From NCBI GenBank assembly GCA_901538445.1, contig LR594584.1, positions 4,799,360 to 4,863,359 on the forward strand: a stretch of 64,000 nt of DNA. The letters run 5' to 3'. The notes under the pieces are model-generated. The model saw only the letters and a list, made by a program, of their open reading frames with translations, searched no databases and had not been told where the DNA came from. The DNA is from Gemmataceae bacterium. Its GTDB lineage: Bacteria; Planctomycetota; Planctomycetia; Gemmatales; Gemmataceae. The position numbers and the translations under genes were made by a program. Positions within the stretch are counted from its first letter, which is position 1. Every line of letters starts with the position of its first letter. Positions 1-64,000 of this stretch are shown one piece after another.

Positions 1-1379
1 ACGAGCTTCACGACCTCGCTGTCGCCGCCGAGGTTCTCGGCCAGGAACGTGAGCGACGCGGTGAGCTTGGCGCGTTCGAGTTCGGGGTAGATCGGGGCCG
101 GGCTGAACAGGCCGAACTTGAGCGACTCCAGGTTCGAGTCGCGGTACTCACGGAGCCGCTCGGCCGACGGCTTCGGGAGTTCGTCGCCCATGCGGACGAT
201 GTGCCGGGCGATGCCGAACAGCGGGGAGTAGAAGGCGTGGCCGGTTTCGAGAAGCCCTACGGGCTTCTCAAACTCGCGGAGCTTGAGTTGCACGTCGGCG
301 ATCTGCGCGAGCGCGTTCTTGTACACCGGCGAGTCCGGGGTGAGCTTCGCGGCGGCGTCGCCGAGCGCGGCCTCGGCCGTCGCCTTCTGCTCGATGATCT
401 TCGGGTCGAGCAGCCCTTGCAGTTGGCCGCTGAACGCCTTGCGGGCGTTGGCGACGCTGTGCTGGTCGCCGGCCGCCTGCCGGGCCTTCTCGGGGCTCTG
501 CATGCCGTACTGCGACAGCGCCGCTTCGAGCGTCCGCAGCCGGTAGAGCGTGTACGGGAGCGTGTGGTCGCGGCGGTGCTTGAGGCGGGCGAGCGTTTCG
601 AGCCGCTGCGTCGTGCCGGGGTGCCCGGTGACGAAGACGAGATCGTTCTCTTGCGGGCCGGTCTCGCTCCACTTGAAGTAGTTCGGGGTGTGGACCGGCT
701 TGTCGTTCTCGTACGCCCGGAAGAACGCGACGTCGAGGTTCATCCGCGGGAACTCGAAGTTGTCCACGTCGCCGCCGAAGCTGGCGATGGCCTTCTCGGG
801 CGAGAACACGAGCCGCACGTCGGTGAACTTCTTGTACCGGTACAGGTGGTACGCGCCGCCGTTGTACAGCGTGACCACGTCGGACCGCAACCCGGTCGCC
901 TTGAGCGAGTCCTGCTCGATCTTGCCCATCACGGCCCGGCGTGCGGCGAACGCCTCGCCCGGCTTCATCTCGGGCTTCACCGCCGCGTTCACCTCCTTGG
1001 TGACGTCGGTGATGTTCTGGAGCACGTTGATTTCGAGGTCCGGGCACTTGAGTTCCTCGTCGCGTGTCGCCGCGTAGAACCCGTCGTTGTAGAGGTCGAG
1101 GCCCGGCTTGCTGAGCTTCTGCGTGGCGTCGGCCGCGACGTGGTGGTTGGTGACCAGCAACCCGTCCGGCGAGACGAACCCACCGGAGCCGCCGCTGTTG
1201 AGCCGCACGGACGAGAGCATGGCCTTCTGGAGCCACGGGTCGGTGAGGTCGAAGTCGTACTTCTTCTTGAGGAGGTCGCGGGGCGGGGCGTCGAGCAGCC
1301 ACATTCCTTCGTCCGAAGTCGCCGGCATCGCGAACCCTCCGAGCACGACCGCCGCGAGCGCGAGGTTCCGAACACGCAT
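1..1379 (-). CDS. S46 family serine peptidase (DPP7/DPP11-like), 3' end outside window
   Basis: The reverse strand encodes about 459 residues of an S46 dipeptidyl-peptidase before the window edge. The N-terminus is a short hydrophobic signal sequence. It is followed by a MWLLDAPP segment and by GLLVTNHHVA, which holds the catalytic His of this chymotrypsin-fold family. The segment VFVTGHPGTTQR is also typical. The catalytic Ser lies near the C-terminus of the family (usually about 700 residues) and is therefore not visible. S46 enzymes release dipeptides from peptide N-termini in the periplasm or at the surface. The ATG at 1377-1379 was chosen because the signal peptide begins there. Family assignment is from motif recognition; substrate preference cannot be read. 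Confidence 0.85.
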   Translation of the reverse strand, partial: MRVRNLALAAVVLGGFAMPATSDEGMWLLDAPPRDLLKKKYDFDLTDPWLQKAMLSSVRLNSGGSGGFVSPDGLLVTNHHVAADATQKLSKPGLDLYNDGFYAATRDEELKCPDLEINVLQNITDVTKEVNAAVKPEMKPGEAFAARRAVMGKIEQDSLKATGLRSDVVTLYNGGAYHLYRYKKFTDVRLVFSPEKAIASFGGDVDNFEFPRMNLDVAFFRAYENDKPVHTPNYFKWSETGPQENDLVFVTGHPGTTQRLETLARLKHRRDHTLPYTLYRLRTLEAALSQYGMQSPEKARQAAGDQHSVANARKAFSGQLQGLLDPKIIEQKATAEAALGDAAAKLTPDSPVYKNALAQIADVQLKLREFEKPVGLLETGHAFYSPLFGIARHIVRMGDELPKPSAERLREYRDSNLESLKFGLFSPAPIYPELERAKLTASLTFLAENLGGDSEVVKL

Positions 1380-1442
1380 GACGCACCGCCGGTGTTGGGT
1401 GACAGTTGAGGTGCCATTCTACGCGACGGGCCGGGGGCGGCG

Positions 1443-2156
1443 TCACTCCTTGCCCAGCACGAGGTCGAGCGCCCAGCACCCGCGGACGTGGGCGGCGGTC
1501 GGTTCGCGGAAGTGGTCCAGAATCGCGTCGGCGTCGCACCCCGCGTCCTGGAGCGCGTCCGCCAGGATCGGCAGCCGCTCGAACGCCCGCTCCTCGTAGA
1601 TCCCCGCCGCGAGGGCCATCACCGTGGACGTGCGCCACACCGGCTCGAACGGGACCGGCTCGTCGTGGTCGTATGACGTGCTGTCCCACTCGGACCCGGG
1701 CACGAGGTGTGCGATCAACTTCGAGTCCGTGACGCTGATGAAGAACGTAGCCCGTGGGGGTTGGTTCGTGGCGACGAGTTCGGGATCGTCCCACCGCTCG
1801 TCCTGTAGATCGAGCCAGAACGCTTCACAGTTGAGCCGATCAACAACCCCAATGCAGGAAATAAATCGCCCCGCGTTCGCACGGTTCCATTCCTCGTCCG
1901 TGCAGTTGTGGCCGTCCATCCTCTCGCCTTCGATCGCCTCCCAAAGTCGTGCCGTTCGCCGCGCCTCTACAGCTTCCTGGTAGGTGATTACGCGGTCCGG
2001 AGCGGTCGCCCAAAGCGACTCCCACAACAAGTGGAGCGCCTGCGTCCGCGAGGGCACGAGCGATGTTCGCCAATGGAAGCCGTAGACGTGATCGACAAAG
2101 CACCGAAGGCAAGGCCCGTCGATCTCTTCGACTCGGACGCGATTGATCGTCGTCAT
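1443..2156 (-). CDS. Gemmata-type hypothetical protein with shared C-terminal module
   Basis: This 237-residue protein has no recognised domain in its first 170 residues. Its last 67 residues, from a WRTSTV motif to the terminal LDLVLGKE, match the C-terminus of the gene at 9712-10401 at 59 of 67 positions by eye. The preceding parts of the two proteins do not resemble each other. The shared tail is rich in Ala and Leu and looks helical. I know similar tails from unannotated Gemmataceae proteins, but no function. The gene precedes the monooxygenase gene at 2167-3201 in a minus-strand run. ATG at 2154-2156 is the natural start. Confidence 0.7.
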   Translation of the reverse strand: MTTINRVRVEEIDGPCLRCFVDHVYGFHWRTSLVPSRTQALHLLWESLWATAPDRVITYQEAVEARRTARLWEAIEGERMDGHNCTDEEWNRANAGRFISCIGVVDRLNCEAFWLDLQDERWDDPELVATNQPPRATFFISVTDSKLIAHLVPGSEWDSTSYDHDEPVPFEPVWRTSTVMALAAGIYEERAFERLPILADALQDAGCDADAILDHFREPTAAHVRGCWALDLVLGKE

Positions 2157-2166
2157 CGTTCTACCC

Positions 2167-3201
2167 TCACCGGCTCGGCTGGATCACCTGGTCGGCGAAG
2201 CGCTCCATCTCTTCGAGTTGCGGGCTGCACTGCAAGAGGAGCAGATCGACGCCGGCGGCCTCGAAGCGCTTCACCTGGTCGAGCACCCGCCCCGGCATGC
2301 CGACCAGACCCGACCGCAGGCCGCGGTTCGACACGGAGTAGTCCTCCAGCGACACCCGCTGTTCGAGCTGCGTGCCGGCCAGCCACTGCTGGTAGTTGTG
2401 GTAACCCGCCTTCGACTGCTTCACGTCGGTGATGCGGGCCAGTTCGGCTTGCGCCTCGGCCTCGGTGTTGCGGACGATGCTGTACGCGGCGACGCCGTAG
2501 GTCATCGGCGGCAGACCGAACCCCTCGCGCCGACGCCGCATGTCCGCGATCTTCTCGGCGATGCGCTCGGGCGGGTCGCCGTGCATCACGTAGGCGTCGC
2601 ACGACTTCGCGATGAGGTTCTTCGCGGCCTCGCTCTCGCCGCCGGCGTACAGCACCGGCCGCGGGCGCGTCGCCGGCTTCGGCTGCAGCACGTTGTCGTG
2701 GACCTTGTAATACTTGCCCTCGAAGGTGAAGTGATCGCGCTTCCACACGCCGTCGAGCACGCTGAGCCACTCGGCGGTGCGGGCGTAGCGGTCGTCGTGC
2801 TGCTCGAACTGCACTCCGTACTTGGTGGCCTCGTCGCGCCACCAGCTCGACACGACGTTGAGCGACAACCGCCCGCCGCCACCGATGTGGTCGATGTTCG
2901 CGGCCGCCTTGGCGAGCAGCGCCGGGTTGTGGAACGTCGGCCGCACCGCGACCATCAGTTCGAGCTTCGACGTGACGGCCGTGACGGCCGCCGCGGTGCT
3001 CCAGGCGTCGAGCGACGGGGCCTCGTCGCCCTTGATGTCGTTGAGGTTCAACTCGGCGATGAGCGACAGGTCGAACCCAATCTGCTCGGACCGCACCGCG
3101 AGCCGCCGGGTGTACTCCCACGTCGCGGCCATGTTCTCGTCGTCGACGTTGCGGAGCCACCCGCCGAACACGGGCATCCAGTAACCGTATCGCATGGGCA
3201 T
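2167..3201 (-). CDS. LLM-class FMNH2-dependent monooxygenase (SsuD/SfnG-like)
   Basis: About 344 residues with the bacterial luciferase-like TIM-barrel pattern. The N-terminal segment MRYGYWMPVFGG is followed by a GFDLSLIAEL stretch, by NIDHIGGGGRLSLNVVSSWW, and by a C-terminal VGMPGRVLDQVKRFEAAGVD. These are characteristic of alkanesulfonate and dimethylsulfone monooxygenases, which use reduced flavin and O2 to cleave C-S bonds. No flavin reductase gene is adjacent, so the partner must be elsewhere. ATGs at 3201 and 3195 are both possible, and a TTG at 3216 would add five residues. The palindromic repeat at 3221-3323 lies directly upstream. Substrate is not predictable beyond the SsuD/SfnG group. 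Confidence 0.82.
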   Translation of the reverse strand: MPMRYGYWMPVFGGWLRNVDDENMAATWEYTRRLAVRSEQIGFDLSLIAELNLNDIKGDEAPSLDAWSTAAAVTAVTSKLELMVAVRPTFHNPALLAKAAANIDHIGGGGRLSLNVVSSWWRDEATKYGVQFEQHDDRYARTAEWLSVLDGVWKRDHFTFEGKYYKVHDNVLQPKPATRPRPVLYAGGESEAAKNLIAKSCDAYVMHGDPPERIAEKIADMRRRREGFGLPPMTYGVAAYSIVRNTEAEAQAELARITDVKQSKAGYHNYQQWLAGTQLEQRVSLEDYSVSNRGLRSGLVGMPGRVLDQVKRFEAAGVDLLLLQCSPQLEEMERFADQVIQPSR

Positions 3202-3220
3202 GGGGCGTCTCGCCAAAGAA

Positions 3221-3323
3221 CCCGGGGTTGAAACCCCGGGCTATGTTCGGTGACCCCGTTGGGGTCACAGGAGTTCGGACCCCGAAGGGGTCATCGGCAA
3301 TAGCCCGGGGTTTCAACCCCGGG
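3221..3323. repeat. Palindromic intergenic repeat, CCCGGGG/CCCCGAAGGGG family
   Basis: A perfect 24-bp inverted repeat (3221-3244 with 3300-3323) encloses two further hairpins, one of them ACCCCGAAGGGGT. The same core hairpin recurs in elements near 43.2, 50.1, 55.2 and 56.7 kb. The right arm contains the TGA stop of the 198-residue gene read leftwards from 3909, so the repeat supplies its last residues and stop codon. Confidence 0.9.
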
Positions 3324-3909
3324 GACGGGGGTCGAAGTGCCACTTGCGGCCGGGGCCGATCTGGAGCGCGCCGCGGGGGGTGTGAAGCTCCCAATCGGCC
3401 GTCTCGTCAACCGTGGTCCCTTCCGGGAGAGATTCTGGCGGTTCGTCGGGGGTCGGGATCACCACAACGGACGAGCCGTCGGAGAGATCGACCTTCACAC
3501 CGATTCCCTGGACGGCGGCGCGATCGACCGGGAACGGGATGACTGCCGTGACCCGTGCCCCGACGGTGATGGACGCCTCGGTGACGACATCCCCCCGGCG
3601 GCTCGGCTCGCCCAGTGACTTCACGACCTCGTCGGCCGTGGTCGCAGCGAAGACTGCGTCACCCGCCTTCACCACCCAGAACGAACCACGGAGGTGCAGG
3701 CTGTGCGTCCCGTGCTCGTACCGGAACTCGCCGTGCTTCGTGCGCCGCACCGGGCCCAGCAGGCGCTCGCCGAAGTGGAGAACGAGTTCGTCGCCATAAC
3801 TGCGGCGCAAGAACAGGAACGGCTCGCCGACCAGTTGCAGCAGGTGGGAGCCGAACTGCGTGGTTCCAAGCGCGGCGTCGGTCGGCCTCGGTTCGGTGGC
3901 GGTGGTCAT
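3313..3909 (-). CDS. Hypothetical protein, 198 residues
   Basis: I do not recognise this protein. It has no signal peptide or membrane segment. The middle is rich in Val and alternating hydrophobic residues (VTAVIPFPV, GIGVKVDLSDGSSVVVIPTP), suggesting a beta-rich fold. Its ATG overlaps the stop of the 62-residue upstream gene by four bases (ATGA), so the two are probably translated together. Its own stop codon lies inside the palindromic repeat at 3221-3323, which means the final residues PRPRG come from repeat DNA. Confidence that it is a gene rests on the overlap and on codon usage like its neighbours. Confidence 0.6.
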   Translation of the reverse strand: MTTATEPRPTDAALGTTQFGSHLLQLVGEPFLFLRRSYGDELVLHFGERLLGPVRRTKHGEFRYEHGTHSLHLRGSFWVVKAGDAVFAATTADEVVKSLGEPSRRGDVVTEASITVGARVTAVIPFPVDRAAVQGIGVKVDLSDGSSVVVIPTPDEPPESLPEGTTVDETADWELHTPRGALQIGPGRKWHFDPRPRG

Positions 3910-4094
3910 TGTTGGCCCTTGAACTCGCGTGCCTTCTCGCGCATCTCGGCCCAGGTGAAGTCGCCGCGGTCGTTCTCGGCCCCGCGGTCGCCGTGGGCCT
4001 TGCAGTCCTCCAGGTACGCCCCGAACTCGGCGCGGTCGATCCCGAACTCGCGGGCCACGGCATCGACCCGCTTCAGGTCGCCCTTCCTGCCCAT
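3906..4094 (-). CDS. Small hypothetical protein (possible polymorphic-toxin-tail-like domain)
   Basis: This is a 62-residue protein starting MGRKGDLKRVDAVAREFGI and ending in an FTWAEMREKAREF stretch. The spacing of GDLKRVDAVAREFG, FGAYLEDCK and a terminal AREF reminds me of short domains found at the C-termini of some polymorphic toxins. This is recalled similarity, not a search result. Here the domain is free-standing. It overlaps the 198-residue downstream gene by ATGA, giving a two-gene unit in which one protein might partner the other. No catalytic residues can be named. Confidence 0.55.
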   Translation of the reverse strand: MGRKGDLKRVDAVAREFGIDRAEFGAYLEDCKAHGDRGAENDRGDFTWAEMREKAREFKGQQ

Positions 4095-4149
4095 GAATGA
4101 TACCCCCCGCTCAATCGGACAGGAATATCACCGCCCCTGATGCAGATGG

Positions 4150-4362
4150 CTATTCGTCCTTCTCCAGCAGTGCGATCTCTTCTTCCAGGATGCCTGCGTA
4201 AAGGTACTCGGTGTCGGGAACGGAGATGAGGTAATTGATCGATCCATCCACTTCCACGGTGATCGCAAGAATCTCCCCGGTTCCATTGCACTTCTGAACT
4301 TCTGAATCGAAGCGCACCCGGTCACCGAACGTGAACTTCGTGTGCGCGACGAGCGTGTGCAT
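4150..4362 (-). CDS. Small hypothetical protein, 70 residues
   Basis: A compact 70-residue acidic protein. The segment FTFGDRVRFDSEV near residue 11 and a following ITVEVDGSINYLISV have the look of a small SH3-like or KOW-like beta barrel, as seen in many unannotated planctomycete proteins. The ATG at 4360-4362 is taken as the start because the domain begins a few residues after it. It lies between the ATP-grasp gene and the 62-residue gene on the same strand. Function unknown. Confidence 0.5.
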   Translation of the reverse strand: MHTLVAHTKFTFGDRVRFDSEVQKCNGTGEILAITVEVDGSINYLISVPDTEYLYAGILEEEIALLEKDE

Positions 4363-4412
4363 AGTGTCCTCGCGATCTCCGGTGGTCGGGAATCGTCGGT
4401 GGGCGGCCTGGA

Positions 4413-5369
4413 TTAGCTCGCCCGCTTCTCCAAATAGTCCACCAGTCGCGCGAACGGGTCGAAGCCGACGACGTTGACGGCGTCGGCGACGAAGTTGGAG
4501 AGCGCGTTGACGTCGTAGTACACCAGCGAGCCGTCGCGGTCGTCGGTCATGTACTCGATGCCGCCGACGTCGATGCCGGCCGTCTGCACGATCCGCTCGC
4601 AGGCCGCGATCACGTCGGCGGGCGGTGTGTACCCTTCGACCTTCATGCCGGTCTTCGGCGCGTTCACGGGGCACGCGCTGCGGACCAGCTCGACGCCGTC
4701 GGCGCGCTGGCAGATGTCGGCCGGACACAGGTTGAACGACTCGCCGGTGGTGAACACCTTGATCGCGTACAGGTACTTGCCGCCGAGCGTCTCGACGCGG
4801 GTAATGTGGCCGCCGCGGGCCGGCACGAACTCCTGCACGAGTGCCGTGTGGTCGACGCCGAAGTCGAGCTGGTTGGCAGCGACCGCGGCGGCGAGCACCT
4901 CCCGGTTCTCGAACTTCACGATCCCGGCCCCGCTGCCGCCGACGTTCGCCTTCACCACCACCGGGAACCGCAACCCCTCCGTTGCTTCGATGGCCTTGGA
5001 CGGATGATTGATCACGCGCGCCTTCGGGTAGCCGAGGCCGAGCGATTCGAGCAGCGTGAGCTGCCGCGCCTTCGAGAGTTCGATCGCGAAGCCCTTCGAG
5101 CCGTTCACAACCGGCACGCCGAGCCGCTCCAGGTGGGCCATGTACCCGAGCGTGAAGAACATCCCCTGCACGCCGCCCCGGAGGTACGCCGACGGGCTCA
5201 TGCGGTTGAACACGAGCGCGTACGGCGACTGCTTCTCACCCGGGTCGTAGCTGTGCGCCCGCGGGTCGAGTCGCACGAACGGAATGCCGCGGCGCTCGAG
5301 TTCGGCGAACAGCGGGCGGAACCAGTCGGGGTGCTCGTGGTAGATCGCGAACGGGCGCGCGGCGGGCAT
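4413..5369 (-). CDS. ATP-grasp family protein (RimK-like ligase fold)
   Basis: A 318-residue cytosolic protein with ATP-grasp features. FPVVVKANVGGSGAGI carries the Lys and Gly-rich loop that grips ATP phosphates. A later GIDVGGIEYMTDDRDGSLVYYDVNALSNF holds the acidic and Asn residues that bind Mg-ATP. Such enzymes join a carboxylate to an amine or thiol through an acyl phosphate. The acceptor cannot be read, and no carrier peptide or peptide-maturation gene lies beside it. It is followed on the same strand by the 70-residue gene at 4150-4362. The ATG at 5367-5369 gives a normal start for the N-terminal fold. Confidence 0.8.
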   Translation of the reverse strand: MPAARPFAIYHEHPDWFRPLFAELERRGIPFVRLDPRAHSYDPGEKQSPYALVFNRMSPSAYLRGGVQGMFFTLGYMAHLERLGVPVVNGSKGFAIELSKARQLTLLESLGLGYPKARVINHPSKAIEATEGLRFPVVVKANVGGSGAGIVKFENREVLAAAVAANQLDFGVDHTALVQEFVPARGGHITRVETLGGKYLYAIKVFTTGESFNLCPADICQRADGVELVRSACPVNAPKTGMKVEGYTPPADVIAACERIVQTAGIDVGGIEYMTDDRDGSLVYYDVNALSNFVADAVNVVGFDPFARLVDYLEKRAS

Positions 5370-5414
5370 GCGTGTGTCTCGGCGGGTGGTGCCGACGATT
5401 GTACCCGCACGCGA

Positions 5415-7436
5415 TCAGCGTGTCTGCGTTGCGGCCGCGATCGCGGCGGCGATGCGCGCGAGCGACTCGTCGGAGGTGCCGAGCGGCGGCATCGCGTACA
5501 CGACCGACCCGAGCGGCCGCAGCAGCACGCCGCGTGCGATCGACTGCTGACGGATGCGCGGGCCGACCTCGGCGAGGTAGCCGCCGGCCGCGTCGAGTTC
5601 GACCGCCGCAATCGTCCCGCAGATGCGAACGTCCTTTACACGCGGTCGCCCGCGGAGCGGTTCGAGGTGCGCGTGCCAGAACGCTTCGATGCGTGCGGCG
5701 TTCTGCTGCCACTCGCCTTGGCCGAGGAGCTTCCAGTTCGCGGCGCCGACGGCGCTCGCGAGCGGGTTCGCGGTGAAACTGTGCCCGTGGAAGAACGTCT
5801 TCGCGCGGTCGGGCGTTTGGAACGCTTCAACGATCTCGGGCGACGCGAGCGTGACCGACAGCGGCAGCATCCCGCCGGTGATCGTCTTCGCGGAGCAGAT
5901 CAGGTCCGGGGCGATGCCGGCGTGACTGTGCGCCCACAGGCGACCCGTGCGGCACCCGGTCATCACCTCGTCGGCGATGAACAGCACGCCGTGCCGCTTG
6001 GTCACCTCGAAGATGTCTCGCAGCTCTTGCGGCGTGTGCGTCCGCATCCCGCCCGCACCCTGAACGAGCGGTTCGAGGATCACCGCCGCGACCTTCCCGG
6101 CGTTCGCCTTCAAGGCGTCGTCTAACGTGTCGGCACTCACGGGGACCTGGAGCGCGCCGAACAGCAGCGGCTCGAACGTGCCGAAGAACAGCGGGTCGCG
6201 GCCGACGGCCATCGCGCCGAACGTGTCGCCGTGGTAGCCGTTCTCGAACCCGACGAACAGCGTGCGGTGCGGCTCGCCGCGGTGGCACCAGAACTGGTAC
6301 GCGAGCTTCAGCGCGACCTCGACCGCCGTGCTGCCGTTGTCGGAGTAAAAGGCTCTTCCCCCACTCCAGGGCATCGAAGCGAGCATCAGTTCCGCAAGCT
6401 CGACGGCCGGCGGGTGCGTGACCCCCGCGAAGATGACGTGGTCGAGCGTGTGCGCCGCGTGCGTGAGCGCGTCGACGAGCGGCGGGTGCCGGTGGCCGTG
6501 CAGGATCGTCCACCACGACGAGACCGCGTCGATGACCGTGCGGCCGTCCGCGAGGTGCAGGAACTCGCGCTGTGCGCTCACGACCGGTAGCGGGTCGGCT
6601 GGGTCGGCGAGCGACGTGTACGGGTGCCAGATCGCGGCGCGGTCGCGCTCCACGAGGCGAGCCTGTCGTGCGACTCGCTCAGCTGGCCCATCCGCGCCGC
6701 GTTCCTGACCTCCCCCCTGGTGGGGGAGGTCGCCGCGAGTCTTCGAGTGGCGGGTGGGGGGGAACGCCTCGACGCGTGAGGAGCGTTCCCCCCCACCCGG
6801 CTCGCCGAGCCTCGCCACCCTCCCCCACCAGGGGGGAGGGCAAGCGCTCGGCTCGCTCGCATGCAACGCTTCCGGCGTCCACTCGCCAGAGGGCAGCGCC
6901 AGTGATTCGACGCGCACGCCGGTGTGCTTCGCGATCTGCGCTTCCGCGTACTCGTCGCGGTCCCCGAGCAGCACGACGCACGCCACGTCAACTCCGGCGA
7001 GCGCCCGCCACGCTGAGAGTGTGCGGCCGACCGCGCCGACGGCCGACGACGACACGAGCACCACCGGCAGCCCGAACGCGCGGATCAGGTCGATCTGCAA
7101 CACGTCGTCGGTGAGCGGCGATAGCGGCCCACCGAACGTCTCGATCAGGAGCGGCCTGTCGGTGCGCGGAACTGCCGCGAGGATCTCCGCGACGCCCGGC
7201 ATCGCGCGGCCCTCGCGCTTTGCGGCGAGTGCCGGCGCGACCGGGTCGGTGAAGCGAGCAAGGGGCTCGTGTACCGTCGCAGTGGGCACCAGGCGGCGCA
7301 CCCGGAGCGAGTCCGGGTCGCCGGTCTCGACCGGCTTCCAGTAGTCGAACCGGTCGGCGTTAGCGGCGAGGAACAGCAGCGAGAACGCGGTCTTCCCGGC
7401 GTCCGTGTCGGTGCCCACGACGACGAAGCCATTCAT
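5415..7436 (-). CDS. bioDA: Bifunctional dethiobiotin synthetase / DAPA aminotransferase (BioD-BioA fusion)
   Basis: One 673-residue reading frame carries two biotin enzymes. Residues 1 to about 197 are BioD, with the P-loop GTDTDAGKT at 8-16. Residues from about 255 are BioA, a class III PLP aminotransferase with a WHPYTS start, an IADEVMTG segment and the PLP-binding Lys at 517 (SAKTITGG). BioA converts KAPA to DAPA; BioD closes the ureido ring to dethiobiotin. The same domain order is known from plant and fungal BIO3-BIO1 proteins. The linker (about residues 200-243) is encoded by a palindromic repeat at 6709-6839. The start overlaps the bioF stop by ATGA, indicating translational coupling. 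Confidence 0.93.
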   Translation of the reverse strand: MNGFVVVGTDTDAGKTAFSLLFLAANADRFDYWKPVETGDPDSLRVRRLVPTATVHEPLARFTDPVAPALAAKREGRAMPGVAEILAAVPRTDRPLLIETFGGPLSPLTDDVLQIDLIRAFGLPVVLVSSSAVGAVGRTLSAWRALAGVDVACVVLLGDRDEYAEAQIAKHTGVRVESLALPSGEWTPEALHASEPSACPPPWWGRVARLGEPGGGERSSRVEAFPPTRHSKTRGDLPHQGGGQERGADGPAERVARQARLVERDRAAIWHPYTSLADPADPLPVVSAQREFLHLADGRTVIDAVSSWWTILHGHRHPPLVDALTHAAHTLDHVIFAGVTHPPAVELAELMLASMPWSGGRAFYSDNGSTAVEVALKLAYQFWCHRGEPHRTLFVGFENGYHGDTFGAMAVGRDPLFFGTFEPLLFGALQVPVSADTLDDALKANAGKVAAVILEPLVQGAGGMRTHTPQELRDIFEVTKRHGVLFIADEVMTGCRTGRLWAHSHAGIAPDLICSAKTITGGMLPLSVTLASPEIVEAFQTPDRAKTFFHGHSFTANPLASAVGAANWKLLGQGEWQQNAARIEAFWHAHLEPLRGRPRVKDVRICGTIAAVELDAAGGYLAEVGPRIRQQSIARGVLLRPLGSVVYAMPPLGTSDESLARIAAAIAAATQTR
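6709..6839. repeat. Palindromic element in frame inside bioDA
   Basis: A perfect 21-bp inverted repeat (6709-6729 with 6819-6839) encloses a second perfect 16-bp inverted repeat (6752-6767 with 6783-6798). The element is translated through without a stop and forms the linker between the BioD and BioA domains. Confidence 0.9.
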
Positions 7437-8635
7437 CCGCGCACCGCCTCCGCGACGTGGTCCGCAAGTTGGTCGAGCAACTCCGGCGAGTGGTCGGCGT
7501 GGACCGAGATGCGCAGCCGTGCGGTGCCCTGCGGGACCGACGGCGGCCGGATCGCCCGGATGTCGTACCCGCGTTGCTGGAGTGCGGTGGCAACACGCAC
7601 GGCGTGCGCGTCTTCGCCGAGCACCACCGGCACGATGTAGCTGTCGCCGACCGTCGGGATGTTGCGTTCGCGGAGCTTGGCGTGGAAGCGCGCGGCGTTG
7701 GTGTGGAGCTTCTCGCGGCCGGCAGCGTCAGCGGTCACCTTTGGGAGCATGTCGAGCCACCACGGGCCGATCGCCGGGGGCAGTGCGGTCGTGAAGATCA
7801 GGTGCCGGCACTTGTTCACGAGGAAGTCGCGGAGCAGCGCCGACCCGCAGACGTACGCCCCGCACACGCCGAGCGCCTTGCCGCCGGTGTGGACCGTCGC
7901 CAGCACCCGCGACCGCAGCCCGAGTTCATCGACGATGCCCGAGCCGCCGGGGCCGAAGCACCCGGTGCTGTGCGCTTCGTCCACGATGACGTGCGCGCCG
8001 TACCGCTCGGCGAGCTCGACGATCGCGGGCAGCGGGGACCGGTCGCCGTCCATGCTGAACAGCGACTCGGTGACGACGAACATCTCGCGGCCCGCGGGCC
8101 GGGTCGCCGCTTCCTTCCGCAAGCCGTCTTCGAGGTGCGAAACGTCGTTGTGCCGGAACGCGAACTTCCGCGGCCGGCAGATTCGCAGCCCCTCGGCGAT
8201 GCAGGCGTGGTTCAGTTCGTCGGTCGCGACCCAGTCGCCGGGCTCGACCACGGTGGAGATGAGCCCCTCGTTCGCGGTGAACCCGCTGTTCATCACGAGG
8301 ACCGCTTCGGCCCCGTGCCACGCAGCGAGCCCCGCCTCCACCTCGTCCCACACCGGGTGGTGCCCGCGGAGCAGCCGCGAGGCGAGGCCGGAGGTGCGTA
8401 GCGAGAGGTCAGATGACAGAGGACAGAGGACAGCCGGCGACCCAGCAAGCGGTGCTTTGCTGCCGTCTGGCTTCTGTCCTCTGTCCTCTGCCGCCGAAGG
8501 CGTCTGTCCTCTGGTCGAGTACCCGAGGTAGTCGTTCGAGGTGAAGTCGAGGCCGCGGGGCGGCTTGAGCGCCCGGAAGCGGCCCTGCGCCTTGAGGCCG
8601 TCGAGCGCGTCGGCCCAGCGGGTGAACAGGCTCAC
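7433..8635 (-). CDS. bioF: 8-amino-7-oxononanoate synthase with an in-frame repeat insert
   Basis: A 400-residue alpha-oxoamine synthase that condenses pimeloyl thioester with L-Ala to give KAPA, the first dedicated biotin step. Visible landmarks are FTSNDYLG (about 32-39), LNHA (141-144), VDEAHSTG (218-225) and the PLP Lys at 253 in HTGGKALG. Residues about 41-82, where the family has a helix followed by a Gly-rich stretch, are instead read from a palindromic repeat at 8417-8490 and its flanks. All catalytic landmarks persist, but activity may be altered. The start is GTG at 8633-8635, overlapping the bioB stop as GTGA. The stop overlaps the bioDA start as ATGA. Confidence 0.92.
8417..8490. 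repeat. Palindromic element in frame inside bioF
   Basis: A perfect 17-bp inverted repeat, CAGAGGACAGAGGACAG at 8417-8433 with its complement at 8474-8490. A third partial copy of the right-arm motif (GTCTGTCCTCTGG) lies at about 8502-8514. The stretch is read through in the bioF frame and replaces a region that is normally a conserved helix. Confidence 0.88.
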
Positions 8636-9579
8636 GAGCAAGCCGCCGCGGCCGGCACCGGCAGCCCCATCGCGCGGAACAGGTTGGCGTCGGCCGTCTC
8701 GTCCGGGTTCGGAGCGGTCAGCAGCTTCTCGCCGAAGAACACCGAGTCGGCCCCGGCCAGGAAGCAAAGGATTTGCAGCTCGCGGCTCATGCGGTCGCGG
8801 CCGGCGCTGAGCCGCACCCGCGCCTTCGGGAACGCGATGCGGGCCGTCGCGATGAGCCGCACCAGTTCGACCGAATCGACCGGCGGGGCCATCTGAAGCG
8901 GGGTGCCGCTCGCCGGCATCAGGCAGTTGATCGGCACGCTCTCGGGCGGTGTTTCGAGGTTCGCGAGCTCGACCAGCATCATGAGCCGGTCGTCCTCGGT
9001 CTCGCCCATCCCGAGGATGCCCCCGCAGCACACCGAGATTCCGGCCTTGCTCACCGCCTTGAGCGTGTTCAGCCGGTCGTCGTAGGTGCGGGTGGTGACG
9101 ACCTCGGGGTAGAACCGGCGGCTCGTGTCGAGATTGTGGTTGTAAGCCGTGAGCCCGGCCTCCGCGAGCCGACGGGCTTGGTCCTCGCTGAGCATGCCGA
9201 GGGTGACGCACGCCTCCATGTCGAGCCCGCGAACCACCCGGACCATGTCGAGGACGCGGTCGAACTCGGGGCCGTCCTTGGGCGACCGCCACGCGGCCCC
9301 CATGCAGAACCGGGTCGCGCCGGCGGCCTTGGCCTGCTCGGCCTTCTCGCGGACCGCGTCGACGGTCATCAGCGGGTGGCGGTCGACGGGGGTGTCGTAG
9401 TGCGCCGACTGCGAGCAGTACCCGCAGTCCTCGGGGCACCCGCCCGTTTTGATGCTGAGGAGCGCGCACCGCTGGACGTCGGCGTAGTCGCGGAACGTGC
9501 GGTGGACCTCGGCCGCCCGGAGCATGAGTTCGGGGAGCGGGAGGTCGTAGACGGCGCGGAAGTCGGCGAGGGTTTTCAT
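8632..9579 (-). CDS. bioB: Biotin synthase
   Basis: A 315-residue radical-SAM enzyme that inserts sulfur into dethiobiotin to give biotin. The SAM-binding 4Fe-4S cysteines are C48, C52 and C55 in [10 protein letters not shown]. Family segments [15 protein letters not shown] and [12 protein letters not shown] are intact, as is [23 protein letters not shown]. The length is normal. It is the first gene of the coupled bioB-bioF-bioDA operon, with a GTGA overlap to bioF. The ATG at 9577-9579 matches the usual short N-terminus. A divergent gene starts at 9712, so the operon promoter should lie in 9580-9711. bioC, bioH and birA are not in the window. Confidence 0.96.
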
Positions 9580-9711
9580 CCGAGGAAGTGTAGCGGCCGC
9601 GCCCGCCGCTGGCGAGCGGTCCCACTTCCTGCGCGCTTCGCGGCGGCGGAGGGAAGCGGTATGATCGGCAAGGCCGAATGGGCGAATACCCGGTGGGTGG
9701 TGGAGCGGACT

Positions 9712-10401
9712 ATGACGGAGAAGCAGTGGCTGGTGGGTCAACTTGCCCATCCGATGCTGAAGTGCCTTCGTGACGGCTCCACGGAGCCCAGCCCGAGAAA
9801 GCTGCGCCTCTTTGCAGTGGCCTGCTGCCGCACGGCCTGGCGTCATCTCACCGATCCGCGAAGTCGCTCCTCTGTGGATGCCGCGGAGGCGCACGCCGAT
9901 GACCGGGTTACGGTCTCGGAACTCCACCCCACAGTCGTCGCAGCATTCGAAGCGGTGACGGAAATCTGCGTAACGAAAGGACAAGATCCTCGGTGGGAGC
10001 TGAGGAGGGCACCGGTTTTGTTCAATAGGGGCGGTGCCGCCGGAGTGAGGTGGGCTATCGCTGCGGCTTACTCGGGAATGGACGACGCATCACGCGCGGC
10101 TGATGTCGCAGAATCTGTAGCAAACCGGACCGAACTCGCTACGGAATGTACCTTCCTCCGCGAGATCTTCGGCAACCCGTTCCGGCCGGTGACCTTCGAT
10201 CCGGCGTGGCGCACAGCCACAGTGACGGCGCTCGCGGCCGGGATCTACGAGGAGAAGGCGTTCGACCGGTTGCCGATCCTGGCGGACGCTCTTCAGGACG
10301 CGGGGTGCGACGTGGACGCGATCCTCGACCACTTCCGCGACCCGACCGCCGCCCACGTCCGCGGGTGCTGGGCGCTCGACCTGGTGCTGGGCAAGGAGTA
10401 G
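9712..10401 (+). CDS. Gemmata-type hypothetical protein ([10 protein letters not shown] family)
   Basis: A 229-residue protein starting [19 protein letters not shown], with a [17 protein letters not shown] motif near residue 30. This pattern recurs in many unannotated Gemmataceae proteins, often encoded in large paralogous sets. The final 67 residues are nearly the same as the tail of the unrelated gene at 1443-2156. The frame stays open further upstream, with an ATG at 9661, but the family normally begins at MTE, so 9712 is preferred. No catalytic motif or signal peptide is seen. Function unknown. Confidence 0.75.
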
Positions 10402-10498
10402 GCTTCGTCGGGGCGAGCGGTGGGTGGTTGATGCGGTGCCCGGCGGGGCGTAGAGTGCTGGGCGTGGCACCGCCCCTGACCCCACCAGGATCACCCCA

Positions 10499-11140
10499 AT
10501 GAGGCTCATCCTCTCCGCACTGCTGCTGACACTTCCGGCGCTGCTCCCCGCGGCCGGGGCCGACAAGCCGAAGCCGGTCGCGCTGTTCGACGGCAAGACG
10601 TTCGACGGCTGGGAGGGCGACACCGCCAAGACGTGGAAGGTCGAGGACGGGTGCCTCGTCGCCGGCTCGCTCGACGCGGTCGTGCCCCGCAACGAGTTCC
10701 TCTGCACCAAGAAGACCTACGAAGACTTCGAGCTGAAGGTCACGTTCAAGCTCACCGGCGAGAAGAACAAGAACGCGGGCGTGCAGTTCCGGACCAAGCG
10801 GATCCCGAACCACCACGAGGTGAGCGGGTATCAGGCCGACGCCGGCCAGGATTACTGGGGCGCGCTCTACGACGAGTCGCGGCGGAAGAAGGTGCTCGCA
10901 AAGCCGGACCCGAAGGTACTCGAGAAGCTCGTGAAGCACGACGACTGGAACGAATACGTCATCCGGTGCGAGGGGCCGCGTGTCAAGCTCACGCTCAACG
11001 GCACCGTCACCGTGGACTACACCGAGGAGGACGCGACCGTCGAGCGCTCGGGCATCATCGGCTTGCAGATCCACGGCGGCGCGAAGGCCAAGGTGTACTA
11101 CAAGGACATCACAATCGAAGAGCTGCCCGCCAAGAAGTGA
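10499..11140 (+). CDS. Secreted DUF1080 (3-keto-disaccharide hydrolase domain) protein
   Basis: A 213-residue protein with a clear signal peptide (about residues 1-21, ending in AAGA). One DUF1080 domain follows: ALFDGKTFDGWEG, a jelly-roll core with NAGVQFRTKRI and HEVSGYQADAGQDYWGALYDE, and a terminal IGLQIHGGAKAKVYYKDI. This domain belongs to a concanavalin-like fold that is very abundant in planctomycetes and is linked to glycan breakdown. The protein is probably exported. The next gene starts only 13 bases downstream, after a palindromic repeat interrupts the junction. Confidence 0.9.
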   Translation: MRLILSALLLTLPALLPAAGADKPKPVALFDGKTFDGWEGDTAKTWKVEDGCLVAGSLDAVVPRNEFLCTKKTYEDFELKVTFKLTGEKNKNAGVQFRTKRIPNHHEVSGYQADAGQDYWGALYDESRRKKVLAKPDPKVLEKLVKHDDWNEYVIRCEGPRVKLTLNGTVTVDYTEEDATVERSGIIGLQIHGGAKAKVYYKDITIEELPAKK

Positions 11141-11152
11141 GGGCGAGCTCCA

Positions 11153-12295
11153 ATGGTGGGGCAGGCATTCTTGCCTGCCTCCAACCAGACGGGCGACAGG
11201 CAAGAATGCCTGCCCCACCAGCAGCGTCGACCGGAGCGAACCGGGATCAATCACATCTTCGACCACATCGTCGTCGGTCAGGGGATCGCGGGCACGACGC
11301 TCGCGTGGTGCCTGCGCCGCCGCGGGCTGCGGGTGCTCGTCGTCGACCGCAACCGACGCGACGGCGCGTCGCACGTCGCCGCGGGCCTCGTCACCCCCGT
11401 CACCGGCAAGCGGCTCGCGAAGTCGTGGCGGTGGGGCGAACTCTTCCCCGCCGCACGCGACTTCTACCGCTCGGTCGAGCGCGACACCGGCACGTCACTT
11501 TTCCACGAGCGCCCGTCACTGCGGCTGTTCGCGAGCGAGGCCGAGCGCAGCGAGTACCTGCGGCGGCGCGAGATGCTCGGCGAACTGGTCCGCGACGCAA
11601 CGAACATCCCCGGGTGCTTCGCCGCGCCGTTCGGTGGCCTCGAGATGCCGCACGCCGCACGCCTCGACGTGCCCGCGTACCTCGACGCCTCGCGTGAGCA
11701 GTTCCGCGCCGCCGGCGGCTTCCTCGCGGCCGATCTCGACCCGACCCGCGACGTGGAGTTGCGAGCGGACGGCGTGCGGCTCCCGCGGCTCGGCGTCGAA
11801 GCGCGTGGGCTGGTGTTCTGCCGCGGATTCTCCGTGAGCGACCCGTGGTTCGGCCGCGTGCGGTTCAACGCGGCCAAGGGCGAGATCCTTACCGTGCGTA
11901 TTCCGGGGCTCCGCGAGGAGCGCGTCGTTCACCGCGGCGTGTGGCTCGCGCCGGTGGGTCGCGAACTCTACCGCTGCGGCGCGACCTACGCCTGGGACGA
12001 CCTCAACAACACCCCCACGGCCGCGGGCCGCGCCGAGATCGTATCGCGGTTGCGCGAACTCCTGCGCGTGCCGTTCGAGGTGCTCGACCACAGCGCCGCG
12101 GTGCGGCCGGTCGTTGACGCGGGCTACCCCGTGCTGGGACGCCACCCGGACCGCCCGCAACTTGCGTACTTCAATGGGCTCGGCTCGAAGGGCTCGCTCC
12201 TCGCGCCGTTTTTCGCCGAGCAGCTCGCGGCGCACCTCTGCGGCGAGCGCGACGTCGAGCCCGCACTCGACGTGCGGCGGTTCTTTGCTCCTTAA
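11153..12295 (+). CDS. FAD-dependent oxidoreductase (DAO/glycine-oxidase-like)
   Basis: The frame encodes 380 residues. The conserved protein begins around residue 37 with FDHIVVGQGIAGTTLAWCL, a Rossmann GxGxxG dinucleotide-binding motif, followed by VLVVDRNRRDGASHVAAGLVTP. The C-terminus PVLGRHPDRPQLAYFNGLGSKG fits the D-amino-acid oxidase superfamily. The first 23 or so residues are translated repeat DNA (11154-11220), which suggests the element landed at the 5' end and now provides the start. No ATG, GTG or TTG lies nearer the Rossmann fold in frame. Substrate unknown. No signal peptide, so probably cytosolic. Confidence 0.82.
   Translation: MVGQAFLPASNQTGDRQECLPHQQRRPERTGINHIFDHIVVGQGIAGTTLAWCLRRRGLRVLVVDRNRRDGASHVAAGLVTPVTGKRLAKSWRWGELFPAARDFYRSVERDTGTSLFHERPSLRLFASEAERSEYLRRREMLGELVRDATNIPGCFAAPFGGLEMPHAARLDVPAYLDASREQFRAAGGFLAADLDPTRDVELRADGVRLPRLGVEARGLVFCRGFSVSDPWFGRVRFNAAKGEILTVRIPGLREERVVHRGVWLAPVGRELYRCGATYAWDDLNNTPTAAGRAEIVSRLRELLRVPFEVLDHSAAVRPVVDAGYPVLGRHPDRPQLAYFNGLGSKGSLLAPFFAEQLAAHLCGERDVEPALDVRRFFAP
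11154..11220. repeat. Palindromic repeat supplying a start codon (GGTGGGGCAGGCATTC type)
   Basis: A perfect 24-bp inverted repeat (11154-11177 with 11197-11220). Its core, GGGGCAGGCATTCTTGCCTG, is also the centre of the mobile elements at 39146-39268 and 47144-47274, here without their outer ends. The ATG straddling its left edge (11153-11155) is the only visible start for the FAD oxidoreductase. Confidence 0.9.
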
Positions 12296-12399
12296 ACACA
12301 TTGCCAACTTCGCGGGGAAGTGTGCCAATCCTGGCGTTCGCGGTCACCTCGCGGTAGCATCGACACACGCACCCAACCCCCACAACCCGGAGTTCGGCC

Positions 12400-13656
12400 G
12401 TGACCACTCGCCGCCAGTTCCTCGCCGCGTCGGCCACCGCGGCGGCCGCACTTCCGTCGGCGTTCGCCGCGGGCAACGACCTCATCCGCGTCGGCCTCAT
12501 CGGGTGCGGCGACCGCGGCACCGGGGCCGCGGTGAACGCCCTCTCGGCTGACAAGAACGTGAAGCTCGTCGCGATGGCCGACGCCTTCCCGGACCGGCTC
12601 GACGGGAGCCTCGCAACGCTCCTCGCGAAGAAGGGCGTCGCCGAGAAGGTGGACGTGAAGCCCGACGCGAAGTTCGTCGGCTTCGACGCCTACAAGCACG
12701 TCATCGAGCGCAGCGACGTCGTACTGCTCACCACCCCGCCGCAGTTCCGCCCGCTCCACCTGAGGGCCGCCATCGACGCGGGCAAGCACGTCTTCGCCGA
12801 GAAGCCGTGTGCGGTGGACGCGCCGGGCGTGCGCTCGGTGCTGGAGTCGTGCGAGCGGGCGAAGACCAAGGGGCTGTCGGTCGTGTCGGGGCTGTGCCTG
12901 CGGTACGACGCCGGGTTCCGCGAGTGCGTGAAGCGGGTACACGGCGGCGCGATCGGCGACGTGGTGACGGTGTTCGCCAACGACTACCGCAGCGGCCGGT
13001 GGACCAAGGCCCGGCGGCCGGACTGGACCGACATGACGTACCAGATGCGGAACTGGTACAACTTCACGTGGCTGTCGGGCGACTTCAACGTCGAGCAGCA
13101 CGTCCACTTCCTCGACGTGGCCGCGTGGGTGATGCGCGACGCCTACCCGGTGAAGGCCGTCGGCATGGGCGGCCGGTCGGTGTACACCGGCCCCGACACC
13201 GGCAACATCTACGACCACTTCTCAGTCGTGTACGAGTACGCCGGCGGGCAGCGGCTCGTGAGCAACACGCGGCAGCAGCCGGGGTGCAAGAACGACCTGA
13301 GCGCGTTCGCACTCGGCACCAAGGGGCGGGCGCAGCTCTCCGAGAAGGACGGCGGCATGAACGTCCGCGGCGAACAGAACTGGACGTTCGAGGGGCCGGG
13401 CAACGCGATGTACCAGGCCGAGCACGGCGAGCTGTTCGCGAGCGTCCGCAGCGGCAAGCCGATCAACAACGGCGAGTACATGGCCCACAGCACACTGTTG
13501 GCGGTGATGGGCCGCATGGCCGCGTACACCGGCCGCGAGGTGACGTGGAAGATGGCGCTGGAGTCGAAGGAGGACCTGACCCCGGCGAAGTGCGACTGGG
13601 ACGCGAAGCCGCCCGAGGCGGCCGTCGCCGTCCCGGGCGTGACGAAGTTCGTGTGA
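12400..13656 (+). CDS. Gfo/Idh/MocA family oxidoreductase, Tat-exported
   Basis: A 418-residue protein with a twin-arginine signal (TTRRQFLAASATAAAA, cleavage near AFA). A Rossmann domain follows: IRVGLIGCGDRGTG, then VAMADAFPDR, AIDAGKHVFAEKPCAVD with the family EKP motif, and an alpha/beta C-terminal domain. Such Tat-exported members are numerous in planctomycetes and may oxidise or hydrolyse glycosides with tightly bound NAD. The start is GTG at 12400-12402, with GGAG upstream. It ends 81 bases before a convergent gene, and a two-hairpin repeat lies between them. Confidence 0.9.
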   Translation: MTTRRQFLAASATAAAALPSAFAAGNDLIRVGLIGCGDRGTGAAVNALSADKNVKLVAMADAFPDRLDGSLATLLAKKGVAEKVDVKPDAKFVGFDAYKHVIERSDVVLLTTPPQFRPLHLRAAIDAGKHVFAEKPCAVDAPGVRSVLESCERAKTKGLSVVSGLCLRYDAGFRECVKRVHGGAIGDVVTVFANDYRSGRWTKARRPDWTDMTYQMRNWYNFTWLSGDFNVEQHVHFLDVAAWVMRDAYPVKAVGMGGRSVYTGPDTGNIYDHFSVVYEYAGGQRLVSNTRQQPGCKNDLSAFALGTKGRAQLSEKDGGMNVRGEQNWTFEGPGNAMYQAEHGELFASVRSGKPINNGEYMAHSTLLAVMGRMAAYTGREVTWKMALESKEDLTPAKCDWDAKPPEAAVAVPGVTKFV

Positions 13657-13665
13657 TTGGTCGTT

Positions 13666-13732
13666 GGCGAGCCGTGCCAGTCATGGCACGGGTTGTGGTG
13701 AATCACCCGCGTCATGACTGACGCGGCTCGCC
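13666..13732. repeat. REPIN-like pair of GGCGAGC half-sites between convergent genes
   Basis: Two 28-nt half-sites face each other (13666-13693 and 13705-13732) across an 11-base loop. Each half has fixed ends (GGCGAGC and GGGT) and a 7-bp stem closed by the loop GTCA. The stems differ in sequence (CGTGCCA against CGCGTCA), yet each is fully paired. It may double as a terminator for both flanking genes. Confidence 0.9.
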
Positions 13733-13737
13733 AAGCA

Positions 13738-16700
13738 TCACTTCTTCACCGGCCACACCACCCGGCCCGGGGTGGTGGTGCGGATGCTGTAGAGGGTGCC
13801 GCCGCCGGTGATGTACAGGGTCTTGAGGTCGTTGCCGCCGAACGCGCAGTTGGTGACCTCGTCGGTCGGCACGGCCAGGAACGCGAGCAGCTTGCCGCTG
13901 TCCGGGTCGATGACGTAGATACCGCCTTTCACGTCGGCCGCGGGCTCCGCCGGCGGGTTCGGCTTGTTCAGCCCGCCCGCGACGTACAGCCGGCCCTTCG
14001 CGTCCTGCTTCAGCCCGTCCGGCCCGCGGCCCTTGCCCCAGTCGTGCAGCAGCTTCTGGCTCTTCGGATCGACGCTGCCGTCGGCCTTCAGGTCGAACCG
14101 CCACAGCTTGCGCGCGCCGCCCTCGCCGTTGTTGTTGTCCGCGACGAACAGGTACTTGTCGTCGGCCGACACGAGCACGCCGTTGGCGCGCTCGACCTCG
14201 CGGCCGATGACGCGGCTCACCTTGCCGTCCGGGTCGATGCGGTACACGCCCTCGATCGTCTTCCCGGCGGCGTCGAGTTGCTCCATGCCGTCGCGGGGGC
14301 CGTACCGCGGGTCGGAGAAGTAGATCCGGTTCTTCGAGTCGATGGTGAGGTCGTTCGGCGTGTTGTACTTCTTGCCGCCGAAGGAGTCGGTGAGCACGGT
14401 CCGCTTGCCGTCCGGGGTGATGCGGCTGACCGACTTGAACTCCGGCTCGCAGCACACGAGGTTGCCGTCGCGGTCGAACAGCAGCCCGTTCGTGCCGGCC
14501 TTCTCGCGGAACACCTTCTTCTCGCCGCCCGGCGCGAGCTGGTGAATGCCCTTGCTTCCGCTCGTGAACACGCCGAGCTTCGGATCCCACGCCGGCCCCT
14601 CGCCGCCCGCCCCTTCCGCCGAGAGCGTCGCGAGCTTCGCCCCCGGCTCGAAGACCGGCTCGTCCGCGGCCTTGAGAACCTTCTCGGCCGTCGTGAGGAC
14701 GAAGTCCGTTTCCTTGCCGAGCAGCTTGAAGGCGTGCGTCGCGGGGGCGTAGGCTGTGGCGAGTTCTTCCGCCGAAAGCGCCGCCCCGTTACCCGACACC
14801 CCGCCGGCAATCACGACCCGCTTGCCGGCGCACAGCGCCGCGAGGTGCCCGACGTCGCCGACGTCGCGGAGGATGCCCGGCGCGAGGGTGCCGAGCCGCT
14901 GCTTCTCGTACGGCACGTCGGTGACGAAGCTGGCGAGCGTGTTCACCGCAATCGTGCCGGTGACGCGCTTGTCGGTCGCCGCCGCGGCGAGGGCGATGAT
15001 GCCGGCCGGACCTTCCCCGACGACGACAACCTCCGGCGGGAGCTTGTAGCTCGGGCGTTGCTCGACGAGATCGAGCAACCGGCGCACGTCGCCGACCCAC
15101 TGCCCGAGCATCGGCCGACCGATCCACAGACTCCACTCGGACGAGTTGTGATCGGGTGCGCGGCCGACGCGGTCGCTGGAGAGGCGGTTCCGCCCCGTCG
15201 TTCGGGGGTAGAGTACGGCGACCGAGGTGCCATCCGTCTGCAACGCCTCCAACAGCGGCGAGCGGAGCAGTTCATCGCCCAGGGCAACGACAACGACGAG
15301 CCGTGTCTTGGACGCCGGAAGATGGTACTCGTCCCTCTGGCCGTGAACTGCGGCATCGGCCGCGACACCCGGTTCAGCAAGGAAGGGCACCACGGACGAA
15401 TCGGTCACGTGAACGCTGCGGACTTCTCCACCGGCCGGGAACCCACCGAGCGTCCTCTCGGCCAGCACGGCACGCTGAGCCTCGGCGTGCGTAGCCCAGG
15501 CGTCTTTCGATGCGGGAGGCACCGGCTTGGCGGCGAGCAGCTTCTTCGCCTCGGCGGCAGCATACCTCGGGATCGTCATGAAGTCCCTGGGGCGGGTGTC
15601 GCCGGGGAAGCAGCGGAGGTCTTCGGGCTTCTCGGTCGCGAACTTCGGCTCGGGGATCGGGTCGCCGGTGCCCTCGCCCTTCAGGTGCAGCGACATCCAC
15701 CCGTACATCGCCTCGCGCATCGCCTTGCTGTAGTCGTGCGGTCCCTCGAAGATCTCGTGCCGCAGTTGGCCCGGCCGGCGGTGCAGGTTGAACACCGTGT
15801 ACGCCCCCGCCACCGACTTCCGCGACTCGCCGACCGAGAACTGAACGCCGTCCTTCGTCGCGTTCATCACCATGAGCGCCCGCGGGGCGACCAGCCCCAG
15901 GACCGCCCACTCCTCGGTGAACTTCAGCGCCCCCGGCACCACCTCGCACATGCAGCACGCGGTCTGGAGGTACGACTGGTAGGTGCCGACCGAGCACACC
16001 GGCACCACGCACTTGAGCCGCTTGTCCCACGCGCCGGCGTACATCGTCTGGTTGCCGCCGCCACTCGCGCCGGTGATGCCGATGTTGTCGCCGTCCACCT
16101 CTTGCCGCGTCAGCAAGTAGTCGACCGCCCGCATGTTTTCGTACACCTGCAAGCCCGACAGCGGCGTGCCGAGCGGGAGCAGCGTGGCGGCGGTCATGTC
16201 GCCGTGGTACTCGCCGAGGGCGGTGCCGACGCCGCGCTCGCCGGCCCCGAACGCATCCACGCACAGCACCACGAACCCGAGCTTCGCCGCACCGATGCAC
16301 CGCGACTGCACCGTGGGGTCCTGCTTCGCCCCCTTCCAGTGCCCGTGGACCATCAGGATCGCCGGGGCCTTCTTCTGCTTCGTCGCATCTGGAACGTACA
16401 GGTTCGCCGTCATGCGGACGCCCGGCCGCGTCTGGAACGTGAGCTTCTCGACGGTGTACCCGTCGCGCTTGAGCGGCTCGCCGTGCTGCTGCGGGTCGAG
16501 CGGGCACGGCTTCGGGAGGAAGCACGCCTCGCCGCCCCACGCCGCGAACAGGTTCTTGCGCAACTCGGCTTCTTGCGCCTTCCACGCGTCGAGCGTTTCG
16601 GGCGGCTTGTCGTTCTTCCGCAGCTCGGCCGCCTGCTTGATGACGAACGCCTGGTACTGCTTGTTGAGCGGGAGGTCGTCGGCCGCCCGGACCGGCCACG

Positions 16701-16740
16701 CGACCACGAGCGAGAGTGCGACGAGTGCGAATCGCGACAT
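13738..16740 (-). CDS. Secreted alpha/beta-hydrolase (acetyl-xylan-esterase-like) fused to SMP-30 beta-propeller
   Basis: A 1000-residue exported protein with a signal peptide in residues 1-20. Residues about 90-350 are an alpha/beta hydrolase, with the nucleophile elbow GASGGG at 224-229 and a candidate His in EGPHDYS near 335. Residues about 430-680 look like a second hydrolase-like fold whose elbow is GEGPAG (574-579) and lacks Ser, so it is probably not catalytic. Residues about 690-1000 are an SMP-30/gluconolactonase propeller with NTPNDLTID, YFSDPRYG and ERANGVLVS, which carry the metal-binding pattern. This suggests a periplasmic enzyme acting on carbohydrate esters and lactones. The ATG at 16738-16740 is preferred over a frame extending seven residues further. 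Confidence 0.85.
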   Translation of the reverse strand: MSRFALVALSLVVAWPVRAADDLPLNKQYQAFVIKQAAELRKNDKPPETLDAWKAQEAELRKNLFAAWGGEACFLPKPCPLDPQQHGEPLKRDGYTVEKLTFQTRPGVRMTANLYVPDATKQKKAPAILMVHGHWKGAKQDPTVQSRCIGAAKLGFVVLCVDAFGAGERGVGTALGEYHGDMTAATLLPLGTPLSGLQVYENMRAVDYLLTRQEVDGDNIGITGASGGGNQTMYAGAWDKRLKCVVPVCSVGTYQSYLQTACCMCEVVPGALKFTEEWAVLGLVAPRALMVMNATKDGVQFSVGESRKSVAGAYTVFNLHRRPGQLRHEIFEGPHDYSKAMREAMYGWMSLHLKGEGTGDPIPEPKFATEKPEDLRCFPGDTRPRDFMTIPRYAAAEAKKLLAAKPVPPASKDAWATHAEAQRAVLAERTLGGFPAGGEVRSVHVTDSSVVPFLAEPGVAADAAVHGQRDEYHLPASKTRLVVVVALGDELLRSPLLEALQTDGTSVAVLYPRTTGRNRLSSDRVGRAPDHNSSEWSLWIGRPMLGQWVGDVRRLLDLVEQRPSYKLPPEVVVVGEGPAGIIALAAAATDKRVTGTIAVNTLASFVTDVPYEKQRLGTLAPGILRDVGDVGHLAALCAGKRVVIAGGVSGNGAALSAEELATAYAPATHAFKLLGKETDFVLTTAEKVLKAADEPVFEPGAKLATLSAEGAGGEGPAWDPKLGVFTSGSKGIHQLAPGGEKKVFREKAGTNGLLFDRDGNLVCCEPEFKSVSRITPDGKRTVLTDSFGGKKYNTPNDLTIDSKNRIYFSDPRYGPRDGMEQLDAAGKTIEGVYRIDPDGKVSRVIGREVERANGVLVSADDKYLFVADNNNGEGGARKLWRFDLKADGSVDPKSQKLLHDWGKGRGPDGLKQDAKGRLYVAGGLNKPNPPAEPAADVKGGIYVIDPDSGKLLAFLAVPTDEVTNCAFGGNDLKTLYITGGGTLYSIRTTTPGRVVWPVKK

Positions 16741-16848
16741 GAGTTCACCGGCTGGGAACAAGGCGAGGTGACGCCCAGTGTGGCGGGCGCGGCGGCGGGA
16801 TGCAACCGAGAACCCGGAGCGAGCCCTCCGGGTTCCGGTGTTGGGCGG

Positions 16849-17568
16849 TCACGGCGGGGGCGGCGACCACGGGTTGCCGGCGAGTTCGCGGGTCCACACC
16901 GGCTTCCCGTCCTTTACCGCGGTGAGCGTGACCTTCGAGACCATCGCGGCCCCGGGCTTGAACCCGGGCACTTCCTCCTCGACCTGGAACTCCAGCTCGC
17001 CCACCTTGTTCGTCGTCGCGCCGAACTCCTCGTCGCGCGGCTTCCGGTCCGCGGCGGTCACCTTGCCCGTGGCGAGGTCGATGGCGGCGACCCCGGCGGC
17101 CTCCTTGCGGGCGGCCTCCTCGATCTCGGGCGAGGGCCGCGCGCCGCCGGCGTAGTAGGCGTTGGCCTGCCACGCGACCGCGACCTTGCCCCCGGCCGCC
17201 GTGGCCCCGATGCGGAACGACCGCCCGTGCTGCTTCTGGGTCGCGGCCCAGTCCGGCATCTTGATCGCTTCGGACGTGCCGAGCGCCTTCCCCGTGGCGG
17301 CGTCGAGAGCGACGACCCGGAAGGCGTTCGGCATCTTCTCGTCGGCGACCCAGGCGACGACCGCAGTGCCGGACGCGCCGGCGAGCCGGTTCGCGGCCTT
17401 GCTCGCCCACAGCACCTTGCCCGTCGCGGCGTCGAGCGCCTCGACACCGCCCTTACCCCGGGCGTACACCATCTTGCCGTCCGGCGAGGCGACGACGTCC
17501 GGCCCGACCCACTGCCCGGCGGGTGCCGGGTCCGCGGCGAGTACCACCGCAAGCAACACGACCGACAT
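16849..17568 (-). CDS. PQQ/BamB-like beta-propeller fragment protein
   Basis: A 239-residue protein with a short hydrophobic leader (MSVVLLAVVLAADPAPAG). Repeated AATGKVLWAS, ALDAATGKALG and AIDLATGKVTA motifs are the strand-turn signature of PQQ-like quinoprotein repeats. Only about three to four blades are present, fewer than the seven or eight needed to close a propeller, so it may be a short family member or a remnant. The ATG at 17566-17568 opens the leader. It lies between the esterase fusion and the rifampin-phosphotransferase-like gene on the same strand. No enzymatic residues identified. Confidence 0.65.
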   Translation of the reverse strand: MSVVLLAVVLAADPAPAGQWVGPDVVASPDGKMVYARGKGGVEALDAATGKVLWASKAANRLAGASGTAVVAWVADEKMPNAFRVVALDAATGKALGTSEAIKMPDWAATQKQHGRSFRIGATAAGGKVAVAWQANAYYAGGARPSPEIEEAARKEAAGVAAIDLATGKVTAADRKPRDEEFGATTNKVGELEFQVEEEVPGFKPGAAMVSKVTLTAVKDGKPVWTRELAGNPWSPPPP

Positions 17569-17651
17569 GCGATTCCCCCGATGCGAGGTGCGAAGCAACC
17601 CGCCCCAGTGTACCCGAAGCAATTCGATGCGGTGTAACAAGCCAGGGGGTA

Positions 17652-20123
17652 TCAACTCGGCGGGATCACCGTCACGGTGCCGCGGCCGCCGTCTACGCGG
17701 ACCGTCTGGCCGGTCTTGAGGCGCTGGGTCACGCCCGGCAGACCGGCGACCGCGGGCAGGCCGAACTCGCGGGCCACGATCGCCCCGTGCGACAGCACGC
17801 CGCCCGTTTCCATCACCAGCGCCTTCGCGCGAACGAACAGCGGCACCCACGCGGGGTCGGTCGTCGGGCACACCAGCACGTACCCGCCCTCGCCCGGCGG
17901 CGCGGCGGTCGGCTCGGTCAGCACGAGCGCCGGCCCCTCGGCGACGCCGGCCGAGAGCGGCACGCCGTCGAGCTTGTCGCCGCCCGCGGGCTCCGGCAGC
18001 GGCCGGCCGATGGCGTCGAGGTCGTCGCTGAACAGCACCGGCGGCACCTCGAGCGACAGCTCCGCCTGCCGGCGCTTGCGGGCGACCGCGATCGGGCCGG
18101 AGAGGTCCTTCCCCGCGAGCAGGTCCGAGAAGTCGCCGGGGGTGAGGTAGAAGATGCCGCCGTTGAGCCCGAAGCGGCGGTCGAGTTCGACCAGCGCGCG
18201 GCGGATCACCGCGTACCCGAGGAGCAGGTAGTTCTTGCCGGCCTCGCGTAGGCCGAGGTACGTGCGCAGCCGCTCGACGGCCGCCTTGAACTGGTCACGG
18301 GCCGGGCCGCCGAGTTTCGCTTCGGCCGCGACTGCCTCCCACCGCGACTCGTCGGCCGTGCCGGGCGACGCGGCCGAGTGGCCGCCCTTCACCAGCTTGC
18401 TCAGTTCGTCGGGCACCTCGGACCACCGCGGCTGCGCGAGTTCCATCTCGTTCGTTGTGCGGTGACCGAACTGAGAAAGAAACGCGGTGCGGTCGAGCGT
18501 GCCGGCCGCGAGTTCGCGGATCGCCTTCGCAAGGTTCGCGTCGGGCGGCGGGCTCGCGCCGAGGCTCAGTTCGCCGACCGCGATGCGGGCGCGCTCCTCG
18601 CCGAGCTTCGGCGTCAGGGTGTCGGTGAGGTTGCCCCACGCCTGGTCCGCGAACACGGTCGGCTTGAGGCTGTCGCGCGCGAAGTCGATGAGTGCCTTTT
18701 GCGTCCACGCGTCGATCTCGCGGACGAGCGCCGGCGGGTCGAGCTTCGACCAGTCCTGTGCGAGTGCGGCGCGTGCCGCGGCAACGAACGGAGGCGCGAC
18801 CTCCTTCGTGAACTTCTCGGCGAACGTCGCGGCCAGTTCGGTGCGGACGCGCTTCTCGCGGTTGAGCTGAATCATCAGCCCGGGCAGCTTGAGCATCCCC
18901 ACGAGGCACCCGCTGCCGGCGAGCGGGTTCAGCACCGGCTTCGGGTCGAGCGCGCGCCGCGGGTCGCTCTTGAACAGCCCCATCGGGTACTCGACCGGGG
19001 GCCGGGTGAACTGCACCCGCGGCATCCGCGACAGGTTCGCCATCGGCCGGCCGGCGACGAGGTCGAACGCCGACAGCGGGCCGAGCGCCGGGTCCGGCTT
19101 CGCGCCGAGGTCGCGGTTCATCGCCCCGAACCCGCCGTCGGCCGCGAGCAGCCGCCGCACCACCGACCACGTCATCGGCGTCGGCTCGGGGAGCACCTCG
19201 CTCAGGTTGTACCGGACCCAGACGGTCCCGTTCGGCGCGGCCTTGCGCTTCACGTCGGCGATCGCCGCCCGCCGCGCGTCCTCGCGCTCGGCCGCGCTGG
19301 CCACCGTGATCGGCCGCGCTTGCAGCAGGTATAACGTCCCGCCCGCAAGGGCCCACTCGACGTCCCGCGGGTCGCCGTAGAACGCCTCGACCCGGCGGCC
19401 GAGGTCCGCGAGCTGTGACACCTCGGTGTCACTCAGGCAGAACCGCTGCTGGTCCGCGGGCGGGACGTGCTCCTCGCCGTCCTTCGTGACGCGGACCGAC
19501 TTGAGCCCGAGGTGCTTCTCGCGCACGGCCCCGGTCGCCCGGTCGATCTTGAACCGGTCCGGCTGCACGCGGCCCGACACGACCGCCTCGCCGAGCCCCC
19601 ACGACGCCTCCGCGAGCATCGTCTCGGCGCTCGCGTCCAGTGGGTCGCGGGTGAACAGCACCCCGGCGGCCTCGGCCGGCACGAGTTGCTGAACGACCAC
19701 CGCCATCGCGACCGCGTCGTCGTCGATGCCCTGCTTTTTGCGGTACGCGACCGCCCGCTCGGTGAACAGCGACCGCCAGCACCGCTCGACCGCCTCGACC
19801 AACCGGTCGTCGCCCACAACACCGAGGATCGTTTCCTGCTGGCCGGCGAAGCTGGTGTCGGCCGCGTCCTCGGCCGTCGCACTCGACCGCACCGCGACCG
19901 GCCCGCCGCCGAGTTTCTCGTAGGCGTCGAGCAGGGACCGCTTGAAGTCCGGGTCGGACCCGATGCCGCGCTGCGACAGCCGGCGGAACGCCTGGGTGGT
20001 GACGACGAACCCCGGCGGCACCGGGAGCCCGGCACTGGCGGTCTTCGCGAGGCTCAGCCCCTTCCCGCCGACGTGCGCCGCCTCGGCGTCCGTGATCTCG
20101 TTGAAGAACAGGATTTGCGGCAT
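17652..20123 (-). CDS. PEP-synthase-type phosphotransferase, rifampin phosphotransferase-like
   Basis: An 823-residue three-part enzyme. Residues 1 to about 310 are an ATP-grasp pyruvate-phosphate-dikinase domain (VGGKGLSLAKTASAGLPVPPGF, VRSSATAEDAADTSFAGQQ, YLLQARPIT). A central domain starts with YNLSEVLPEPTPMTWSV, and a C-terminal swivelling domain has the phosphohistidine motif GGVLSHGAIVARE with H779. The size and order match rifampin phosphotransferase, which inactivates rifamycins with ATP, rather than housekeeping PEP synthase, which has a PEP-binding barrel at the C-terminus. The true acceptor is unknown. The ATG at 20121-20123 lies just before GGKG, as in the family. Confidence 0.8.
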   Translation of the reverse strand: MPQILFFNEITDAEAAHVGGKGLSLAKTASAGLPVPPGFVVTTQAFRRLSQRGIGSDPDFKRSLLDAYEKLGGGPVAVRSSATAEDAADTSFAGQQETILGVVGDDRLVEAVERCWRSLFTERAVAYRKKQGIDDDAVAMAVVVQQLVPAEAAGVLFTRDPLDASAETMLAEASWGLGEAVVSGRVQPDRFKIDRATGAVREKHLGLKSVRVTKDGEEHVPPADQQRFCLSDTEVSQLADLGRRVEAFYGDPRDVEWALAGGTLYLLQARPITVASAAEREDARRAAIADVKRKAAPNGTVWVRYNLSEVLPEPTPMTWSVVRRLLAADGGFGAMNRDLGAKPDPALGPLSAFDLVAGRPMANLSRMPRVQFTRPPVEYPMGLFKSDPRRALDPKPVLNPLAGSGCLVGMLKLPGLMIQLNREKRVRTELAATFAEKFTKEVAPPFVAAARAALAQDWSKLDPPALVREIDAWTQKALIDFARDSLKPTVFADQAWGNLTDTLTPKLGEERARIAVGELSLGASPPPDANLAKAIRELAAGTLDRTAFLSQFGHRTTNEMELAQPRWSEVPDELSKLVKGGHSAASPGTADESRWEAVAAEAKLGGPARDQFKAAVERLRTYLGLREAGKNYLLLGYAVIRRALVELDRRFGLNGGIFYLTPGDFSDLLAGKDLSGPIAVARKRRQAELSLEVPPVLFSDDLDAIGRPLPEPAGGDKLDGVPLSAGVAEGPALVLTEPTAAPPGEGGYVLVCPTTDPAWVPLFVRAKALVMETGGVLSHGAIVAREFGLPAVAGLPGVTQRLKTGQTVRVDGGRGTVTVIPPS

Positions 20124-20141
20124 GTCACTTCGCCTTCGTGG

Positions 20142-20240
20142 GTAGGGTGCGTCGAGGCCGGCTCTGCGGCCGAGCCGCACCGTGAGACGCTTGCGTGGCG
20201 TGGTGCGGCTCGCCGCGAAGCGCGACTCGACGCACCCTAC
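20142..20240. repeat. Palindromic repeat between rnhA-like and phosphotransferase genes
   Basis: A 14-bp inverted repeat GTAGGGTGCGTCGA (20142-20155 with 20227-20240) encloses inner GC-rich hairpins. The right arm contains the TAG stop of the RNase H gene at 20237-20239. Confidence 0.8.
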
Positions 20241-20878
20241 TTTTTCTTCTTTTTGAGCACGTTGCCGTCTTCGAGCACCGACCAGAGCTGTTCCCACACC
20301 GCCTCGACCGGGACCGCCTTCACGCCGCCCTCGGCCCACGCCCGAGCCGCGGACGCCAGCACCGCGAGCGCGTCGGCCCGCACGCCGGCGTCGGTCGCCG
20401 TTTGGGGCGGTCCGGAAGCGTTCGCGGTCGGTGCGGGAGTTGTCGGCGGCGGCGGTGCGGCCTGGCCCCGCTTGCGGGGTCGGCCGTCGAGCGCGTCGTT
20501 GCCGATCTCGTCGGCCCGCTTGTTCTGCTCGCGGCGGACGTGCGTGATGCGGAAGTCGGCGAACCCGGCCGCGAGTTGCTTCGCCTCCCGGTACAGCGGG
20601 AGCATGTCCGGGTGCTTCACCTTGTACTCGCCGTTCATCTGCTTCACCATCAACTCGCTGTCGCTGAACACGGCGAGCCTGGGCACCCCGAGTTCGCGGG
20701 CCAGGGCCAGCCCCTCGACCAGTGCGGTGTACTCGGCCACGTTGTTCGTCGCCGTACCGATCACGTCGGCCTCTTCGACGACGGGCAGACCGGGCCGGGC
20801 GAGCACGACGGCGTAGGCCGCGGGGCCGGGGTTGCCGCGGGACGCACCGTCGATGTGCATCGTGGCCGTGTCGGACAT
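20237..20878 (-). CDS. Ribonuclease H type I-like protein with C-terminal extension
   Basis: A 213-residue protein. Residues 6 to about 130 are an RNase HI fold of the short YpdQ type. Acidic catalytic positions are visible in HIDGASRGNPGPAA, NNVAEYTALVEGL and FSDSELMVKQMNGEYKVK, and the last conserved Asp lies in QNKRADEIGNDAL. The enzyme cleaves the RNA strand of RNA-DNA hybrids. The basic substrate-handle helix of E. coli RNase HI is absent. A Pro/Ala-rich linker and a helical 60-residue tail ending in KKKKK follow; I do not recognise the tail. Divergent to tsaB, with 91 bases between the starts. Confidence 0.85.
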   Translation of the reverse strand: MSDTATMHIDGASRGNPGPAAYAVVLARPGLPVVEEADVIGTATNNVAEYTALVEGLALARELGVPRLAVFSDSELMVKQMNGEYKVKHPDMLPLYREAKQLAAGFADFRITHVRREQNKRADEIGNDALDGRPRKRGQAAPPPPTTPAPTANASGPPQTATDAGVRADALAVLASAARAWAEGGVKAVPVEAVWEQLWSVLEDGNVLKKKKK

Positions 20879-20969
20879 TTCGCGATCCGGGGGTACAACG
20901 GCAGGGCGGGTGCGGAGAATGATGGGGATTCTAGGTGCGCGAGCGGGGGGCGGAAGCCCTTCGGACCAA

Positions 20970-21647
20970 ATGGACGGGAACTGGCTGGTGCTCGAAACGT
21001 CGGGCCGGGCGGCGAAGCTCGGGTTCGCCCGCGGCGGCGCGATCGTGCGTGCGGTCCAACTCGACGACGCGCGCCGGCACGCCCGCGACCTCGCGGCCAC
21101 CGTGGACGGCTTCTTGAAGGCCGACGGGCTGACGCCGCGTGACCTCACGGGCGTCGTGGTGAGCCGCGGGCCGGGGAGCTACACGGGGCTGCGTGTTGGG
21201 CTGATCTCGGCCAAGGTGCTGGCCTACGCGACCGGGTGCCAGTTAATTGCGGTGGACACGTTCGCGGCGGTCGCGGAACAGGCACCGGCCGAAGCCCAGA
21301 AGCTGTGGGTGATCGCCGACGCGCTCCAGGGGCAGGTCTACGCGCAGCGGTTCGACCGCACCGCGACCGGGTGGGTGCCGTTCCAGGAACTCCGCATCGT
21401 CACCGTGGACGAGTACCTACCGTGGCTCGCGGGCGGGGCGTGGGTGAGCGGCCCCGGGGTGAAAGTGTACGACGCGCGGATCCCAGCAGACTGTCCGCGG
21501 GCGGCCGAGGCCGACCGCGAGCCGCGGGTCGAGAGCCTCTTCGCTGTGGCCTCGCGGGTGCCGCCACTGTCGCGCGAGGAGGTGTTCGCGCTGGAGCCGC
21601 TGTACCTCCGCGGCAGTTCGGCAGAGGAGAAGGCGAAGTCCGGCTGA
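20970..21647 (+). CDS. tsaB: tRNA t6A biosynthesis protein TsaB
   Basis: A 225-residue ASKHA-fold protein. LVLETSGRAAKLGFARGG and the hallmark RGPGSYTGLRVGLISAKVLAYA identify TsaB, the non-catalytic partner of TsaD in forming N6-threonylcarbamoyladenosine at tRNA position 37. Family length is about 220-235. A frame open 46 codons further upstream contains other possible starts, but the fold begins at MDGNW, so 20970 is chosen. tsaD and tsaE are not in the window. It is convergent with the small lipoprotein gene at 21689-22066. Confidence 0.93.
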   Translation: MDGNWLVLETSGRAAKLGFARGGAIVRAVQLDDARRHARDLAATVDGFLKADGLTPRDLTGVVVSRGPGSYTGLRVGLISAKVLAYATGCQLIAVDTFAAVAEQAPAEAQKLWVIADALQGQVYAQRFDRTATGWVPFQELRIVTVDEYLPWLAGGAWVSGPGVKVYDARIPADCPRAAEADREPRVESLFAVASRVPPLSREEVFALEPLYLRGSSAEEKAKSG

Positions 21648-21651
21648 GCGA

Positions 21652-21670
21652 CACAGGCCAGAGGCCTGTG
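21652..21670. terminator. Hairpin between convergent genes
   Basis: An 8-bp perfect stem CACAGGCC/GGCCTGTG with an AGA loop lies five bases after the tsaB stop and 19 bases before the convergent lipoprotein stop. It has no T-tract, so intrinsic termination is not certain. It may equally be a minimal copy of a palindromic repeat. Confidence 0.45.
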
Positions 21671-21688
21671 CCACGGGAACCGGTGGGC

Positions 21689-22066
21689 TCAGTTGCCGGT
21701 CTTCGGGTTCACCGGCATCGGGTTGGGGAGTTCGGTCCCCGGGACGACCTTCGGCCCCGGGAGCGGGACCGGCTGACCGATCTCGGGCGGGTAGCCGACG
21801 GGCTGGGTAAACGCGGTCGGGTACCCGCTTGGGCCGCTGATCCCGCAACTCGGGCAGTCGGGTCCGGGCGCACCCATGACCACCGGTGGCCGGTACGCCG
21901 GGCCGGGGGAACACGCGGGGCCACACGCCGGGGCACAGGGCGAGCACGTCGCCCCCTGGTGGAACCGCCAGCCGACGTTCGGGAACGCTTCGCGGAAGCA
22001 GCAGCACCCGGACGTCATCGACACGACGCCCACGAACAGGGAGTACCATAATGCGCGGGTCTTCAT
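21689..22066 (-). CDS. Small Cys/Pro-rich lipoprotein, 125 residues
   Basis: The N-terminus MKTRALWYSLFVGVVSMTSGC is a lipoprotein signal with TSGC as lipobox, followed by CC. The mature part is rich in Pro, Gly and Cys (CSPCAPACGPACSPG, CPSCG) with no recognisable domain. A strong GGAGG lies about ten bases before the ATG at 22064-22066. Proline-rich Cys-containing lipoproteins of this kind are common in planctomycetes and may belong to their Cys-rich cell wall. That role is inference. A second, smaller lipoprotein gene on the same strand lies upstream at 22466-22636. Confidence 0.7.
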   Translation of the reverse strand: MKTRALWYSLFVGVVSMTSGCCCFREAFPNVGWRFHQGATCSPCAPACGPACSPGPAYRPPVVMGAPGPDCPSCGISGPSGYPTAFTQPVGYPPEIGQPVPLPGPKVVPGTELPNPMPVNPKTGN

Positions 22067-22362
22067 CGGACCGAACCTCCTCTCCTGGAGCGCGGCAAAA
22101 AGTTAGGAGCACCGCTCGTCCGATCCCTCGGAAACCGCCGGAATCCTTCCGTTGCTGGGCGGGCGGTACGCCCTACCCGAATCGCGGCCGTTCCACTGCC
22201 GTCACGACAGGATCATGCGCTGTCGCCGCAGTGGAGCAACCGGGCCGGGGGAGAATCAGTGGGTAGTCGGCGGAATCCAGAAGACCTGGCGCGACGGGAG
22301 AAACCCGCCGGGTTGGCGAAGCGGGGAAAGGTCGTGCGGTCGTGCCGGCTGTGCGGCTTGCA
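22067..22362. other. Intergenic stretch with no recognised feature
   Basis: Between the 125-residue lipoprotein start and the GGAGACAC array I see no convincing gene, RNA or palindrome. It probably holds the promoter of the lipoprotein gene on the minus strand. Confidence 0.4.
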
Positions 22363-22456
22363 GGAGACACGGAGACACGGAGACACGGAGACACGGAGAC
22401 ACGGAGACACGGAGACACGGAGACACGGAGACCAATTCCAGTGTCTCCGTGTCTCC
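22363..22456. repeat. GGAGACAC tandem array with inverted unit
   Basis: Eight complete copies of the 8-bp unit GGAGACAC (22363-22426) and six bases of a ninth are followed, after eight bases, by the complement GTGTCTCCGTGTCTCC (22441-22456). The array can therefore fold into a long hairpin. It ends ten bases before the stop of the small lipoprotein gene. Confidence 0.93.
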
Positions 22457-22465
22457 CGACTGCGG

Positions 22466-22636
22466 TCACGGGCCGGGCGGCGGGAGGAACCCCGCGGGCG
22501 GCCCGCCCTTGTCGCAGCACGGCGGCGGGGCCAAGCTGCTGGAGTTCGAACACGAGTTCTTGCGGCACCCGCACCCGGACAGCGGGAGCACGGTGGCGAG
22601 GGCAAACACGGCGAGCATCAGGCGGCGGGTGAGCAT
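22466..22636 (-). CDS. Small Cys-rich lipoprotein, 56 residues
   Basis: A short reverse-strand gene encodes MLTRRLMLAVFALATVLPL followed by the lipobox LSGC with Cys22. The mature peptide of 35 residues contains CGCRKNSC, PPPCC and a Pro-rich tail PPPGP. GGAG lies eight bases upstream of the ATG at 22634-22636. It resembles the 125-residue lipoprotein downstream in composition (Cys and Pro clusters), so the two may act together at the outer membrane or wall. That is inference. At 56 residues it is easily missed by gene finders. Confidence 0.68.
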   Translation of the reverse strand: MLTRRLMLAVFALATVLPLSGCGCRKNSCSNSSSLAPPPCCDKGGPPAGFLPPPGP

Positions 22637-22878
22637 CACGTTGCTCCGTCGGGTCGGGGATCGTTGGGGCTTCAGCGCCGGCGGCCCGGCGAGCCGTACC
22701 GTCGGTACGACCGGCCCTCTGTACGTACAACTCTAGGGTCCGCACCCTCGCTCCGCCGCGCGAGTCTTGAGCAATTTCGCCTGGAAACCTTGGGCGTTCG
22801 CGCGGTTGTAACGGTGGCGTTGAAGGGAGCGGTGCGCGAACACGGGGGAGCGGTGCGGGTTGCGCCGGTTACGCAGCC

Positions 22879-24192
22879 ATGACAGATTCGAGCCGGTTCA
22901 CCGATGTGCGAATGAAGGGGTTCGGCCCCCGCGCCCCCGTCGCCGATGTGCTCGCCGCACTCGCCGCCCGGACCGCCCCACTGCCGCCCGAAAAAGTGCC
23001 GCTCGCGCGCCTCGCGGGCCGCGTCCTGGCCGACGCGGTCGCCTCGCCGGTTGACGTGCCGGCCTTCGAGCGGGCCGCGATGGACGGCTACGCGGTCCGC
23101 GCCGCGGACACCTCCCCCGCGGTGCCGCTGCTCGTGCGCGGCGAGTCGATGCCGGCCCGCCCGTTCAGTGGAACCGTCGGAGCGGGTGAAGCCGTGCGGA
23201 TCGCCACCGGCGCGCCGATCCCCGCCGGGGCCGACGCCGTTCTGATGGCGGAACTCGCGCAACCGCACGCCGACGGCCGCGTCGCGGCCCGAGAGGGGCT
23301 CATTGCTGGAAAGCACATCGTCCGCGTGGGTGAAGACGTGGCAAAGGACCGGGTCGTGCTCGCGAGTGGTCGCGTGCTGCGGCCGCAGGACGTCGGGTTG
23401 CTCGCGTCGATCGGTGTCGGCGCGGCCCGTGTTCACCGCCGCCCGCGGGTCGCGCTGCTGGTCACCGGGAACGAACTCCTGCCGCCGGGCGACGTACCGA
23501 TGGGCTTCCGCATCGTGGACAGCAACTCGCCGGTACTCGCGGCGCTGGTCGCGCGCGACGGCGGCGACCCGCTCCCGGTGCAGTACCTCGCGGACGACTT
23601 CGCGGCCGTGCGGGACGCGATCCGCGACGCCGACGCCGACGCGGTTCTGGTGTCGGGCGGCACGTCGGTCGGCGCCGCGGACCACGCCCCCGCGGCCGTG
23701 GCCGAACTCGGCGAGTTGGCATTCCACGGCGTCGCGCTGCGCCCCGCCGGACCTTTGGGGGTGGGCTTCGTGCCGGCCCCCAGAAGGGGTGAAGGGGTGG
23801 AGGGGTGCGGGGGTGATCTGACCGGCTCCGCACCCGTCCACCCGTTCACCCCTTCACCTCGTCCAGTGTTCCTCCTCCCCGGCAACCCGGTGTCGTGCCT
23901 GTGCGCCTACGACCTGTTCGCGGGCCGCGTGGTGCGGCGACTCGGCGGGCGGCCGTGGGAGCTACCGTACCGGAGCGGGACGCTGCCGCTCGCGTCGCGG
24001 GTGCCGTCGGCGGAGGGTCGGACCGACTACGTTCGGGTGCGCATCGAGGGCGGGCGGGTGGTGCCGATGCTGGGCGTCGGCGCGTCGAACCTGAGTTCGG
24101 CGGTCGCGGCCGACGGGTTCGTCCTCGTGCCGCCGGAGCGCGACGAGTTGCCCGCGGGCGAGGCGGTCGTGGTGTGGCGGTACGACGGGTGA
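22879..24192 (+). CDS. moeA: Molybdopterin molybdenumtransferase with in-frame repeat insert
   Basis: A 437-residue MoeA, which inserts molybdate into adenylated molybdopterin. Landmarks are PAFERAAMDGYAVR (61-74), the MoCF-domain SGGTSVG (259-265) and LPGNPVS (333-339), followed by the C-terminal beta domain. Between VALRPAGPLGVGFV and PVFLLPGNP, where relatives have a tight beta turn, about 25 residues (302-326) are encoded by a palindromic repeat at 23785-23853. The insert lies in a loop before the LPGNP strand, so the enzyme may tolerate it. No other Mo-cofactor gene is nearby. ATG at 22879-22881. Confidence 0.92.
   Translation: MTDSSRFTDVRMKGFGPRAPVADVLAALAARTAPLPPEKVPLARLAGRVLADAVASPVDVPAFERAAMDGYAVRAADTSPAVPLLVRGESMPARPFSGTVGAGEAVRIATGAPIPAGADAVLMAELAQPHADGRVAAREGLIAGKHIVRVGEDVAKDRVVLASGRVLRPQDVGLLASIGVGAARVHRRPRVALLVTGNELLPPGDVPMGFRIVDSNSPVLAALVARDGGDPLPVQYLADDFAAVRDAIRDADADAVLVSGGTSVGAADHAPAAVAELGELAFHGVALRPAGPLGVGFVPAPRRGEGVEGCGGDLTGSAPVHPFTPSPRPVFLLPGNPVSCLCAYDLFAGRVVRRLGGRPWELPYRSGTLPLASRVPSAEGRTDYVRVRIEGGRVVPMLGVGASNLSSAVAADGFVLVPPERDELPAGEAVVVWRYDG
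23785..23853. repeat. Palindromic element in frame inside moeA
   Basis: An inverted repeat of 26 bp (23785-23810 with 23828-23853) matches at 24 positions around a 17-base loop. It is translated without a stop as residues 303-325 of MoeA. The arms are built from AGGGGTG-like units. Confidence 0.9.
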
Positions 24193-24216
24193 CCGACCGG
24201 CCGCGGAGCGCCGGCG

Positions 24217-24948
24217 TCACCGCCCTTCGCGGAGGCGGTCGCCGAGGAAGTTGTCGAGTTCCGGGTTGGCATAGATCTTCTGCACGGTCGCGTCCACGTC
24301 GTACTCGACGCGGCGGAACGTGACGGTGAGCCCGTCCACGAGCGCGTAGCACGCGCGCCAGTCGCCGTCCCGCGGTTGCCCCACCGACCCCACGTTCACG
24401 ATCGTCTTCCGGTGGTCGAGGCGGTACACGCCTCCAAACTCATCCGGTGCAAGGAACCGGCCTTCGGTGAACACGCCCGGAACGTGCGTGTGGCCGGCAA
24501 AGCAATACTGCTCGGTGAGCCGGAAGTTGGCGTCCATCTTCTTCTCGTTGTACACGTCCTCCGGGAACAGGTACTCGTTCAGCGGGTTTCGCGGGGAGCC
24601 GTGGACGAAGAGGAAGTCGCCGTCTCGGCGCGACCGCGGGCGGAGTCCGAGATACTCCCACAGGTCATTCCGGCCGCTCGATTCCAGACGTTCCCGCTGC
24701 CAAATCGTCCACCGCTCAAGCGTGGGAAGTGAGAATCCGACCGGTTGGGCCATCACAGCCTGGTCGTGATCGCCCATCAGCGTCACGTTCCATTCCATCG
24801 CGCGTTCGAGGCACTCGATCGGGTTCGGGCCGTAGCCGAGGACGTCGCCGAGGCAAATGATGCGCGTGACGGGGTGGCGGGCGATGTCGTCGAGGACCGC
24901 GTCGAGAGCCTCAAGGTTCGCGTGGATGTCGCTCAGCACCGCCCACAT
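24217..24948 (-). CDS. Calcineurin-like metallophosphoesterase
   Basis: A 243-residue cytosolic phosphoesterase. Metal-binding motifs appear in order: SDIHANL (D7, H9), CLGDVLGYG, LMGDHDQ, VHGSP and FAGHTHVPG. This is the di-metal phosphatase/phosphodiesterase fold shared by ApaH-like and YfcE-like enzymes. The GDHD form replaces the more usual GNHD. The gene starts five bases after the stop of the Ser/Thr kinase on the same strand, so they are likely co-transcribed. A kinase-phosphatase pairing is plausible, but the substrate could also be a nucleotide. Confidence 0.85.
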   Translation of the reverse strand: MWAVLSDIHANLEALDAVLDDIARHPVTRIICLGDVLGYGPNPIECLERAMEWNVTLMGDHDQAVMAQPVGFSLPTLERWTIWQRERLESSGRNDLWEYLGLRPRSRRDGDFLFVHGSPRNPLNEYLFPEDVYNEKKMDANFRLTEQYCFAGHTHVPGVFTEGRFLAPDEFGGVYRLDHRKTIVNVGSVGQPRDGDWRACYALVDGLTVTFRRVEYDVDATVQKIYANPELDNFLGDRLREGR

Positions 24949-24953
24949 GCTCG

Positions 24954-27011
<2,058 letters not shown>

Positions 27012-27170
27012 GCGGCGGCCTTCGGGCGTTGGAGCGGGACGACGTAGCTGGAGTATGACCGATCCGCCCGCCCGGCACCACGCCGGCCGGCCGCACGCGG
27101 GCCGCGACCGTAAAACACCTCTTGCGGGAACCGGCTCCCGCGTCCGCCGTCCGGCCCCGCGGGTCCACGC

Positions 27171-29087
27171 ATGCTGCTGCTCTCGTGTACGAACGTTTCT
27201 CGCGGCTACGACGCCACCCCGCTGTTCGACGACGTGTCGTTCGAGATCCACGTCGGCGAGCGGGTCGGGTTCGTCGGCCCGAACGGGGCCGGGAAGACGA
27301 CGCTCCTGAAGTGCCTCGCGGGGATCGACGAGCCCGACTCGGGGAAGATCACGCTCCACGCCGGCGCGCGGCTCGGCACGCTCGTCCAGGTCGCCGAGTT
27401 CCCGCCCGGCCGCACCCTGTTCGACGAGGCCAAGAGCGCGTTCGACGAACTCATCGCCACACAGGTCGAGTTCGAGCGGGTCGCCGAGGAACTCGCCGCC
27501 TGCACCGACGAGGCGAGGCACAAGCAGCTCGCCCAAAAGTTCGACCGGCTCACCGAGATCCTGCGGCACCACGACGCCTTCGAGCTCGACCACAAGGTCG
27601 AGAACGTGCTGAGCGGCCTCGGGTTCAAGGCCGCGGACTTTACCCGCGACGCGAACACCTTCTCCGGCGGCCAGCAGCGGCGGCTCCTCCTCGCCAAGCT
27701 GCTCCTCTCCGCCCCGGACGTCATGCTCCTCGACGAGCCGAGCAACCACCTCGACATCGACACCACCCGGTGGCTCGAGAACTACCTGTGCCAGCAGCCC
27801 GAGGGGATGCTGATCGTCAGCCACGACCGGTACTTCCTCGACAAGGTGACGAACAAGACGTTCGAGCTGCACCAGCGGAAGATCACCAGCTACCCCGGCA
27901 GCTTCCACCAGTACGTGCGCCTGCGGGACGAGCGGTACGAGCGGCAGATGAAGGAGTACGAGGCCCAGAAGGAGTACATCGAGAAGCAGGAGGAGTACAT
28001 CCGCCGGGCGCACTACGGGCAACTCGCGAAGCAGGCCCAGTCGCGGGTGAAGGCGCTCGACAAGGTGGAGCGGATCGAGCAGCCGACGAAGGTCGCCGGG
28101 CCGAACATCCGGTTCAGCGAGGTCGCCCGGTCCGGCGACAACGTGTTCCACGTCGAGGACCTGGAGAAGCGGTACGGCGACAAGGTGCTGTTCACCGGCC
28201 TGAGCTTCGACGTGCCCCGCGGCAAGCGGCTCGGGATCATGGGGCCGAACGGGTGCGGGAAGACCACGCTCCTCAAGATCCTGCTCGGCGAGGAGGAGCC
28301 CACGTCGGGCGAGGTGCAGCGCGGCCACCTCGTGTTCCCGGGCTACCTCGACCAGCACCTCGCGCTGCTCGACCCCGAAAAGACGGTGATGCGGGCCGTG
28401 TGGCCGGACGCCGACCCGGAGCACACCGAGCAGAAGATGCGCGACCTGCTCGGCGGCTTCGGCCTCCAGGGCGAGATCGTCGAGCAGCAGGTGAAGTTCC
28501 TCTCGGGCGGCGAGCGGTCCCGGGCGGCGCTGGCGAAGCTCACCGTCAACGGCGCGAACATCCTGATCCTCGACGAGCCGACCAACCACCTCGACATCTG
28601 GGCGTGCGACTCGCTCGAAGAGGCGCTCAAGGCCTACGAGGGCACGGCGATCGTCGTGAGCCACGACCGGTACTTCCTGAACCGCGTCGCGGACCTCTTG
28701 ATCGTGTTCAACAACGGCACCACCGAGGTCGTGTACGGCAACTACGACACCTACGAGTTGCTCCGCAAGGCCCGCGACGAGGCCGCCGCCGAGAAGGCCG
28801 AGAAGACGAAGAAGGGACCGGAACTCGCCCCGGCCCGCGACACCGGCGGGGCCGGCAAGCCCGCCAAACGCAAGCGCCAGTACCCGTACCGCAAGGTGGC
28901 CGACCTGGAGGCCGACATCGCGGCCGCGGAGAAGAAGATCACCGACCTGGAAGCGGCGATGCTGACCCCGGACGTGTACAAGGACGCGACCCGGGTCCGC
29001 GACACGATGAAGGACCTGGAGACCACCAAGAACGCCCTGGCCCGGCTGTACCTGCACTGGGAAGAGGCGGTAGAATTGAACGGGTAG
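27171..29087 (+). CDS. ABC-F family ATPase (Uup/EttA-like)
   Basis: A 638-residue soluble protein with two ABC cassettes and no membrane domain. The first has Walker A GPNGAGKTT and signature FSGGQQRR; the second has GPNGCGKTT and LSGGERSR. Each is followed by LDEPxNHLDI. The roughly 80-residue linker (YERQMKEYEAQKEYIEKQEEYI) is the ribosome-binding P-site tRNA interaction motif region. The C-terminus is a charged coiled coil, as in Uup. ABC-F proteins act on the ribosome to resolve stalling or protect against antibiotics. No specific resistance role can be read. Divergent from the kinase, with 159 bases between the starts. Confidence 0.93.
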   Translation: MLLLSCTNVSRGYDATPLFDDVSFEIHVGERVGFVGPNGAGKTTLLKCLAGIDEPDSGKITLHAGARLGTLVQVAEFPPGRTLFDEAKSAFDELIATQVEFERVAEELAACTDEARHKQLAQKFDRLTEILRHHDAFELDHKVENVLSGLGFKAADFTRDANTFSGGQQRRLLLAKLLLSAPDVMLLDEPSNHLDIDTTRWLENYLCQQPEGMLIVSHDRYFLDKVTNKTFELHQRKITSYPGSFHQYVRLRDERYERQMKEYEAQKEYIEKQEEYIRRAHYGQLAKQAQSRVKALDKVERIEQPTKVAGPNIRFSEVARSGDNVFHVEDLEKRYGDKVLFTGLSFDVPRGKRLGIMGPNGCGKTTLLKILLGEEEPTSGEVQRGHLVFPGYLDQHLALLDPEKTVMRAVWPDADPEHTEQKMRDLLGGFGLQGEIVEQQVKFLSGGERSRAALAKLTVNGANILILDEPTNHLDIWACDSLEEALKAYEGTAIVVSHDRYFLNRVADLLIVFNNGTTEVVYGNYDTYELLRKARDEAAAEKAEKTKKGPELAPARDTGGAGKPAKRKRQYPYRKVADLEADIAAAEKKITDLEAAMLTPDVYKDATRVRDTMKDLETTKNALARLYLHWEEAVELNG

Positions 29088-29132
29088 CCCGACCCCAGCG
29101 GGGTGCGACCGAGGGTCGTGCTTGTGGATTCG

Positions 29133-29208
29133 GGCGAGCGGGGGACGTGAGTCCCCCGGGGGAGTGAGAATTGCGGTTCTACCGGGGGACTCACGTCCCC
29201 CGCTCGCC
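29133..29208. repeat. Palindromic repeat GGCGAGCGGGGGACG (unoccupied copy)
   Basis: A perfect 27-bp inverted repeat (29133-29159 with 29182-29208). The same palindrome at 47126-47334 is interrupted after GACGTGA by a 131-bp element, so this copy represents the empty site. It lies between tandem genes and could also act as a terminator for the ABC-F gene. Confidence 0.93.
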
Positions 29209-29311
29209 AAGCAAGACGCCCACATGCACAGCTGCCCCCAGCCGGTTTCCCCTTGAATCCGCTCCGTGTCCAGAATCTAATCTCTGGTGCCCGTCACGGA
29301 GGACGCCGCCG

Positions 29312-30223
29312 ATGCTCACCCAGGTTCTCAACCGCCTCGCCGCGCGCACGGCACTCCCGTCCGAACCCGCTCCGATCGCACCGCGGCCCGCCCCGGGCCC
29401 CGACGCCGGGTTCGACGCGCTCCCGCGACTCGCACGACTCGCCGCCGACCTTGCCGCCGCGGTCCCCGAGCGCCCGCACCAGCGCTGGGGCGAACCGGCG
29501 GTGTTCTTCTTCGACGCCAAGCGGCAGGCCGAGCTCGAAGCGGCCCGCCCGGCCCCGGAGGCGATCGACCCGTTCGCCGAACTCGCCCCCCGCATCACCG
29601 CGGAAGTCGCCGCGCTGTGCGCCTCGCCCGAGGTGCGCCGGGTCGCACGCGCGACGCCCGGCTTGCGCGAGGCGGCACGCGCGCTCGCGCCGGCCTGCGC
29701 CGCGGCCCGGCACCTCGCCGAGTTGCTCGCGGTGCCGGACGACGAGGTCGTGACCGTGCTGCACCCGGCGCTCGGCGTCGGGTTCCGGTGCGTCGCGAGC
29801 GGCGTCGCCGACGCCGGCCAGTTTCACGTCCTGATGCTCGACGCGGCCGCCGACCTGCTCCCCGGCCCGCGCCCGATGCAGCGGTTCGTGACGGCGTACC
29901 GGGACGCGAACCCCACGTCCGCGGCCGGGGTGGCGATGCTCGCCGAGGGCCGGTTCCAGATGTACGCGGCCGGCGCGCTCCGGGCCGGGGGCACGCTCCC
30001 CGACGGGTTCGGCGGCAGCGACCACTGGCTCTGGCCGCACACCCCGCTCGCCGCGGTCCCGGCGGTCGGCGGCGAGCGCGTCGTGCTCCTCGGCCCGCCC
30101 GCCTACCGCGCGACCTGGGAGGTCGCCCGCCGCTTCCCGGCGCTCCCCGCCGACCTCCGGTTGATCGAGGCGCTCGACCCCGCCCAGGTGGCCGGGCGGC
30201 TCGCGGCGCTCGGTTCCGGGTGA
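29312..30223 (+). CDS. Hypothetical protein, 303 residues
   Basis: I do not recognise this Ala/Pro-rich protein. It has no signal peptide or clear membrane segment. A Pro-rich N-terminal third is followed by helical segments, then VVTVLHPALGVGFRCVASGVADAGQFHVLMLDAA and a YRATWEVARRFPALPADLRLIEALDP tail. These could form a small alpha/beta fold. GGAGGAC lies eight bases before the ATG at 29312-29314, which decides the start within a longer open frame. It precedes the sialidase gene by 80 bases on the same strand. Confidence 0.65.
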   Translation: MLTQVLNRLAARTALPSEPAPIAPRPAPGPDAGFDALPRLARLAADLAAAVPERPHQRWGEPAVFFFDAKRQAELEAARPAPEAIDPFAELAPRITAEVAALCASPEVRRVARATPGLREAARALAPACAAARHLAELLAVPDDEVVTVLHPALGVGFRCVASGVADAGQFHVLMLDAAADLLPGPRPMQRFVTAYRDANPTSAAGVAMLAEGRFQMYAAGALRAGGTLPDGFGGSDHWLWPHTPLAAVPAVGGERVVLLGPPAYRATWEVARRFPALPADLRLIEALDPAQVAGRLAALGSG

Positions 30224-30303
30224 CGGCCCCGCGCCGGGCGCTGGTGTTCGCCGCGCTTTACCCGTATCCTCACGGCACCTGCCCTCCCCCTCGGAGACCT
30301 GCC

Positions 30304-31395
30304 GTGCGCCTCCTCATCACGCTGAGTGCCGTTCTCGCCGCCGCCCACGCGGCCGCCGCCGCCGAACCCGAGCAAGCGCCGGTGTTCGTCTCCGGCGAGG
30401 GCGGGTACCACACCTACCGCATCCCGTCGGCCATCGTCGGCCCGAAGGGCACGCTGCTCGCGTTCTGCGAGGCCCGCAAGTCCGGCCAGGGCGACGCCGG
30501 CGACATCGACCTGGTCCTCCGCCGCAGCACCGACGGCGGCAAGACCTGGGGCAAGACGCAGGTGGTCTGGGACGACGCCGCGAACACCTGCGGGAACCCG
30601 TGCCCGGTCGTGGACGCCAAGACCGGCACCATCCACCTACTGATGACGCACAACCTCGGCACCGACTCCGAGTCGGCGATCGTGAGCGGCAAGAGCAAGG
30701 CGGGCCGCACCGTCTGGGTCAGCACCAGCACCGACGACGGCGAGACGTGGTCGAAGCCGGCCGAGATCACGAAGGGCGTGACCAAGCCCGGGTGGACGTG
30801 GTACGCGACCGGCCCCGGCGTCGGCATCCAGCTCAAGAGCGGGCGGCTGCTGGTCCCGTGCGACAGCAAGAGCGAGGGCGGGAAGGTCCGCGAGTCGCAC
30901 GTGATCTACAGCGACGACGGCGGCAAGGCGTGGAAGCTCGGCGGGGTCGCCGGGCCGGACTGCAACGAGTCGCAGGCGGTCGAACTGGCCGACGGGTCCG
31001 TGATGCTCAACATGCGGACCTACGCCAAGAACAACCGGCGGTTCGTGTCACTCAGCACCGACGGCGGGGAGACGTTCTCGAAGCCGGTCGAGGACAAGGC
31101 GCTGGTCGAGCCCGTGTGCCAGGGGAGCATCCTGCGGCTGCCGGGCGACAAGGGGGGCGTCCTGTTCTCCAACCCGGCGAGCACGAAGCGCGAGAAGATG
31201 ACGGTGCGGTTGAGCCGCGACGAGGGGAAGACGTGGGCGGTCGCAAAGGAACTGCACGCCGGGCCGGCGGCGTACTCGTGCCTCGTCGTGCTGCCCGGCG
31301 GCGACGTCGGGCTCCTGTACGAGCGCGGCGACAAGAACCCGTACCAGACGATCACGTTCGCCCGCGTCCCCCGCGCGTGGCTCACCGGGGAGTAA
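30304..31395 (+). CDS. Secreted exo-alpha-sialidase (GH33-like)
   Basis: A 363-residue exported protein with a signal peptide (residues 1-20, ending AAAAA). The sialidase Arg motif YRIPS is at 38-42. Five Asp-box turns follow: STDGGKTW (75-82), STDDGETW, SDDGGKAW, STDGGETF and SRDEGKTW, giving a six-bladed propeller. The enzyme would remove terminal sialic acid or a related nonulosonate from glycoconjugates outside the cytoplasm. The start is GTG at 30304-30306, immediately before the signal peptide. The 3' end overlaps the convergent gene at 31382-31834 by 14 bases. Confidence 0.9.
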   Translation: MRLLITLSAVLAAAHAAAAAEPEQAPVFVSGEGGYHTYRIPSAIVGPKGTLLAFCEARKSGQGDAGDIDLVLRRSTDGGKTWGKTQVVWDDAANTCGNPCPVVDAKTGTIHLLMTHNLGTDSESAIVSGKSKAGRTVWVSTSTDDGETWSKPAEITKGVTKPGWTWYATGPGVGIQLKSGRLLVPCDSKSEGGKVRESHVIYSDDGGKAWKLGGVAGPDCNESQAVELADGSVMLNMRTYAKNNRRFVSLSTDGGETFSKPVEDKALVEPVCQGSILRLPGDKGGVLFSNPASTKREKMTVRLSRDEGKTWAVAKELHAGPAAYSCLVVLPGGDVGLLYERGDKNPYQTITFARVPRAWLTGE

Positions 31396-31834
31396 TGCCG
31401 GGCCGCGTGGCTCCGGTGCTTCTGGAGCCGGGTGCGGGGACGCGGCCGCGCCCGGCCGCACACCGGACGGGGCCGTGGTGATTCGCGGCGCTTCGGGTGT
31501 GTGTGCGGGGGAAGTGGTTCTGGGGGAAGTGGGGGGTGGGGTGTCCAGAACCAACGAAAACTCTCCAGAACCAGCCCGAACTCTCCAGAATCAACGGAAA
31601 CTCTCCAGAACCAATCCGCGGTTCGCCAGAAGAAAGCGTCCCGCGCCGCTCGCAGGATCTCGACACCGCCCGGATCGCACTTCCGAACGCGCCGGTCGTC
31701 GCGACCGACAGGCGGTGGTCGCTGAAGTTGATGTCCAGGTTCATGTCGCCGGTGGAACTGGTGCCGCACTCCGGACACGGGCAGATCGCCCCGAACTTGG
31801 TGTGGCCGCAGTTGAAGCACAACGCCATCGTCAT
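31382..31834 (-). CDS. Zinc-ribbon-like hypothetical protein, probably with degenerate C-terminus
   Basis: The first 60 residues look like a real protein: CFNCGH and CPCPECG form a Cys4 zinc-ribbon-like knuckle, followed by STGDMNLDINFSDHRLS. Relatives I recall in planctomycetes continue with a helical domain. Here the frame instead runs into a 20-bp tandem repeat (31543-31620), giving low-complexity residues such as SGWFWRVFVGSG, and then Arg/Pro-rich sequence out to 31382. I infer that the 3' part was replaced or eroded. The translated tail is unlikely to be ancestral. Start ATG at 31834 or 31828. Confidence 0.5.
   Translation of the reverse strand: MTMALCFNCGHTKFGAICPCPECGTSSTGDMNLDINFSDHRLSVATTGAFGSAIRAVSRSCERRGTLSSGEPRIGSGEFPLILESSGWFWRVFVGSGHPTPHFPQNHFPRTHTRSAANHHGPVRCAAGRGRVPAPGSRSTGATRPGITPR
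31543..31620. repeat. 20-bp tandem repeat (TCCAGAAYCA unit)
   Basis: Four imperfect copies of a 20-bp unit beginning TCCAGAACCA or TCCAGAATCA lie head to tail. They fall inside the degenerate 3' part of the zinc-ribbon-like gene. Period 20 is not a multiple of three, so copies are read in different frames. Confidence 0.85.
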
Positions 31835-31941
31835 CGAGCGCCCCCCGCCCCCGGGCCGGGTGCCTTCCTCCGGGCGGGTTCCCGCGGGCGTCGGTCACCT
31901 GGGTCGGGTCGATGGGGGGACACGCGGCCGGCGGGAGATGT

Positions 31942-34900
31942 TCACCCCGCGGCGGGCTGCGGGACGGGCGCGCCGAGGACGGCGATCACGGCGTCGGTCA
32001 GCTCGTCGATGTTGAACGGCTTCGCCAGGAACGCCTCGTTCGGGCCGGACACCTCTTCCGTGTCGCCCGAGATGAACAGCACCTTGATCTCGGGGTGCTT
32101 GAGCCGCACCCGGTCGGCGAGGTCGCGGCCGGTCATGTTCGGCATCCGCACGTCCGTGACGAGCACCGCCGGGGGCCGCGACAGGTCCGCGAGGACCGAC
32201 AGCGCCTCGATCCCGTCGCCCGCGGGGAGCACCTCGAACCCGGTCTCGGTCAGCACCCGGGCCGAGAGCTCGCGGATCGCGGGCTGGTCCTCGACGAGCA
32301 GGACGAGCGGCGCGTCGGCGAACGCGGCGACCCGGGGCGGGGGCGGGGGGGCGTCGGGGGCGGTCCGCGGCCGGGCCGGGCCGTCGCGGCCCGGGGGCGG
32401 GAAGAACCCGGCCGCCGCGCCCGCGGCCGGCAGGTAGATGTGGAACGTGGTGCCGCAGTCGGTCGCGGTCGTGAACCGGATGTGCCCGCCGGCCGTCGCC
32501 GCGATCCCGTACACGGTCGAGAGCCCGAGCCCGGTCCCCTTGCCGAGTTCCTTGGTGGTGAAGAACGGCTCGAACAGGTGCGGCCGCACCTCCTCGGGGA
32601 TGCCGGTGCCGGTGTCACTGACCGACAGCACCACCCACCGGCCCGGGGGCGGGTCGTCGGGCGACTGCACCTCGGCGACCTCGGCCACGCCGGTCTCGAC
32701 CGTGAGCGTGCCGCCCGCGGGCATCGCGTCCCGGGCGTTCACGCACAGGTTCATCACCACCGACTCCATCTGCCCGCGGTCGGCCAGCACCTTGGGGACC
32801 GCGGCGACCCGGGTGACGAGGGTGACCTCCTCGCCGATGAGCGGGGCCAGGAGCGGCCGCAGGCTCTCGACCACGGCGGCCAGGTCCACGGGGCCGGCGG
32901 TCGGCGACTGCTTGCGGCTGAACGCGAGCAACTGGCGGGTCAGGTCGGCCCCGCGGGCCCCGGCCGACTGGATGTGGGTGACGAGCGGCCGGAGCGGCGA
33001 CCCGGGCGGGGTCTCGGCCGCGAGCAGCTCGCTGAACCCGTTGATGACCGTGAGCAGGTTGTTGAAGTCGTGCGCGATCCCGCCGGCGAGCCGGGCCACG
33101 GCCTCGAGCTTCTGGGCCTGGCGGAACTGCTCCTCGAGCCGCTTCTGGTCGGTGACGTCCACGGCGAGGACGACGACCCGGGACAGGTCCGGGCGGCCGC
33201 CGGCGTTGGGCACGCCGACGTGCAGGACGATGTCGGCCGGCTCCCCGGTGAGGCGGACCGCCCGGGTCTCGATCCGCAGCGCCCGGTCCCCGTTCCACAG
33301 GCCGATCAGCTCGCGGGCGAACGCCGCACCGGTCTCCGGCCCGATGAGCTTGGGCAGGCTCGCCATCAGCTCGGCCTTGTCGGCCGCCCGGTTCATGGCG
33401 ACCGCGGCCTGGTTCACGTTCCGCACCCGGATCCGGCCGATCGCGGCGGCCGCGAGGTGCGGGTGGGCCGCGAGGTGCGCGGCGAGGTCGGTGACGCCGG
33501 CGGCCCGGAGCTCGCCGAACCAGTCGGCGACGCCGGTCATGTCCTCTTCCCAGATGGCGACCGGGGCGGCCTCGAACAGGTTCCGGTACCGGTCCTCGCT
33601 CCGCTCGACGGCCCGCTCGGCCTCGACCCGCTCGGTCACGTCCTGGATGGTGCCGTACAGGCGGTGCGGCTTGCCCCCGCGGGTCTCCAGTTGGCCGATG
33701 ACGTGGACCCACAGCTTGTTGCCGCGGGCGGTGACGAACGGGAGCACCACGTCCCACCCCTCGCCGGTGGCGGCCGCCCGCGCGCCCATCTCCCGCATCA
33801 CCTCCCGCCCCTCGGGGGCGTAGAAGTCGAGCGACCGGGACGGGTGCGGGGCGTACTCGAACGGGCTCAGCTCGTGGATCCGGTACGTCTGCTGCGACCA
33901 GGTGATCCGGTCCTCGGCGAGGTGGTACTCCCACCCGCCGATCCGCGCCAGGCCGGCGGTGGCCTCGAGCAGCGCCCGGGTCTCGCGGAACTGGGCCTCG
34001 ACCTCGCGGCGGTCGGTCACGTCGCGGATGTTCACGACCACGCCGGCGACCGCGGGGTTGTCGAGGTGGTTGGTCGCCAGGGCCTCGAGCCACACCCACC
34101 GGCCGTCGGTCCGCCGGATCCGGAACTCGGCCTTGGTCGGGAGCCCCGGGTGGGCCAGGGTGTCCGCGAACGTGAGCTGCACGAGGGTGCGGTCGTCGGG
34201 GTGGACGTTCTCGAACGTGGACCGGCCGGTCAGCTCGGCGGGGGTGCGGCCGCTCATCTCGGTGATGGCGTCGGTCACGTACGCGGTGCGGCCCTCGCGG
34301 GTCATCACCACCAGCGCGTCGTGCGAGTGGGCCAGGAGGGTCGCGAACCGGGACCGGTCGGCGGCCAGGGCGGCCTCGGCGCGGGCCTTCTGGGCCTCGG
34401 CGGCCACCCGGGCCGCGATGTCGGCGCTGAGCGCGGCCTCGGCCGCGTCCCGCTCGGCGGTCACGATCCCCAGGCACAGGGCGGTGACCGCGGACACCGC
34501 GAGGAACCCGACCAGGGCGAGCCGCTCGCCCATCACCTTGTGGTCGGCGACGAGGAGGGCGACGACGACCGCGGCGGTGACGAAGTTGGCGACCGCCGCG
34601 CCCCGGGGGCCGTACCGGGCGGCCGCGATCGCCACGACCGGCAGGCACGCCATCAGGCTCGCCGGGTCCGGGACGCCCGGGGTGAGCGCGAACCCGGCGG
34701 CGAACGCGGCCGACGCGAGCAGCCCGGCCCACGCGACGGCCCCGCGGCTCCCGTCCTGGGCCACCACCGGGGGCCAGAGGAGCAGCGGCGCGACCAGCAG
34801 GACGCCCGCCATGTCGCCGGTCCACCACACGACCGCGGTCATGAGCAGGTCGCCCGGCGCGTCGCCCCCGACGGCGGCCACGAACGCGGCCCCGAGCAGC

Positions 34901-35337
34901 GCCGCCGGCACCGACCCGAGGACCGCGGCCAGCACCAGCACCCCGACCCCGCCGAGGTGGTCGAGCCGGAGCGGCCGCCCCCGGGTCGCGAGCCACCCGC
35001 CCAGCGCCGCGCCGGCCACGTTCCCGGCGGTGATCCCGAACGCGCCCCACAGCGGCGCGTCGGGCCGGGCGTTGATCAGGTTCACCACCAGCGCCCCGAC
35101 CGCCACCCCGGGCAGCGCCCGCCACCCGAACCGCACCAGCGCGGCCAGCGCCACGCCCGACGGCGGCCAGAGCACCGACACCCCGGGCGACAGGGCCGCC
35201 AGCCCCAGCCCGACCAGACCCGCGAGGACGTACGCGCACCCGACCGCGAGCCACACCCCGACCTCGGGCCGCACGGGGACCGGCCGCGGGCGGGGCGGGT
35301 GCGGGACCTCAGCGGCGGGCCGGACGGGCACGGACAT
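31942..35337 (-). CDS. MASE1/PAS hybrid sensor histidine kinase with receiver domain
   Basis: An 1131-residue membrane sensor. Residues about 25-300 are a MASE1-type multi-helix membrane domain ([22 protein letters not shown]). PAS/PAC domains follow at about 310-425 and 430-550, then a further PAS-like region to about 730. The HisKA phospho-acceptor is H756 in [11 protein letters not shown]. The HATPase domain shows [17 protein letters not shown] and [13 protein letters not shown] Pro-rich linker leads to a receiver domain with phospho-Asp D1062 ([11 protein letters not shown]). The HDFNNLL type belongs to the HK family with a multistep relay. The input is unknown. No separate regulator gene lies beside it. 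Confidence 0.92.
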
Positions 35338-35391
35338 TACGTCATCCCGGGCGACGGATGCGGGTCGGCGGAGAGGGGGCGGAGTATCACC

Positions 35392-35419
35392 AACATAATA
35401 CAGACTGCGGTCCGCTCAA
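35392..35419 (-). promoter_or_regulatory. Possible promoter of the hybrid histidine kinase gene
   Basis: In an AT-richer patch of the divergent intergenic region, the minus strand reads TTGAGC, 16 bases, then TATGTT, about 55 bases before the kinase ATG. This resembles a housekeeping -35/-10 pair, but no supporting data exist. Confidence 0.25.
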
Positions 35420-35480
35420 ACCGCCAATGGCGAAACTTGAACCCCCGGGCCTACAATGCCCCGGGATGATCGGAGGGGCC

Positions 35481-36554
35481 ATGCGTGGAGCCGCGTTCGC
35501 CGCCGGGGTCGCCGCACTCGCCGCGCTGCTCGCGGGCGGGGGCGGCGGCCGCGCGTCGCTGTACTCGCCGGACGACCCGTTCGCGGTCCCCGTGGGCTCC
35601 GACGGCAAGCCCGCCCCCCTGCCCTTCGACGAGTTCAAGCGGCGGCTCGCGGTGCTCACCAACGCGCTCGTCGAGCCCAAGGCCGGCGAGAAGCCGAACC
35701 CGGACCGGGCGCGGTTCCTCGACCGGATCGCCAAGCAGGAGAAGGTGCCAAAGCGGACCGCGCCCGAGGCGGCCGCCCTCGCGACCGACCTGCTGCGCGT
35801 CGGCCAGTCGGACCGGGCGCTGGGCGTCCTCGGCCCGCACGCCGCCGACCGCCGGCCCGACTACTTCGTGTTCACCGGCCTCGCCAGCGCCCACGCCGCC
35901 CGCGGCGAGTGGGCCGACGCGCTCCGGTACCACCAGGAGGGCCAGTTCGACACGAAGATGCCCGAGACGGTGAAGGGGCTCTCGAAGGGCCAGCGCGACT
36001 GGTGGGCCCGGCTCGACGCCGACGCGGTCCCGCGGTTCTACCAGATCCGCCGCCAGGAGACCGAGGAGCGCCGCGGGCTCGGCCCGGCCGAGCGGCACGC
36101 CGCCGACGAGACCGAGGACGTGCTCCCGCTGTTCCCGCTGTCGGGCGAGCCGGTGCGGTTCGTGAACGCCGCCGGGGAGTACGAGGCCGGCGTCCTCGCC
36201 CCGGCCGAGCAGGCGAAGCTGCCGCCCGACGCGCTCGCGACCGTGCAGCAACTCGTCCTGTGGTTCCCGGGCGACACGCGGCTGTACTGGCTGCTCGCGG
36301 AACTGTACGCGGCCGCCGGCGACGTGCGGGCCGCGGCCCAGATCCTCGACGAGTGTACGTGGGGCCGGCAGTACGGGAACCGGAAGGTGCTGGTCGCGCA
36401 CCGCCACGCCCTGCGGGCCGCGGCCGACGCCCTCGACCGGGTCGAGCCCCTCGAGGGGCCGGCGTTCGGCCTGGGCACCATCGGCGTGTACTTCGGCGTC
36501 GTCGGCGCGCTGGCCGTGCTCGCCCTGGTGCGGACCGTGCTGAAGCGGCGATAG
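35481..36554 (+). CDS. Exported TPR-like protein with C-terminal membrane anchor
   Basis: A 357-residue protein. A hydrophobic Ala-rich leader (RGAAFAAGVAALAALLAGG) precedes a helical region in which LGVLGPHAADRRPDYFVFTGLASAHAARGEWADALRYHQE and LYWLLAELYAAAGDVRAAAQILDE look like TPR hairpins. A transmembrane helix at the end (IGVYFGVVGALAVLALVRTV) is followed by KRR, an inside anchor. The TPR part would face the periplasm. CGGAGGGG upstream favours the ATG at 35481 over one at 35466. Function unknown; probably a scaffold. Divergent from the hybrid kinase. Confidence 0.68.
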   Translation: MRGAAFAAGVAALAALLAGGGGGRASLYSPDDPFAVPVGSDGKPAPLPFDEFKRRLAVLTNALVEPKAGEKPNPDRARFLDRIAKQEKVPKRTAPEAAALATDLLRVGQSDRALGVLGPHAADRRPDYFVFTGLASAHAARGEWADALRYHQEGQFDTKMPETVKGLSKGQRDWWARLDADAVPRFYQIRRQETEERRGLGPAERHAADETEDVLPLFPLSGEPVRFVNAAGEYEAGVLAPAEQAKLPPDALATVQQLVLWFPGDTRLYWLLAELYAAAGDVRAAAQILDECTWGRQYGNRKVLVAHRHALRAAADALDRVEPLEGPAFGLGTIGVYFGVVGALAVLALVRTVLKRR

Positions 36555-36660
36555 GCCCGCCCGTTCCGGTCGAACGGCGTCGCCGCTGTTGGGCGCGCCG
36601 CGGGCCGCGGTATCCCCGTGTGAGATTGCTCCGACGACGTTCACCCACTGGAGTCCGACC

Positions 36661-37146
36661 GTGGCCACCCCGTTCCCGACCCGCATCGACATCCCGGCCG
36701 ACAGGCGCGACAAGGTCGTCGCGCTGCTGAACCAGCAACTCGCCGACACGTTCGACCTGTACTCGCAGACCAAGTTCGCGCACTGGAACGTGAAGGGGCC
36801 GCACTTCATCGCGCTGCACAAGCTGTTCGACGAACTGGCCGACGACGTGCTGGAGAACGTCGACGAGATCGCCGAGCGGCTCACCGCCCTGGGCGGGGTC
36901 GCCAACGGCACCGCGCGGCAGGCGGCCGCGGCGACCCGCGTCCCCGAGTTCCCGGTCGGCACGCACAAGGGGATGGAGGTCGTGGCCGCGGTCGCCGACC
37001 GGTTCGGGGCGCTCGGGACGTCGACCCGCGAGGCCATCGACAGGGCCGACGCGCTGGGCGACAAGGACACCGCCGACCTGTTCACCGGCATCTCCCGCGA
37101 CCTCGACCAGGCCCTGTACTTCCTCGAAGCGCACCTGCACGGATGA
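36661..37146 (+). CDS. dps: Dps ferritin-like DNA protection protein
   Basis: A 161-residue Dps, forming a hollow dodecamer that oxidises and stores iron and shields DNA during starvation or peroxide stress. The intersubunit ferroxidase ligands are all visible: H41 in KFAHWNVKG, H53 in ALHKLFDELA, and D68 and E72 in NVDEIAERLTALGG. The start is GTG at 36661-36663, which fits the family N-terminus; the frame is open further upstream without family similarity. It lies 54 bases before pxpA on the same strand. Confidence 0.95.
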   Translation: MATPFPTRIDIPADRRDKVVALLNQQLADTFDLYSQTKFAHWNVKGPHFIALHKLFDELADDVLENVDEIAERLTALGGVANGTARQAAAATRVPEFPVGTHKGMEVVAAVADRFGALGTSTREAIDRADALGDKDTADLFTGISRDLDQALYFLEAHLHG

Positions 37147-37199
37147 GTGCCGCCGGGCCCCGGGGCTCGCCCCCGTGGCTCTCCAGCAGAGGTCCGCCC

Positions 37200-37895
37200 A
37201 TGCTGATCGACCTGAACGCGGACCTCGGCGAGGGGGCCGGTTCCGACGCCGAGGTGATGCAACTGGTCACCTCGGCGAACGTGTGCTGCGGGCTGCACGC
37301 CGGCGGCCCCGGCGAGATCGCCCGCACCCTCGGCCTCGCCCACAAGCACGGCGTCGCGATCGGCGCGCACCCCGGGTACGCGGACCGCGAGCACTTCGGC
37401 CGCCGCGAACTCGCGCTCGGGAACCAGGACCTCGTCGCGCTGTGCGTGTACCAGCTCGGCGCGCTGTACGCGATGGCCGCGGCGCTCGGGCTCCGGGTGA
37501 GCTACGTGAAGCCGCACGGCGCGCTGTACCACCAGGCGTGTCGGGACCGCACCGTCGCCGACCTGTTCATCATCGCCGCGGCGCAGCTCGAACTCCCGGT
37601 CGTCGGGCTCCCCGGCTCCGAACTCGAGGCCGTGTGCCGCGACCGCACCGCGTTCGTCCGCGAGGGGTTCGCCGACCGCCGCTACCGGCCCGACGGCACC
37701 CTCGTGCCCCGCGACGACCCGGACCCGTTCGTTCACAACCCGCAGGAAGCCGTGAAGCAGGTCGAGTGGCTGGTCGCGGACCGCGGCGTGCGGACCGTGT
37801 GCGTCCACGGCGACAACCCGGACGCGGTCGCGTTCACCCGGGCCGTCCGCGACGCGCTGCTCGGCCGCGGGTTCACCCTCAAGTCGTTCGCATGA
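37200..37895 (+). CDS. pxpA: 5-oxoprolinase subunit A (LamB/YcsF family)
   Basis: A 231-residue protein of the LamB/YcsF family. IDLNADLGEGAGSDAEVM, SANVCCGLHAGGP, GAHPGYADREHFGRRE and VKPHGALYHQ are near-invariant family segments of a deformed TIM-like barrel. PxpA with PxpB and PxpC hydrolyses 5-oxoproline (pyroglutamate), a damage product of glutamine, using ATP. The stop overlaps the pxpC start by four bases (ATGA). pxpB, normally between or next to these genes, is not here. Confidence 0.93.
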   Translation: MLIDLNADLGEGAGSDAEVMQLVTSANVCCGLHAGGPGEIARTLGLAHKHGVAIGAHPGYADREHFGRRELALGNQDLVALCVYQLGALYAMAAALGLRVSYVKPHGALYHQACRDRTVADLFIIAAAQLELPVVGLPGSELEAVCRDRTAFVREGFADRRYRPDGTLVPRDDPDPFVHNPQEAVKQVEWLVADRGVRTVCVHGDNPDAVAFTRAVRDALLGRGFTLKSFA

Positions 37896-38803
37896 GCCTC
37901 CGCGTTCGCGACCCCGGCCTGTGCTCGCTCCTCGTGGACGCCGGCCGGCCGCGCACCCGCCACCTCGGCCTGCCGCTGGGCGGGGCCGCGGACCGGTTCG
38001 CTTACGCGCTCGGAAACGCGCTGGTCGGTAACGACGCCGGGGCGCTCGCGCTCGAAGTCACACTGTTCGGACCGACGCTCGAAGCGGTCGCGCCGGTCGC
38101 GTGCGTCGTGTTCGGCCCGGCGTTCGAGTCGGCGGTCAACGTCACCCCGGTCCGCGCGAACACCACCTTTACCCTTGCACCCGGCGACGTGCTGCGGGTC
38201 GGCGGCACGCGGACCGGGTGCCGTGGCTACGTGTGCGTCGCCGGCGGTTTCGACGCCCCCGCATTACTCGGCAGTCGCTCGGCGCTGGAGCCGGTCCGCG
38301 CCGGCGACGTGCTCGCGTGCCGCCCGTCGCGGTGCGAGCCGCGGTCGCCGGCTGAAGAGGTGTTCCCATCTGACACGAGTGTCCTCCGCGTCCTCGACGG
38401 CCCGCAGCGCGACTGGTTCACGGGCGACTCGTTCTTCACGAGCGAGTACGAGGTGTCGCCAGCGAGCAACCGAATGGGCGTGCGGTTGAAGGGGCCGCCG
38501 CTCGCTCGCCGTGCGGGCGAACTCGTCTCCGAGGCGGTCGCCCCCGGGGCCGTGCAGGTGACGAACGACGGCCTGCCGGTCGTGCTCGGCGCGGACGGGC
38601 AGACGATCGGCGGCTACCCGAAGGTGGCGCACGTCGTCCGGGCCGACCTCGACGCCCTCGCGCAACTCCGGCCCGGCGACCGCGTGCGGTTCGTTCGCGT
38701 CACGCCCACCGAGGCGGCCGGGGCGGCGCGTGAGCGAGCGGCGCGGCTCGGCGGGTGGCTCGCGCGGTGCCGCACCGCGGAGCGGCCGCCCGAGTTCGTG
38801 TGA
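37892..38803 (+). CDS. pxpC: 5-oxoprolinase subunit C (KipA/biotin-dependent carboxyltransferase-like)
   Basis: A 303-residue cyclophilin-like-fold protein. Family segments are LLVDAGRPRTRHLGLPLGGAADRFAYALGNALVGN near the N-terminus, GYVCVAGGFDAPALLGSRS, and SNRMGVRLKGP with TNDGLPVVLGADGQTIGGYPKVAHV. It partners PxpA in ATP-dependent 5-oxoproline cleavage. The name biotin-dependent carboxyltransferase in databases reflects distant similarity only; there is no biotin site. It is coupled to pxpA by the ATGA overlap. The following 700 bases hold no gene, only nested palindromic repeats. Confidence 0.92.
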   Translation: MSLRVRDPGLCSLLVDAGRPRTRHLGLPLGGAADRFAYALGNALVGNDAGALALEVTLFGPTLEAVAPVACVVFGPAFESAVNVTPVRANTTFTLAPGDVLRVGGTRTGCRGYVCVAGGFDAPALLGSRSALEPVRAGDVLACRPSRCEPRSPAEEVFPSDTSVLRVLDGPQRDWFTGDSFFTSEYEVSPASNRMGVRLKGPPLARRAGELVSEAVAPGAVQVTNDGLPVVLGADGQTIGGYPKVAHVVRADLDALAQLRPGDRVRFVRVTPTEAAGAARERAARLGGWLARCRTAERPPEFV

Positions 38804-38838
38804 GCGCGCGTCACAGGAGGTATCTTCGGGCGTGTGTT

Positions 38839-39069
38839 GGCGAGCCGTGTGTGTCAGCACACGGGTGAGCGCGAACAGGGGTACGCAGAGATTGAATCTG
38901 GGTCAGGGTCACCCCCTCGCTGGCGCTCAGGGTTCGCCAAGACGTTGCACAGCTTCTTGGCGAACCCCGAGCGCCAGCGAGGGGGTGGCTTCACAACCCA
39001 AACCACCCACTGTGAAACACTGCGTCGCCCTGTGAGCGCGAACCCGTGTGTTGACACACACGGCTCGCC
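38839..39069. repeat. REPIN-like GGCGAGC pair interrupted by another palindrome
   Basis: Half-sites at 38839-38866 and 39042-39069 carry the GGCGAGC end, a 7-bp stem (CGTGTGT with GCACACG or ACACACG) and the GTCA loop of the family seen at 13666, 43978 and 60001. The two halves are 175 bases apart rather than the usual 5-12. The gap holds a separate palindrome at 38911-38986. Confidence 0.88.
38911..38986. repeat. Palindrome nested inside a REPIN-like element
   Basis: A 32-bp inverted repeat with one mismatch (38911-38942 with 38955-38986) around a 12-base loop. Its outer ends read ACCCCCTCGCTGG. It lies between the two halves of the GGCGAGC pair. Confidence 0.9.
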
Positions 39070-39130
39070 GGGCAGATATGTCCCGGGATGCGGATGATCG
39101 CGGACCGGGGGTGGTCCGCATCCGTTCTGG

Positions 39131-39319
39131 AGCCGGCCGCTGTGAGGCCGGATCGCGTGGATCAGTTGCTTTTGGTGGGGCAGGCATTCGTGCCTACCTC
39201 CAACCGCGTCTGGAGGCAGGCAAGAATGCCTGCCCCACCAGTTCGAAACGAATCCATGCGATCCGGTATGAGGCCGGGCCTGTGGGACTCGCAGACGCCC
39301 GGCCTCACAGCGGCCGGCT
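39131..39319. repeat. Host palindrome split by a mobile element
   Basis: The left arm 39131-39145 and the bases 39272-39279 together form the exact complement of 39297-39319, a 23-bp inverted repeat. The arm is interrupted by 39146-39271. Removing that segment restores a perfect palindrome. Confidence 0.9.
39146..39268. mobile_element. Short palindromic mobile element, copy 1 (123 bp)
   Basis: The element starts GGCCGGATCGCGTGG and ends ATGCGATCCGGTA, so its termini are inverted repeats of about 15 bp with one G-T pair. Its core is the GGGGCAGGCATTC hairpin shared with 11154-11220 and 47144-47274. It is flanked by TGA at 39143-39145 and again at 39269-39271. It encodes no protein, so any transposase acts in trans. 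Confidence 0.82.
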
Positions 39320-39499
39320 ACAGTGAGCACTCAACAAGACGTCACCCGCCCCGACCACCGCAACCGCGTTCGTCTCACGCTCGCCCGGGTTTTGAGCAAC
39401 CCGGGTGCCCCAGGCGGCCGGCGCAAGCCGGCTTGCTTTCGGGGGGCCGCGCAGGTTATAAGCCCTCGGACTCCACCGACCACGGACGGCCGAGGGGCA

Positions 39500-41647
39500 A
39501 TGCGCAACTTCCTGCGAATCCTGAGATACTCCTGGCCGTACCGGTACCGGCTGCTCGCGTCCGTCGGGTGCGCGCTGATGGTCGCGGCGCTGTGGAGCCT
39601 GAACCTCTCCGCGATCTACCCGGTGCTGAAGATCCTCAGCACCGACAAGAACCTGCACCAGTGGGTCGACAGCGAGATCGAGAACTACCAGCAGCAGCTC
39701 GACAACAAGGCCCGGCTCAAGCGGCTCGACGAGTTGCACGTCCTGCTCAAGGAGATCGAGCAGACCCCGGACAAGAGCCGGACCGAGACGGTCGAGCGGA
39801 AGGCCACCGAGGAACTCGCCAAGCTCGAGCGCGAGCGGAGCGACCTCGCGACCTGGGTGTACCGGTACCAGTGGATCAAGGCCAAGGTGATGCGGCACGT
39901 CCCGGAGGACCGGTTCGAGTCGTTCGTCTGGCTCCTCGGGTTCGTCCTCGCCGGGCTCATGCTCAAGGGCGTGTTCGAGTTCACCCACGAGGCGCTGGTC
40001 GGGAGCGTCACCAACCACACGCTGTTCGACCTCCGCAACGGGTTCTTCCGCCGCGCGCTGCACCAGGACGTGCGGCAGCTCGCGGCCACCGGCACGCCCG
40101 AGCTGATGGCCCGGTTCACCAACGACACCGAGCAGGTCGGCACCGGGCTGAAGGTGGTGTTCGGCCGCATGGTCGGGGAGCCGCTCAAGGCGGTCGCGTG
40201 CTTCGCCGTCGCGTGCGCCATCAGCTGGCAGCTCACGCTCGTGTTCGTGCTCCTCGTGCCGCTCACCATCGTGTGCCTGGTCCGCGTCAGCAAGATGATG
40301 CGAAAGGCCGCGAGGAAGGTGCTGGAGCGGATGTCGGCGATGTACAAGGTGGTCCGGGAGACGTTCGACGGGGTGCGGGCGGTGAAGGGGTTCACCCGGG
40401 AGCCGCACCAGCGCCGCCGGTTCCGGGCGGCCAGCCGCGACTTCATGCAGAAGGCGATGCGGATGATCTACATCGACGCGGCCACCGGGCCGATCGTCGA
40501 GGTGCTGGTGGTCGCCGCGATCAGCCTCGCGCTCGCGTCCGGCACGTACCTGGTCGTCACCGGGCACACGCACATCTTCGGGTTCCGCATGACGAGCCAG
40601 CCGCTCGAGTTCGCCACGCTGCTCCAGCTCTACGCGTTCCTCGCGGCGACCGCCGACCCGGTCCGCCGGCTCACGAGCGTGTACACGAAGATCCAGGTCG
40701 CCGAGGCGGCCGCGAACCGCATCTTCGAGCTGTACGACCGGATGCCCGCGGTCACCGCCAACCCGAACGGCCCGCGGCTGTTCGAGCTGCGGGCCGAGCG
40801 GGCCGCCGGGCGGGCCGCGGCCCGCCGGGACCTGGAGGCGTCGCTCCGCCGGCCCCCGACCAGCGCCGAACTCGCCGCGAAGCTCGGCGTGCCCCTCGCG
40901 GAGCTGGACGGGAGCATCGAGTTCCGCAACGTGTGCTTCTCCTACGACCCGGTGAAGGCGACGCTCAGCAACGTGAGCTTCACCGTTCGGGCCGGGGAGA
41001 CGGTCGCCATCGTCGGCGGGAACGGGAGCGGGAAGACGACGCTGCTCGGGCTGCTCATGCGGTTCTACGACCCGGACCACGGGGCCGTGCTGATCGACGG
41101 GGTGAACCTCCGGGTCGCGCACCTCCGGTCGCTGCGGAAGATGATCGGGCTGGTGACGCAGGACACGCAACTGTTCGCCGGCACGGTGTTCGACAACATC
41201 GCGTTCGGGAAGCGCGGCGCGACCCGGGCCGAGGTGGAGGAGGCCGCGAAGAAGGCCCACGCCCACGAGTTCATCACCGCCAAGCCGCACGGGTACTACG
41301 CCCCGATGGGCGAGGGCGTCGGCATCCAGTTCTCGGGCGGCGAGAAGCAGAAGATCGCGCTGGCCCGCGCCATCCTCCGCGACCCGAGCGTCCTGATCCT
41401 CGACGAGTTCACGAGCCAGATCGACGCGGCCAGCGAGAACGACATCCACACGGTCCTGAAGGAGTTCGTGAAGGGCCGCACCGTGTTCCTGATCACCCAC
41501 AAGCTGCACACCCTGGAGATCGCCGACCGCATCGTGGTGATGGACGCGGGCATGGTGGTGGACATCGGCACGCACCCCGAGTTGATCGCCCGGTGCCCGT
41601 TCTACCAGCGGCTCTGCGACCCCGCCTCCGCCCGGAAGGCCGCGTGA
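39500..41647 (+). CDS. ABC exporter, fused membrane and ATPase domains (MsbA-like)
   Basis: A 715-residue half-transporter. TM1 at about 18-38 is followed by an unusually long, charged, coiled-coil-like segment (about 45-135), then the remaining helices to about 420. The nucleotide-binding domain has Walker A GGNGSGKTT near 507 and the signature FSGGEKQKIALARA near 611. The Walker B is LILDEF followed by TSQID. Before the ATPase (about 450-470) lies RPPTSAELAAKLGVPLAEL, which resembles a sigma-factor region 3 helix-turn-helix. It is coupled to the downstream glycosyltransferase by a TGATG overlap, suggesting export of a lipid-linked glycan. The ATG at 39500, with GAGGGG upstream, was preferred to a longer repeat-derived frame. 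Confidence 0.9.
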   Translation: MRNFLRILRYSWPYRYRLLASVGCALMVAALWSLNLSAIYPVLKILSTDKNLHQWVDSEIENYQQQLDNKARLKRLDELHVLLKEIEQTPDKSRTETVERKATEELAKLERERSDLATWVYRYQWIKAKVMRHVPEDRFESFVWLLGFVLAGLMLKGVFEFTHEALVGSVTNHTLFDLRNGFFRRALHQDVRQLAATGTPELMARFTNDTEQVGTGLKVVFGRMVGEPLKAVACFAVACAISWQLTLVFVLLVPLTIVCLVRVSKMMRKAARKVLERMSAMYKVVRETFDGVRAVKGFTREPHQRRRFRAASRDFMQKAMRMIYIDAATGPIVEVLVVAAISLALASGTYLVVTGHTHIFGFRMTSQPLEFATLLQLYAFLAATADPVRRLTSVYTKIQVAEAAANRIFELYDRMPAVTANPNGPRLFELRAERAAGRAAARRDLEASLRRPPTSAELAAKLGVPLAELDGSIEFRNVCFSYDPVKATLSNVSFTVRAGETVAIVGGNGSGKTTLLGLLMRFYDPDHGAVLIDGVNLRVAHLRSLRKMIGLVTQDTQLFAGTVFDNIAFGKRGATRAEVEEAAKKAHAHEFITAKPHGYYAPMGEGVGIQFSGGEKQKIALARAILRDPSVLILDEFTSQIDAASENDIHTVLKEFVKGRTVFLITHKLHTLEIADRIVVMDAGMVVDIGTHPELIARCPFYQRLCDPASARKAA

Positions 41648-43161
41648 TGAGCGTCGCAACTGCTCCCGTCCGGGTCGCGGTTCCGCGGTCGCCCGACCGC
41701 GCCGCGGCGGTTCGTCTCCTGGTCTCCTGGGCCCCGTGTCTCCTGGCCGCCCTGCTCTTCTTCGCCCAACTCGGGCACCGCGACCTGTTCAGCAGCCACG
41801 AGGCGCGGGCCGCCCAGAACGCGCAGCGGATGCTCGACACCGGCGAGTGGGGCGTCCCCGTGCTGTTCGACGGCCGGGCCGACCTCCAGAAGCCGCCGCT
41901 CTACTACTGGGCGGTCGCGGCCGTCGGGTGGGTGAACGGCGGGGAGGTGTCCGAGTGGGTCGTGCGGTTCCCGGCGGCGCTGGCGGGGCTCGTGTGCGTG
42001 CTGATCGTGTCGGCCGCGCTGCGCTCGGAAGGCCGAAGCACGGCCGCGTTCGTCGCGGCGGTCGCACTCGGCACCGCGAACCACTTCACCGGGATCAGCC
42101 GCACCGCCCGCATCGACGTGCCGCTCGCGTGCGCCGTGCTGGCGTCGCTGCTCGCGTTCTACCGCGGGTGCCGCGCCGCGCCGCTCGCCTGGCACGCGCT
42201 CTCGGCGGTCGCCGCCGGGTTGGCGGTGCTGCTGAAAGGGCCGGTCGCGCTCGCGCTCATCGGGCCGGCCGCGGTCGCGTGGCTGCTCGTCGAGCGGCGC
42301 TGCTCGGCCGCGCGACTGCCGCTGCTCTCGGCGCTGCTCGGGCCGGTCGTCGTGTTCGCGGTCGCGGCCCCGTGGTTCCTGTGGGTGAACGCGGCGACCG
42401 ACGGCGAGTTCTTCCGCGTGTTCTTCTGGCACCACACGGTCGCCCGGTACGCGGGGACGTCGCCGCAACTCGCGACGCACCCGTGGTGGTACTACGCCCC
42501 GCGGTTCGCGATCGACTTCCTCCCGTGGACGCCCGCACTCGCCGCCCTCGCGGTGTGGTCGGTGCGATCCGGCCACTGGCGCGGCGACGCGCTGTTCCGG
42601 TTCGGAGCGATATCGGCCGCCGTGATGATCGGGGTGCTGTCCACCGCGAAGTTCAAGCGGGCCGACTACGTGCTCCCGGCGTACCCGTTCGCGGCGCTTG
42701 CGCTCGGCTGCGCTGCCGAGGCCTGGCTCGGGTCCCGCACGCAGTCGAGCACCGTGCGGCGAGCGTGGGTCGCGTTCTGGGGGGCCGTCGCCGCGACGTG
42801 CGTCGCGTGGGTAGTCGTGACGCAGTACATCGAGCCCCGCGAACAGGCCCGCGAGGAGAAGCGGCGGTTCGCGGAGGTGATTCGCGCCCACGCGCCCGTG
42901 CCGACGATGGTGCTCCAGTACCGCATGGAGTCGCACCTGCTCTCGTACCACCTCGGGCGGCCGGTGTACACGTTCGTCGAGTGGGCCGAACTGCGCGACC
43001 TGCTCGCCGCGCCCGGCCCGCACTTCGTCGTGATGCCGCCGGAGTACGTTCCGACGGCAGCCGTGATCGTCGCGAACCGGAAGTTCGTGGAGGTCGCGCG
43101 GCTGGCGGACTTCACCCGCGCGAAGCCGGCCCGGCCGCTCGTGTTCCTGCGCGCCGAGTGA
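41647..43161 (+). CDS. ArnT/PMT-type membrane glycosyltransferase (GT83/GT39-like)
   Basis: A 504-residue integral membrane protein with about ten to twelve hydrophobic helices. The first periplasmic loop carries DLFSSHEARAAQNAQRML, the acidic catalytic region of ArnT-like enzymes, followed by LQKPPLYYW. A later loop has ISRTARIDVPLA. These enzymes move a sugar from a polyprenyl phosphate donor onto lipid or protein on the outer face of the inner membrane. A soluble C-terminal tail follows the last helix. The start codon shares a base with the ABC exporter stop, so they form a coupled pair that may build and export one glycolipid. Acceptor unknown. Confidence 0.87.
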   Translation: MSVATAPVRVAVPRSPDRAAAVRLLVSWAPCLLAALLFFAQLGHRDLFSSHEARAAQNAQRMLDTGEWGVPVLFDGRADLQKPPLYYWAVAAVGWVNGGEVSEWVVRFPAALAGLVCVLIVSAALRSEGRSTAAFVAAVALGTANHFTGISRTARIDVPLACAVLASLLAFYRGCRAAPLAWHALSAVAAGLAVLLKGPVALALIGPAAVAWLLVERRCSAARLPLLSALLGPVVVFAVAAPWFLWVNAATDGEFFRVFFWHHTVARYAGTSPQLATHPWWYYAPRFAIDFLPWTPALAALAVWSVRSGHWRGDALFRFGAISAAVMIGVLSTAKFKRADYVLPAYPFAALALGCAAEAWLGSRTQSSTVRRAWVAFWGAVAATCVAWVVVTQYIEPREQAREEKRRFAEVIRAHAPVPTMVLQYRMESHLLSYHLGRPVYTFVEWAELRDLLAAPGPHFVVMPPEYVPTAAVIVANRKFVEVARLADFTRAKPARPLVFLRAE

Positions 43162-43184
43162 CCGGTGCTTCGTCGTCGGCCCCC

Positions 43185-43294
43185 GACCCGGGGCGTTGCC
43201 CCGGGCTGAGATTGTGTGACCCCTTCGGGGTCCAACCCGGGTCTTGCAGGCTGAAGGCCTGCGACAACCTGAGCCCGGGGCAACGCCCCGGGTC
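43185..43294. repeat. Palindromic repeat, CCCGGGGCGTTGCCCCGGG family
   Basis: A perfect 23-bp inverted repeat (43185-43207 with 43272-43294) enclosing an ACCCCTTCGGGGT hairpin. Near-identical arms occur at 50046-50149 and 55182-55286. Confidence 0.9.
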
Positions 43295-43369
43295 CGAGAG
43301 CGCCGACGCGAACCGGTCGCGCGATACAACAACGTCACTCCGTCTTCATCGCCCACCGCGAGGATCGCC

Positions 43370-43963
43370 ATGATCGGCAGTACCATGAACCCGCGCCAGT
43401 TCCTCAACCGCGTCTCCGAGGAGCTCGGCAAGATCGACCCGGCCCAGGTCCAGAACCTCGCGGACCTGATCCACGAGCGGTACGCCGCGGGCCGGTTCGT
43501 GTTCATCATCGGCAACGGCGGGAGCGGGTCGAACGCCTCGCACCTCTGCGAAGACCTTGGCAAGGGGTCGCTCCACCGCAAGTTCTTCGACGACGACAGC
43601 AAGAAGCGGTTGAAGGTGCTGAGCCTGACCGACAACTCGCCGTACATCCTCGCGTGGGGCAACGACGAGGGGTTCGACCGCGTGTTCCTGGAGCAACTGA
43701 AGAACCTCGCGTCGCCCGGCGACCTGCTCGTCGCGATCAGCGGCAGCGGGAACAGCCCGAACGTCCTGCGGGCCGTCGAGTGGGCCAACGCCCACGGCGT
43801 GACGACGTTCGGCTGCACCGGGTTCGGCGGCGGCAAGCTGAAGTCGCTCGCCCACCACAACCTGCACGTCCCGCTCGACGACATGGGCATCGTCGAGTCG
43901 ATCCACCTGACGGCGTTCCACTGGGTCGTGGACGACATGTACCGGCGGGTGTCGCTCTCGTAA
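43370..43963 (+). CDS. SIS-domain phosphoheptose isomerase-like protein
   Basis: A 197-residue sugar isomerase fold. [24 protein letters not shown] and [22 protein letters not shown] are the two phosphate-binding loops of GmhA-type sedoheptulose-7-phosphate isomerases, which start heptose synthesis for LPS or other glycans. [13 protein letters not shown] near the C-terminus fits the same family. Several Lys and Asp residues ([16 protein letters not shown]) are also as expected. It follows the glycosyltransferase on the same strand after a palindromic repeat, consistent with a glycan locus. ATG at 43370 is preferred; 43385 is an alternative. Confidence 0.85.
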
Positions 43964-43977
43964 TCCGCTGACTCCCG

Positions 43978-44038
43978 GGCGAGCCGCCCCGGTTACGGGG
44001 CGGGTGGTTCACCCGCGTCATGACTGACGCGGCTCGCC
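43978..44038. repeat. REPIN-like pair of GGCGAGC half-sites between convergent genes
   Basis: Half-sites 43978-44005 and 44011-44038. The left stem is CGCCCCG/CGGGGCG with loop GTTA; the right half is identical over 28 bases to the right half at 13705-13732. The two halves of one copy thus have different stems, each fully paired. It sits between the convergent isomerase and EF-G genes. Confidence 0.9.
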
Positions 44039-44046
44039 GGGGATGT

Positions 44047-46191
44047 TTACTCCTCCTCCGCGTCCCGCACCTTCGCCTTGCTGACGATCTGCTGCTGCAC
44101 TGCCGCGGGCACCATCTCGTAGTGGCTCAGCTCCATCGCGAACGAGCCGGTGCCCTGCGTGAGGCCGCCGAGCTGGGCCGCGTAGCGCGCGACCTCGCCG
44201 AGCGGGGCGCGGGCGTGGATCACGGTGACGTCGCCGGGCAGGCTGTCCTGGTTCTCGACGTGCGCCCGCTTCGTCGGCAGGTCGCCCAGGATCGCCCCGG
44301 TGTACTTCGACGGCACCGTGATCTCCAGCTTCACGATCGGCTCCAGCAGCGCCGGCCGGGCCGCGAGGAACGCCTTCTTGAAGGCGTGCAGCGCCGCCGT
44401 CTTGAACGCCGCCTCCGACGAATCGACGTCGTGGTACTTCCCGAAGTGGACCTCGACGGCGCAGTCCTGCACGCGGTAGCCCGCGAGGACGCCGCGCTCG
44501 AGCATCTCCTTGCACCCCTTCTCGACGGCGGGGATGAAGTTGTTCGGGATCGTGCCGCCGACGATGTGGTCGAGGAACGCGAAGTTCGTCGCGGGGTCGT
44601 AGTGGCAGCTCCGCAGCTTCTCGAACCGGCTCTTGTTCGCGAACTGCGCCTCGCAGTCGGCCTGCGTCTTGATGTCGCGCGACAGCGGGTAGATGCGCAG
44701 GTGGACCTCCGCAAATTGCCCGCGGCCGCCGGTCTGCTTCTTGTGCTTGTGGTCGCCCTCGGCCTGGCCGACGATCGTCTCGCGGTACGGGATCTTCGGC
44801 TCCTTCGTGTTCACCTCGACCCCGAACCGCGCCTTGAGCCGCTCGCGGATGACGTCGAGGTGCAACTGGCTCACGCCGGTGATGACCAGTTCATGGGTCT
44901 GCGCGTCGTGGGTCACCTTCACCGTCGGGTCTTCGGCCGCGAGCTTGTGCAGCCCGGCCGACACCTTCTGCTCGTCGCCGCGGGTCTTCGGCTCGACGGC
45001 GACGCCGAACATCGGGGTCGGGAAGTGCGGGAGCGGGAGCTTCGGGGCGTGGTTCGTGAACGCGATCGTGTCGCCGATCTCCAGCCCCTCGACCTTGGCG
45101 ATCGCGACGATGTCGCCCGGCCCGGCCTCGCTCACCTGCGCCGTGGCCTTGCCCTGCGCTTCGAGCAGGTGCCCGACCCGCAGCGTCTGCCCGTTACGGA
45201 GGTTCACGACGTTGTGGTTGTGCTGGAGCTTCCCGGCGATGACGCGGACGAAGCTCAGGTGCCCGACGAACTTGTCGTTCACCACCTTGAACACCTGGCC
45301 GACGAACTCCTCCTGCTCGGTCGGCTCCAACTGGTGCGTGCTGCCGTTCGCGCCGACCGTCAGCCCTTCGAGCCGCTTGCGGGAGAAGCTCGGCGAGAGC
45401 CCGTACCGGCTGAGCGCGTCGAGCAACTCGCGGACGCCCTTGTCCTTCTTCGCCGACAGGCAGAAGATCGGGACGAGCGTGCCGGCCGCCATCGCCCGGG
45501 AGATGTCCGCTTCGAGTTCCGCAACGGTCACCTTGCCCTCGGTGAGGTACTTCTCGAGCAGCGGCTCGTCCGACTCGATCACCGCCTCGACGAGCTGGCT
45601 GCGGGCCTTCGCGACGTCGACCGGGCACGTCGGCGGGACGTGCTGCCGCGGGTCGAGCAGGCAGTACACCTCGCGCATCCCGGGGCCGGTGCGGTCCGGC
45701 GCGTTGAACAGCACGCAGCACTTCCCGAGCGCCGCCTGGATGCCCTCGACCAGCGACGGCAGGTCCACGTTCTCGGCGTCAAGCTTGTTGACGACGATGG
45801 CCCGCGACAGCCCGAGCGCGCCGGCCTCCTGGAACATCTTGCGGGTGTTCGCCTCGACCCCGTTGACGGCCGACACGACGACCACCGCCGTCTCGACGGC
45901 CGCGAGCGCCTCCAGCGCCGCGCCGATGAAGTCCGGCGAGCCCGGGGCGTCGAGGATGTTCAGGTGCTTGCCGTCGTGGTCGGCGTGCAGGACGTGCGTG
46001 TCGATCGAGAAGTGGTGCCGGTGCTCTTCCTCGTCGGAGTCGGCGACGCTGGTGCCGTCGTCCACCGACCCCATGCGGTCCACCGCGTGGGCCTCGAACA
46101 GCAGGGCATCGGCCAGGCTGGTCTTGCCCGCGGCGCGGTGCCCGACGAGTGCAATGTCCCGGACGTTCTCCACGAGATGCTTGACGGCCAT
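44047..46191 (-). CDS. Elongation factor G paralogue (FusA2-like)
   Basis: A 714-residue GTPase with all five EF-G domains. G1 is GHRAAGKTS (17-25), G3 is LDAPGSPDF (80-83 DAPG) and G4 is NKLD (134-137). Domain IV carries HKKQTGGRGQFAEVHLRIYP. The G1 loop and the Ser at position 84, where canonical EF-G has the catalytic His of DTPGH, place it with EF-G-like paralogues rather than the housekeeping factor. The switch I RGIT motif is also absent, so GTP hydrolysis may be slow or differently triggered. It lies downstream of hisA on the same strand. ATG at 46189-46191. Confidence 0.9.
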   Translation of the reverse strand: MAVKHLVENVRDIALVGHRAAGKTSLADALLFEAHAVDRMGSVDDGTSVADSDEEEHRHHFSIDTHVLHADHDGKHLNILDAPGSPDFIGAALEALAAVETAVVVVSAVNGVEANTRKMFQEAGALGLSRAIVVNKLDAENVDLPSLVEGIQAALGKCCVLFNAPDRTGPGMREVYCLLDPRQHVPPTCPVDVAKARSQLVEAVIESDEPLLEKYLTEGKVTVAELEADISRAMAAGTLVPIFCLSAKKDKGVRELLDALSRYGLSPSFSRKRLEGLTVGANGSTHQLEPTEQEEFVGQVFKVVNDKFVGHLSFVRVIAGKLQHNHNVVNLRNGQTLRVGHLLEAQGKATAQVSEAGPGDIVAIAKVEGLEIGDTIAFTNHAPKLPLPHFPTPMFGVAVEPKTRGDEQKVSAGLHKLAAEDPTVKVTHDAQTHELVITGVSQLHLDVIRERLKARFGVEVNTKEPKIPYRETIVGQAEGDHKHKKQTGGRGQFAEVHLRIYPLSRDIKTQADCEAQFANKSRFEKLRSCHYDPATNFAFLDHIVGGTIPNNFIPAVEKGCKEMLERGVLAGYRVQDCAVEVHFGKYHDVDSSEAAFKTAALHAFKKAFLAARPALLEPIVKLEITVPSKYTGAILGDLPTKRAHVENQDSLPGDVTVIHARAPLGEVARYAAQLGGLTQGTGSFAMELSHYEMVPAAVQQQIVSKAKVRDAEEE

Positions 46192-46298
46192 TGGTGAGCC
46201 TCCATCGGGGAAATGACGGCCCGGAGGGGACCAAATCCCGCGGAGAGGTGGCTCGGCGGCGTGCGCTCGGGCCGCCGAACGGCGGCCCGGACGGCGCG

Positions 46299-47042
46299 TC
46301 AGAGGAGTCGCCTGTCGGGTCTGGTCACAGACCGAGTCAGGGCCAACGCTTCTGTCAGATCGATCGCGCTCTCGTAGAGAGCGCGGCCGATGATGCACCC
46401 GGGGGTGCCGGCCTCGGCGAGCCGCTTGACGTGGTCCAGGGAACAGACGCCGCCGCTGGCGATCAGGGGCGTGGGCACGGCCGCCTGCATCTCGGCGAGC
46501 GCCGCGAAGTTCGGCCCCTGCATCATCCCGTCGGTGGCGATGTCGGTGTACACGACCGCCGCGAGCGGCGCGTCCGACACTTGCGTGGCGAGGTCCACGG
46601 CCTTCACCCGCGAGACTTCGAGCCAGCCCTCCGTGGCGACGTACCCGTCCTTCGCGTCCACCCCCAGAACGATCCGGTTCGGGAACCGGGTCGCGGTGGC
46701 CCGCACCCACTCCGGGGCCTGGAGCGCGCGGGTGCCGAGGACCGCCCAGCGCACGCCCCAGTCGAACACGGCGGCGAGGTCCGCGTCGGTGCGGATGCCC
46801 CCGCCGAGCTGCACCGGCACCCCGGCGGACTCGACGATCTTGCGGATCACGGTTCCGTTGACGGGCCGACCGGCCTTCGCGCCGTCGAGGTCGACGACGT
46901 GGACCCGGTCGGCACCCAGCTCGACCCAGCGCCTGGCGACCGCGGCGGGGTCGTCGGAGAAGACGGTTTCCCGCGAGTAGTCCCCCTGCCGGAGCCGCAC
47001 GCAGCGGCCGTTGAGCAGGTCGATGGCGGGGTAGATGAACAT
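46299..47042 (-). CDS. hisA: Phosphoribosylformimino-5-aminoimidazole carboxamide ribotide isomerase
   Basis: A 247-residue TIM barrel catalysing the ProFAR to PRFAR Amadori rearrangement in histidine synthesis. FIYPAIDLLNGRCVRL contains catalytic D8. VPVQLGGGIRT and LIASGGVCSLDH are the two phosphate-binding loops, and VVYTDIATDGMMQGPN holds the second catalytic Asp. Length is normal. The other his genes are absent from the window, so the pathway is dispersed. The ATG at 47040-47042 matches the short family N-terminus. A nested pair of palindromic elements lies upstream (47126-47334). Confidence 0.96.
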   Translation of the reverse strand: MFIYPAIDLLNGRCVRLRQGDYSRETVFSDDPAAVARRWVELGADRVHVVDLDGAKAGRPVNGTVIRKIVESAGVPVQLGGGIRTDADLAAVFDWGVRWAVLGTRALQAPEWVRATATRFPNRIVLGVDAKDGYVATEGWLEVSRVKAVDLATQVSDAPLAAVVYTDIATDGMMQGPNFAALAEMQAAVPTPLIASGGVCSLDHVKRLAEAGTPGCIIGRALYESAIDLTEALALTRSVTRPDRRLL

Positions 47043-47125
47043 GGCGGTTCCCTGAAACAGCGGTATTTTGCCCCGCCGCGCAGGGAAAGGCAAGGGGCCG
47101 CCGGGGAATGGGAGACCGCGGATCG

Positions 47126-47334
47126 GGCGAGCGGGGGACGTGATCCCGAATCGCGTGGATCAGTTGTCTCCGGTGGGGCGGGCATTCTTGCCTGCCTCCA
47201 ACCGCCTGGGGAGGCAGGCAAGAATGCCCGCCCCACCGAGACAGAAGACAGAAACGAATCCACGAGATTCGGTATGAGTCCCCCGGTCGAACCGCGATCC
47301 TCGTTCACCGGGGGACTCACGTCCCCCGCTCGCC
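47126..47334. repeat. GGCGAGCGGGGGACG palindrome split by a mobile element
   Basis: The left arm 47126-47143 plus 47278-47286 pairs with the 27-bp right arm 47308-47334. It is the same palindrome as the intact copy at 29133-29208. Here it is interrupted between GACGTGA and GTCCCCC by 47144-47277. Confidence 0.92.
47144..47274. mobile_element. Short palindromic mobile element, copy 2 (131 bp)
   Basis: Starts TCCCGAATCGCGTGG and ends ACGAGATTCGGTA, flanked by TGA at 47141-47143 and 47275-47277. Compared with copy 1 at 39146, the terminal stem reads CCGAAT/ATTCGG instead of CCGGAT/ATCCGG, a compensated change. The core hairpin GGGGCGGGCATTC pairs with GAATGCCCGCCCC. Non-coding. Confidence 0.85.
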
Positions 47335-47360
47335 AGGACTGACCGGCCGAGCCGCACACG

Positions 47361-48203
47361 TCACGGAAGTGTCAGCGCCACGTCCGCGGTCGCGCCGCGG
47401 GTCAGCTCGATTGCGGCGGTGCGCTCGAGCGGCGGCTTGTAGGTCATGCGGGTGATCATCGTGCTGTCCGGGTCGCGCTCGAACCGGGCGGCCTCCCAGT
47501 TCGGGTGCCACGCCACGACCGTCACCGGCCCGGCCGGCACCCGGTCCAGCGTGAACCGGCCCTCGGCGTTCGTCACCGCGAAGTACGGGTGGTCGGCCAC
47601 GAACAGGTTCGCCCGCATCCAGTACAGCCCGGCCCCGCTCGACAGCTCCACGCGCCCCGGGGCGGCGAGCGCGCGGGTCACGGGCTTGCCGGGTTCCGGG
47701 AGCGCCAGACTGAAGAAGGCGTCGCCGCGGCCGCGGAGGACGTGGTACACCGGCTCGACCGAGGATGCGGTGACCGCGTCGCCCTGGCGCACGAACCCGA
47801 CCCGGCGGCGGCGCTCGCCCTGGACGACCGTGATCGACTGGTTCCCGATCTCGACGGCCGCGGGCGGGTGGTCCCACGGCCGCGCCTTTGCCGGGTCGAT
47901 CCCCCGGAGCCACACGACCGCCCCGGCGACGCCCTTCGACGCCTCGTTGACCCGCGGGGCGTGCGGGTTCTTCGCCATCTGGTAAGCGTAGGTGCCGTCG
48001 GGCTTCGGCCGGTGGTTCGGGAAGTCGCCGACCGCCGGGACCGGGCCGGTCCAGGTCACGCGCCCGGTCACGGTGCCGCACGCCGCGGGGTCGAACGCCG
48101 TGCCGATGGCCGGGGGCGGGGCCGCCGGCGCGGGCGGGGGTGCGGCGTCCGACTCGCACCCCACGAGGAGCAGCGGCAGCAGCGGCAGCAGGCGTGTACG
48201 CAC
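47361..48203 (-). CDS. Lipoprotein with carboxypeptidase-regulatory-like C-terminal domain
   Basis: A 280-residue protein with a lipoprotein signal: TRLLPLLPLLLVGC, where Cys15 would be lipidated, followed by a Pro/Ala-rich spacer. The core shows VTGRVTWTGPVPAVGDFPNHRPK and a blue-copper-like beta region. Near the end, YFAVTNAEGRFTLDRVPAGPVTVVAWHPNWE is the typical turn pattern of carboxypeptidase-regulatory-like beta sandwiches. Planctomycetes have many such surface proteins; the ligand is unknown. The GTG at 48201-48203 was chosen because the signal peptide starts there; the open frame upstream reads into repeat-like Arg-rich sequence. Confidence 0.75.
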   Translation of the reverse strand: MRTRLLPLLPLLLVGCESDAAPPPAPAAPPPAIGTAFDPAACGTVTGRVTWTGPVPAVGDFPNHRPKPDGTYAYQMAKNPHAPRVNEASKGVAGAVVWLRGIDPAKARPWDHPPAAVEIGNQSITVVQGERRRRVGFVRQGDAVTASSVEPVYHVLRGRGDAFFSLALPEPGKPVTRALAAPGRVELSSGAGLYWMRANLFVADHPYFAVTNAEGRFTLDRVPAGPVTVVAWHPNWEAARFERDPDSTMITRMTYKPPLERTAAIELTRGATADVALTLP

Positions 48204-48331
48204 CGGGGCACCCTCGGACGCGGGCGGGGACGAACCGGAGTCATACGCTGCCGGAACCGCGCCTGTAAACCGCAGTTTCGCGCCGCGGCCGCGGCGGTGT
48301 ACACTGACGCACACCCCCACCGGAGTCCGCC

Positions 48332-48676
48332 GTGAAGCCGCTCGTCGCCGACGTGAACGCGATCCCGCCCGTGCGGTGCCCGTGCGGGTGGGCGCGGCGG
48401 GCGTTCGCCGGCGCGCCCGGCGCGCCCGCGAGCGTCCACCGCACCGAGATCCTCGCCGACGCCCGGACGCACTACCACAAGGTGCAGACCGAGACGTACT
48501 ACGTGCTCGAGTGCGAGCCGGGGGCCGCGATCGAACTCGACGGCGAGACGGTGCCGGTGGCGGTCGGCACCGCGGTCATGATCCCGCCCGGCGTGCGGCA
48601 CCGTGCGGTCGGCAGGATGACGATCCTGAACGTCGTCGTGCCGCCGTTCGACGAGGCCGACGAGTGGTTCGACTGA
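48332..48676 (+). CDS. Small cupin-domain protein
   Basis: A 114-residue single cupin barrel. Motif 1 is HYHKVQTETYYVLECEPGAAIELDGE, with two His and a Glu for metal binding. Motif 2 is GTAVMIPPGVRHRAV, with Pro-Pro-Gly and His. It may bind a metal ion and a small sugar or organic acid, or act as an isomerase. CPCGWARRAF near the N-terminus adds two Cys of unclear role. The start is GTG at 48332-48334. It is divergent from the lipoprotein gene with 128 bases between them, which should contain both promoters. Confidence 0.8.
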   Translation: MKPLVADVNAIPPVRCPCGWARRAFAGAPGAPASVHRTEILADARTHYHKVQTETYYVLECEPGAAIELDGETVPVAVGTAVMIPPGVRHRAVGRMTILNVVVPPFDEADEWFD

Positions 48677-48732
48677 GCCTCGGCGGGTGTCGGGCTGTGT
48701 CGAAATCTTGTCGAGATCCGCGTGAAGTGGTT

Positions 48733-48811
48733 GGCGGGCCGCCCCCCGTGGCGGCCCCTACCGGACCGATTGCGTTTGGTTTGTAGGGGCCGCCCCCCGT
48801 GGCGGCCCGCC
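48733..48811. repeat. Palindromic repeat GGCGGGCCGCCCCCCGTGGC
   Basis: Two 29-nt halves (48733-48761 and 48783-48811) have inverted outer ends (GGCGGGCC with GGCCCGCC, and CCCCTAC with GTAGGGG). The inner GCCGCC-CCCCGT-GGCGGC hairpin has the same orientation in both halves, so the loop sequence CCCCGT is a direct repeat. Confidence 0.85.
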
Positions 48812-48902
48812 AGCCGCGTCGGATTTCGGCACAGCCCGGGTGCCGGGAAGGATGTGAGCGGCCTCCGCGCGTGGTCGCCTGAGTTCATTCGGAGGGCTAC
48901 TC

Positions 48903-49163
48903 ATGCCGACAACTGATTCGCTCCTTCCGCTTGAAGAACTCGCCGCACGCGGCGGGGAAGTGTACGAGCGACTCGTACGCCCGGTCCTCGGGCCGGACGA
49001 CGACGGCAAGTTCATCGCGATCGACGTGCGGACCGGCGACCACGAGATGGACCCGGACGACTACACCGCCGTCGCACGCCTCCGGGCGCGGCACCCCGGA
49101 GCCGACATCTGGCTGGTGCGGGCCGGCTCCCCGACGACGTACCGCATGGGAGTCGCACAATGA
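48903..49163 (+). CDS. Small conserved-looking hypothetical protein, 86 residues
   Basis: An acidic 86-residue protein: LPLEELAARGGEVYERLVRPVL, then DDGKFIAIDVRTGDHEMDPDDYTAVARLRARHPGADIWLVRAG. I recall this type of protein next to clan AA aspartic proteases in cyanobacteria and planctomycetes, as here. Its stop overlaps by four bases (ATGA) the original start of the aspartic protease gene at 49160. GGAGGG lies upstream of the ATG. Function unknown; it might be an antitoxin-like or accessory partner, but nothing in the sequence proves this. Confidence 0.72.
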   Translation: MPTTDSLLPLEELAARGGEVYERLVRPVLGPDDDGKFIAIDVRTGDHEMDPDDYTAVARLRARHPGADIWLVRAGSPTTYRMGVAQ

Positions 49164-49529
49164 TTTCCGGCGTCGTGAACGCCCGTCATGAAGCCGTGGT
49201 TCGCCTGCGTGCGGGGCTCAATCGGCCCCGGGGCGGACATCGACGTGATTGTCGATTCGGGATGCACGTCCTCCCTCGTGCTGCCCCAGGCGACCGTGGC
49301 GAGCCTGGGTCTTGCGCGGCAGTCGGGCGGGACGGCCGTCCTCGCCGACGGATCGGTTCGGCAGTTCGACATCTCCGCGGCCGAGGTGGACTGGGACGGG
49401 TCGTGGCGGCCCGTGTTGGTCTCGGAGGTGGGGAATGAACCACCGCTCGGGACGCGGCTCCTGGCCGGTCACTTACTGCTGATCGAGGTGGTGCCCGGCG
49501 GCCCCGTCGAGATCACACCGTTGCCCTGA
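49160..49529 (+). pseudogene. Clan AA (retropepsin-like) aspartic protease, frameshifted near the 5' end
   Basis: The original start overlaps the preceding gene as ATGA and reads MISGVVNARHEAVVRLRAG before leaving frame. The rest of the family protein continues in the +1 frame: IDVIVDSGCTSSLVLPQATVASLGL, with DSG as the catalytic motif, to LLAGHLLLIEVVPGG and a stop at 49529. The family usually reads RLRVRG here, so loss of two bases from a GTGTG run around 49208-49213 would explain the shift. An ATG at 49188 in the second frame could still give a 113-residue protein lacking the first strand. A sequencing error is also possible. Confidence 0.65.
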
Positions 49530-49610
49530 GCCGTTGAGCCTCACGCGATCCGCGCGAGGCACATCCCGTCGAACAACTGGGTGCGGCGTGAGCCGCCCGG
49601 AACCGCCGGC

Positions 49611-50003
49611 TCACGCCGGCCGGTCGCCCGTCTGGGTTTCGCCCGCGCGCTGTTCCAGCACGTCGAGGATCAGCGGGTGGCGGCCGAGCGGCTCGGCGAG
49701 CACGAACCGCACCGCCGGGAACCGCGCCGCGAGCCGGTCGCGGGCGGCGGTCAGGTCCTCGGCGACGTGCTTCCCGGGCGAGAGGAAGTACGGCAGCAAG
49801 ATCACCTCGGTCGCGCCCGCCTCGACGCACAGCCCCCCGCCGCCCTCGATGTCCGGCTCGGCGAGTTCCAGGTACGACACCTGGACCCGCGGGTAGCGGC
49901 CGCGGGCCCTGAGCGAATCGGCGACGTGGCACAGGTCGGCGTTCGCCTCCGGGCGGCGGCTCCCGTGCGCGATCAGCAGCAGTGCGGTGGTGCGTGGGGT
50001 CAT
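49611..50003 (-). CDS. CbiX-type sirohydrochlorin chelatase-like protein
   Basis: A 130-residue small chelatase-fold protein. LLLIAHGSRRPEANADL contains the metal-binding His near the N-terminus. A second His lies in LLPYFLSPGKHVAEDL, and VRFVLAEPLGRHPLILDVLEQR follows. Single-domain CbiX-S proteins insert Co or Fe into sirohydrochlorin for cobalamin or siroheme; some relatives do not. No tetrapyrrole gene is nearby. The ATG at 50001-50003 matches the family start. It is divergent from the response regulator, with a palindromic repeat between. Confidence 0.85.
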   Translation of the reverse strand: MTPRTTALLLIAHGSRRPEANADLCHVADSLRARGRYPRVQVSYLELAEPDIEGGGGLCVEAGATEVILLPYFLSPGKHVAEDLTAARDRLAARFPAVRFVLAEPLGRHPLILDVLEQRAGETQTGDRPA

Positions 50004-50045
50004 ACCGACAGTGTAGACGCCGCGCGGCCCCCGCCGCCTCCCCAA

Positions 50046-50149
50046 CCGGGGCGTTGCCCCGGGCTGAGGTTGTCGCAGGCCTTCAACCTGCAAGGACCGC
50101 TTGTGACCCCGAAGGGGTTGGACAATCACAGCTCGGGGCAACGCCCCGG
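50046..50149. repeat. Palindromic repeat, CCCGGGGCGTTGCCCCGGG family
   Basis: CCGGGGCGTTGCCCCG at 50046-50061 pairs perfectly with 50134-50149, enclosing an ACCCCGAAGGGGT hairpin. It lies in the divergent region between the chelatase and response-regulator genes, so any promoters share space with it. Confidence 0.88.
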
Positions 50150-50221
50150 GGTGAGGCGCGTGCGGTTCTTCACACCGCCGACACGCGGCCCCGCCGCCCG
50201 CGGTGCGTATCATATGCCGGC

Positions 50222-51433
50222 ATGAGCGAAACCGTTCTCATCGTGGACGACGAGGAGTCCGTCCGCCGCACGTTCCAGGAGTGGCTCGCGTCGTCGGGCC
50301 TGGGCGTCGCCGTGTTCGCCGCGGCCGACGCCGAGAGCGCCCTGCGGGTCGCCAGCGAGCGGCCCATCGACCTCGCCATCCTCGACTGGAACCTCGGGTC
50401 CGGCAGCGACGGGCTGCGGCTCCTCGAGGACATCGTCGAGTTCCAGCCGGACGTCGTCGCCATCCTCGTCACCGGGTTCGCCGGGATCGCCACGCCGCTC
50501 CAGGCGCTCCGCATGGGGGTCCGCGACTACCTCGACAAGAACGCCGACCTGAACCGCGAGACGTTCCTGAGGTCGGTGCGGACCCAGCTCGACCGCATCC
50601 GCCCGGCCCGCCACGCCCGCGCCCTGAACCGCGCCGCGACCGAGTTCCGCGCCGCCGTCCAGAACGTGCTCCCGCTGGTCCGCACGGCCGCCGCGTTCAA
50701 CGACCCGGTGCCGCTCCCGGAGGCCGTGCGGGCGCTGCTGCGGTTCCTCATCCGCGCCACCGGCGCGACCGACGGCGCGCTGATCGTGCGACACCTGGGA
50801 GCCGACGGCGCCGAGGCCCTCGCGGCGTACAATCCGGCGGGCGAGGCGCACCCGGCGGTCGGGGTCGCGTTCTCGCGGTCGCTGGCGGCGAGCGTGGTCA
50901 GCCACCAGGAGCCGATGCTGGTGAGCGGGCCGGAGGTGCTCGCCGACGGCGCGGTCGAACTGGCGGCCTTCGAGATCGGGCGGGCGTCGATTCTCGCCGC
51001 CCCGCTGCCGGTCGGCGGCGGCACCTCGGTCGTCCTGGAGTTGTTCGACAAGCCGGCCCCCGGGTTCGCGCCGGCCGACCGCTCGCTCGTGGGGGCCGCG
51101 ACGGAAATCGGGGCCGACCTGCTCCGGCACGCGCTCGCGGAGCGGCAGACGAGCCGATTACTCTTCGACGCCGTCGATGCGGCGCTCGCGGCGTCGGCCG
51201 GCGTGTCCGGAGCGGTGCCCTCAGCGGCCGACCTGCTCCCGGCCGCGATGGAGCAGCTCCGGGCCGGGCTCACGGCGGACGCGAACGCGGTCGCCGACCC
51301 CGAGACGACGCTGCGGCTGGTCGAGGCCGTCCGGGCGCTGGCGGTGCGGCACGGCCCGGTCGCGGTCGAGCACTGCGTGCGGATGGTCACCGACCTGCGG
51401 AAGCTCCTCGACGGAATTACGGGCGTCGCGTGA
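50222..51433 (+). CDS. Response regulator with GAF-like output domain
   Basis: A 403-residue cytosolic protein. Residues 1-125 are a CheY-type receiver: acidic pair D9-D10, phospho-Asp D55 in LAILDWNLGS and Lys106 in YLDKN. Residues about 165-330 look like a GAF domain (ATGATDGALIVRHLG, SRSLAASVVSHQEPMLVSGPEVL, FEIGRASILAAPLPVGGGTSVVLELFDKP). A helical tail follows. There is no DNA-binding domain, so output is probably by protein interaction. The subtilase gene starts 48 bases downstream, which suggests the regulator controls or partners it. Confidence 0.85.
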   Translation: MSETVLIVDDEESVRRTFQEWLASSGLGVAVFAAADAESALRVASERPIDLAILDWNLGSGSDGLRLLEDIVEFQPDVVAILVTGFAGIATPLQALRMGVRDYLDKNADLNRETFLRSVRTQLDRIRPARHARALNRAATEFRAAVQNVLPLVRTAAAFNDPVPLPEAVRALLRFLIRATGATDGALIVRHLGADGAEALAAYNPAGEAHPAVGVAFSRSLAASVVSHQEPMLVSGPEVLADGAVELAAFEIGRASILAAPLPVGGGTSVVLELFDKPAPGFAPADRSLVGAATEIGADLLRHALAERQTSRLLFDAVDAALAASAGVSGAVPSAADLLPAAMEQLRAGLTADANAVADPETTLRLVEAVRALAVRHGPVAVEHCVRMVTDLRKLLDGITGVA

Positions 51434-51481
51434 CGCGACGGGCCCCCGCGGTCGCGGCGAACGTGGACTGGACTCCCCCCA

Positions 51482-52300
51482 ATGACCGAGCCGACGGTGT
51501 TCGACGAACTGTTCGCCAAGCTCACCCCGGACCGCATCCTGAGCGACCCGCGCGCCACCGGCGCGGGGGTCACCGTCGCCGTCATCGACTCGGGCGTCGA
51601 GCGGTCGGTCCTCGAGGCGAAGTTCGCCGCCGCGGCCGCGCCGCTCCTCCCGATCGAGGGGGCGGTGTTCGCCCCGACCGGCCCGCCGGCCGCGTACACC
51701 GGGCACCAGTCGAGCCCGCACGGCACCACCGTCGCCGACATCATCCTGACGCTCGCGCCCGGGGCGAAACTGTACTCGGCCGACGTGTTCGGCCCGACCG
51801 GGAGCTGCGAGGTGGAGACCGTCATCGCGGCGCTGCGGCACGCGATCGACGTGTGGAAGGTGAAGGTGGTGAACCTGTCGCTCGGGGTGCCCGAGCACAA
51901 GCTGCAACAGCTCCCGCGGCGGCAGCAACTGCTCCGGGCGATCGAGGAGGCGTACTTCCGCGACGTGCTGGTGTTCGCGGCGGCGCACAACGAGCACCCG
52001 ATCACCCGGAGCTTCCCGGCCGCGTTCGCCACGCCGCTCATCTCGGTCGATAAGGGCGTGTTCGCGGACCCGCTCCAGTTCGCGTACCGGCTGCACGACC
52101 ACGTCGAGTTCCAGGCGCACGGCCGGGGCTACCTGGGGCCGTTCGCCCGCGAGCCGGCGACGAGCTGGGCGACCCCGCACCTGGCCGGGATCGCCGCCCG
52201 CGTCCTCTCCCTGAAGCCGGACCTGAAGCCGTTCGAGATCAAGACGATCCTGTACTGGATGTTCCGCAGCCGCCAGGGGCCGGCCCCCGCCGCGCCGTGA
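51482..52300 (+). CDS. S8 subtilisin-like serine peptidase without signal peptide
   Basis: A 272-residue subtilase with a complete triad: D36 in VAVIDSG, H80 in SPHGTTVADI and S228 in ATSWATPHLAG. The oxyanion Asn is N170 in AAHNE. There is no signal peptide or propeptide, so it is probably cytosolic or delivered by another route. Unusual changes are Trp for Met after the catalytic Ser, and GHQSSPHGT where secreted subtilases have GHGTHVAG. Cytosolic subtilases near regulators sometimes act in signalling or defence. The upstream response regulator supports regulated proteolysis, but this is inference. Confidence 0.88.
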   Translation: MTEPTVFDELFAKLTPDRILSDPRATGAGVTVAVIDSGVERSVLEAKFAAAAAPLLPIEGAVFAPTGPPAAYTGHQSSPHGTTVADIILTLAPGAKLYSADVFGPTGSCEVETVIAALRHAIDVWKVKVVNLSLGVPEHKLQQLPRRQQLLRAIEEAYFRDVLVFAAAHNEHPITRSFPAAFATPLISVDKGVFADPLQFAYRLHDHVEFQAHGRGYLGPFAREPATSWATPHLAGIAARVLSLKPDLKPFEIKTILYWMFRSRQGPAPAAP

Positions 52301-52395
52301 CGCCGCTCGCTCCGCCGGCACCGGGTTTGCATCAACCTTCGTGCCGCGAGTGGGGCCGGCAACCCGTCGGTTGTTCGCGGCAGAGGAGCCTCTCC

Positions 52396-52614
52396 GTGGC
52401 CGAGCAACCGAAACAGGCCGCCCCGACCCGCCCGGGCCAGACCGCCGGCTACCCCACCACCGATCAGGGGAATCCGGGCACCACGCAGACGGCACCGCAA
52501 GACGACGGTCCGGCCGCCCGCACCGTGGCCGGGCGCGACACCAACAAGGACGAGCGCACCGGGGTCGCGAGCGACGCGAGCTGCCCGAAGGGCGACAACC
52601 CCGATCGCGACTGA
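52396..52614 (+). CDS. Small disordered hydrophilic protein, 72 residues
   Basis: A Gln/Pro/Thr/Asp-rich protein of 72 residues (AEQPKQAAPTRPGQTAGYP, ending CPKGDNPDRD) with no hydrophobic core, so it is probably intrinsically disordered. GAGGAG lies eight bases before the GTG at 52396-52398, supporting this start over a frame that opens inside the subtilase stop. Function unknown. Composition like that of stress-related hydrophilins is noted but is not evidence. Confidence 0.5.
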   Translation: MAEQPKQAAPTRPGQTAGYPTTDQGNPGTTQTAPQDDGPAARTVAGRDTNKDERTGVASDASCPKGDNPDRD

Positions 52615-52694
52615 CGCCCCGTTCGAACCCGATCGCTCCGCACAGGCACGCGACACCGCGTGCCTTCTTCGTTCCCCAGGACCCGGAGACACCC

Positions 52695-52907
52695 GTGCCG
52701 CCGCCGAACCCCCACGAAGAGCCGACCCCGCCCGGCCCGACCATCCCGACCGACGAGCCCCCGGGCCTGTTCCCGCCGCCCGCGCCGGTGAACCCGAACC
52801 CGCCGGCACCGGACCGCCCCGCGACCCCGCACCCGGTCCACCCGGAGCCGGACCCGACCGGCGCGCCCCCGGGGCCGGCCCACGCCCCGGCCGATCCATC
52901 CGCGTGA
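52695..52907 (+). CDS. Small proline-rich protein, 70 residues
   Basis: A 70-residue peptide with about 40 percent Pro (PPPNPHEEPTPPGPTIP, PPGLFPPPAPVNPNPPAPD), no signal peptide and no Cys. Starts with GTG at 52695-52697, preceded by GGAG. It would be an extended polyproline chain. In GC-rich DNA a Pro-rich frame can be open by chance, so this is uncertain. The spacing after the 72-residue gene (80 bases) and the ribosome-binding site favour a real gene. Confidence 0.4.
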   Translation: MPPPNPHEEPTPPGPTIPTDEPPGLFPPPAPVNPNPPAPDRPATPHPVHPEPDPTGAPPGPAHAPADPSA

Positions 52908-53068
52908 CAGACCCGAACGAGCGTTCTGCGAACTGGGGTGTTGCCCCGTTCCACTGAAGGTGGTAAAAGCAAGGTGTTCGATTCCCGCCGCTGACCACCG
53001 GGGCCGCCCCCGGCTTGCCGAACGCACGCTCGACCGCCCGCCGCACCCCGCCACCCCGGAGCCGCCTC

Positions 53069-55156
53069 ATGCGGTTCTGCCTCACCATCCTGGTTCTCGC
53101 CGTGCCGGCGACCGCACGCGCCGCCGAGTTCCACTTCGAGAACGACATCCTGCCGATCCTCGGGCGGTACGGGTGCAGCGCGTCCGGGTGCCACGCGAAG
53201 TCGGAGGGCCAGGGCGGGTTCAAGCTCTCGGTCCTCGGGTCCGATCCGGAGGCTGATTACGCAGCGCTCACGAAGGAGGGCCGCGGCCGCCGCACGTTCC
53301 CGGCGTCGCCCGACGACAGCCTGATCCTGCGCAAGGGCACCGGCCGCGTCCCGCACGGCGGCGGCACCAAGCTCCCGTACGGCAGCGACGACTACCGCAC
53401 CGTCCGGAACTGGATCGCCGCCGGGATGCCGTTCGGCTCGCACGACGCCCCGCACGTCGTCTCGTTGAAGGTCGAGCCGGGCGAGCGGGTCATGGGCCAG
53501 AACGCCCCGCAGCAACTCAAGGTGACGGCCCGGTACTCCGACGGGGCCGAGAAAGACGTGACCCGGCACGCCCGGTTCCAGTCGAACGCCGAGGCGGTCG
53601 CGACCGTGGACGCGAACGGGCTGGTCCTCACCCGCGACGTGCCCGGCGAGGCGACCGTGATGGCCGCGTACCTCGGCGAGGTGAACGTCTTCAGCGTGAT
53701 GGTGCCCCGGCCGGGCGCGCCGGCGAAGAACACGCAGCCGCAACTCAACTTCATCGACAAGCTGGTGGACGCGAAGCTCGCCAAGTTGAACGTCGCGCCG
53801 TCGGGATTGTGCGACGACGCCGAGTTCCTCCGCCGCGTGTTCCTCGACCTCACCGGCACGCTCCCGACCGCGGCCGAGGCGCGCGCGTTCCTCGCGGACG
53901 CGGCAAAAGACAAGCGTGCGAAACTCGTCGAGTCGCTGCTCGACCGGCCCGAGTTCGCGGACCTGTGGGCGATGCGCTGGGCCGACCTGCTCCGCGTGGA
54001 CCGCGGGCCGCTCGGGCACCAGCGGGCGCACCTGTACTACAAGTGGGTCCGCGGCGCGATCGCGACCAACAAGCCGTTCGACGCGTTCGCCCGCGAGTTG
54101 GTCACCGCCGAGGGGCCGGTCGCCGAAGTCGGCCCGGCGAACTTCTTCAAGGTGATGACCAAGCCCGGCGAGGTCGCCAGCACCGTGTCGCAGGTGTTCC
54201 TCGGCGTGCGGATCACCTGCGCCGAGTGCCACCACCACCCGTTCGACCGGTGGAAGCAGACCGACTACTACGGCATGACGGCGTTCTTCGCGACCGGCAC
54301 CACGACCAACCCGCGGACCAACAAGCCGGTGTACGCGCACGCCCTCGGCGGCGAGATGCCCGCCGCTGATCCGATCGGTGACCGCCGCGTGCCCCTCGCC
54401 GAGTGGATGACGCGCCCGGACAACCCGTTCTTCGCCCGCAACCTCTCGAACCGCGTGTGGGCGTGGCTCCTCGGCCGCGGGCTGGTCGAGCCGGTGGACG
54501 ACGTGCGGGCCACCAACCCGCCGAGCAACCCGGAACTGCTCGACGGACTCGCGAAGTTCGTCGTCGAGAACAAGTACGACGTGCGGAAGCTGATCGTCGC
54601 GATCACGAGTTCCCGGGTGTACCAGACGACGACCGCCCCGAACGAGACGAACGAGCGCGACGAGCGGAACTTCTCGCGGGCGTACTTCAAGCGGCCCGAC
54701 GCCGAGGTGCTGCTCGACATGATGTGCCAGTCGCTCGGCGTGCCCGAGAAGTTCCAGGGCTCGCCGGGGGTGACGCGGGCGGTGCAACTGTGGGACAGCA
54801 AGGCCCGCAGCGACTTCCTGAAGCTGTTCGGCCGGCCGACGCGGCTGACCGCGTGCGAGTGCGAGCGCGGCAAGGAGCCGAGCGTGTCGCAGGTGCTGAA
54901 CCTGCTGAACTCGCCCGACATCCAGGCGAAGCTCACGCACGAGGCCGGCACCGTGTCGCGGCTCGTCCGCGAGCAGAAGGACGACGCGAAGCTCGTCGAG
55001 GAGCTGTACCTGACGTTCTTCTCGCGGCTGCCGACCGCCGACGAGAAGGCGGTCGGCGTGAAGCACCTCGCGAAGCGCCCCGCGAACCGCCGCGCCGCGG
55101 CCGAGGACCTCGCCTGGGCGCTGCTCAACAGCACCGAGTTCCTGTTCAACCACTAA
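53069..55156 (+). CDS. Secreted DUF1549/DUF1553 protein with cytochrome-c-like N-terminal region
   Basis: A 695-residue exported protein with a signal peptide (about 1-18). The N-terminal FHFENDILPILGRYGCSASGCHAKSEGQGGF carries CxxxxCH, a haem-attachment-like motif of planctomycete cytochrome c domains. A bacterial Ig-like domain (about 130-220) follows. Then DUF1549 (FIDKLVDAKLAKLNVAPSG, RRVFLDLTGTLPTAAE) and DUF1553 (FARNLSNRVWAWLLGRGLVEPVDDVRATNPPSNPELLD). A CAECHHHPFDRW motif sits between them. The family is nearly restricted to planctomycetes and relatives, and is paired with DUF1501 genes, as here. A role in polysaccharide use has been suggested but is unproven. Confidence 0.92.
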   Translation: MRFCLTILVLAVPATARAAEFHFENDILPILGRYGCSASGCHAKSEGQGGFKLSVLGSDPEADYAALTKEGRGRRTFPASPDDSLILRKGTGRVPHGGGTKLPYGSDDYRTVRNWIAAGMPFGSHDAPHVVSLKVEPGERVMGQNAPQQLKVTARYSDGAEKDVTRHARFQSNAEAVATVDANGLVLTRDVPGEATVMAAYLGEVNVFSVMVPRPGAPAKNTQPQLNFIDKLVDAKLAKLNVAPSGLCDDAEFLRRVFLDLTGTLPTAAEARAFLADAAKDKRAKLVESLLDRPEFADLWAMRWADLLRVDRGPLGHQRAHLYYKWVRGAIATNKPFDAFARELVTAEGPVAEVGPANFFKVMTKPGEVASTVSQVFLGVRITCAECHHHPFDRWKQTDYYGMTAFFATGTTTNPRTNKPVYAHALGGEMPAADPIGDRRVPLAEWMTRPDNPFFARNLSNRVWAWLLGRGLVEPVDDVRATNPPSNPELLDGLAKFVVENKYDVRKLIVAITSSRVYQTTTAPNETNERDERNFSRAYFKRPDAEVLLDMMCQSLGVPEKFQGSPGVTRAVQLWDSKARSDFLKLFGRPTRLTACECERGKEPSVSQVLNLLNSPDIQAKLTHEAGTVSRLVREQKDDAKLVEELYLTFFSRLPTADEKAVGVKHLAKRPANRRAAAEDLAWALLNSTEFLFNH

Positions 55157-55181
55157 CGGGCGGCCACGGCCGACGCCCCAC

Positions 55182-55286
55182 ACCCGGGGCGGTGCCCCGG
55201 GCTCAGGTTGTCGCAGGCTTTCAGCCTGCGTTGGGTTCGGACCCCGAAGGGGTCGGACAATCTCAGCCCGGGGCAACGCCCCGGGT
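55182..55286. repeat. Palindromic repeat, CCCGGGGCGTTGCCCCGGG family
   Basis: Arms 55182-55203 and 55265-55286 pair over 22 bases with one mismatch and enclose ACCCCGAAGGGGT. It separates the DUF1549/DUF1553 and DUF1501 genes, which otherwise look like an operon. Confidence 0.9.
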
Positions 55287-55347
55287 CGGAGAGCGACGAC
55301 GAGAACCGGATCGCCCCTGGACCGCACGACACCGACGGGAGACGACT

Positions 55348-56664
55348 ATGCGGACCTTCTGCGACGGCCACACCCGGCGGGACGCCCTGCGCGTCGGCAC
55401 CGCGAGCCTGTTCGGCGCGTCGCTCGGGCTCCCGCACCTGCTCGCCGCGTCGGACGCCGCGAAGCCGAAGAAGGACGTGTCGCTCATCTTCGTGTTCCTG
55501 CACGGCGGTCAGAGCCACATCGACACGTTCGACCTGAAGCCGGACGCGCCCGCGGAGATCCGCGGCGAGTTCCAGCCAATGCAGACGAAGGTGCCGGGGC
55601 TGGTCATGTGCGACCTGCTCCCGAAGACCGCCGGGCAGCTCGACAAGTTCTCGCTGGTGCGGTCGTTCCGGCACCACAACTCGGACCACGGCCCGGCCGA
55701 CCACTACATCCTCACCGGGTTCTTCCCGACGGCCGGCTTCAACCCGACCTTGTCGCCGAACAACCAGAAGCCGAGCGTCGGGTCGGTGGTGTCGAAGAAG
55801 CTCGGGCCGAAGGGGTCGGTGCCGGCCTATGTCGCGCTGCCGAAGGTCCACCCGAGCGGCGGGTCGGCGTACCTCGGCGCGGCCCACGCCCCGTTCGTCA
55901 TCGACGCCGACCCGAGCGCCCCGACGTTCTCCGTGCCGGACCTCGTGCCGCCCGCGGCCATCGCCAGCGACCGGCTCGACGACCGCCGCAAGCTCCTCGA
56001 CTCGGTGGACCGGTTCCACAGGAGCGCCGAGGCGAGGGCGAACACGCACGCCGGGGCGGTCGCCACGTTCCGCGACAAGGCGTTCGACCTGATGACCTCG
56101 AAGCAGGCGAAGCAGGCGTTCGACATCGCGGCCGAGCCCGAGAAGCTCCGCGACGAGTACGGCCGCAACACGCTCGGCCAGAGCTGCCTCATGGCCCGCC
56201 GGCTGGTCGAGGGCGGGGTGCGGTGCGTGACGGTGGACCACAGCAACTGGGACACGCACGACGGCAACTTCGCGGTGCTCAAGAACACGCTGCTGCCGGC
56301 CTACGACTCGGCCGTGGGCGCGCTGTTCCGCGACCTGGCCGACCGCGGACTGCTCGACAGCACGCTCGTGGTGGTGACCGGCGAGTTCGGCCGCACCCCG
56401 CGGATCAACAAGAACGCGGGCCGCGACCACTGGGGGCCGTGCTTCACGGTGCTGCTCGGCGGCGGCGGGATTAGGGGTGGCGTGGTCGTCGGCAAGACCG
56501 ACACGCGCGCCGAGCGGCCGGCGACCGACCCCTACGGCCCCGAAGACCTGTTCGCGACGATGTTCGCGCAGATGGGCATCGACCCGAAGGGCGAACTGCA
56601 CATGCCCGACGGCCGCCCGACCGGCCTCGTCAACGGCGGCAAGGTGATGACCGAGCTGGTGTGA
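55348..56664 (+). CDS. DUF1501 family protein (sulfatase-like fold, exported)
   Basis: A 438-residue DUF1501 protein. The N-terminus HTRRDALRVGTASLFGASLGLPHLLA is a Tat-type export signal. Core motifs are FVFLHGGQSHIDTFDLKPDAP, RSFRHHNSDHGPADHYILTG, VDHSNWDTHDGNFAVLKNTLLP, and VVTGEFGRTPRINKNAGRDHWGP. His and Asp residues in these resemble the metal-binding core of alkaline-phosphatase/sulfatase folds. It is encoded next to its usual DUF1549/DUF1553 partner, and the two are probably a periplasmic pair. ATG at 55348-55350 with GGAG upstream. Enzymatic activity is not established for the family. Confidence 0.92.
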   Translation: MRTFCDGHTRRDALRVGTASLFGASLGLPHLLAASDAAKPKKDVSLIFVFLHGGQSHIDTFDLKPDAPAEIRGEFQPMQTKVPGLVMCDLLPKTAGQLDKFSLVRSFRHHNSDHGPADHYILTGFFPTAGFNPTLSPNNQKPSVGSVVSKKLGPKGSVPAYVALPKVHPSGGSAYLGAAHAPFVIDADPSAPTFSVPDLVPPAAIASDRLDDRRKLLDSVDRFHRSAEARANTHAGAVATFRDKAFDLMTSKQAKQAFDIAAEPEKLRDEYGRNTLGQSCLMARRLVEGGVRCVTVDHSNWDTHDGNFAVLKNTLLPAYDSAVGALFRDLADRGLLDSTLVVVTGEFGRTPRINKNAGRDHWGPCFTVLLGGGGIRGGVVVGKTDTRAERPATDPYGPEDLFATMFAQMGIDPKGELHMPDGRPTGLVNGGKVMTELV

Positions 56665-56682
56665 GGTTGTCTCAGGAATTTA

Positions 56683-56834
56683 GCCCCGAAGGGGCGACCG
56701 TTAATAGCCAGGGGCGTGAGCCCCTGGAGCCAGAACGCAATACCCAGGAGCCCCAACGGGGCGACAGATTCGGGGGCCGCTTACCAGGGGTTGACACCCC
56801 TGGCTATTGACGGTCACCCCTTCGGGGTTTCAAC
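56683..56834. repeat. Palindromic repeat abutting the start of the PPC-domain gene
   Basis: Outer arms centred on GCCCCGAAGGGGCGACCG (from 56683) and CGGTCACCCCTTCGGGGT (to 56828) flank AATAGCCAGGGG and CCCCTGGCTATT arms and a central hairpin. The last base of the element directly precedes the ATG of the next gene at 56835. Confidence 0.85.
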
Positions 56835-59039
56835 ATGGCTTCCGTTTCACGCCCTCATCCCGGGTTTGCTCTCTGCGTTCTCTGTGTCCTCTGCGGTGAA
56901 CCCGTCCTCGCCAACCCGCCTACGGTGAGCTACGTCTTCCCGGCCGGGGGGCAGCGGGGCACTACCGTTCCCGTGCGCGTCGGCGGGTTGTTCCTGCACG
57001 ACAAGTGCGCGTTCGACCTCGCGTCGCCCGGCGTGAAGGCGTCGCCGGAACTCGTGCGCGACGCGCGGCTGTGGTTCGAGGGGCCGGTGCTGCCGCTGCC
57101 GGACTCGCAGCGTCAGGAGGACTACCCGGCCGACATGCGCGGCTCGGTGACGCTCGCGGCCGACGCGAAGGTCGGGCCGGTTCGCGGCCGGGTGTTCACG
57201 TCGCAGGGCGGGGCCGGCGGCCTCGTGTTCGTGGTCGGCGAGTTGCCCGAGGTCGTCGAAGCCGAGGTCGCGGGCGATCCGATCCCGAAGGCGCTCGCGC
57301 TGCCGGTCACCGCGAACGGCCGCGTCTTCCCGTACGAGGACATCGACCTGTGGGAGTTCGACGGCGAACCCGGCAAGACCGTCACCGCGTTCGTTCACGC
57401 GCCGTCGCTGAACTCTCCGCTGGTTCCGCAACTCGACGTGCTCGACGCGAAGGGCAACGTCGTCGCCGAGCAGATGCTGCACCCGTGCGTCGGTACCGAC
57501 GCGAGCGTGCGGTTCACGCCGAAGGTCGCCGGCAAGTACCGCGTGCGGATCACCGACGCCCGCACGCTCGGCGGCCCGGCGTATGTCTATCGCCTCACCG
57601 TCACGACTGCCGACGTGCCGCAGTTCCACTTCCCGCTCAAGGTGAAGCCCGACGGCCTGAAGGACGTGACCGACGCGCGTGTCACACTGACGGCACCCGT
57701 CGCGCTCAACGGGCGTATCGAGAAGCCCGGCGCCGCGAACGAGTGGAAGCTCGACCTCAAGAAGGGCGGCCGGTACGCGCTCGATCTCATCGCGCGTCGG
57801 GCCGAATCGCCGCTGTGCGGGGTCGTGACGATCACTGATGCAACGGGGAAAGAGGTCGCGAAGGCCGAGGCGACCGAGACCGCCGACCCGGGCCCGCTCG
57901 CGTTCAGCCCTTCGGTCGATGGCACCTTTACGGTTCGCGTCAGCGAGAAGTACCGCGGCCGGGGCGGCCCGAACTTCGCGTACCGCCTCGCGGTCACCGA
58001 CGCGACCGCACCCGCGGGCGAGCCCGGCTTCCGCCTCACGCTCGCTACCGACGCCGTGACCCTGCCCCGCAGCGGCACCGTGAAGGTGAAGGTCACCGCC
58101 GAGCGCACCGGCGGCTACGCGGGGCCGATCGTCGTGAAGGCGCTCGACCTGCCGAAGGGCGTGACCGCGACACCGGTCATCATTCCCCGCAACCAACCCT
58201 CCGCCGAACTCACACTCACTGCGGGGGCCGACGCGCCGATCGCGACGAGTGCCCTGAAGATCGAAGGAGTCGGCATCGCGGGCGTCACGGCCCGGCTCGC
58301 GGGCAGCACCGTTGTGCCGGGCACGCGGTTCGTGCCCGAAACGACCGACGTGCGGCTCGCGGTCGCGCTGCCGACGCCGTTCAAGATCGTGGACGAGTAC
58401 ATCATGACCTCGGCCGCCCGCGGGGAGGTGTACAAGCGGAAGTACAAGCTCGACCGCGGCGGGTTCGACGGCGTGATCGAGGTGCAACTCGCCGACAAGC
58501 AGGCCCGGCACCTCCAGGGGGTCACCGGCCCGGTGCTCGCGCTGAAGTCGGGCGAGACGAACTTCGAGTACCCCGCGTACCTCCCGCCCTGGATGGAACT
58601 CGGCCGCACCTGCCGCGTGTGCGTGATGGCGACCGCGAAGGTCAAGGACCCCGTGGACGGCCGCGAGCACACGGTCAGCTTCAGCTCGACCGAGCAGAAC
58701 CAGCAGATGATCGTGGTCGTGTCGCCGGGCCGGCTCGACATGAGCCTCGACCGCACCAGCCTTCGCGCCGAACCCGGTGGCGAGGTGCGGTTGCCGGTAA
58801 CGGTCGCCCGCGACAAGAACCTGAGCGGCCCCGCGAAGGTCGAAGCGGTGCTGCCGGCGCACTGGAAGGGCGTCACGGTCGCACCGCTGGTGATTCCCGC
58901 GGACCGCGACGCCGGCGAGTTGGTGCTGAGGTTCGCGAAGGACTGCGGGCCGTTCAACGCGCCGCTCGTGGTCCGGGCAACCGTCGAGGCGAAGGACACG
59001 CCGGTGACCGCCGAGGCGAAGGTCGAAGTGGTTCGCTGA
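56835..59039 (+). CDS. Large secreted beta-sandwich protein with PPC-like domains
   Basis: A 734-residue exported protein third in the DUF1549-DUF1501 cluster. The signal peptide is SRPHPGFALCVLCVLCGEPVLA, cleaved after VLA. Its coding DNA (TTCTCTGTGTCCTCTGCGG) looks like a low-complexity repeat of the kind found in these genomes. The mature part is beta-rich, with repeated GKTVTAFVHAPSLNSPLVPQLDVLDAKGNVVAE and GTFTVRVSEKYRGRGGPNFAYRLAVTD units typical of bacterial pre-peptidase C-terminal (PPC) domains. VSYVFPAGGQRGTTVPVRVGG opens the mature protein. Probably a surface or periplasmic binding partner of the two upstream gene products. The ATG at 56835 follows the palindromic repeat directly. 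Confidence 0.85.
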   Translation: MASVSRPHPGFALCVLCVLCGEPVLANPPTVSYVFPAGGQRGTTVPVRVGGLFLHDKCAFDLASPGVKASPELVRDARLWFEGPVLPLPDSQRQEDYPADMRGSVTLAADAKVGPVRGRVFTSQGGAGGLVFVVGELPEVVEAEVAGDPIPKALALPVTANGRVFPYEDIDLWEFDGEPGKTVTAFVHAPSLNSPLVPQLDVLDAKGNVVAEQMLHPCVGTDASVRFTPKVAGKYRVRITDARTLGGPAYVYRLTVTTADVPQFHFPLKVKPDGLKDVTDARVTLTAPVALNGRIEKPGAANEWKLDLKKGGRYALDLIARRAESPLCGVVTITDATGKEVAKAEATETADPGPLAFSPSVDGTFTVRVSEKYRGRGGPNFAYRLAVTDATAPAGEPGFRLTLATDAVTLPRSGTVKVKVTAERTGGYAGPIVVKALDLPKGVTATPVIIPRNQPSAELTLTAGADAPIATSALKIEGVGIAGVTARLAGSTVVPGTRFVPETTDVRLAVALPTPFKIVDEYIMTSAARGEVYKRKYKLDRGGFDGVIEVQLADKQARHLQGVTGPVLALKSGETNFEYPAYLPPWMELGRTCRVCVMATAKVKDPVDGREHTVSFSSTEQNQQMIVVVSPGRLDMSLDRTSLRAEPGGEVRLPVTVARDKNLSGPAKVEAVLPAHWKGVTVAPLVIPADRDAGELVLRFAKDCGPFNAPLVVRATVEAKDTPVTAEAKVEVVR

Positions 59040-59047
59040 AATGGCGA

Positions 59048-59179
59048 AGCAAGAAGCGATTGGCCGCAAAAACGCACAGAAGGCACAAAAGAAGGCGTTG
59101 ATGACGAAGCCCGTGATTCGGGTTTCGTGTCATTCCTTTTGTGCCTTCTGTGCGTTTTTGCGGCCAATCGCTTCTTGCT
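59048..59179. repeat. 44-bp perfect inverted repeat, GCAAAAACGCACAGAAGGC type
   Basis: Arms 59048-59091 and 59136-59179 are perfect complements over 44 bp around a 44-base loop. The arms are AT-richer than the genome. The TAG stop of the convergent isomerase gene (59178-59180) starts in the last two bases of the right arm. Confidence 0.95.
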
Positions 59180-59990
59180 ACGCGGTGTGCTTCCGGAACG
59201 CTTCGATCGTCTGCCGTGCGGCGGCTTCGGGGTCGGGCAGTGGCAGCACCTCCGCCGACAGGTAACCCGCGTAGCCGATCTCCCGCAGCGCCTTCACTAC
59301 CGGGGTGAAGTCGGTGTGGCCCATGCCGGCGGCGCGGCGGTTCGAGTCCGCGAAGTGGACGTGGCCGACGTACTTCCCCGCGGCCCGCAGGGCGTCCGCG
59401 AGGTTCACCTCTTCGATGTTCATGTGGTACAGGTCGCACAGCAGCGCGACGCGCTGCACCCCGAGGCCGGCGAGGAACGCCGCGCCGTCGCTCTGCGTGT
59501 TGACGAGGTTCGTCTCGTACCGGTTGAGCGGCTCGTACAGCACGCGCGTGTCGTAGTCGCCGGCGTGCTCGTCGAGCTTGAACAGCGCGTTGCCGAGGTA
59601 GCGGAGCGCGACCGGCTTGGGCACGGCGTCGTCGGCCCGGCCCTGCATCGACCCGATGATGACCGGCGCGCCGAACGGGCCGGCGAACTCGATCACCTTC
59701 TTCACGAAGTCGAGCGCCTTGTCGCGGGTCGCCCCGTCGGCCGCGGTGAGGCTGAGCTTGTGCTTCACCCACCCCACCCCGGTGCCCACCGCCGCGAGTG
59801 ACAGCCCGTTGTCGTCGAGCAACTCGCGTAGGTCGCGCGGGTCCACCGCGTCCGGGCCGGGCGGGAACAGCTCGATGGCGTCGAACCCGAGCGCCTTCGC
59901 CGTGCGGCACGCGGCGGCGAGGTCGTCCCAGAACACGAACGGCCCCCCGCGGGCCTCGGGCACGAGCGACACGGTGACGGCGGACTTCAT
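59178..59990 (-). CDS. Sugar phosphate isomerase/epimerase (hydroxypyruvate-isomerase-like TIM barrel)
   Basis: A 270-residue AP-endonuclease-2-type TIM barrel. AKALGFDAIELFPPG, GAPVIIGSMQGR, VLYEPLNRYETNLVNT, ALLCDLYHMNIEEVNL and GHVHFADSNRRAAGMGHTDF hold the metal-binding Glu, Asp, His and Glu residues of this family. The pattern is closest to hydroxypyruvate isomerase and TIM-barrel 3-keto-sugar epimerases. No signal peptide, so cytosolic. Probably acts in catabolism of a keto-sugar or keto-acid; the substrate is not known. Its stop abuts the inverted repeat at 59048-59179. It lies downstream of ilvE on the same strand, with a REPIN-like pair between them. Confidence 0.83.
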   Translation of the reverse strand: MKSAVTVSLVPEARGGPFVFWDDLAAACRTAKALGFDAIELFPPGPDAVDPRDLRELLDDNGLSLAAVGTGVGWVKHKLSLTAADGATRDKALDFVKKVIEFAGPFGAPVIIGSMQGRADDAVPKPVALRYLGNALFKLDEHAGDYDTRVLYEPLNRYETNLVNTQSDGAAFLAGLGVQRVALLCDLYHMNIEEVNLADALRAAGKYVGHVHFADSNRRAAGMGHTDFTPVVKALREIGYAGYLSAEVLPLPDPEAAARQTIEAFRKHTA

Positions 59991-60000
59991 GTGGTCTCCG

Positions 60001-60068
60001 GGCGAGCCGTGCCGGTCACGGCACGGGTTCGATGCGTGTCACCCGTGCCGTGACCGGCACGGCTCGCC
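60001..60068. repeat. REPIN-like pair of GGCGAGC half-sites
   Basis: Half-sites 60001-60028 and 60041-60068 are perfect complements over 28 bases. Each also forms its own 7-bp stem (CGTGCCG/CGGCACG) with loop GTCA or TGAC. It lies between ilvE and the isomerase gene, three bases from the ilvE stop codon. Confidence 0.93.
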
Positions 60069-60071
60069 AAA

Positions 60072-60935
60072 TCACGCCCGCACCAACGCGGCGTAGTCGG
60101 CCTGGAGCTTCTTGGTGACCGGGCCGACCGGGTACTCGCGGCCGTCGATCGCGCCGACCGGTTGCACCTCGACCGCCGTGCCGGTCAGGAACACCTCGGT
60201 CGCCTTCGCGAGTTCGTCCGGCCAAATCTCCCGCTCGACGACCGTGATGCCGGCCTTGCGGGCGAGGTCCATGACCGTCTGCCGGGTAATGCCGTTGAGG
60301 ATCGTCTCGGTGGTCGGCGTGTGCAGCTCGCCGTTGATGAGCAGGAACAGGTTCGCGCCGGTCGCCTCGGACAGCCGGCCCTTGTAGTCGTGCATCAGCG
60401 CGTCCTGCGCGCCGGCCGCGAGCGCCTCGTCCTTCGCGAGCGTGCAGATGATGTAGAGGCCGGCGGCCTTGCTCCCGGCCGGGCTCGACTCGGGGCTCGG
60501 CCGCTTCCACCGGCTGGTGACGAGCTTGATCGCCTTCTGCTCGTAGTACGCGCCCCACGGGAACGCCGCGATGGCGACGTGGACCTTGGTGCCGATCGCC
60601 GACACCCCGATCACCTCGGCCCCGCGCCACGCGATCGGCCGGACGTACCCAGAGTCGAGCTTGTTCTCGGCGATGACGAGCTTCGTGGCGGCGTCGAGTT
60701 CGGCGACCGAGTACGGCAGCTCGTAGGCAAGCATGTTGGCCGACTTGTGGAGCCGGGCCGAGTGCTCGGTGAGCTTGAACGCCTTGCCGTTGTAGATCCG
60801 CAGCCCCTCGAACACGCCGTTGCCGTAGTGCAGGCTGTGTGAGAGCACGTGGAACTTGGCCTCGCGCCACGGCAGGAGCTTGCCGTTGTACCAGATCACG
60901 CCGTCGCGGTCGTCCATCGGGGGACTGCTGCTCAT
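60072..60935 (-). CDS. ilvE: Branched-chain amino acid aminotransferase
   Basis: A 287-residue class IV PLP aminotransferase transferring amino groups between glutamate and the branched-chain 2-oxo acids. WYNGKLLPWREAKFHVLSHSLHYGNGVFEGLRIY is the typical N-terminus. The PLP-binding Lys is K156 in PAGSKAAGLY. GRLSEATGANLFLL and EVFLTGTAVEVQPV are phosphate- and substrate-binding segments. ATG at 60933-60935, with a divergent Uma2 gene 113 bases away. Other ilv genes are outside the window. Confidence 0.95.
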   Translation of the reverse strand: MSSSPPMDDRDGVIWYNGKLLPWREAKFHVLSHSLHYGNGVFEGLRIYNGKAFKLTEHSARLHKSANMLAYELPYSVAELDAATKLVIAENKLDSGYVRPIAWRGAEVIGVSAIGTKVHVAIAAFPWGAYYEQKAIKLVTSRWKRPSPESSPAGSKAAGLYIICTLAKDEALAAGAQDALMHDYKGRLSEATGANLFLLINGELHTPTTETILNGITRQTVMDLARKAGITVVEREIWPDELAKATEVFLTGTAVEVQPVGAIDGREYPVGPVTKKLQADYAALVRA

Positions 60936-61048
60936 GACCAACTCCGGAAAAGGTGCTGTGGTCAGTTTATGATCGCCCGGCCGCGGTGCCACAACGCGAC
61001 TGGTGCCGGCCCCGCGATCGGGGTAACTTTCTGGCAGGAGGACACGCG

Positions 61049-61660
61049 ATGCCACCAGCAACACTCACCCCACCGCCGGCCGCGAGCACCGCCCCGCGGC
61101 CGCTCACGATGCGCTGGACGGTGGAACAGTTCCACCACATGGGGAGCCTGGGCTGGTTCGCGGGCCGCCGCCCGTTCCTCCTCGACGGCGTCATCTGGGA
61201 GCAAGGACCGATGAACCCGCCCCACGCCAGCGCCGTGTACCTCTTGGGTGAAGCGATCCGGGTGATATTCGGTGCCGGGTGGGTCGTCCGCCCACAGTTG
61301 CCGATGACCGTCGATGAAGACAACGACCCATCCCCCGACCTCCTCGTCGTGCGAGGCTCGCCCCGAGACTTCTCCATCGTGCACCCCGTCACGGCCAATC
61401 TCATCATCGAGGTGGCCGACACGTCCCTTCAGATCGACCTCACCGAGAAGGCCGAGCGGTACGCCACGGCCGGCGTCACGGATTACTGGGTGCTCGACGT
61501 CGTGAACCGCGAGCTGTACGTCCTGCGCGACCCGGCCCCGCTGCCGGCCGGGCTCGGCGCGACGGCGTACCGCGATCAAAAGAAGTACGCCCCGACCGAC
61601 CGCGTGTCGCCGCTCGCCGCACCGCAGGCGTCGGTCCTCGTAAGCGACCTGCTGCCGTAG
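61049..61660 (+). CDS. Uma2 family (DUF820) restriction-endonuclease-like protein
   Basis: A 203-residue protein. MRWTVEQFHHMGSLGWFAGRRPFLLDGVIWEQGPMNPPHASAVYLL and VDEDNDPSPDLLVVRG match the PD-(D/E)XK-like core of Uma2 proteins. IIEVADTSLQIDLTEKAERYATAGVTDYWVLDV supplies ExA and the conserved Lys and Tyr. The family is very abundant in cyanobacteria and planctomycetes, usually as isolated genes. Nuclease activity is inferred from the fold only. The ATG at 61049 has CAGGAGGA upstream, a strong site. The rsmH gene starts nine bases after its stop. Confidence 0.88.
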   Translation: MPPATLTPPPAASTAPRPLTMRWTVEQFHHMGSLGWFAGRRPFLLDGVIWEQGPMNPPHASAVYLLGEAIRVIFGAGWVVRPQLPMTVDEDNDPSPDLLVVRGSPRDFSIVHPVTANLIIEVADTSLQIDLTEKAERYATAGVTDYWVLDVVNRELYVLRDPAPLPAGLGATAYRDQKKYAPTDRVSPLAAPQASVLVSDLLP

Positions 61661-61669
61661 AATGGCCCG

Positions 61670-62677
61670 ATGAGCGACGAGGCACCGAAGAAGAAAAAGA
61701 AGCGGCCGTTCTGGCGGAAGCGGGTGCGGCGGTCCACCGCCGCCGGCGAGCACAAGCCCGTGCTGCTCGCGGAGGTGCTCGCGGCGCTCGACCCGAAGCC
61801 CGGCCACACGGTCGTCGATTGCACCCTCGGGTTCGCCGGCCACTCGCTGGAACTCCTCGCGCGCGTCGCGCCCGACGGGCTCCTCGTCGCCACCGACCTC
61901 GACCCGGCGAACATCGAGCCCGCCCGCGCCAAGCTCGAAGCGGCCGGCGGCCTGTTCGCACTCCACCACACCAACTTCGCCGGCCTCGCCGGGGTGCTCG
62001 CGGCCGAAGGCGCGGCGCAGGTGGACGGGCTCCTCGCCGACCTCGGCATGTCGAGCATGCAGGTGGACGACCGCACCCGCGGGTTCTCGTTCATGCGGGA
62101 CGGCCCGCTCGACATGCGCATGGACCCGACCCGGGGCCGCACCGCGGCACAGCTCCTCGCGTCGCTGCCCGAAGACGAACTGGCGGCGTGCTTCCGCGAC
62201 CTCGGCGACGAGCCGCGGGCCGACGCGATCGCCGCGGCGATCGTGCAGCAGCGGAAGGCCGCACCGGTGGAGCGCACGAAAGAATTGCGCGAACTGATCG
62301 ACCGGGCCGCCCCGGTGCAAGTGCTCCGCGGACCGGGCGCGCCGCCCGAGCGGAAGCAGCTCCTCGGGCCGAGCACCCGCGTGTTCCAGGCGCTCCGCAT
62401 CCTTGTGAACCGAGAACTCGCGAGCCTCACGCACCTGCTCCGCGTACTGCCCACCGTCCTCAAGCCCGGCGGCACGGCCGTGATCATCAGCTTCCACAGC
62501 GGCGAGGACCGGCTCGTGAAGGTGGCGTTCCGCGACGGGCTGCGGGCCGGGGTGTACGCCGCGGTGAGCGGCGACGCGATCCGGCCGTCGTTCGAGGAGC
62601 GCAAGGAGAACCCGCGGTCGCGGTCGGCGAAGCTCCGGTGGGCGCGGCGGGCGTCAGGGGCCGATCAGCCCCTGTGA
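61670..62677 (+). CDS. rsmH: 16S rRNA C1402 N4-methyltransferase RsmH
   Basis: A 335-residue methyltransferase. HKPVLLAEVLAALDPKPGHTVVDCTLGFAGHS is the SAM-binding region, with GFAGHS where most relatives have GxGGHS. LLADLGMSSMQVDDRTRGFSFMRDGPLDMRMDP and ALRILVNRELASL are near-invariant, and the C-terminus FHSGEDRLVK matches the family FHSLEDR motif. A Lys/Arg-rich 25-residue N-terminal extension (KKKKKRPFWRKRVRR) precedes the fold. In most bacteria this gene is in the division-cell-wall cluster after mraZ; here it follows a Uma2 gene and meets an unrelated convergent gene, overlapping it by 24 bases. Confidence 0.95.
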   Translation: MSDEAPKKKKKRPFWRKRVRRSTAAGEHKPVLLAEVLAALDPKPGHTVVDCTLGFAGHSLELLARVAPDGLLVATDLDPANIEPARAKLEAAGGLFALHHTNFAGLAGVLAAEGAAQVDGLLADLGMSSMQVDDRTRGFSFMRDGPLDMRMDPTRGRTAAQLLASLPEDELAACFRDLGDEPRADAIAAAIVQQRKAAPVERTKELRELIDRAAPVQVLRGPGAPPERKQLLGPSTRVFQALRILVNRELASLTHLLRVLPTVLKPGGTAVIISFHSGEDRLVKVAFRDGLRAGVYAAVSGDAIRPSFEERKENPRSRSAKLRWARRASGADQPL

Positions 62678-63781
62678 CCGGAGCCACGGGCTCAGGTGCG
62701 TGTCCGCGAGCCACCGACTGTACTTCTCGGCCCCGCGGCGCAGGAAGTGGTGCCCGTCCGCGAAGTCCTCCTCGGCCAACAAGTCGTCGGGCGGGTACGG
62801 GAACACCACGGCCCCCAACTCCGCCTCGATCCGCCGCTGGTACGCCGCGACCCGGGCGCGGTCGCCCGGCGGGTGCCAACTCCAGTACGCGGGTGAGTTC
62901 GGAATCCAGTAGAACGCGACCGCGACCCCTTCGGCCCGGCACCGCGACACCTCACCCTGGAGAACCCGCCACACGAACTCCTCGGGTTGGAAGTCGGAGT
63001 GGTGCTGGTGCGGGTTCTTTCGGATGATCGCGAAATTGGCTTCCCGCTGCTTGGGTGTGACCGTTGCCAAGGGGTGCTGGACGTACCCGTAGGCGTCCGC
63101 TTGGTCCCAGACGCACCCGTTACGTTCGGCCTGCGTCAGCCAGCCAGGAGCCCATTCGTCCACAAGGGCGACCCGGTACGTCGCCCAGGGCTTCAGCCGG
63201 TCCCCGAGCCACCGCGGCGGGGTCGCGGTCGGGGTCTTGGAGTACGGCGCGAACCTGGCCATGTCTCCGATCGAGAGCCGCGGGGCCCAGATCCGGGACA
63301 GCCCCTCCACACCGTTGGCTTCGCCCACCTCCGAGGTGGCGATCTGGAACAGGACCGCCCGCGGCCTCACGCCGGCGTCCAGGGTCCGGGTGAAGTGGAG
63401 GTACGCCGCGAGGGGGCGCGCCCCACGGTACCCCATGTTGAACACGAGGGGGGACCCGGGCCGGTCCGGGTACCCCATGGCGGCCGGGTTGATCGCGTTC
63501 TGGGTCCGGGACGACCCGAACGCCACCACCAGGGGCCGGTCCGGGGCCTCGGCCTGCCACCGCTTGAGCCGGTCCAGCCGCACGTAGAACTCCGGGTCCC
63601 GCCACTGCGGGCGGCCCACGTCGAGCGCGACGGCCATGCCCGCGGTCAGCGCCGCGAGGGCCGCGGCCCCGCTCAGGACGGCCCGGCGGGCGGCACGGCG
63701 GCGCGGGGTCGGGGCCCGGGCCCCGGCGGCCCGCGGCACCCGGACCCGGACCCGGACCCGGAAGGCGGTTGCGAGGTTCAT
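62654..63781 (-). CDS. Membrane-anchored SGNH-hydrolase-like protein, tandem paralogue 1
   Basis: A 375-residue protein with an Arg-rich N-terminus (RVRVRVRV, from a hexanucleotide repeat) and one hydrophobic helix (VLSGAAALAALTAGMAVALD). Next comes VVAFGSSRTQNAINPAAMGYPDR, resembling the nucleophile block of SGNH/GDSL hydrolases, here GSSRTQ. Near the end DGHHFLRRGAEKYSRWLADTHLSPWL supplies a DxxH-like pair. This layout is seen in AlgJ/AlgX-like acyl hydrolases, so polysaccharide O-acetylation is conceivable. The C-terminus closely resembles that of the next gene upstream, pointing to tandem duplication. The start overlaps that gene's stop as ATGA. Confidence 0.7.
   Translation of the reverse strand: MNLATAFRVRVRVRVPRAAGARAPTPRRRAARRAVLSGAAALAALTAGMAVALDVGRPQWRDPEFYVRLDRLKRWQAEAPDRPLVVAFGSSRTQNAINPAAMGYPDRPGSPLVFNMGYRGARPLAAYLHFTRTLDAGVRPRAVLFQIATSEVGEANGVEGLSRIWAPRLSIGDMARFAPYSKTPTATPPRWLGDRLKPWATYRVALVDEWAPGWLTQAERNGCVWDQADAYGYVQHPLATVTPKQREANFAIIRKNPHQHHSDFQPEEFVWRVLQGEVSRCRAEGVAVAFYWIPNSPAYWSWHPPGDRARVAAYQRRIEAELGAVVFPYPPDDLLAEEDFADGHHFLRRGAEKYSRWLADTHLSPWLRSQGLIGP
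63739..63762. repeat. CCCGGA hexanucleotide repeat
   Basis: Four perfect in-frame copies of CCCGGA. On the minus strand they encode the Arg-Val repeat in the N-terminal tail of the SGNH-like protein, and copy-number change would not shift the frame. Confidence 0.85.
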
Positions 63782-64000
63782 CGTGTCACTCCCAGTCCGG
63801 TGAGCCACGGGGTCAAGTGCGTGTCCGCCAGCCACCGGCTGTACCGCTCGGCCCCGTGCCGGAGCATGTGGTGGCCGTCCATGAACTCGTCCTCGGTCGT
63901 GTCGCGGGGGGCCGGGAAGACCGGCACGCCGAGTTCGCCCGCGAGTTTGAGCAGGTGCGCCTCGGCGGCCCCAAGCACCCCCGGCGCGAACGACTCCCGG
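63778..64000 (-). CDS. SGNH-hydrolase-like protein, tandem paralogue 2, 5' end outside window
   Basis: The last 73 residues of a gene that enters from the right edge. The segment DEFMDGHHMLRHGAERYSRWLADTHLTPWL matches DGHHFLRRGAEKYSRWLADTHLSPWL of the neighbouring gene almost residue for residue, including the His-His pair expected to contain the catalytic His. Its stop overlaps the start of the next gene as ATGA, so they are translated in tandem. The remaining fold and the N-terminus lie outside the window. Confidence 0.75.
   Translation of the reverse strand, partial: RESFAPGVLGAAEAHLLKLAGELGVPVFPAPRDTTEDEFMDGHHMLRHGAERYSRWLADTHLTPWLTGLGVTR

What the first reader, a model, noticed from the sequence alone, without database searches (positions are those of the whole stretch)
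38839..39069. One palindrome nested within the loop of another
The two halves of the GGCGAGC element are separated by 175 bases instead of 5-12, and the gap contains an independent 32-bp inverted repeat (38911-38986). Together with the nested elements at 39.1 and 47.1 kb, this makes three nested cases. It suggests that existing palindromes are preferred targets, perhaps because cruciform or hairpin DNA attracts the insertion machinery.
Basis: partly seen in the sequence, partly recalled or inferred. Interest (0 to 1): 0.55.

Follow-up and report, generated by a model that had tools for sequence, protein, structure and literature searches.

The report
Tiny transposon targeting REP-palindrome spacers
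In this apparently planctomycete genome a 157-bp transposase-less jumping element has repeatedly landed in the exact middle of one particular repeated palindrome, and an unrelated small element often hits the hairpin loops of a sister palindrome, so the nesting reflects specific target choice rather than a pull of palindromes in general.

Summary
The nesting is real and explained. The outer structure is a REPIN-like doublet: two inverted units, each GGCGAGC + 7-bp stem + GT(C/G)A loop + GGT. The "inner palindrome" is the middle of a 157-bp MITE (38876-39032) with CAGGG..ACGCAG ends, flanked by a perfect 10-bp target-site duplication (TGAGCGCGAA) made from the doublet's spacer. Some 30 copies exist. 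Of 27 assignable target sites, 8 are spacers of CGTGTGT-stem doublets (at least 58 such elements), against about 0.002 expected if 10% of the genome is open. Nested copies do not cluster by sequence and matching empty doublets exist, so the insertions were separate. Ends and duplication length resemble ISAs1-family elements of this genome and genus; no autonomous partner with identical ends was found. The other two "nested" cases are a different MITE with 3-bp TNA duplications: in a GGGGGAC-unit tetraloop (47.1 kb) and in a palindrome arm (39.1 kb); 11 of 28 examined copies adjoin GGGGGAC half-units. Roughly 1000 other palindromes (extrapolated) hold about one copy of the 157-bp MITE, so generic cruciform attraction is not supported. 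REP targeting by insertion sequences (PMC1525189) and REP dimers inside palindromes (PMC3733652) are known; this is a new variant.

The parts
38839..38866 (+). left REP-like unit: GGCGAGC + CGTGTGT stem + GTCA loop + GCACACG + GGT (one T-G pair)
   Evidence: sequence; unit model 41 of 49 fully paired in an 864-kb sample when chosen without a stem criterion
38866..38875 (.). left copy of 10-bp target-site duplication TGAGCGCGAA (its first T is the last base of the left unit)
38876..39032 (+). 157-bp MITE with ISAs1-type ends (CAGGGGTACGCAG...CTGCGTCGCCCTG)
   Evidence: 26 near-full copies genome-wide (L001-L026); consensus; ends and TSD
39033..39042 (.). right copy of the target-site duplication TGAGCGCGAA (its last A is the first base of the right unit)
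39042..39069 (-). right REP-like unit (inverted): GGCGAGC + CGTGTGT + GTCA + ACACACG + GGT
39146..39268 (+). second MITE family (TACCGRATC-type ends, GGTGGGGCAGGC hairpin inside), TSD TGA at 39143-39145 and 39269-39271, inserted in an arm of another palindrome (39127-39323)
47126..47334 (.). GGGGGAC-stem doublet whose left GTGA tetraloop holds a TNA MITE
47144..47274 (+). TNA MITE, TSD TGA at 47141-47143 and 47275-47277

Best explanation
A non-autonomous 157-bp transposable element (MITE) inserted into the pre-existing spacer of a REPIN-like doublet. Shown: the doublet; the MITE and its ends; the 10-bp duplication centred on the doublet's dyad; recurrence in the same kind of spacer at 8 loci; empty relatives of the target, several with the same spacers. 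Inferred: an ISAs1-family DDE transposase supplied in trans made the insertions, cutting 10 bp apart. Inferred: that transposase prefers the CGTGTGT-type doublet centre (CACGGG|T-N8-A|CCCGTG), by symmetric sequence, spacing, or an extruded hairpin of that sequence. A second, unrelated MITE (3-bp TNA duplication) often inserts in the tetraloop of a different REP subclass, which explains the nested case at 47.1 kb.
For: 26 near-full copies share their ends apart from a few truncated ones. TSDs of 9-11 bp with at most one mismatch in 18 of 24 copies tabulated, plus 3 gap-split copies with 9-10 matching bases. 6 of 25 rebuilt sites have a strong dyad (score 12 or more) exactly at the TSD centre, against 0.045% of 20,000 random positions of the sample, genes included; L014 and L028, assigned by eye, make 8 of 27. 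At least 58 CGTGTGT elements (100 of 117 arms were listed); 29 doublets with exact inner core are empty and include four of the filled spacers. Nested copies are not clustered by MITE sequence: mean distance 7.2 against 8.5 for random subsets of 23 copies, P 0.25 (replacing, which had L026 wrongly oriented). In the genus 7 of 30 fetched ISAs1 loci show CAGGG (one TAGGG) ends with 10-bp TSDs, an eighth weaker ends, 22 none. The own-genome ISAs1 ends share 19 and 20 of 27 bases with the MITE right end (15 and 17 with the left end), and its two copies have 10-bp TSDs swapped between them. Related MITEs in G005 have 9-10-bp TSDs (4 of 9 loci resolved).
Against: No match to the MITE's exact right end outside G000 in 19 genus genomes, and all 14 in G000 lie at MITE copies. 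Both own-genome ISAs1 copies have the reading frame split. 19 of 27 target sites are not in these doublets, so specificity is partial. 6 of 24 tabulated copies have no clean TSD. L028 has different duplications on its two sides across an assembly gap. End similarity of 19 or more of 27 is reached by 7, and 20 or more by 3, of 1501 CAGGG-starting 27-mers of the sample; some of these may be MITE or IS copies.
Confidence: 0.85

Rival explanations
1. Palindromic or cruciform DNA in general attracts the insertion machinery.
For: Two unrelated MITE families both hit hairpin centres or loops; one more 157-bp MITE copy (L021) lies off-centre in another palindrome of dyad score 27.
Against: About 1070 other strong palindromes (extrapolated from 118 in an 864-kb sample) hold about 1 copy, against 8 in 58 CGTGTGT elements (Fisher 2.6e-10, extrapolated). 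Each MITE prefers a different REP subclass.
Confidence: 0.08
2. Structure plus sequence: the transposase recognises the extruded hairpin or cruciform form of specific REP subclasses, not the duplex.
For: Insertion exactly at the dyad centre. At 14 of the 19 non-doublet sites, read on both strands, the duplication has G at its second base (hence C at its ninth) in 82%; the filled spacers fit this at one end only, so something beyond the local 10-mer may draw the element there.
Against: No direct evidence of extrusion. The symmetric arms CACGGG..CCCGTG also give a dimeric transposase a duplex motif. Short-spacer doublets with other stems exist but are too few to separate stem sequence from geometry.
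Confidence: 0.25
3. Composite spread: one doublet acquired the MITE and the composite then multiplied.
For: Some filled loci share spacers (L002, L006 and the left side of L028; L023 and the right side of L028).
Against: Nested MITEs are not a cluster; the nearest relatives of L023 and L011 are non-nested copies, and those of L001, L002, L006, L012 and L014 include non-nested ones. At least five different spacers are filled, and four of them also occur in empty doublets.
Confidence: 0.08
4. Survivorship: insertions land anywhere, but only those in dispensable palindromes survive.
For: Doublets are probably dispensable (inference).
Against: 6 of 8 nested copies are at one exact position in the doublet, not spread over arms and flanks. 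Random placement predicts 0.001-0.004 for 20-5% available genome.
Confidence: 0.02

Closest known systems
REP-targeting insertion sequences (ISPsy8, ISPa11, ISPpu9/10, ISRm22, ISRm19; IS1397, ISKpn1, IS621), PMC1525189
   Same: Recurrent insertion at one position of a repeated palindrome; for ISPsy8 and ISRm22 at the symmetry axis (Results, read).
   Different: Those are autonomous ISs with 100% of copies in REPs (type 1); here a MITE with 8 of 27. The paper names families IS3, IS110, IS4, IS256 and IS5; the word ISAs1 does not occur in it.
REP dimers lying inside palindromes (A. variabilis GTAG-15, T. roseum GTAG-23, H. neapolitanus CGTC-1), PMC3733652
   Same: Palindrome nested in palindrome, and in T. 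roseum hundreds of target palindromes without the inner element (section 7, read).
   Different: There the REP dimer is the inner element and the palindrome the target; here the REP-like doublet is the target and a MITE with a 10-bp duplication is inside.
REPINs (PMC3116915)
   Same: Inverted REP doublet with spacer, hairpin-forming, with compensatory changes (passages).
   Different: The 4 Y1 transposase genes found here are not flanked by GGCGAGC hairpins within about 1.5 kb; the tag is GGCGAGC rather than GTAG or CGTC (PMC3733652).
ISAs1-family insertion sequences and MITEs derived from them
   Same: CAGGG..ACGCA-type ends and 10-bp TSD in genus ISAs1 elements.
   Different: No transposase in the 157 bp; no autonomous element with identical ends found.
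IS231A insertion at Tn4430 ends (recalled, no call)
   Same: Insertion preference for a symmetric target (recalled).
   Different: IS4 family; a different element and host (recalled).

Membership tests
MITE | short, no transposase gene, terminal inverted repeats, multiple dispersed copies | tested here: met
   157 bp, CAGGG..ACGCAG at both ends (imperfect repeats), some 30 copies
MITE | target-site duplication | tested here: met
   18 of 24 copies tabulated with 9-11 bp, at most 1 mismatch; 6 without
ISAs1-derived MITE | ends and TSD length resemble an ISAs1 element | tested here: met
   10-bp TSD and CAGGG/TAGGG ends in 7 of 30 genus ISAs1 loci; own ISAs1 end identity 19-20 of 27 to the right end, 15-17 to the left
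ISAs1-derived MITE | autonomous partner with the same full ends | tested here: not met
   no match to the exact end outside G000 in 19 genomes; all 14 in G000 are MITE copies
ISAs1-derived MITE | mobilised by an ISAs1 transposase | not testable with these tools
   needs an assay
REPIN | inverted REP doublet with spacer | tested here: met
   92 forward and 92 reverse matches of the doublet pattern, control 0 and 0
REPIN | each unit folds on its own with a covarying stem | tested here: met
   41 of 49 units fully paired when chosen without a stem criterion; many different stems
REPIN | linked RAYT gene | tested here: not met
   4 Y1_Tnp genes; GGCGAGC words near two of them (L184, L186) lack the hairpin, by eye
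REP-targeting mobile element | recurrent insertion at one fixed position of a REP | tested here: met
   6 of 8 nested copies at the same base on both sides; L028 at the same base across a gap with unlike duplications; L014 matches on one side only
REP-targeting mobile element (type 1 of PMC1525189) | 100% of copies in REPs | tested here: not met
   8 of 27

The most novel reading that the evidence does not exclude
Two unrelated transposition systems in one genome read the same REP superfamily as landing pads, each recognising a different extruded structure: the cruciform centre of the CGTGTGT doublet, and the GTSA tetraloop of single GGGGGAC hairpins. REP diversification would then be partly shaped by MITE predation.
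Probability: 0.25. Interest if true: 0.7.

Novelty: new variant of a known kind. Interest (0 to 1): 0.45.

Why it matters
It extends REP-targeted transposition to MITEs with ISAs1-type ends and, by inference, to planctomycetes. Nesting can be dissected base by base here because empty and filled targets coexist in one genome. It offers a natural test of whether transposases read palindromes as sequence or as extruded hairpins. Narrow target specificity of this kind could be useful for genome tools.

Tried and rejected
Apparent insertions inside the MITE hairpin (matches 1-83 / 74-155) turned out to be runs of N: assembly gaps at the hairpin, not nested elements. A cluster of nested copies (composite spread) was tested and not found. 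In one search the orientation of 7 of 24 copies was unsettled, L026 was still wrong; one search has all 23 used copies oriented and gives P 0.25 (0.35 without L026). An RAYT linked to the GGCGAGC repeat was sought and not found. An orthologous empty site was sought upstream of the neighbouring gene in the two nearest of 11 relatives (83% and 85% protein identity); neither carries this doublet or MITE there, although one holds GGCGAGC doublets of its own. A one-mismatch search for the MITE end gave 57+55 matches against 44+52 for the reversed control, so it was not used for counting. An autonomous element with identical ends was not found.

Copies left out of the target-site count of the 157-bp MITE: L018 (IS at its end), L019 and L027 (contig ends), L020 and L025 (disrupted), L048 (right side in a gap), L029 (truncated); L030 is half of L056. 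L014 and L028 were assigned by eye. A 10-bp duplication was assumed when rebuilding all 25 sites, also for L005, L011, L017, L024 and L026, where it is not clean. The random control is over the whole sample; an intergenic control would give a higher background. For the second MITE only the 30 fetched loci were examined, less 2 opposite-strand duplicates, giving 28; other rows have no locus. The script found equal TNA duplications in 19 of these 28; L190 and L192 adjoin two inverted 5' half-units rather than one split hairpin. Whole-genome numbers of other palindromes and of GGGGGAC units are extrapolated from 864 kb; that sample overestimates CGTGTGT arms (22, scaling to 200, while the whole-genome count is 117), so extrapolations may be off about twofold. 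The 8/0 against 0/11 test is illustrative only.

Papers: PMC1525189 abstract, Results, part 1 of 2 of the Discussion, and passages; PMC3733652 section 7 and passages; PMC3116915 passages; all others only as search listings. That no ISAs1-type or MITE case of REP targeting was seen in print rests only on those six searches of an open-access library.

Full report
WHAT IS THERE. Two GGCGAGC arms (38839-38866, 39042-39069) lie 175 bases apart, with an independent hairpin between them. The gap contains the direct repeat TGAGCGCGAA (38866-38875, 39033-39042) around a 157-bp unit, 38876-39032, that starts CAGGGGTACGCAG and ends CTGCGTCGCCCTG. Remove the unit and one repeat and the doublet closes with an 8-base spacer between GGGT and ACCC, as in 21 of 29 empty relatives.

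THE INNER ELEMENT. The 155-bp core gives 101 alignments in its own genome (7.86 Mb, 4 contigs): 26 near-full copies (136 bp or more aligned) and many opposite-strand, partial or hairpin-only matches. Copies share their ends. A 9-11-bp duplication with at most one mismatch flanks 18 of 24 tabulated copies, and 3 gap-split copies have 9-10 matching bases. It is a MITE. One copy lacks the hairpin (L034) and still has a 9-bp duplication.

ITS LIKELY ENGINE. ISAs1-family transposases (Pfam PF13808) occur in 9 of 12 genus genomes and 1 of 7 same-order genomes searched. Seven of 30 fetched loci show CAGGG (one TAGGG) ends continuing ACGCAC or GCGCAC, with a 10-bp duplication; an eighth (L071) has weaker ends; 22 gave none. 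The two own-genome ISAs1 copies are 1250 bp with CAGGG ends, and their 10-bp duplications are swapped between the copies, as after recombination between them. One copy lies at the end of a MITE copy. Their ends share 19 and 20 of 27 bases with the right end of the MITE, 15 and 17 with its left end. Their reading frame is split, and no element with the exact MITE end was found outside MITE copies in 19 genus genomes, so the engine is inferred.

THE OUTER ELEMENT. GGCGAGC units follow one model: GGCGAGC, 7-bp stem, GT(C/G)A loop, stem, GGT. Choosing units in an 864-kb sample by the fixed bases alone, 41 of 49 have all seven stem pairs, 7 have six and 1 has four. Stems of quite different sequence occur: CGTGTGT, GGGGGAC, CGTGCCG, CGCCCCG, CGCGTCA here, and other mixes in G009 and G006. 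The whole-genome count is 118+122 against 0+1 for the reversed control; G009 has 66, G006 29, G005 13, and the other 15 genus genomes 0-4. The doublet pattern has 92 forward and 92 reverse matches, control 0, and some doublets have different stems on their two arms, so each arm can fold on its own. This is REPIN architecture. No RAYT link was found.

TARGET CHOICE. I rebuilt 25 empty sites by joining flanks. Six have a strong dyad exactly at the centre of the duplicated 10 bp; 0.045% of 20,000 random sample positions do. Two more copies (L014 with a deleted left end, L028 across an assembly gap) are also in CGTGTGT doublets, giving 8 of 27. At least 58 such elements are listed, so random placement predicts about 0.002 if 10% of the genome is available. 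Precision to the base argues against survivorship. Four filled spacers have empty counterparts with the same sequence (GAAGCTCA, GGGCGTGA, TGAGGTTC, TTGAGCACCACA); the window's own spacer, GAGCGCGA, is not among the 29 empties. The nested copies do not cluster by sequence. So these were separate insertions. Of the other 19 sites, one (L021) is off-centre in another palindrome and the rest are near background. At 14 of these 19 sites, read on both strands, the duplication has G at its second base in 82%; the filled spacers fit this at one end only, so the doublet itself may be attractive.

THE OTHER TWO NESTED CASES. Both are another MITE, with TACCGRATC-type ends, a 3-bp TNA duplication and the GGTGGGGCAGGC hairpin inside. 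At 47.1 kb it sits in the GTGA tetraloop of a GGGGGAC unit; at 39.1 kb it sits in an arm of a different palindrome. Of 28 examined copies, 11 adjoin GGGGGAC half-units; two of these were recognised by the right flank only (L205, L211), one by the left flank in the script (L200), and two (L190, L192) have two inverted 5' halves. The expected number is 0.28 at 10% available genome. No CGTGTGT unit was seen in the flanks that could be read.

INTERPRETATION. Preference for pre-existing palindromes is real but specific: two MITE families, two REP subclasses, two positions. About 1070 other strong palindromes (extrapolated) take about one copy of the 157-bp MITE. Hence generic cruciform attraction is unlikely; sequence or sequence-plus-hairpin recognition by the transposase is likely. 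Short-spacer doublets with other stems exist but are too few to tell stem sequence from spacing.

KNOWN CONTEXT. Insertion sequences that target REPs at a fixed point, for ISPsy8 and ISRm22 at the symmetry axis, are described in PMC1525189 (abstract, Results and part of the Discussion read), in families IS3, IS110, IS4, IS256 and IS5. PMC3733652 (section 7 read) reports REP dimers inside palindromes in three species, with hundreds of target palindromes without the insert in one. Here the inserted element is a MITE, the end type is ISAs1, the specificity is partial, and the target is the spacer of a REP-like doublet. I therefore rate it a new variant of a known kind. That the host is a planctomycete is inferred from the nearest relatives of a neighbouring gene.

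Noticed in passing
L077, L085: The two own-genome ISAs1 copies carry each other's 10-bp duplications (GTTCCCGACC / GCGTTGCCCT): recombination between IS copies on two contigs; one copy lies at the end of a MITE.
   Followed up: partly
L190 and L192, about 1440-1700: TNA MITE flanked by two inverted 5' half-units (GGCGAGCGGGGGACGTGA...TCACGTCCCCCGCTCGCC type) instead of the two halves of one hairpin; may be deletion of the spacer side or recombination.
   Followed up: no
38944-38953 and other MITE copies: The loop of the MITE hairpin occurs in both orientations (GTTG.. in 7 of 23 copies, the window copy among them; GC.. in 16): loop inversion.
   Followed up: partly
L028/L227, L042, L048, L051, L056: Assembly N gaps sit inside or beside the MITE hairpin; L028 has different 10-bp duplications on its two sides across the gap.
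   Followed up: partly
L183, L184: Two of four Y1 (RAYT-like) transposase genes are flanked by other palindrome families (CACCCCTGGCTAC; CCCGGGGCGTTGCCCCGGG), candidates for RAYT-linked REPs of this genome.
   Followed up: no
L229: 1600-1920: A relative (MAG, Planctomycetaceae bacterium DS2.012) has GGCGAGC doublets with other stems upstream of the same ABC transporter gene.
   Followed up: no
13666-13732 and 43978-44038: Doublets whose two arms have different stems (CGTGCCA/CGCGTCA; CGCCCCG/CGCGTCA), so they are not one long palindrome.
   Followed up: partly
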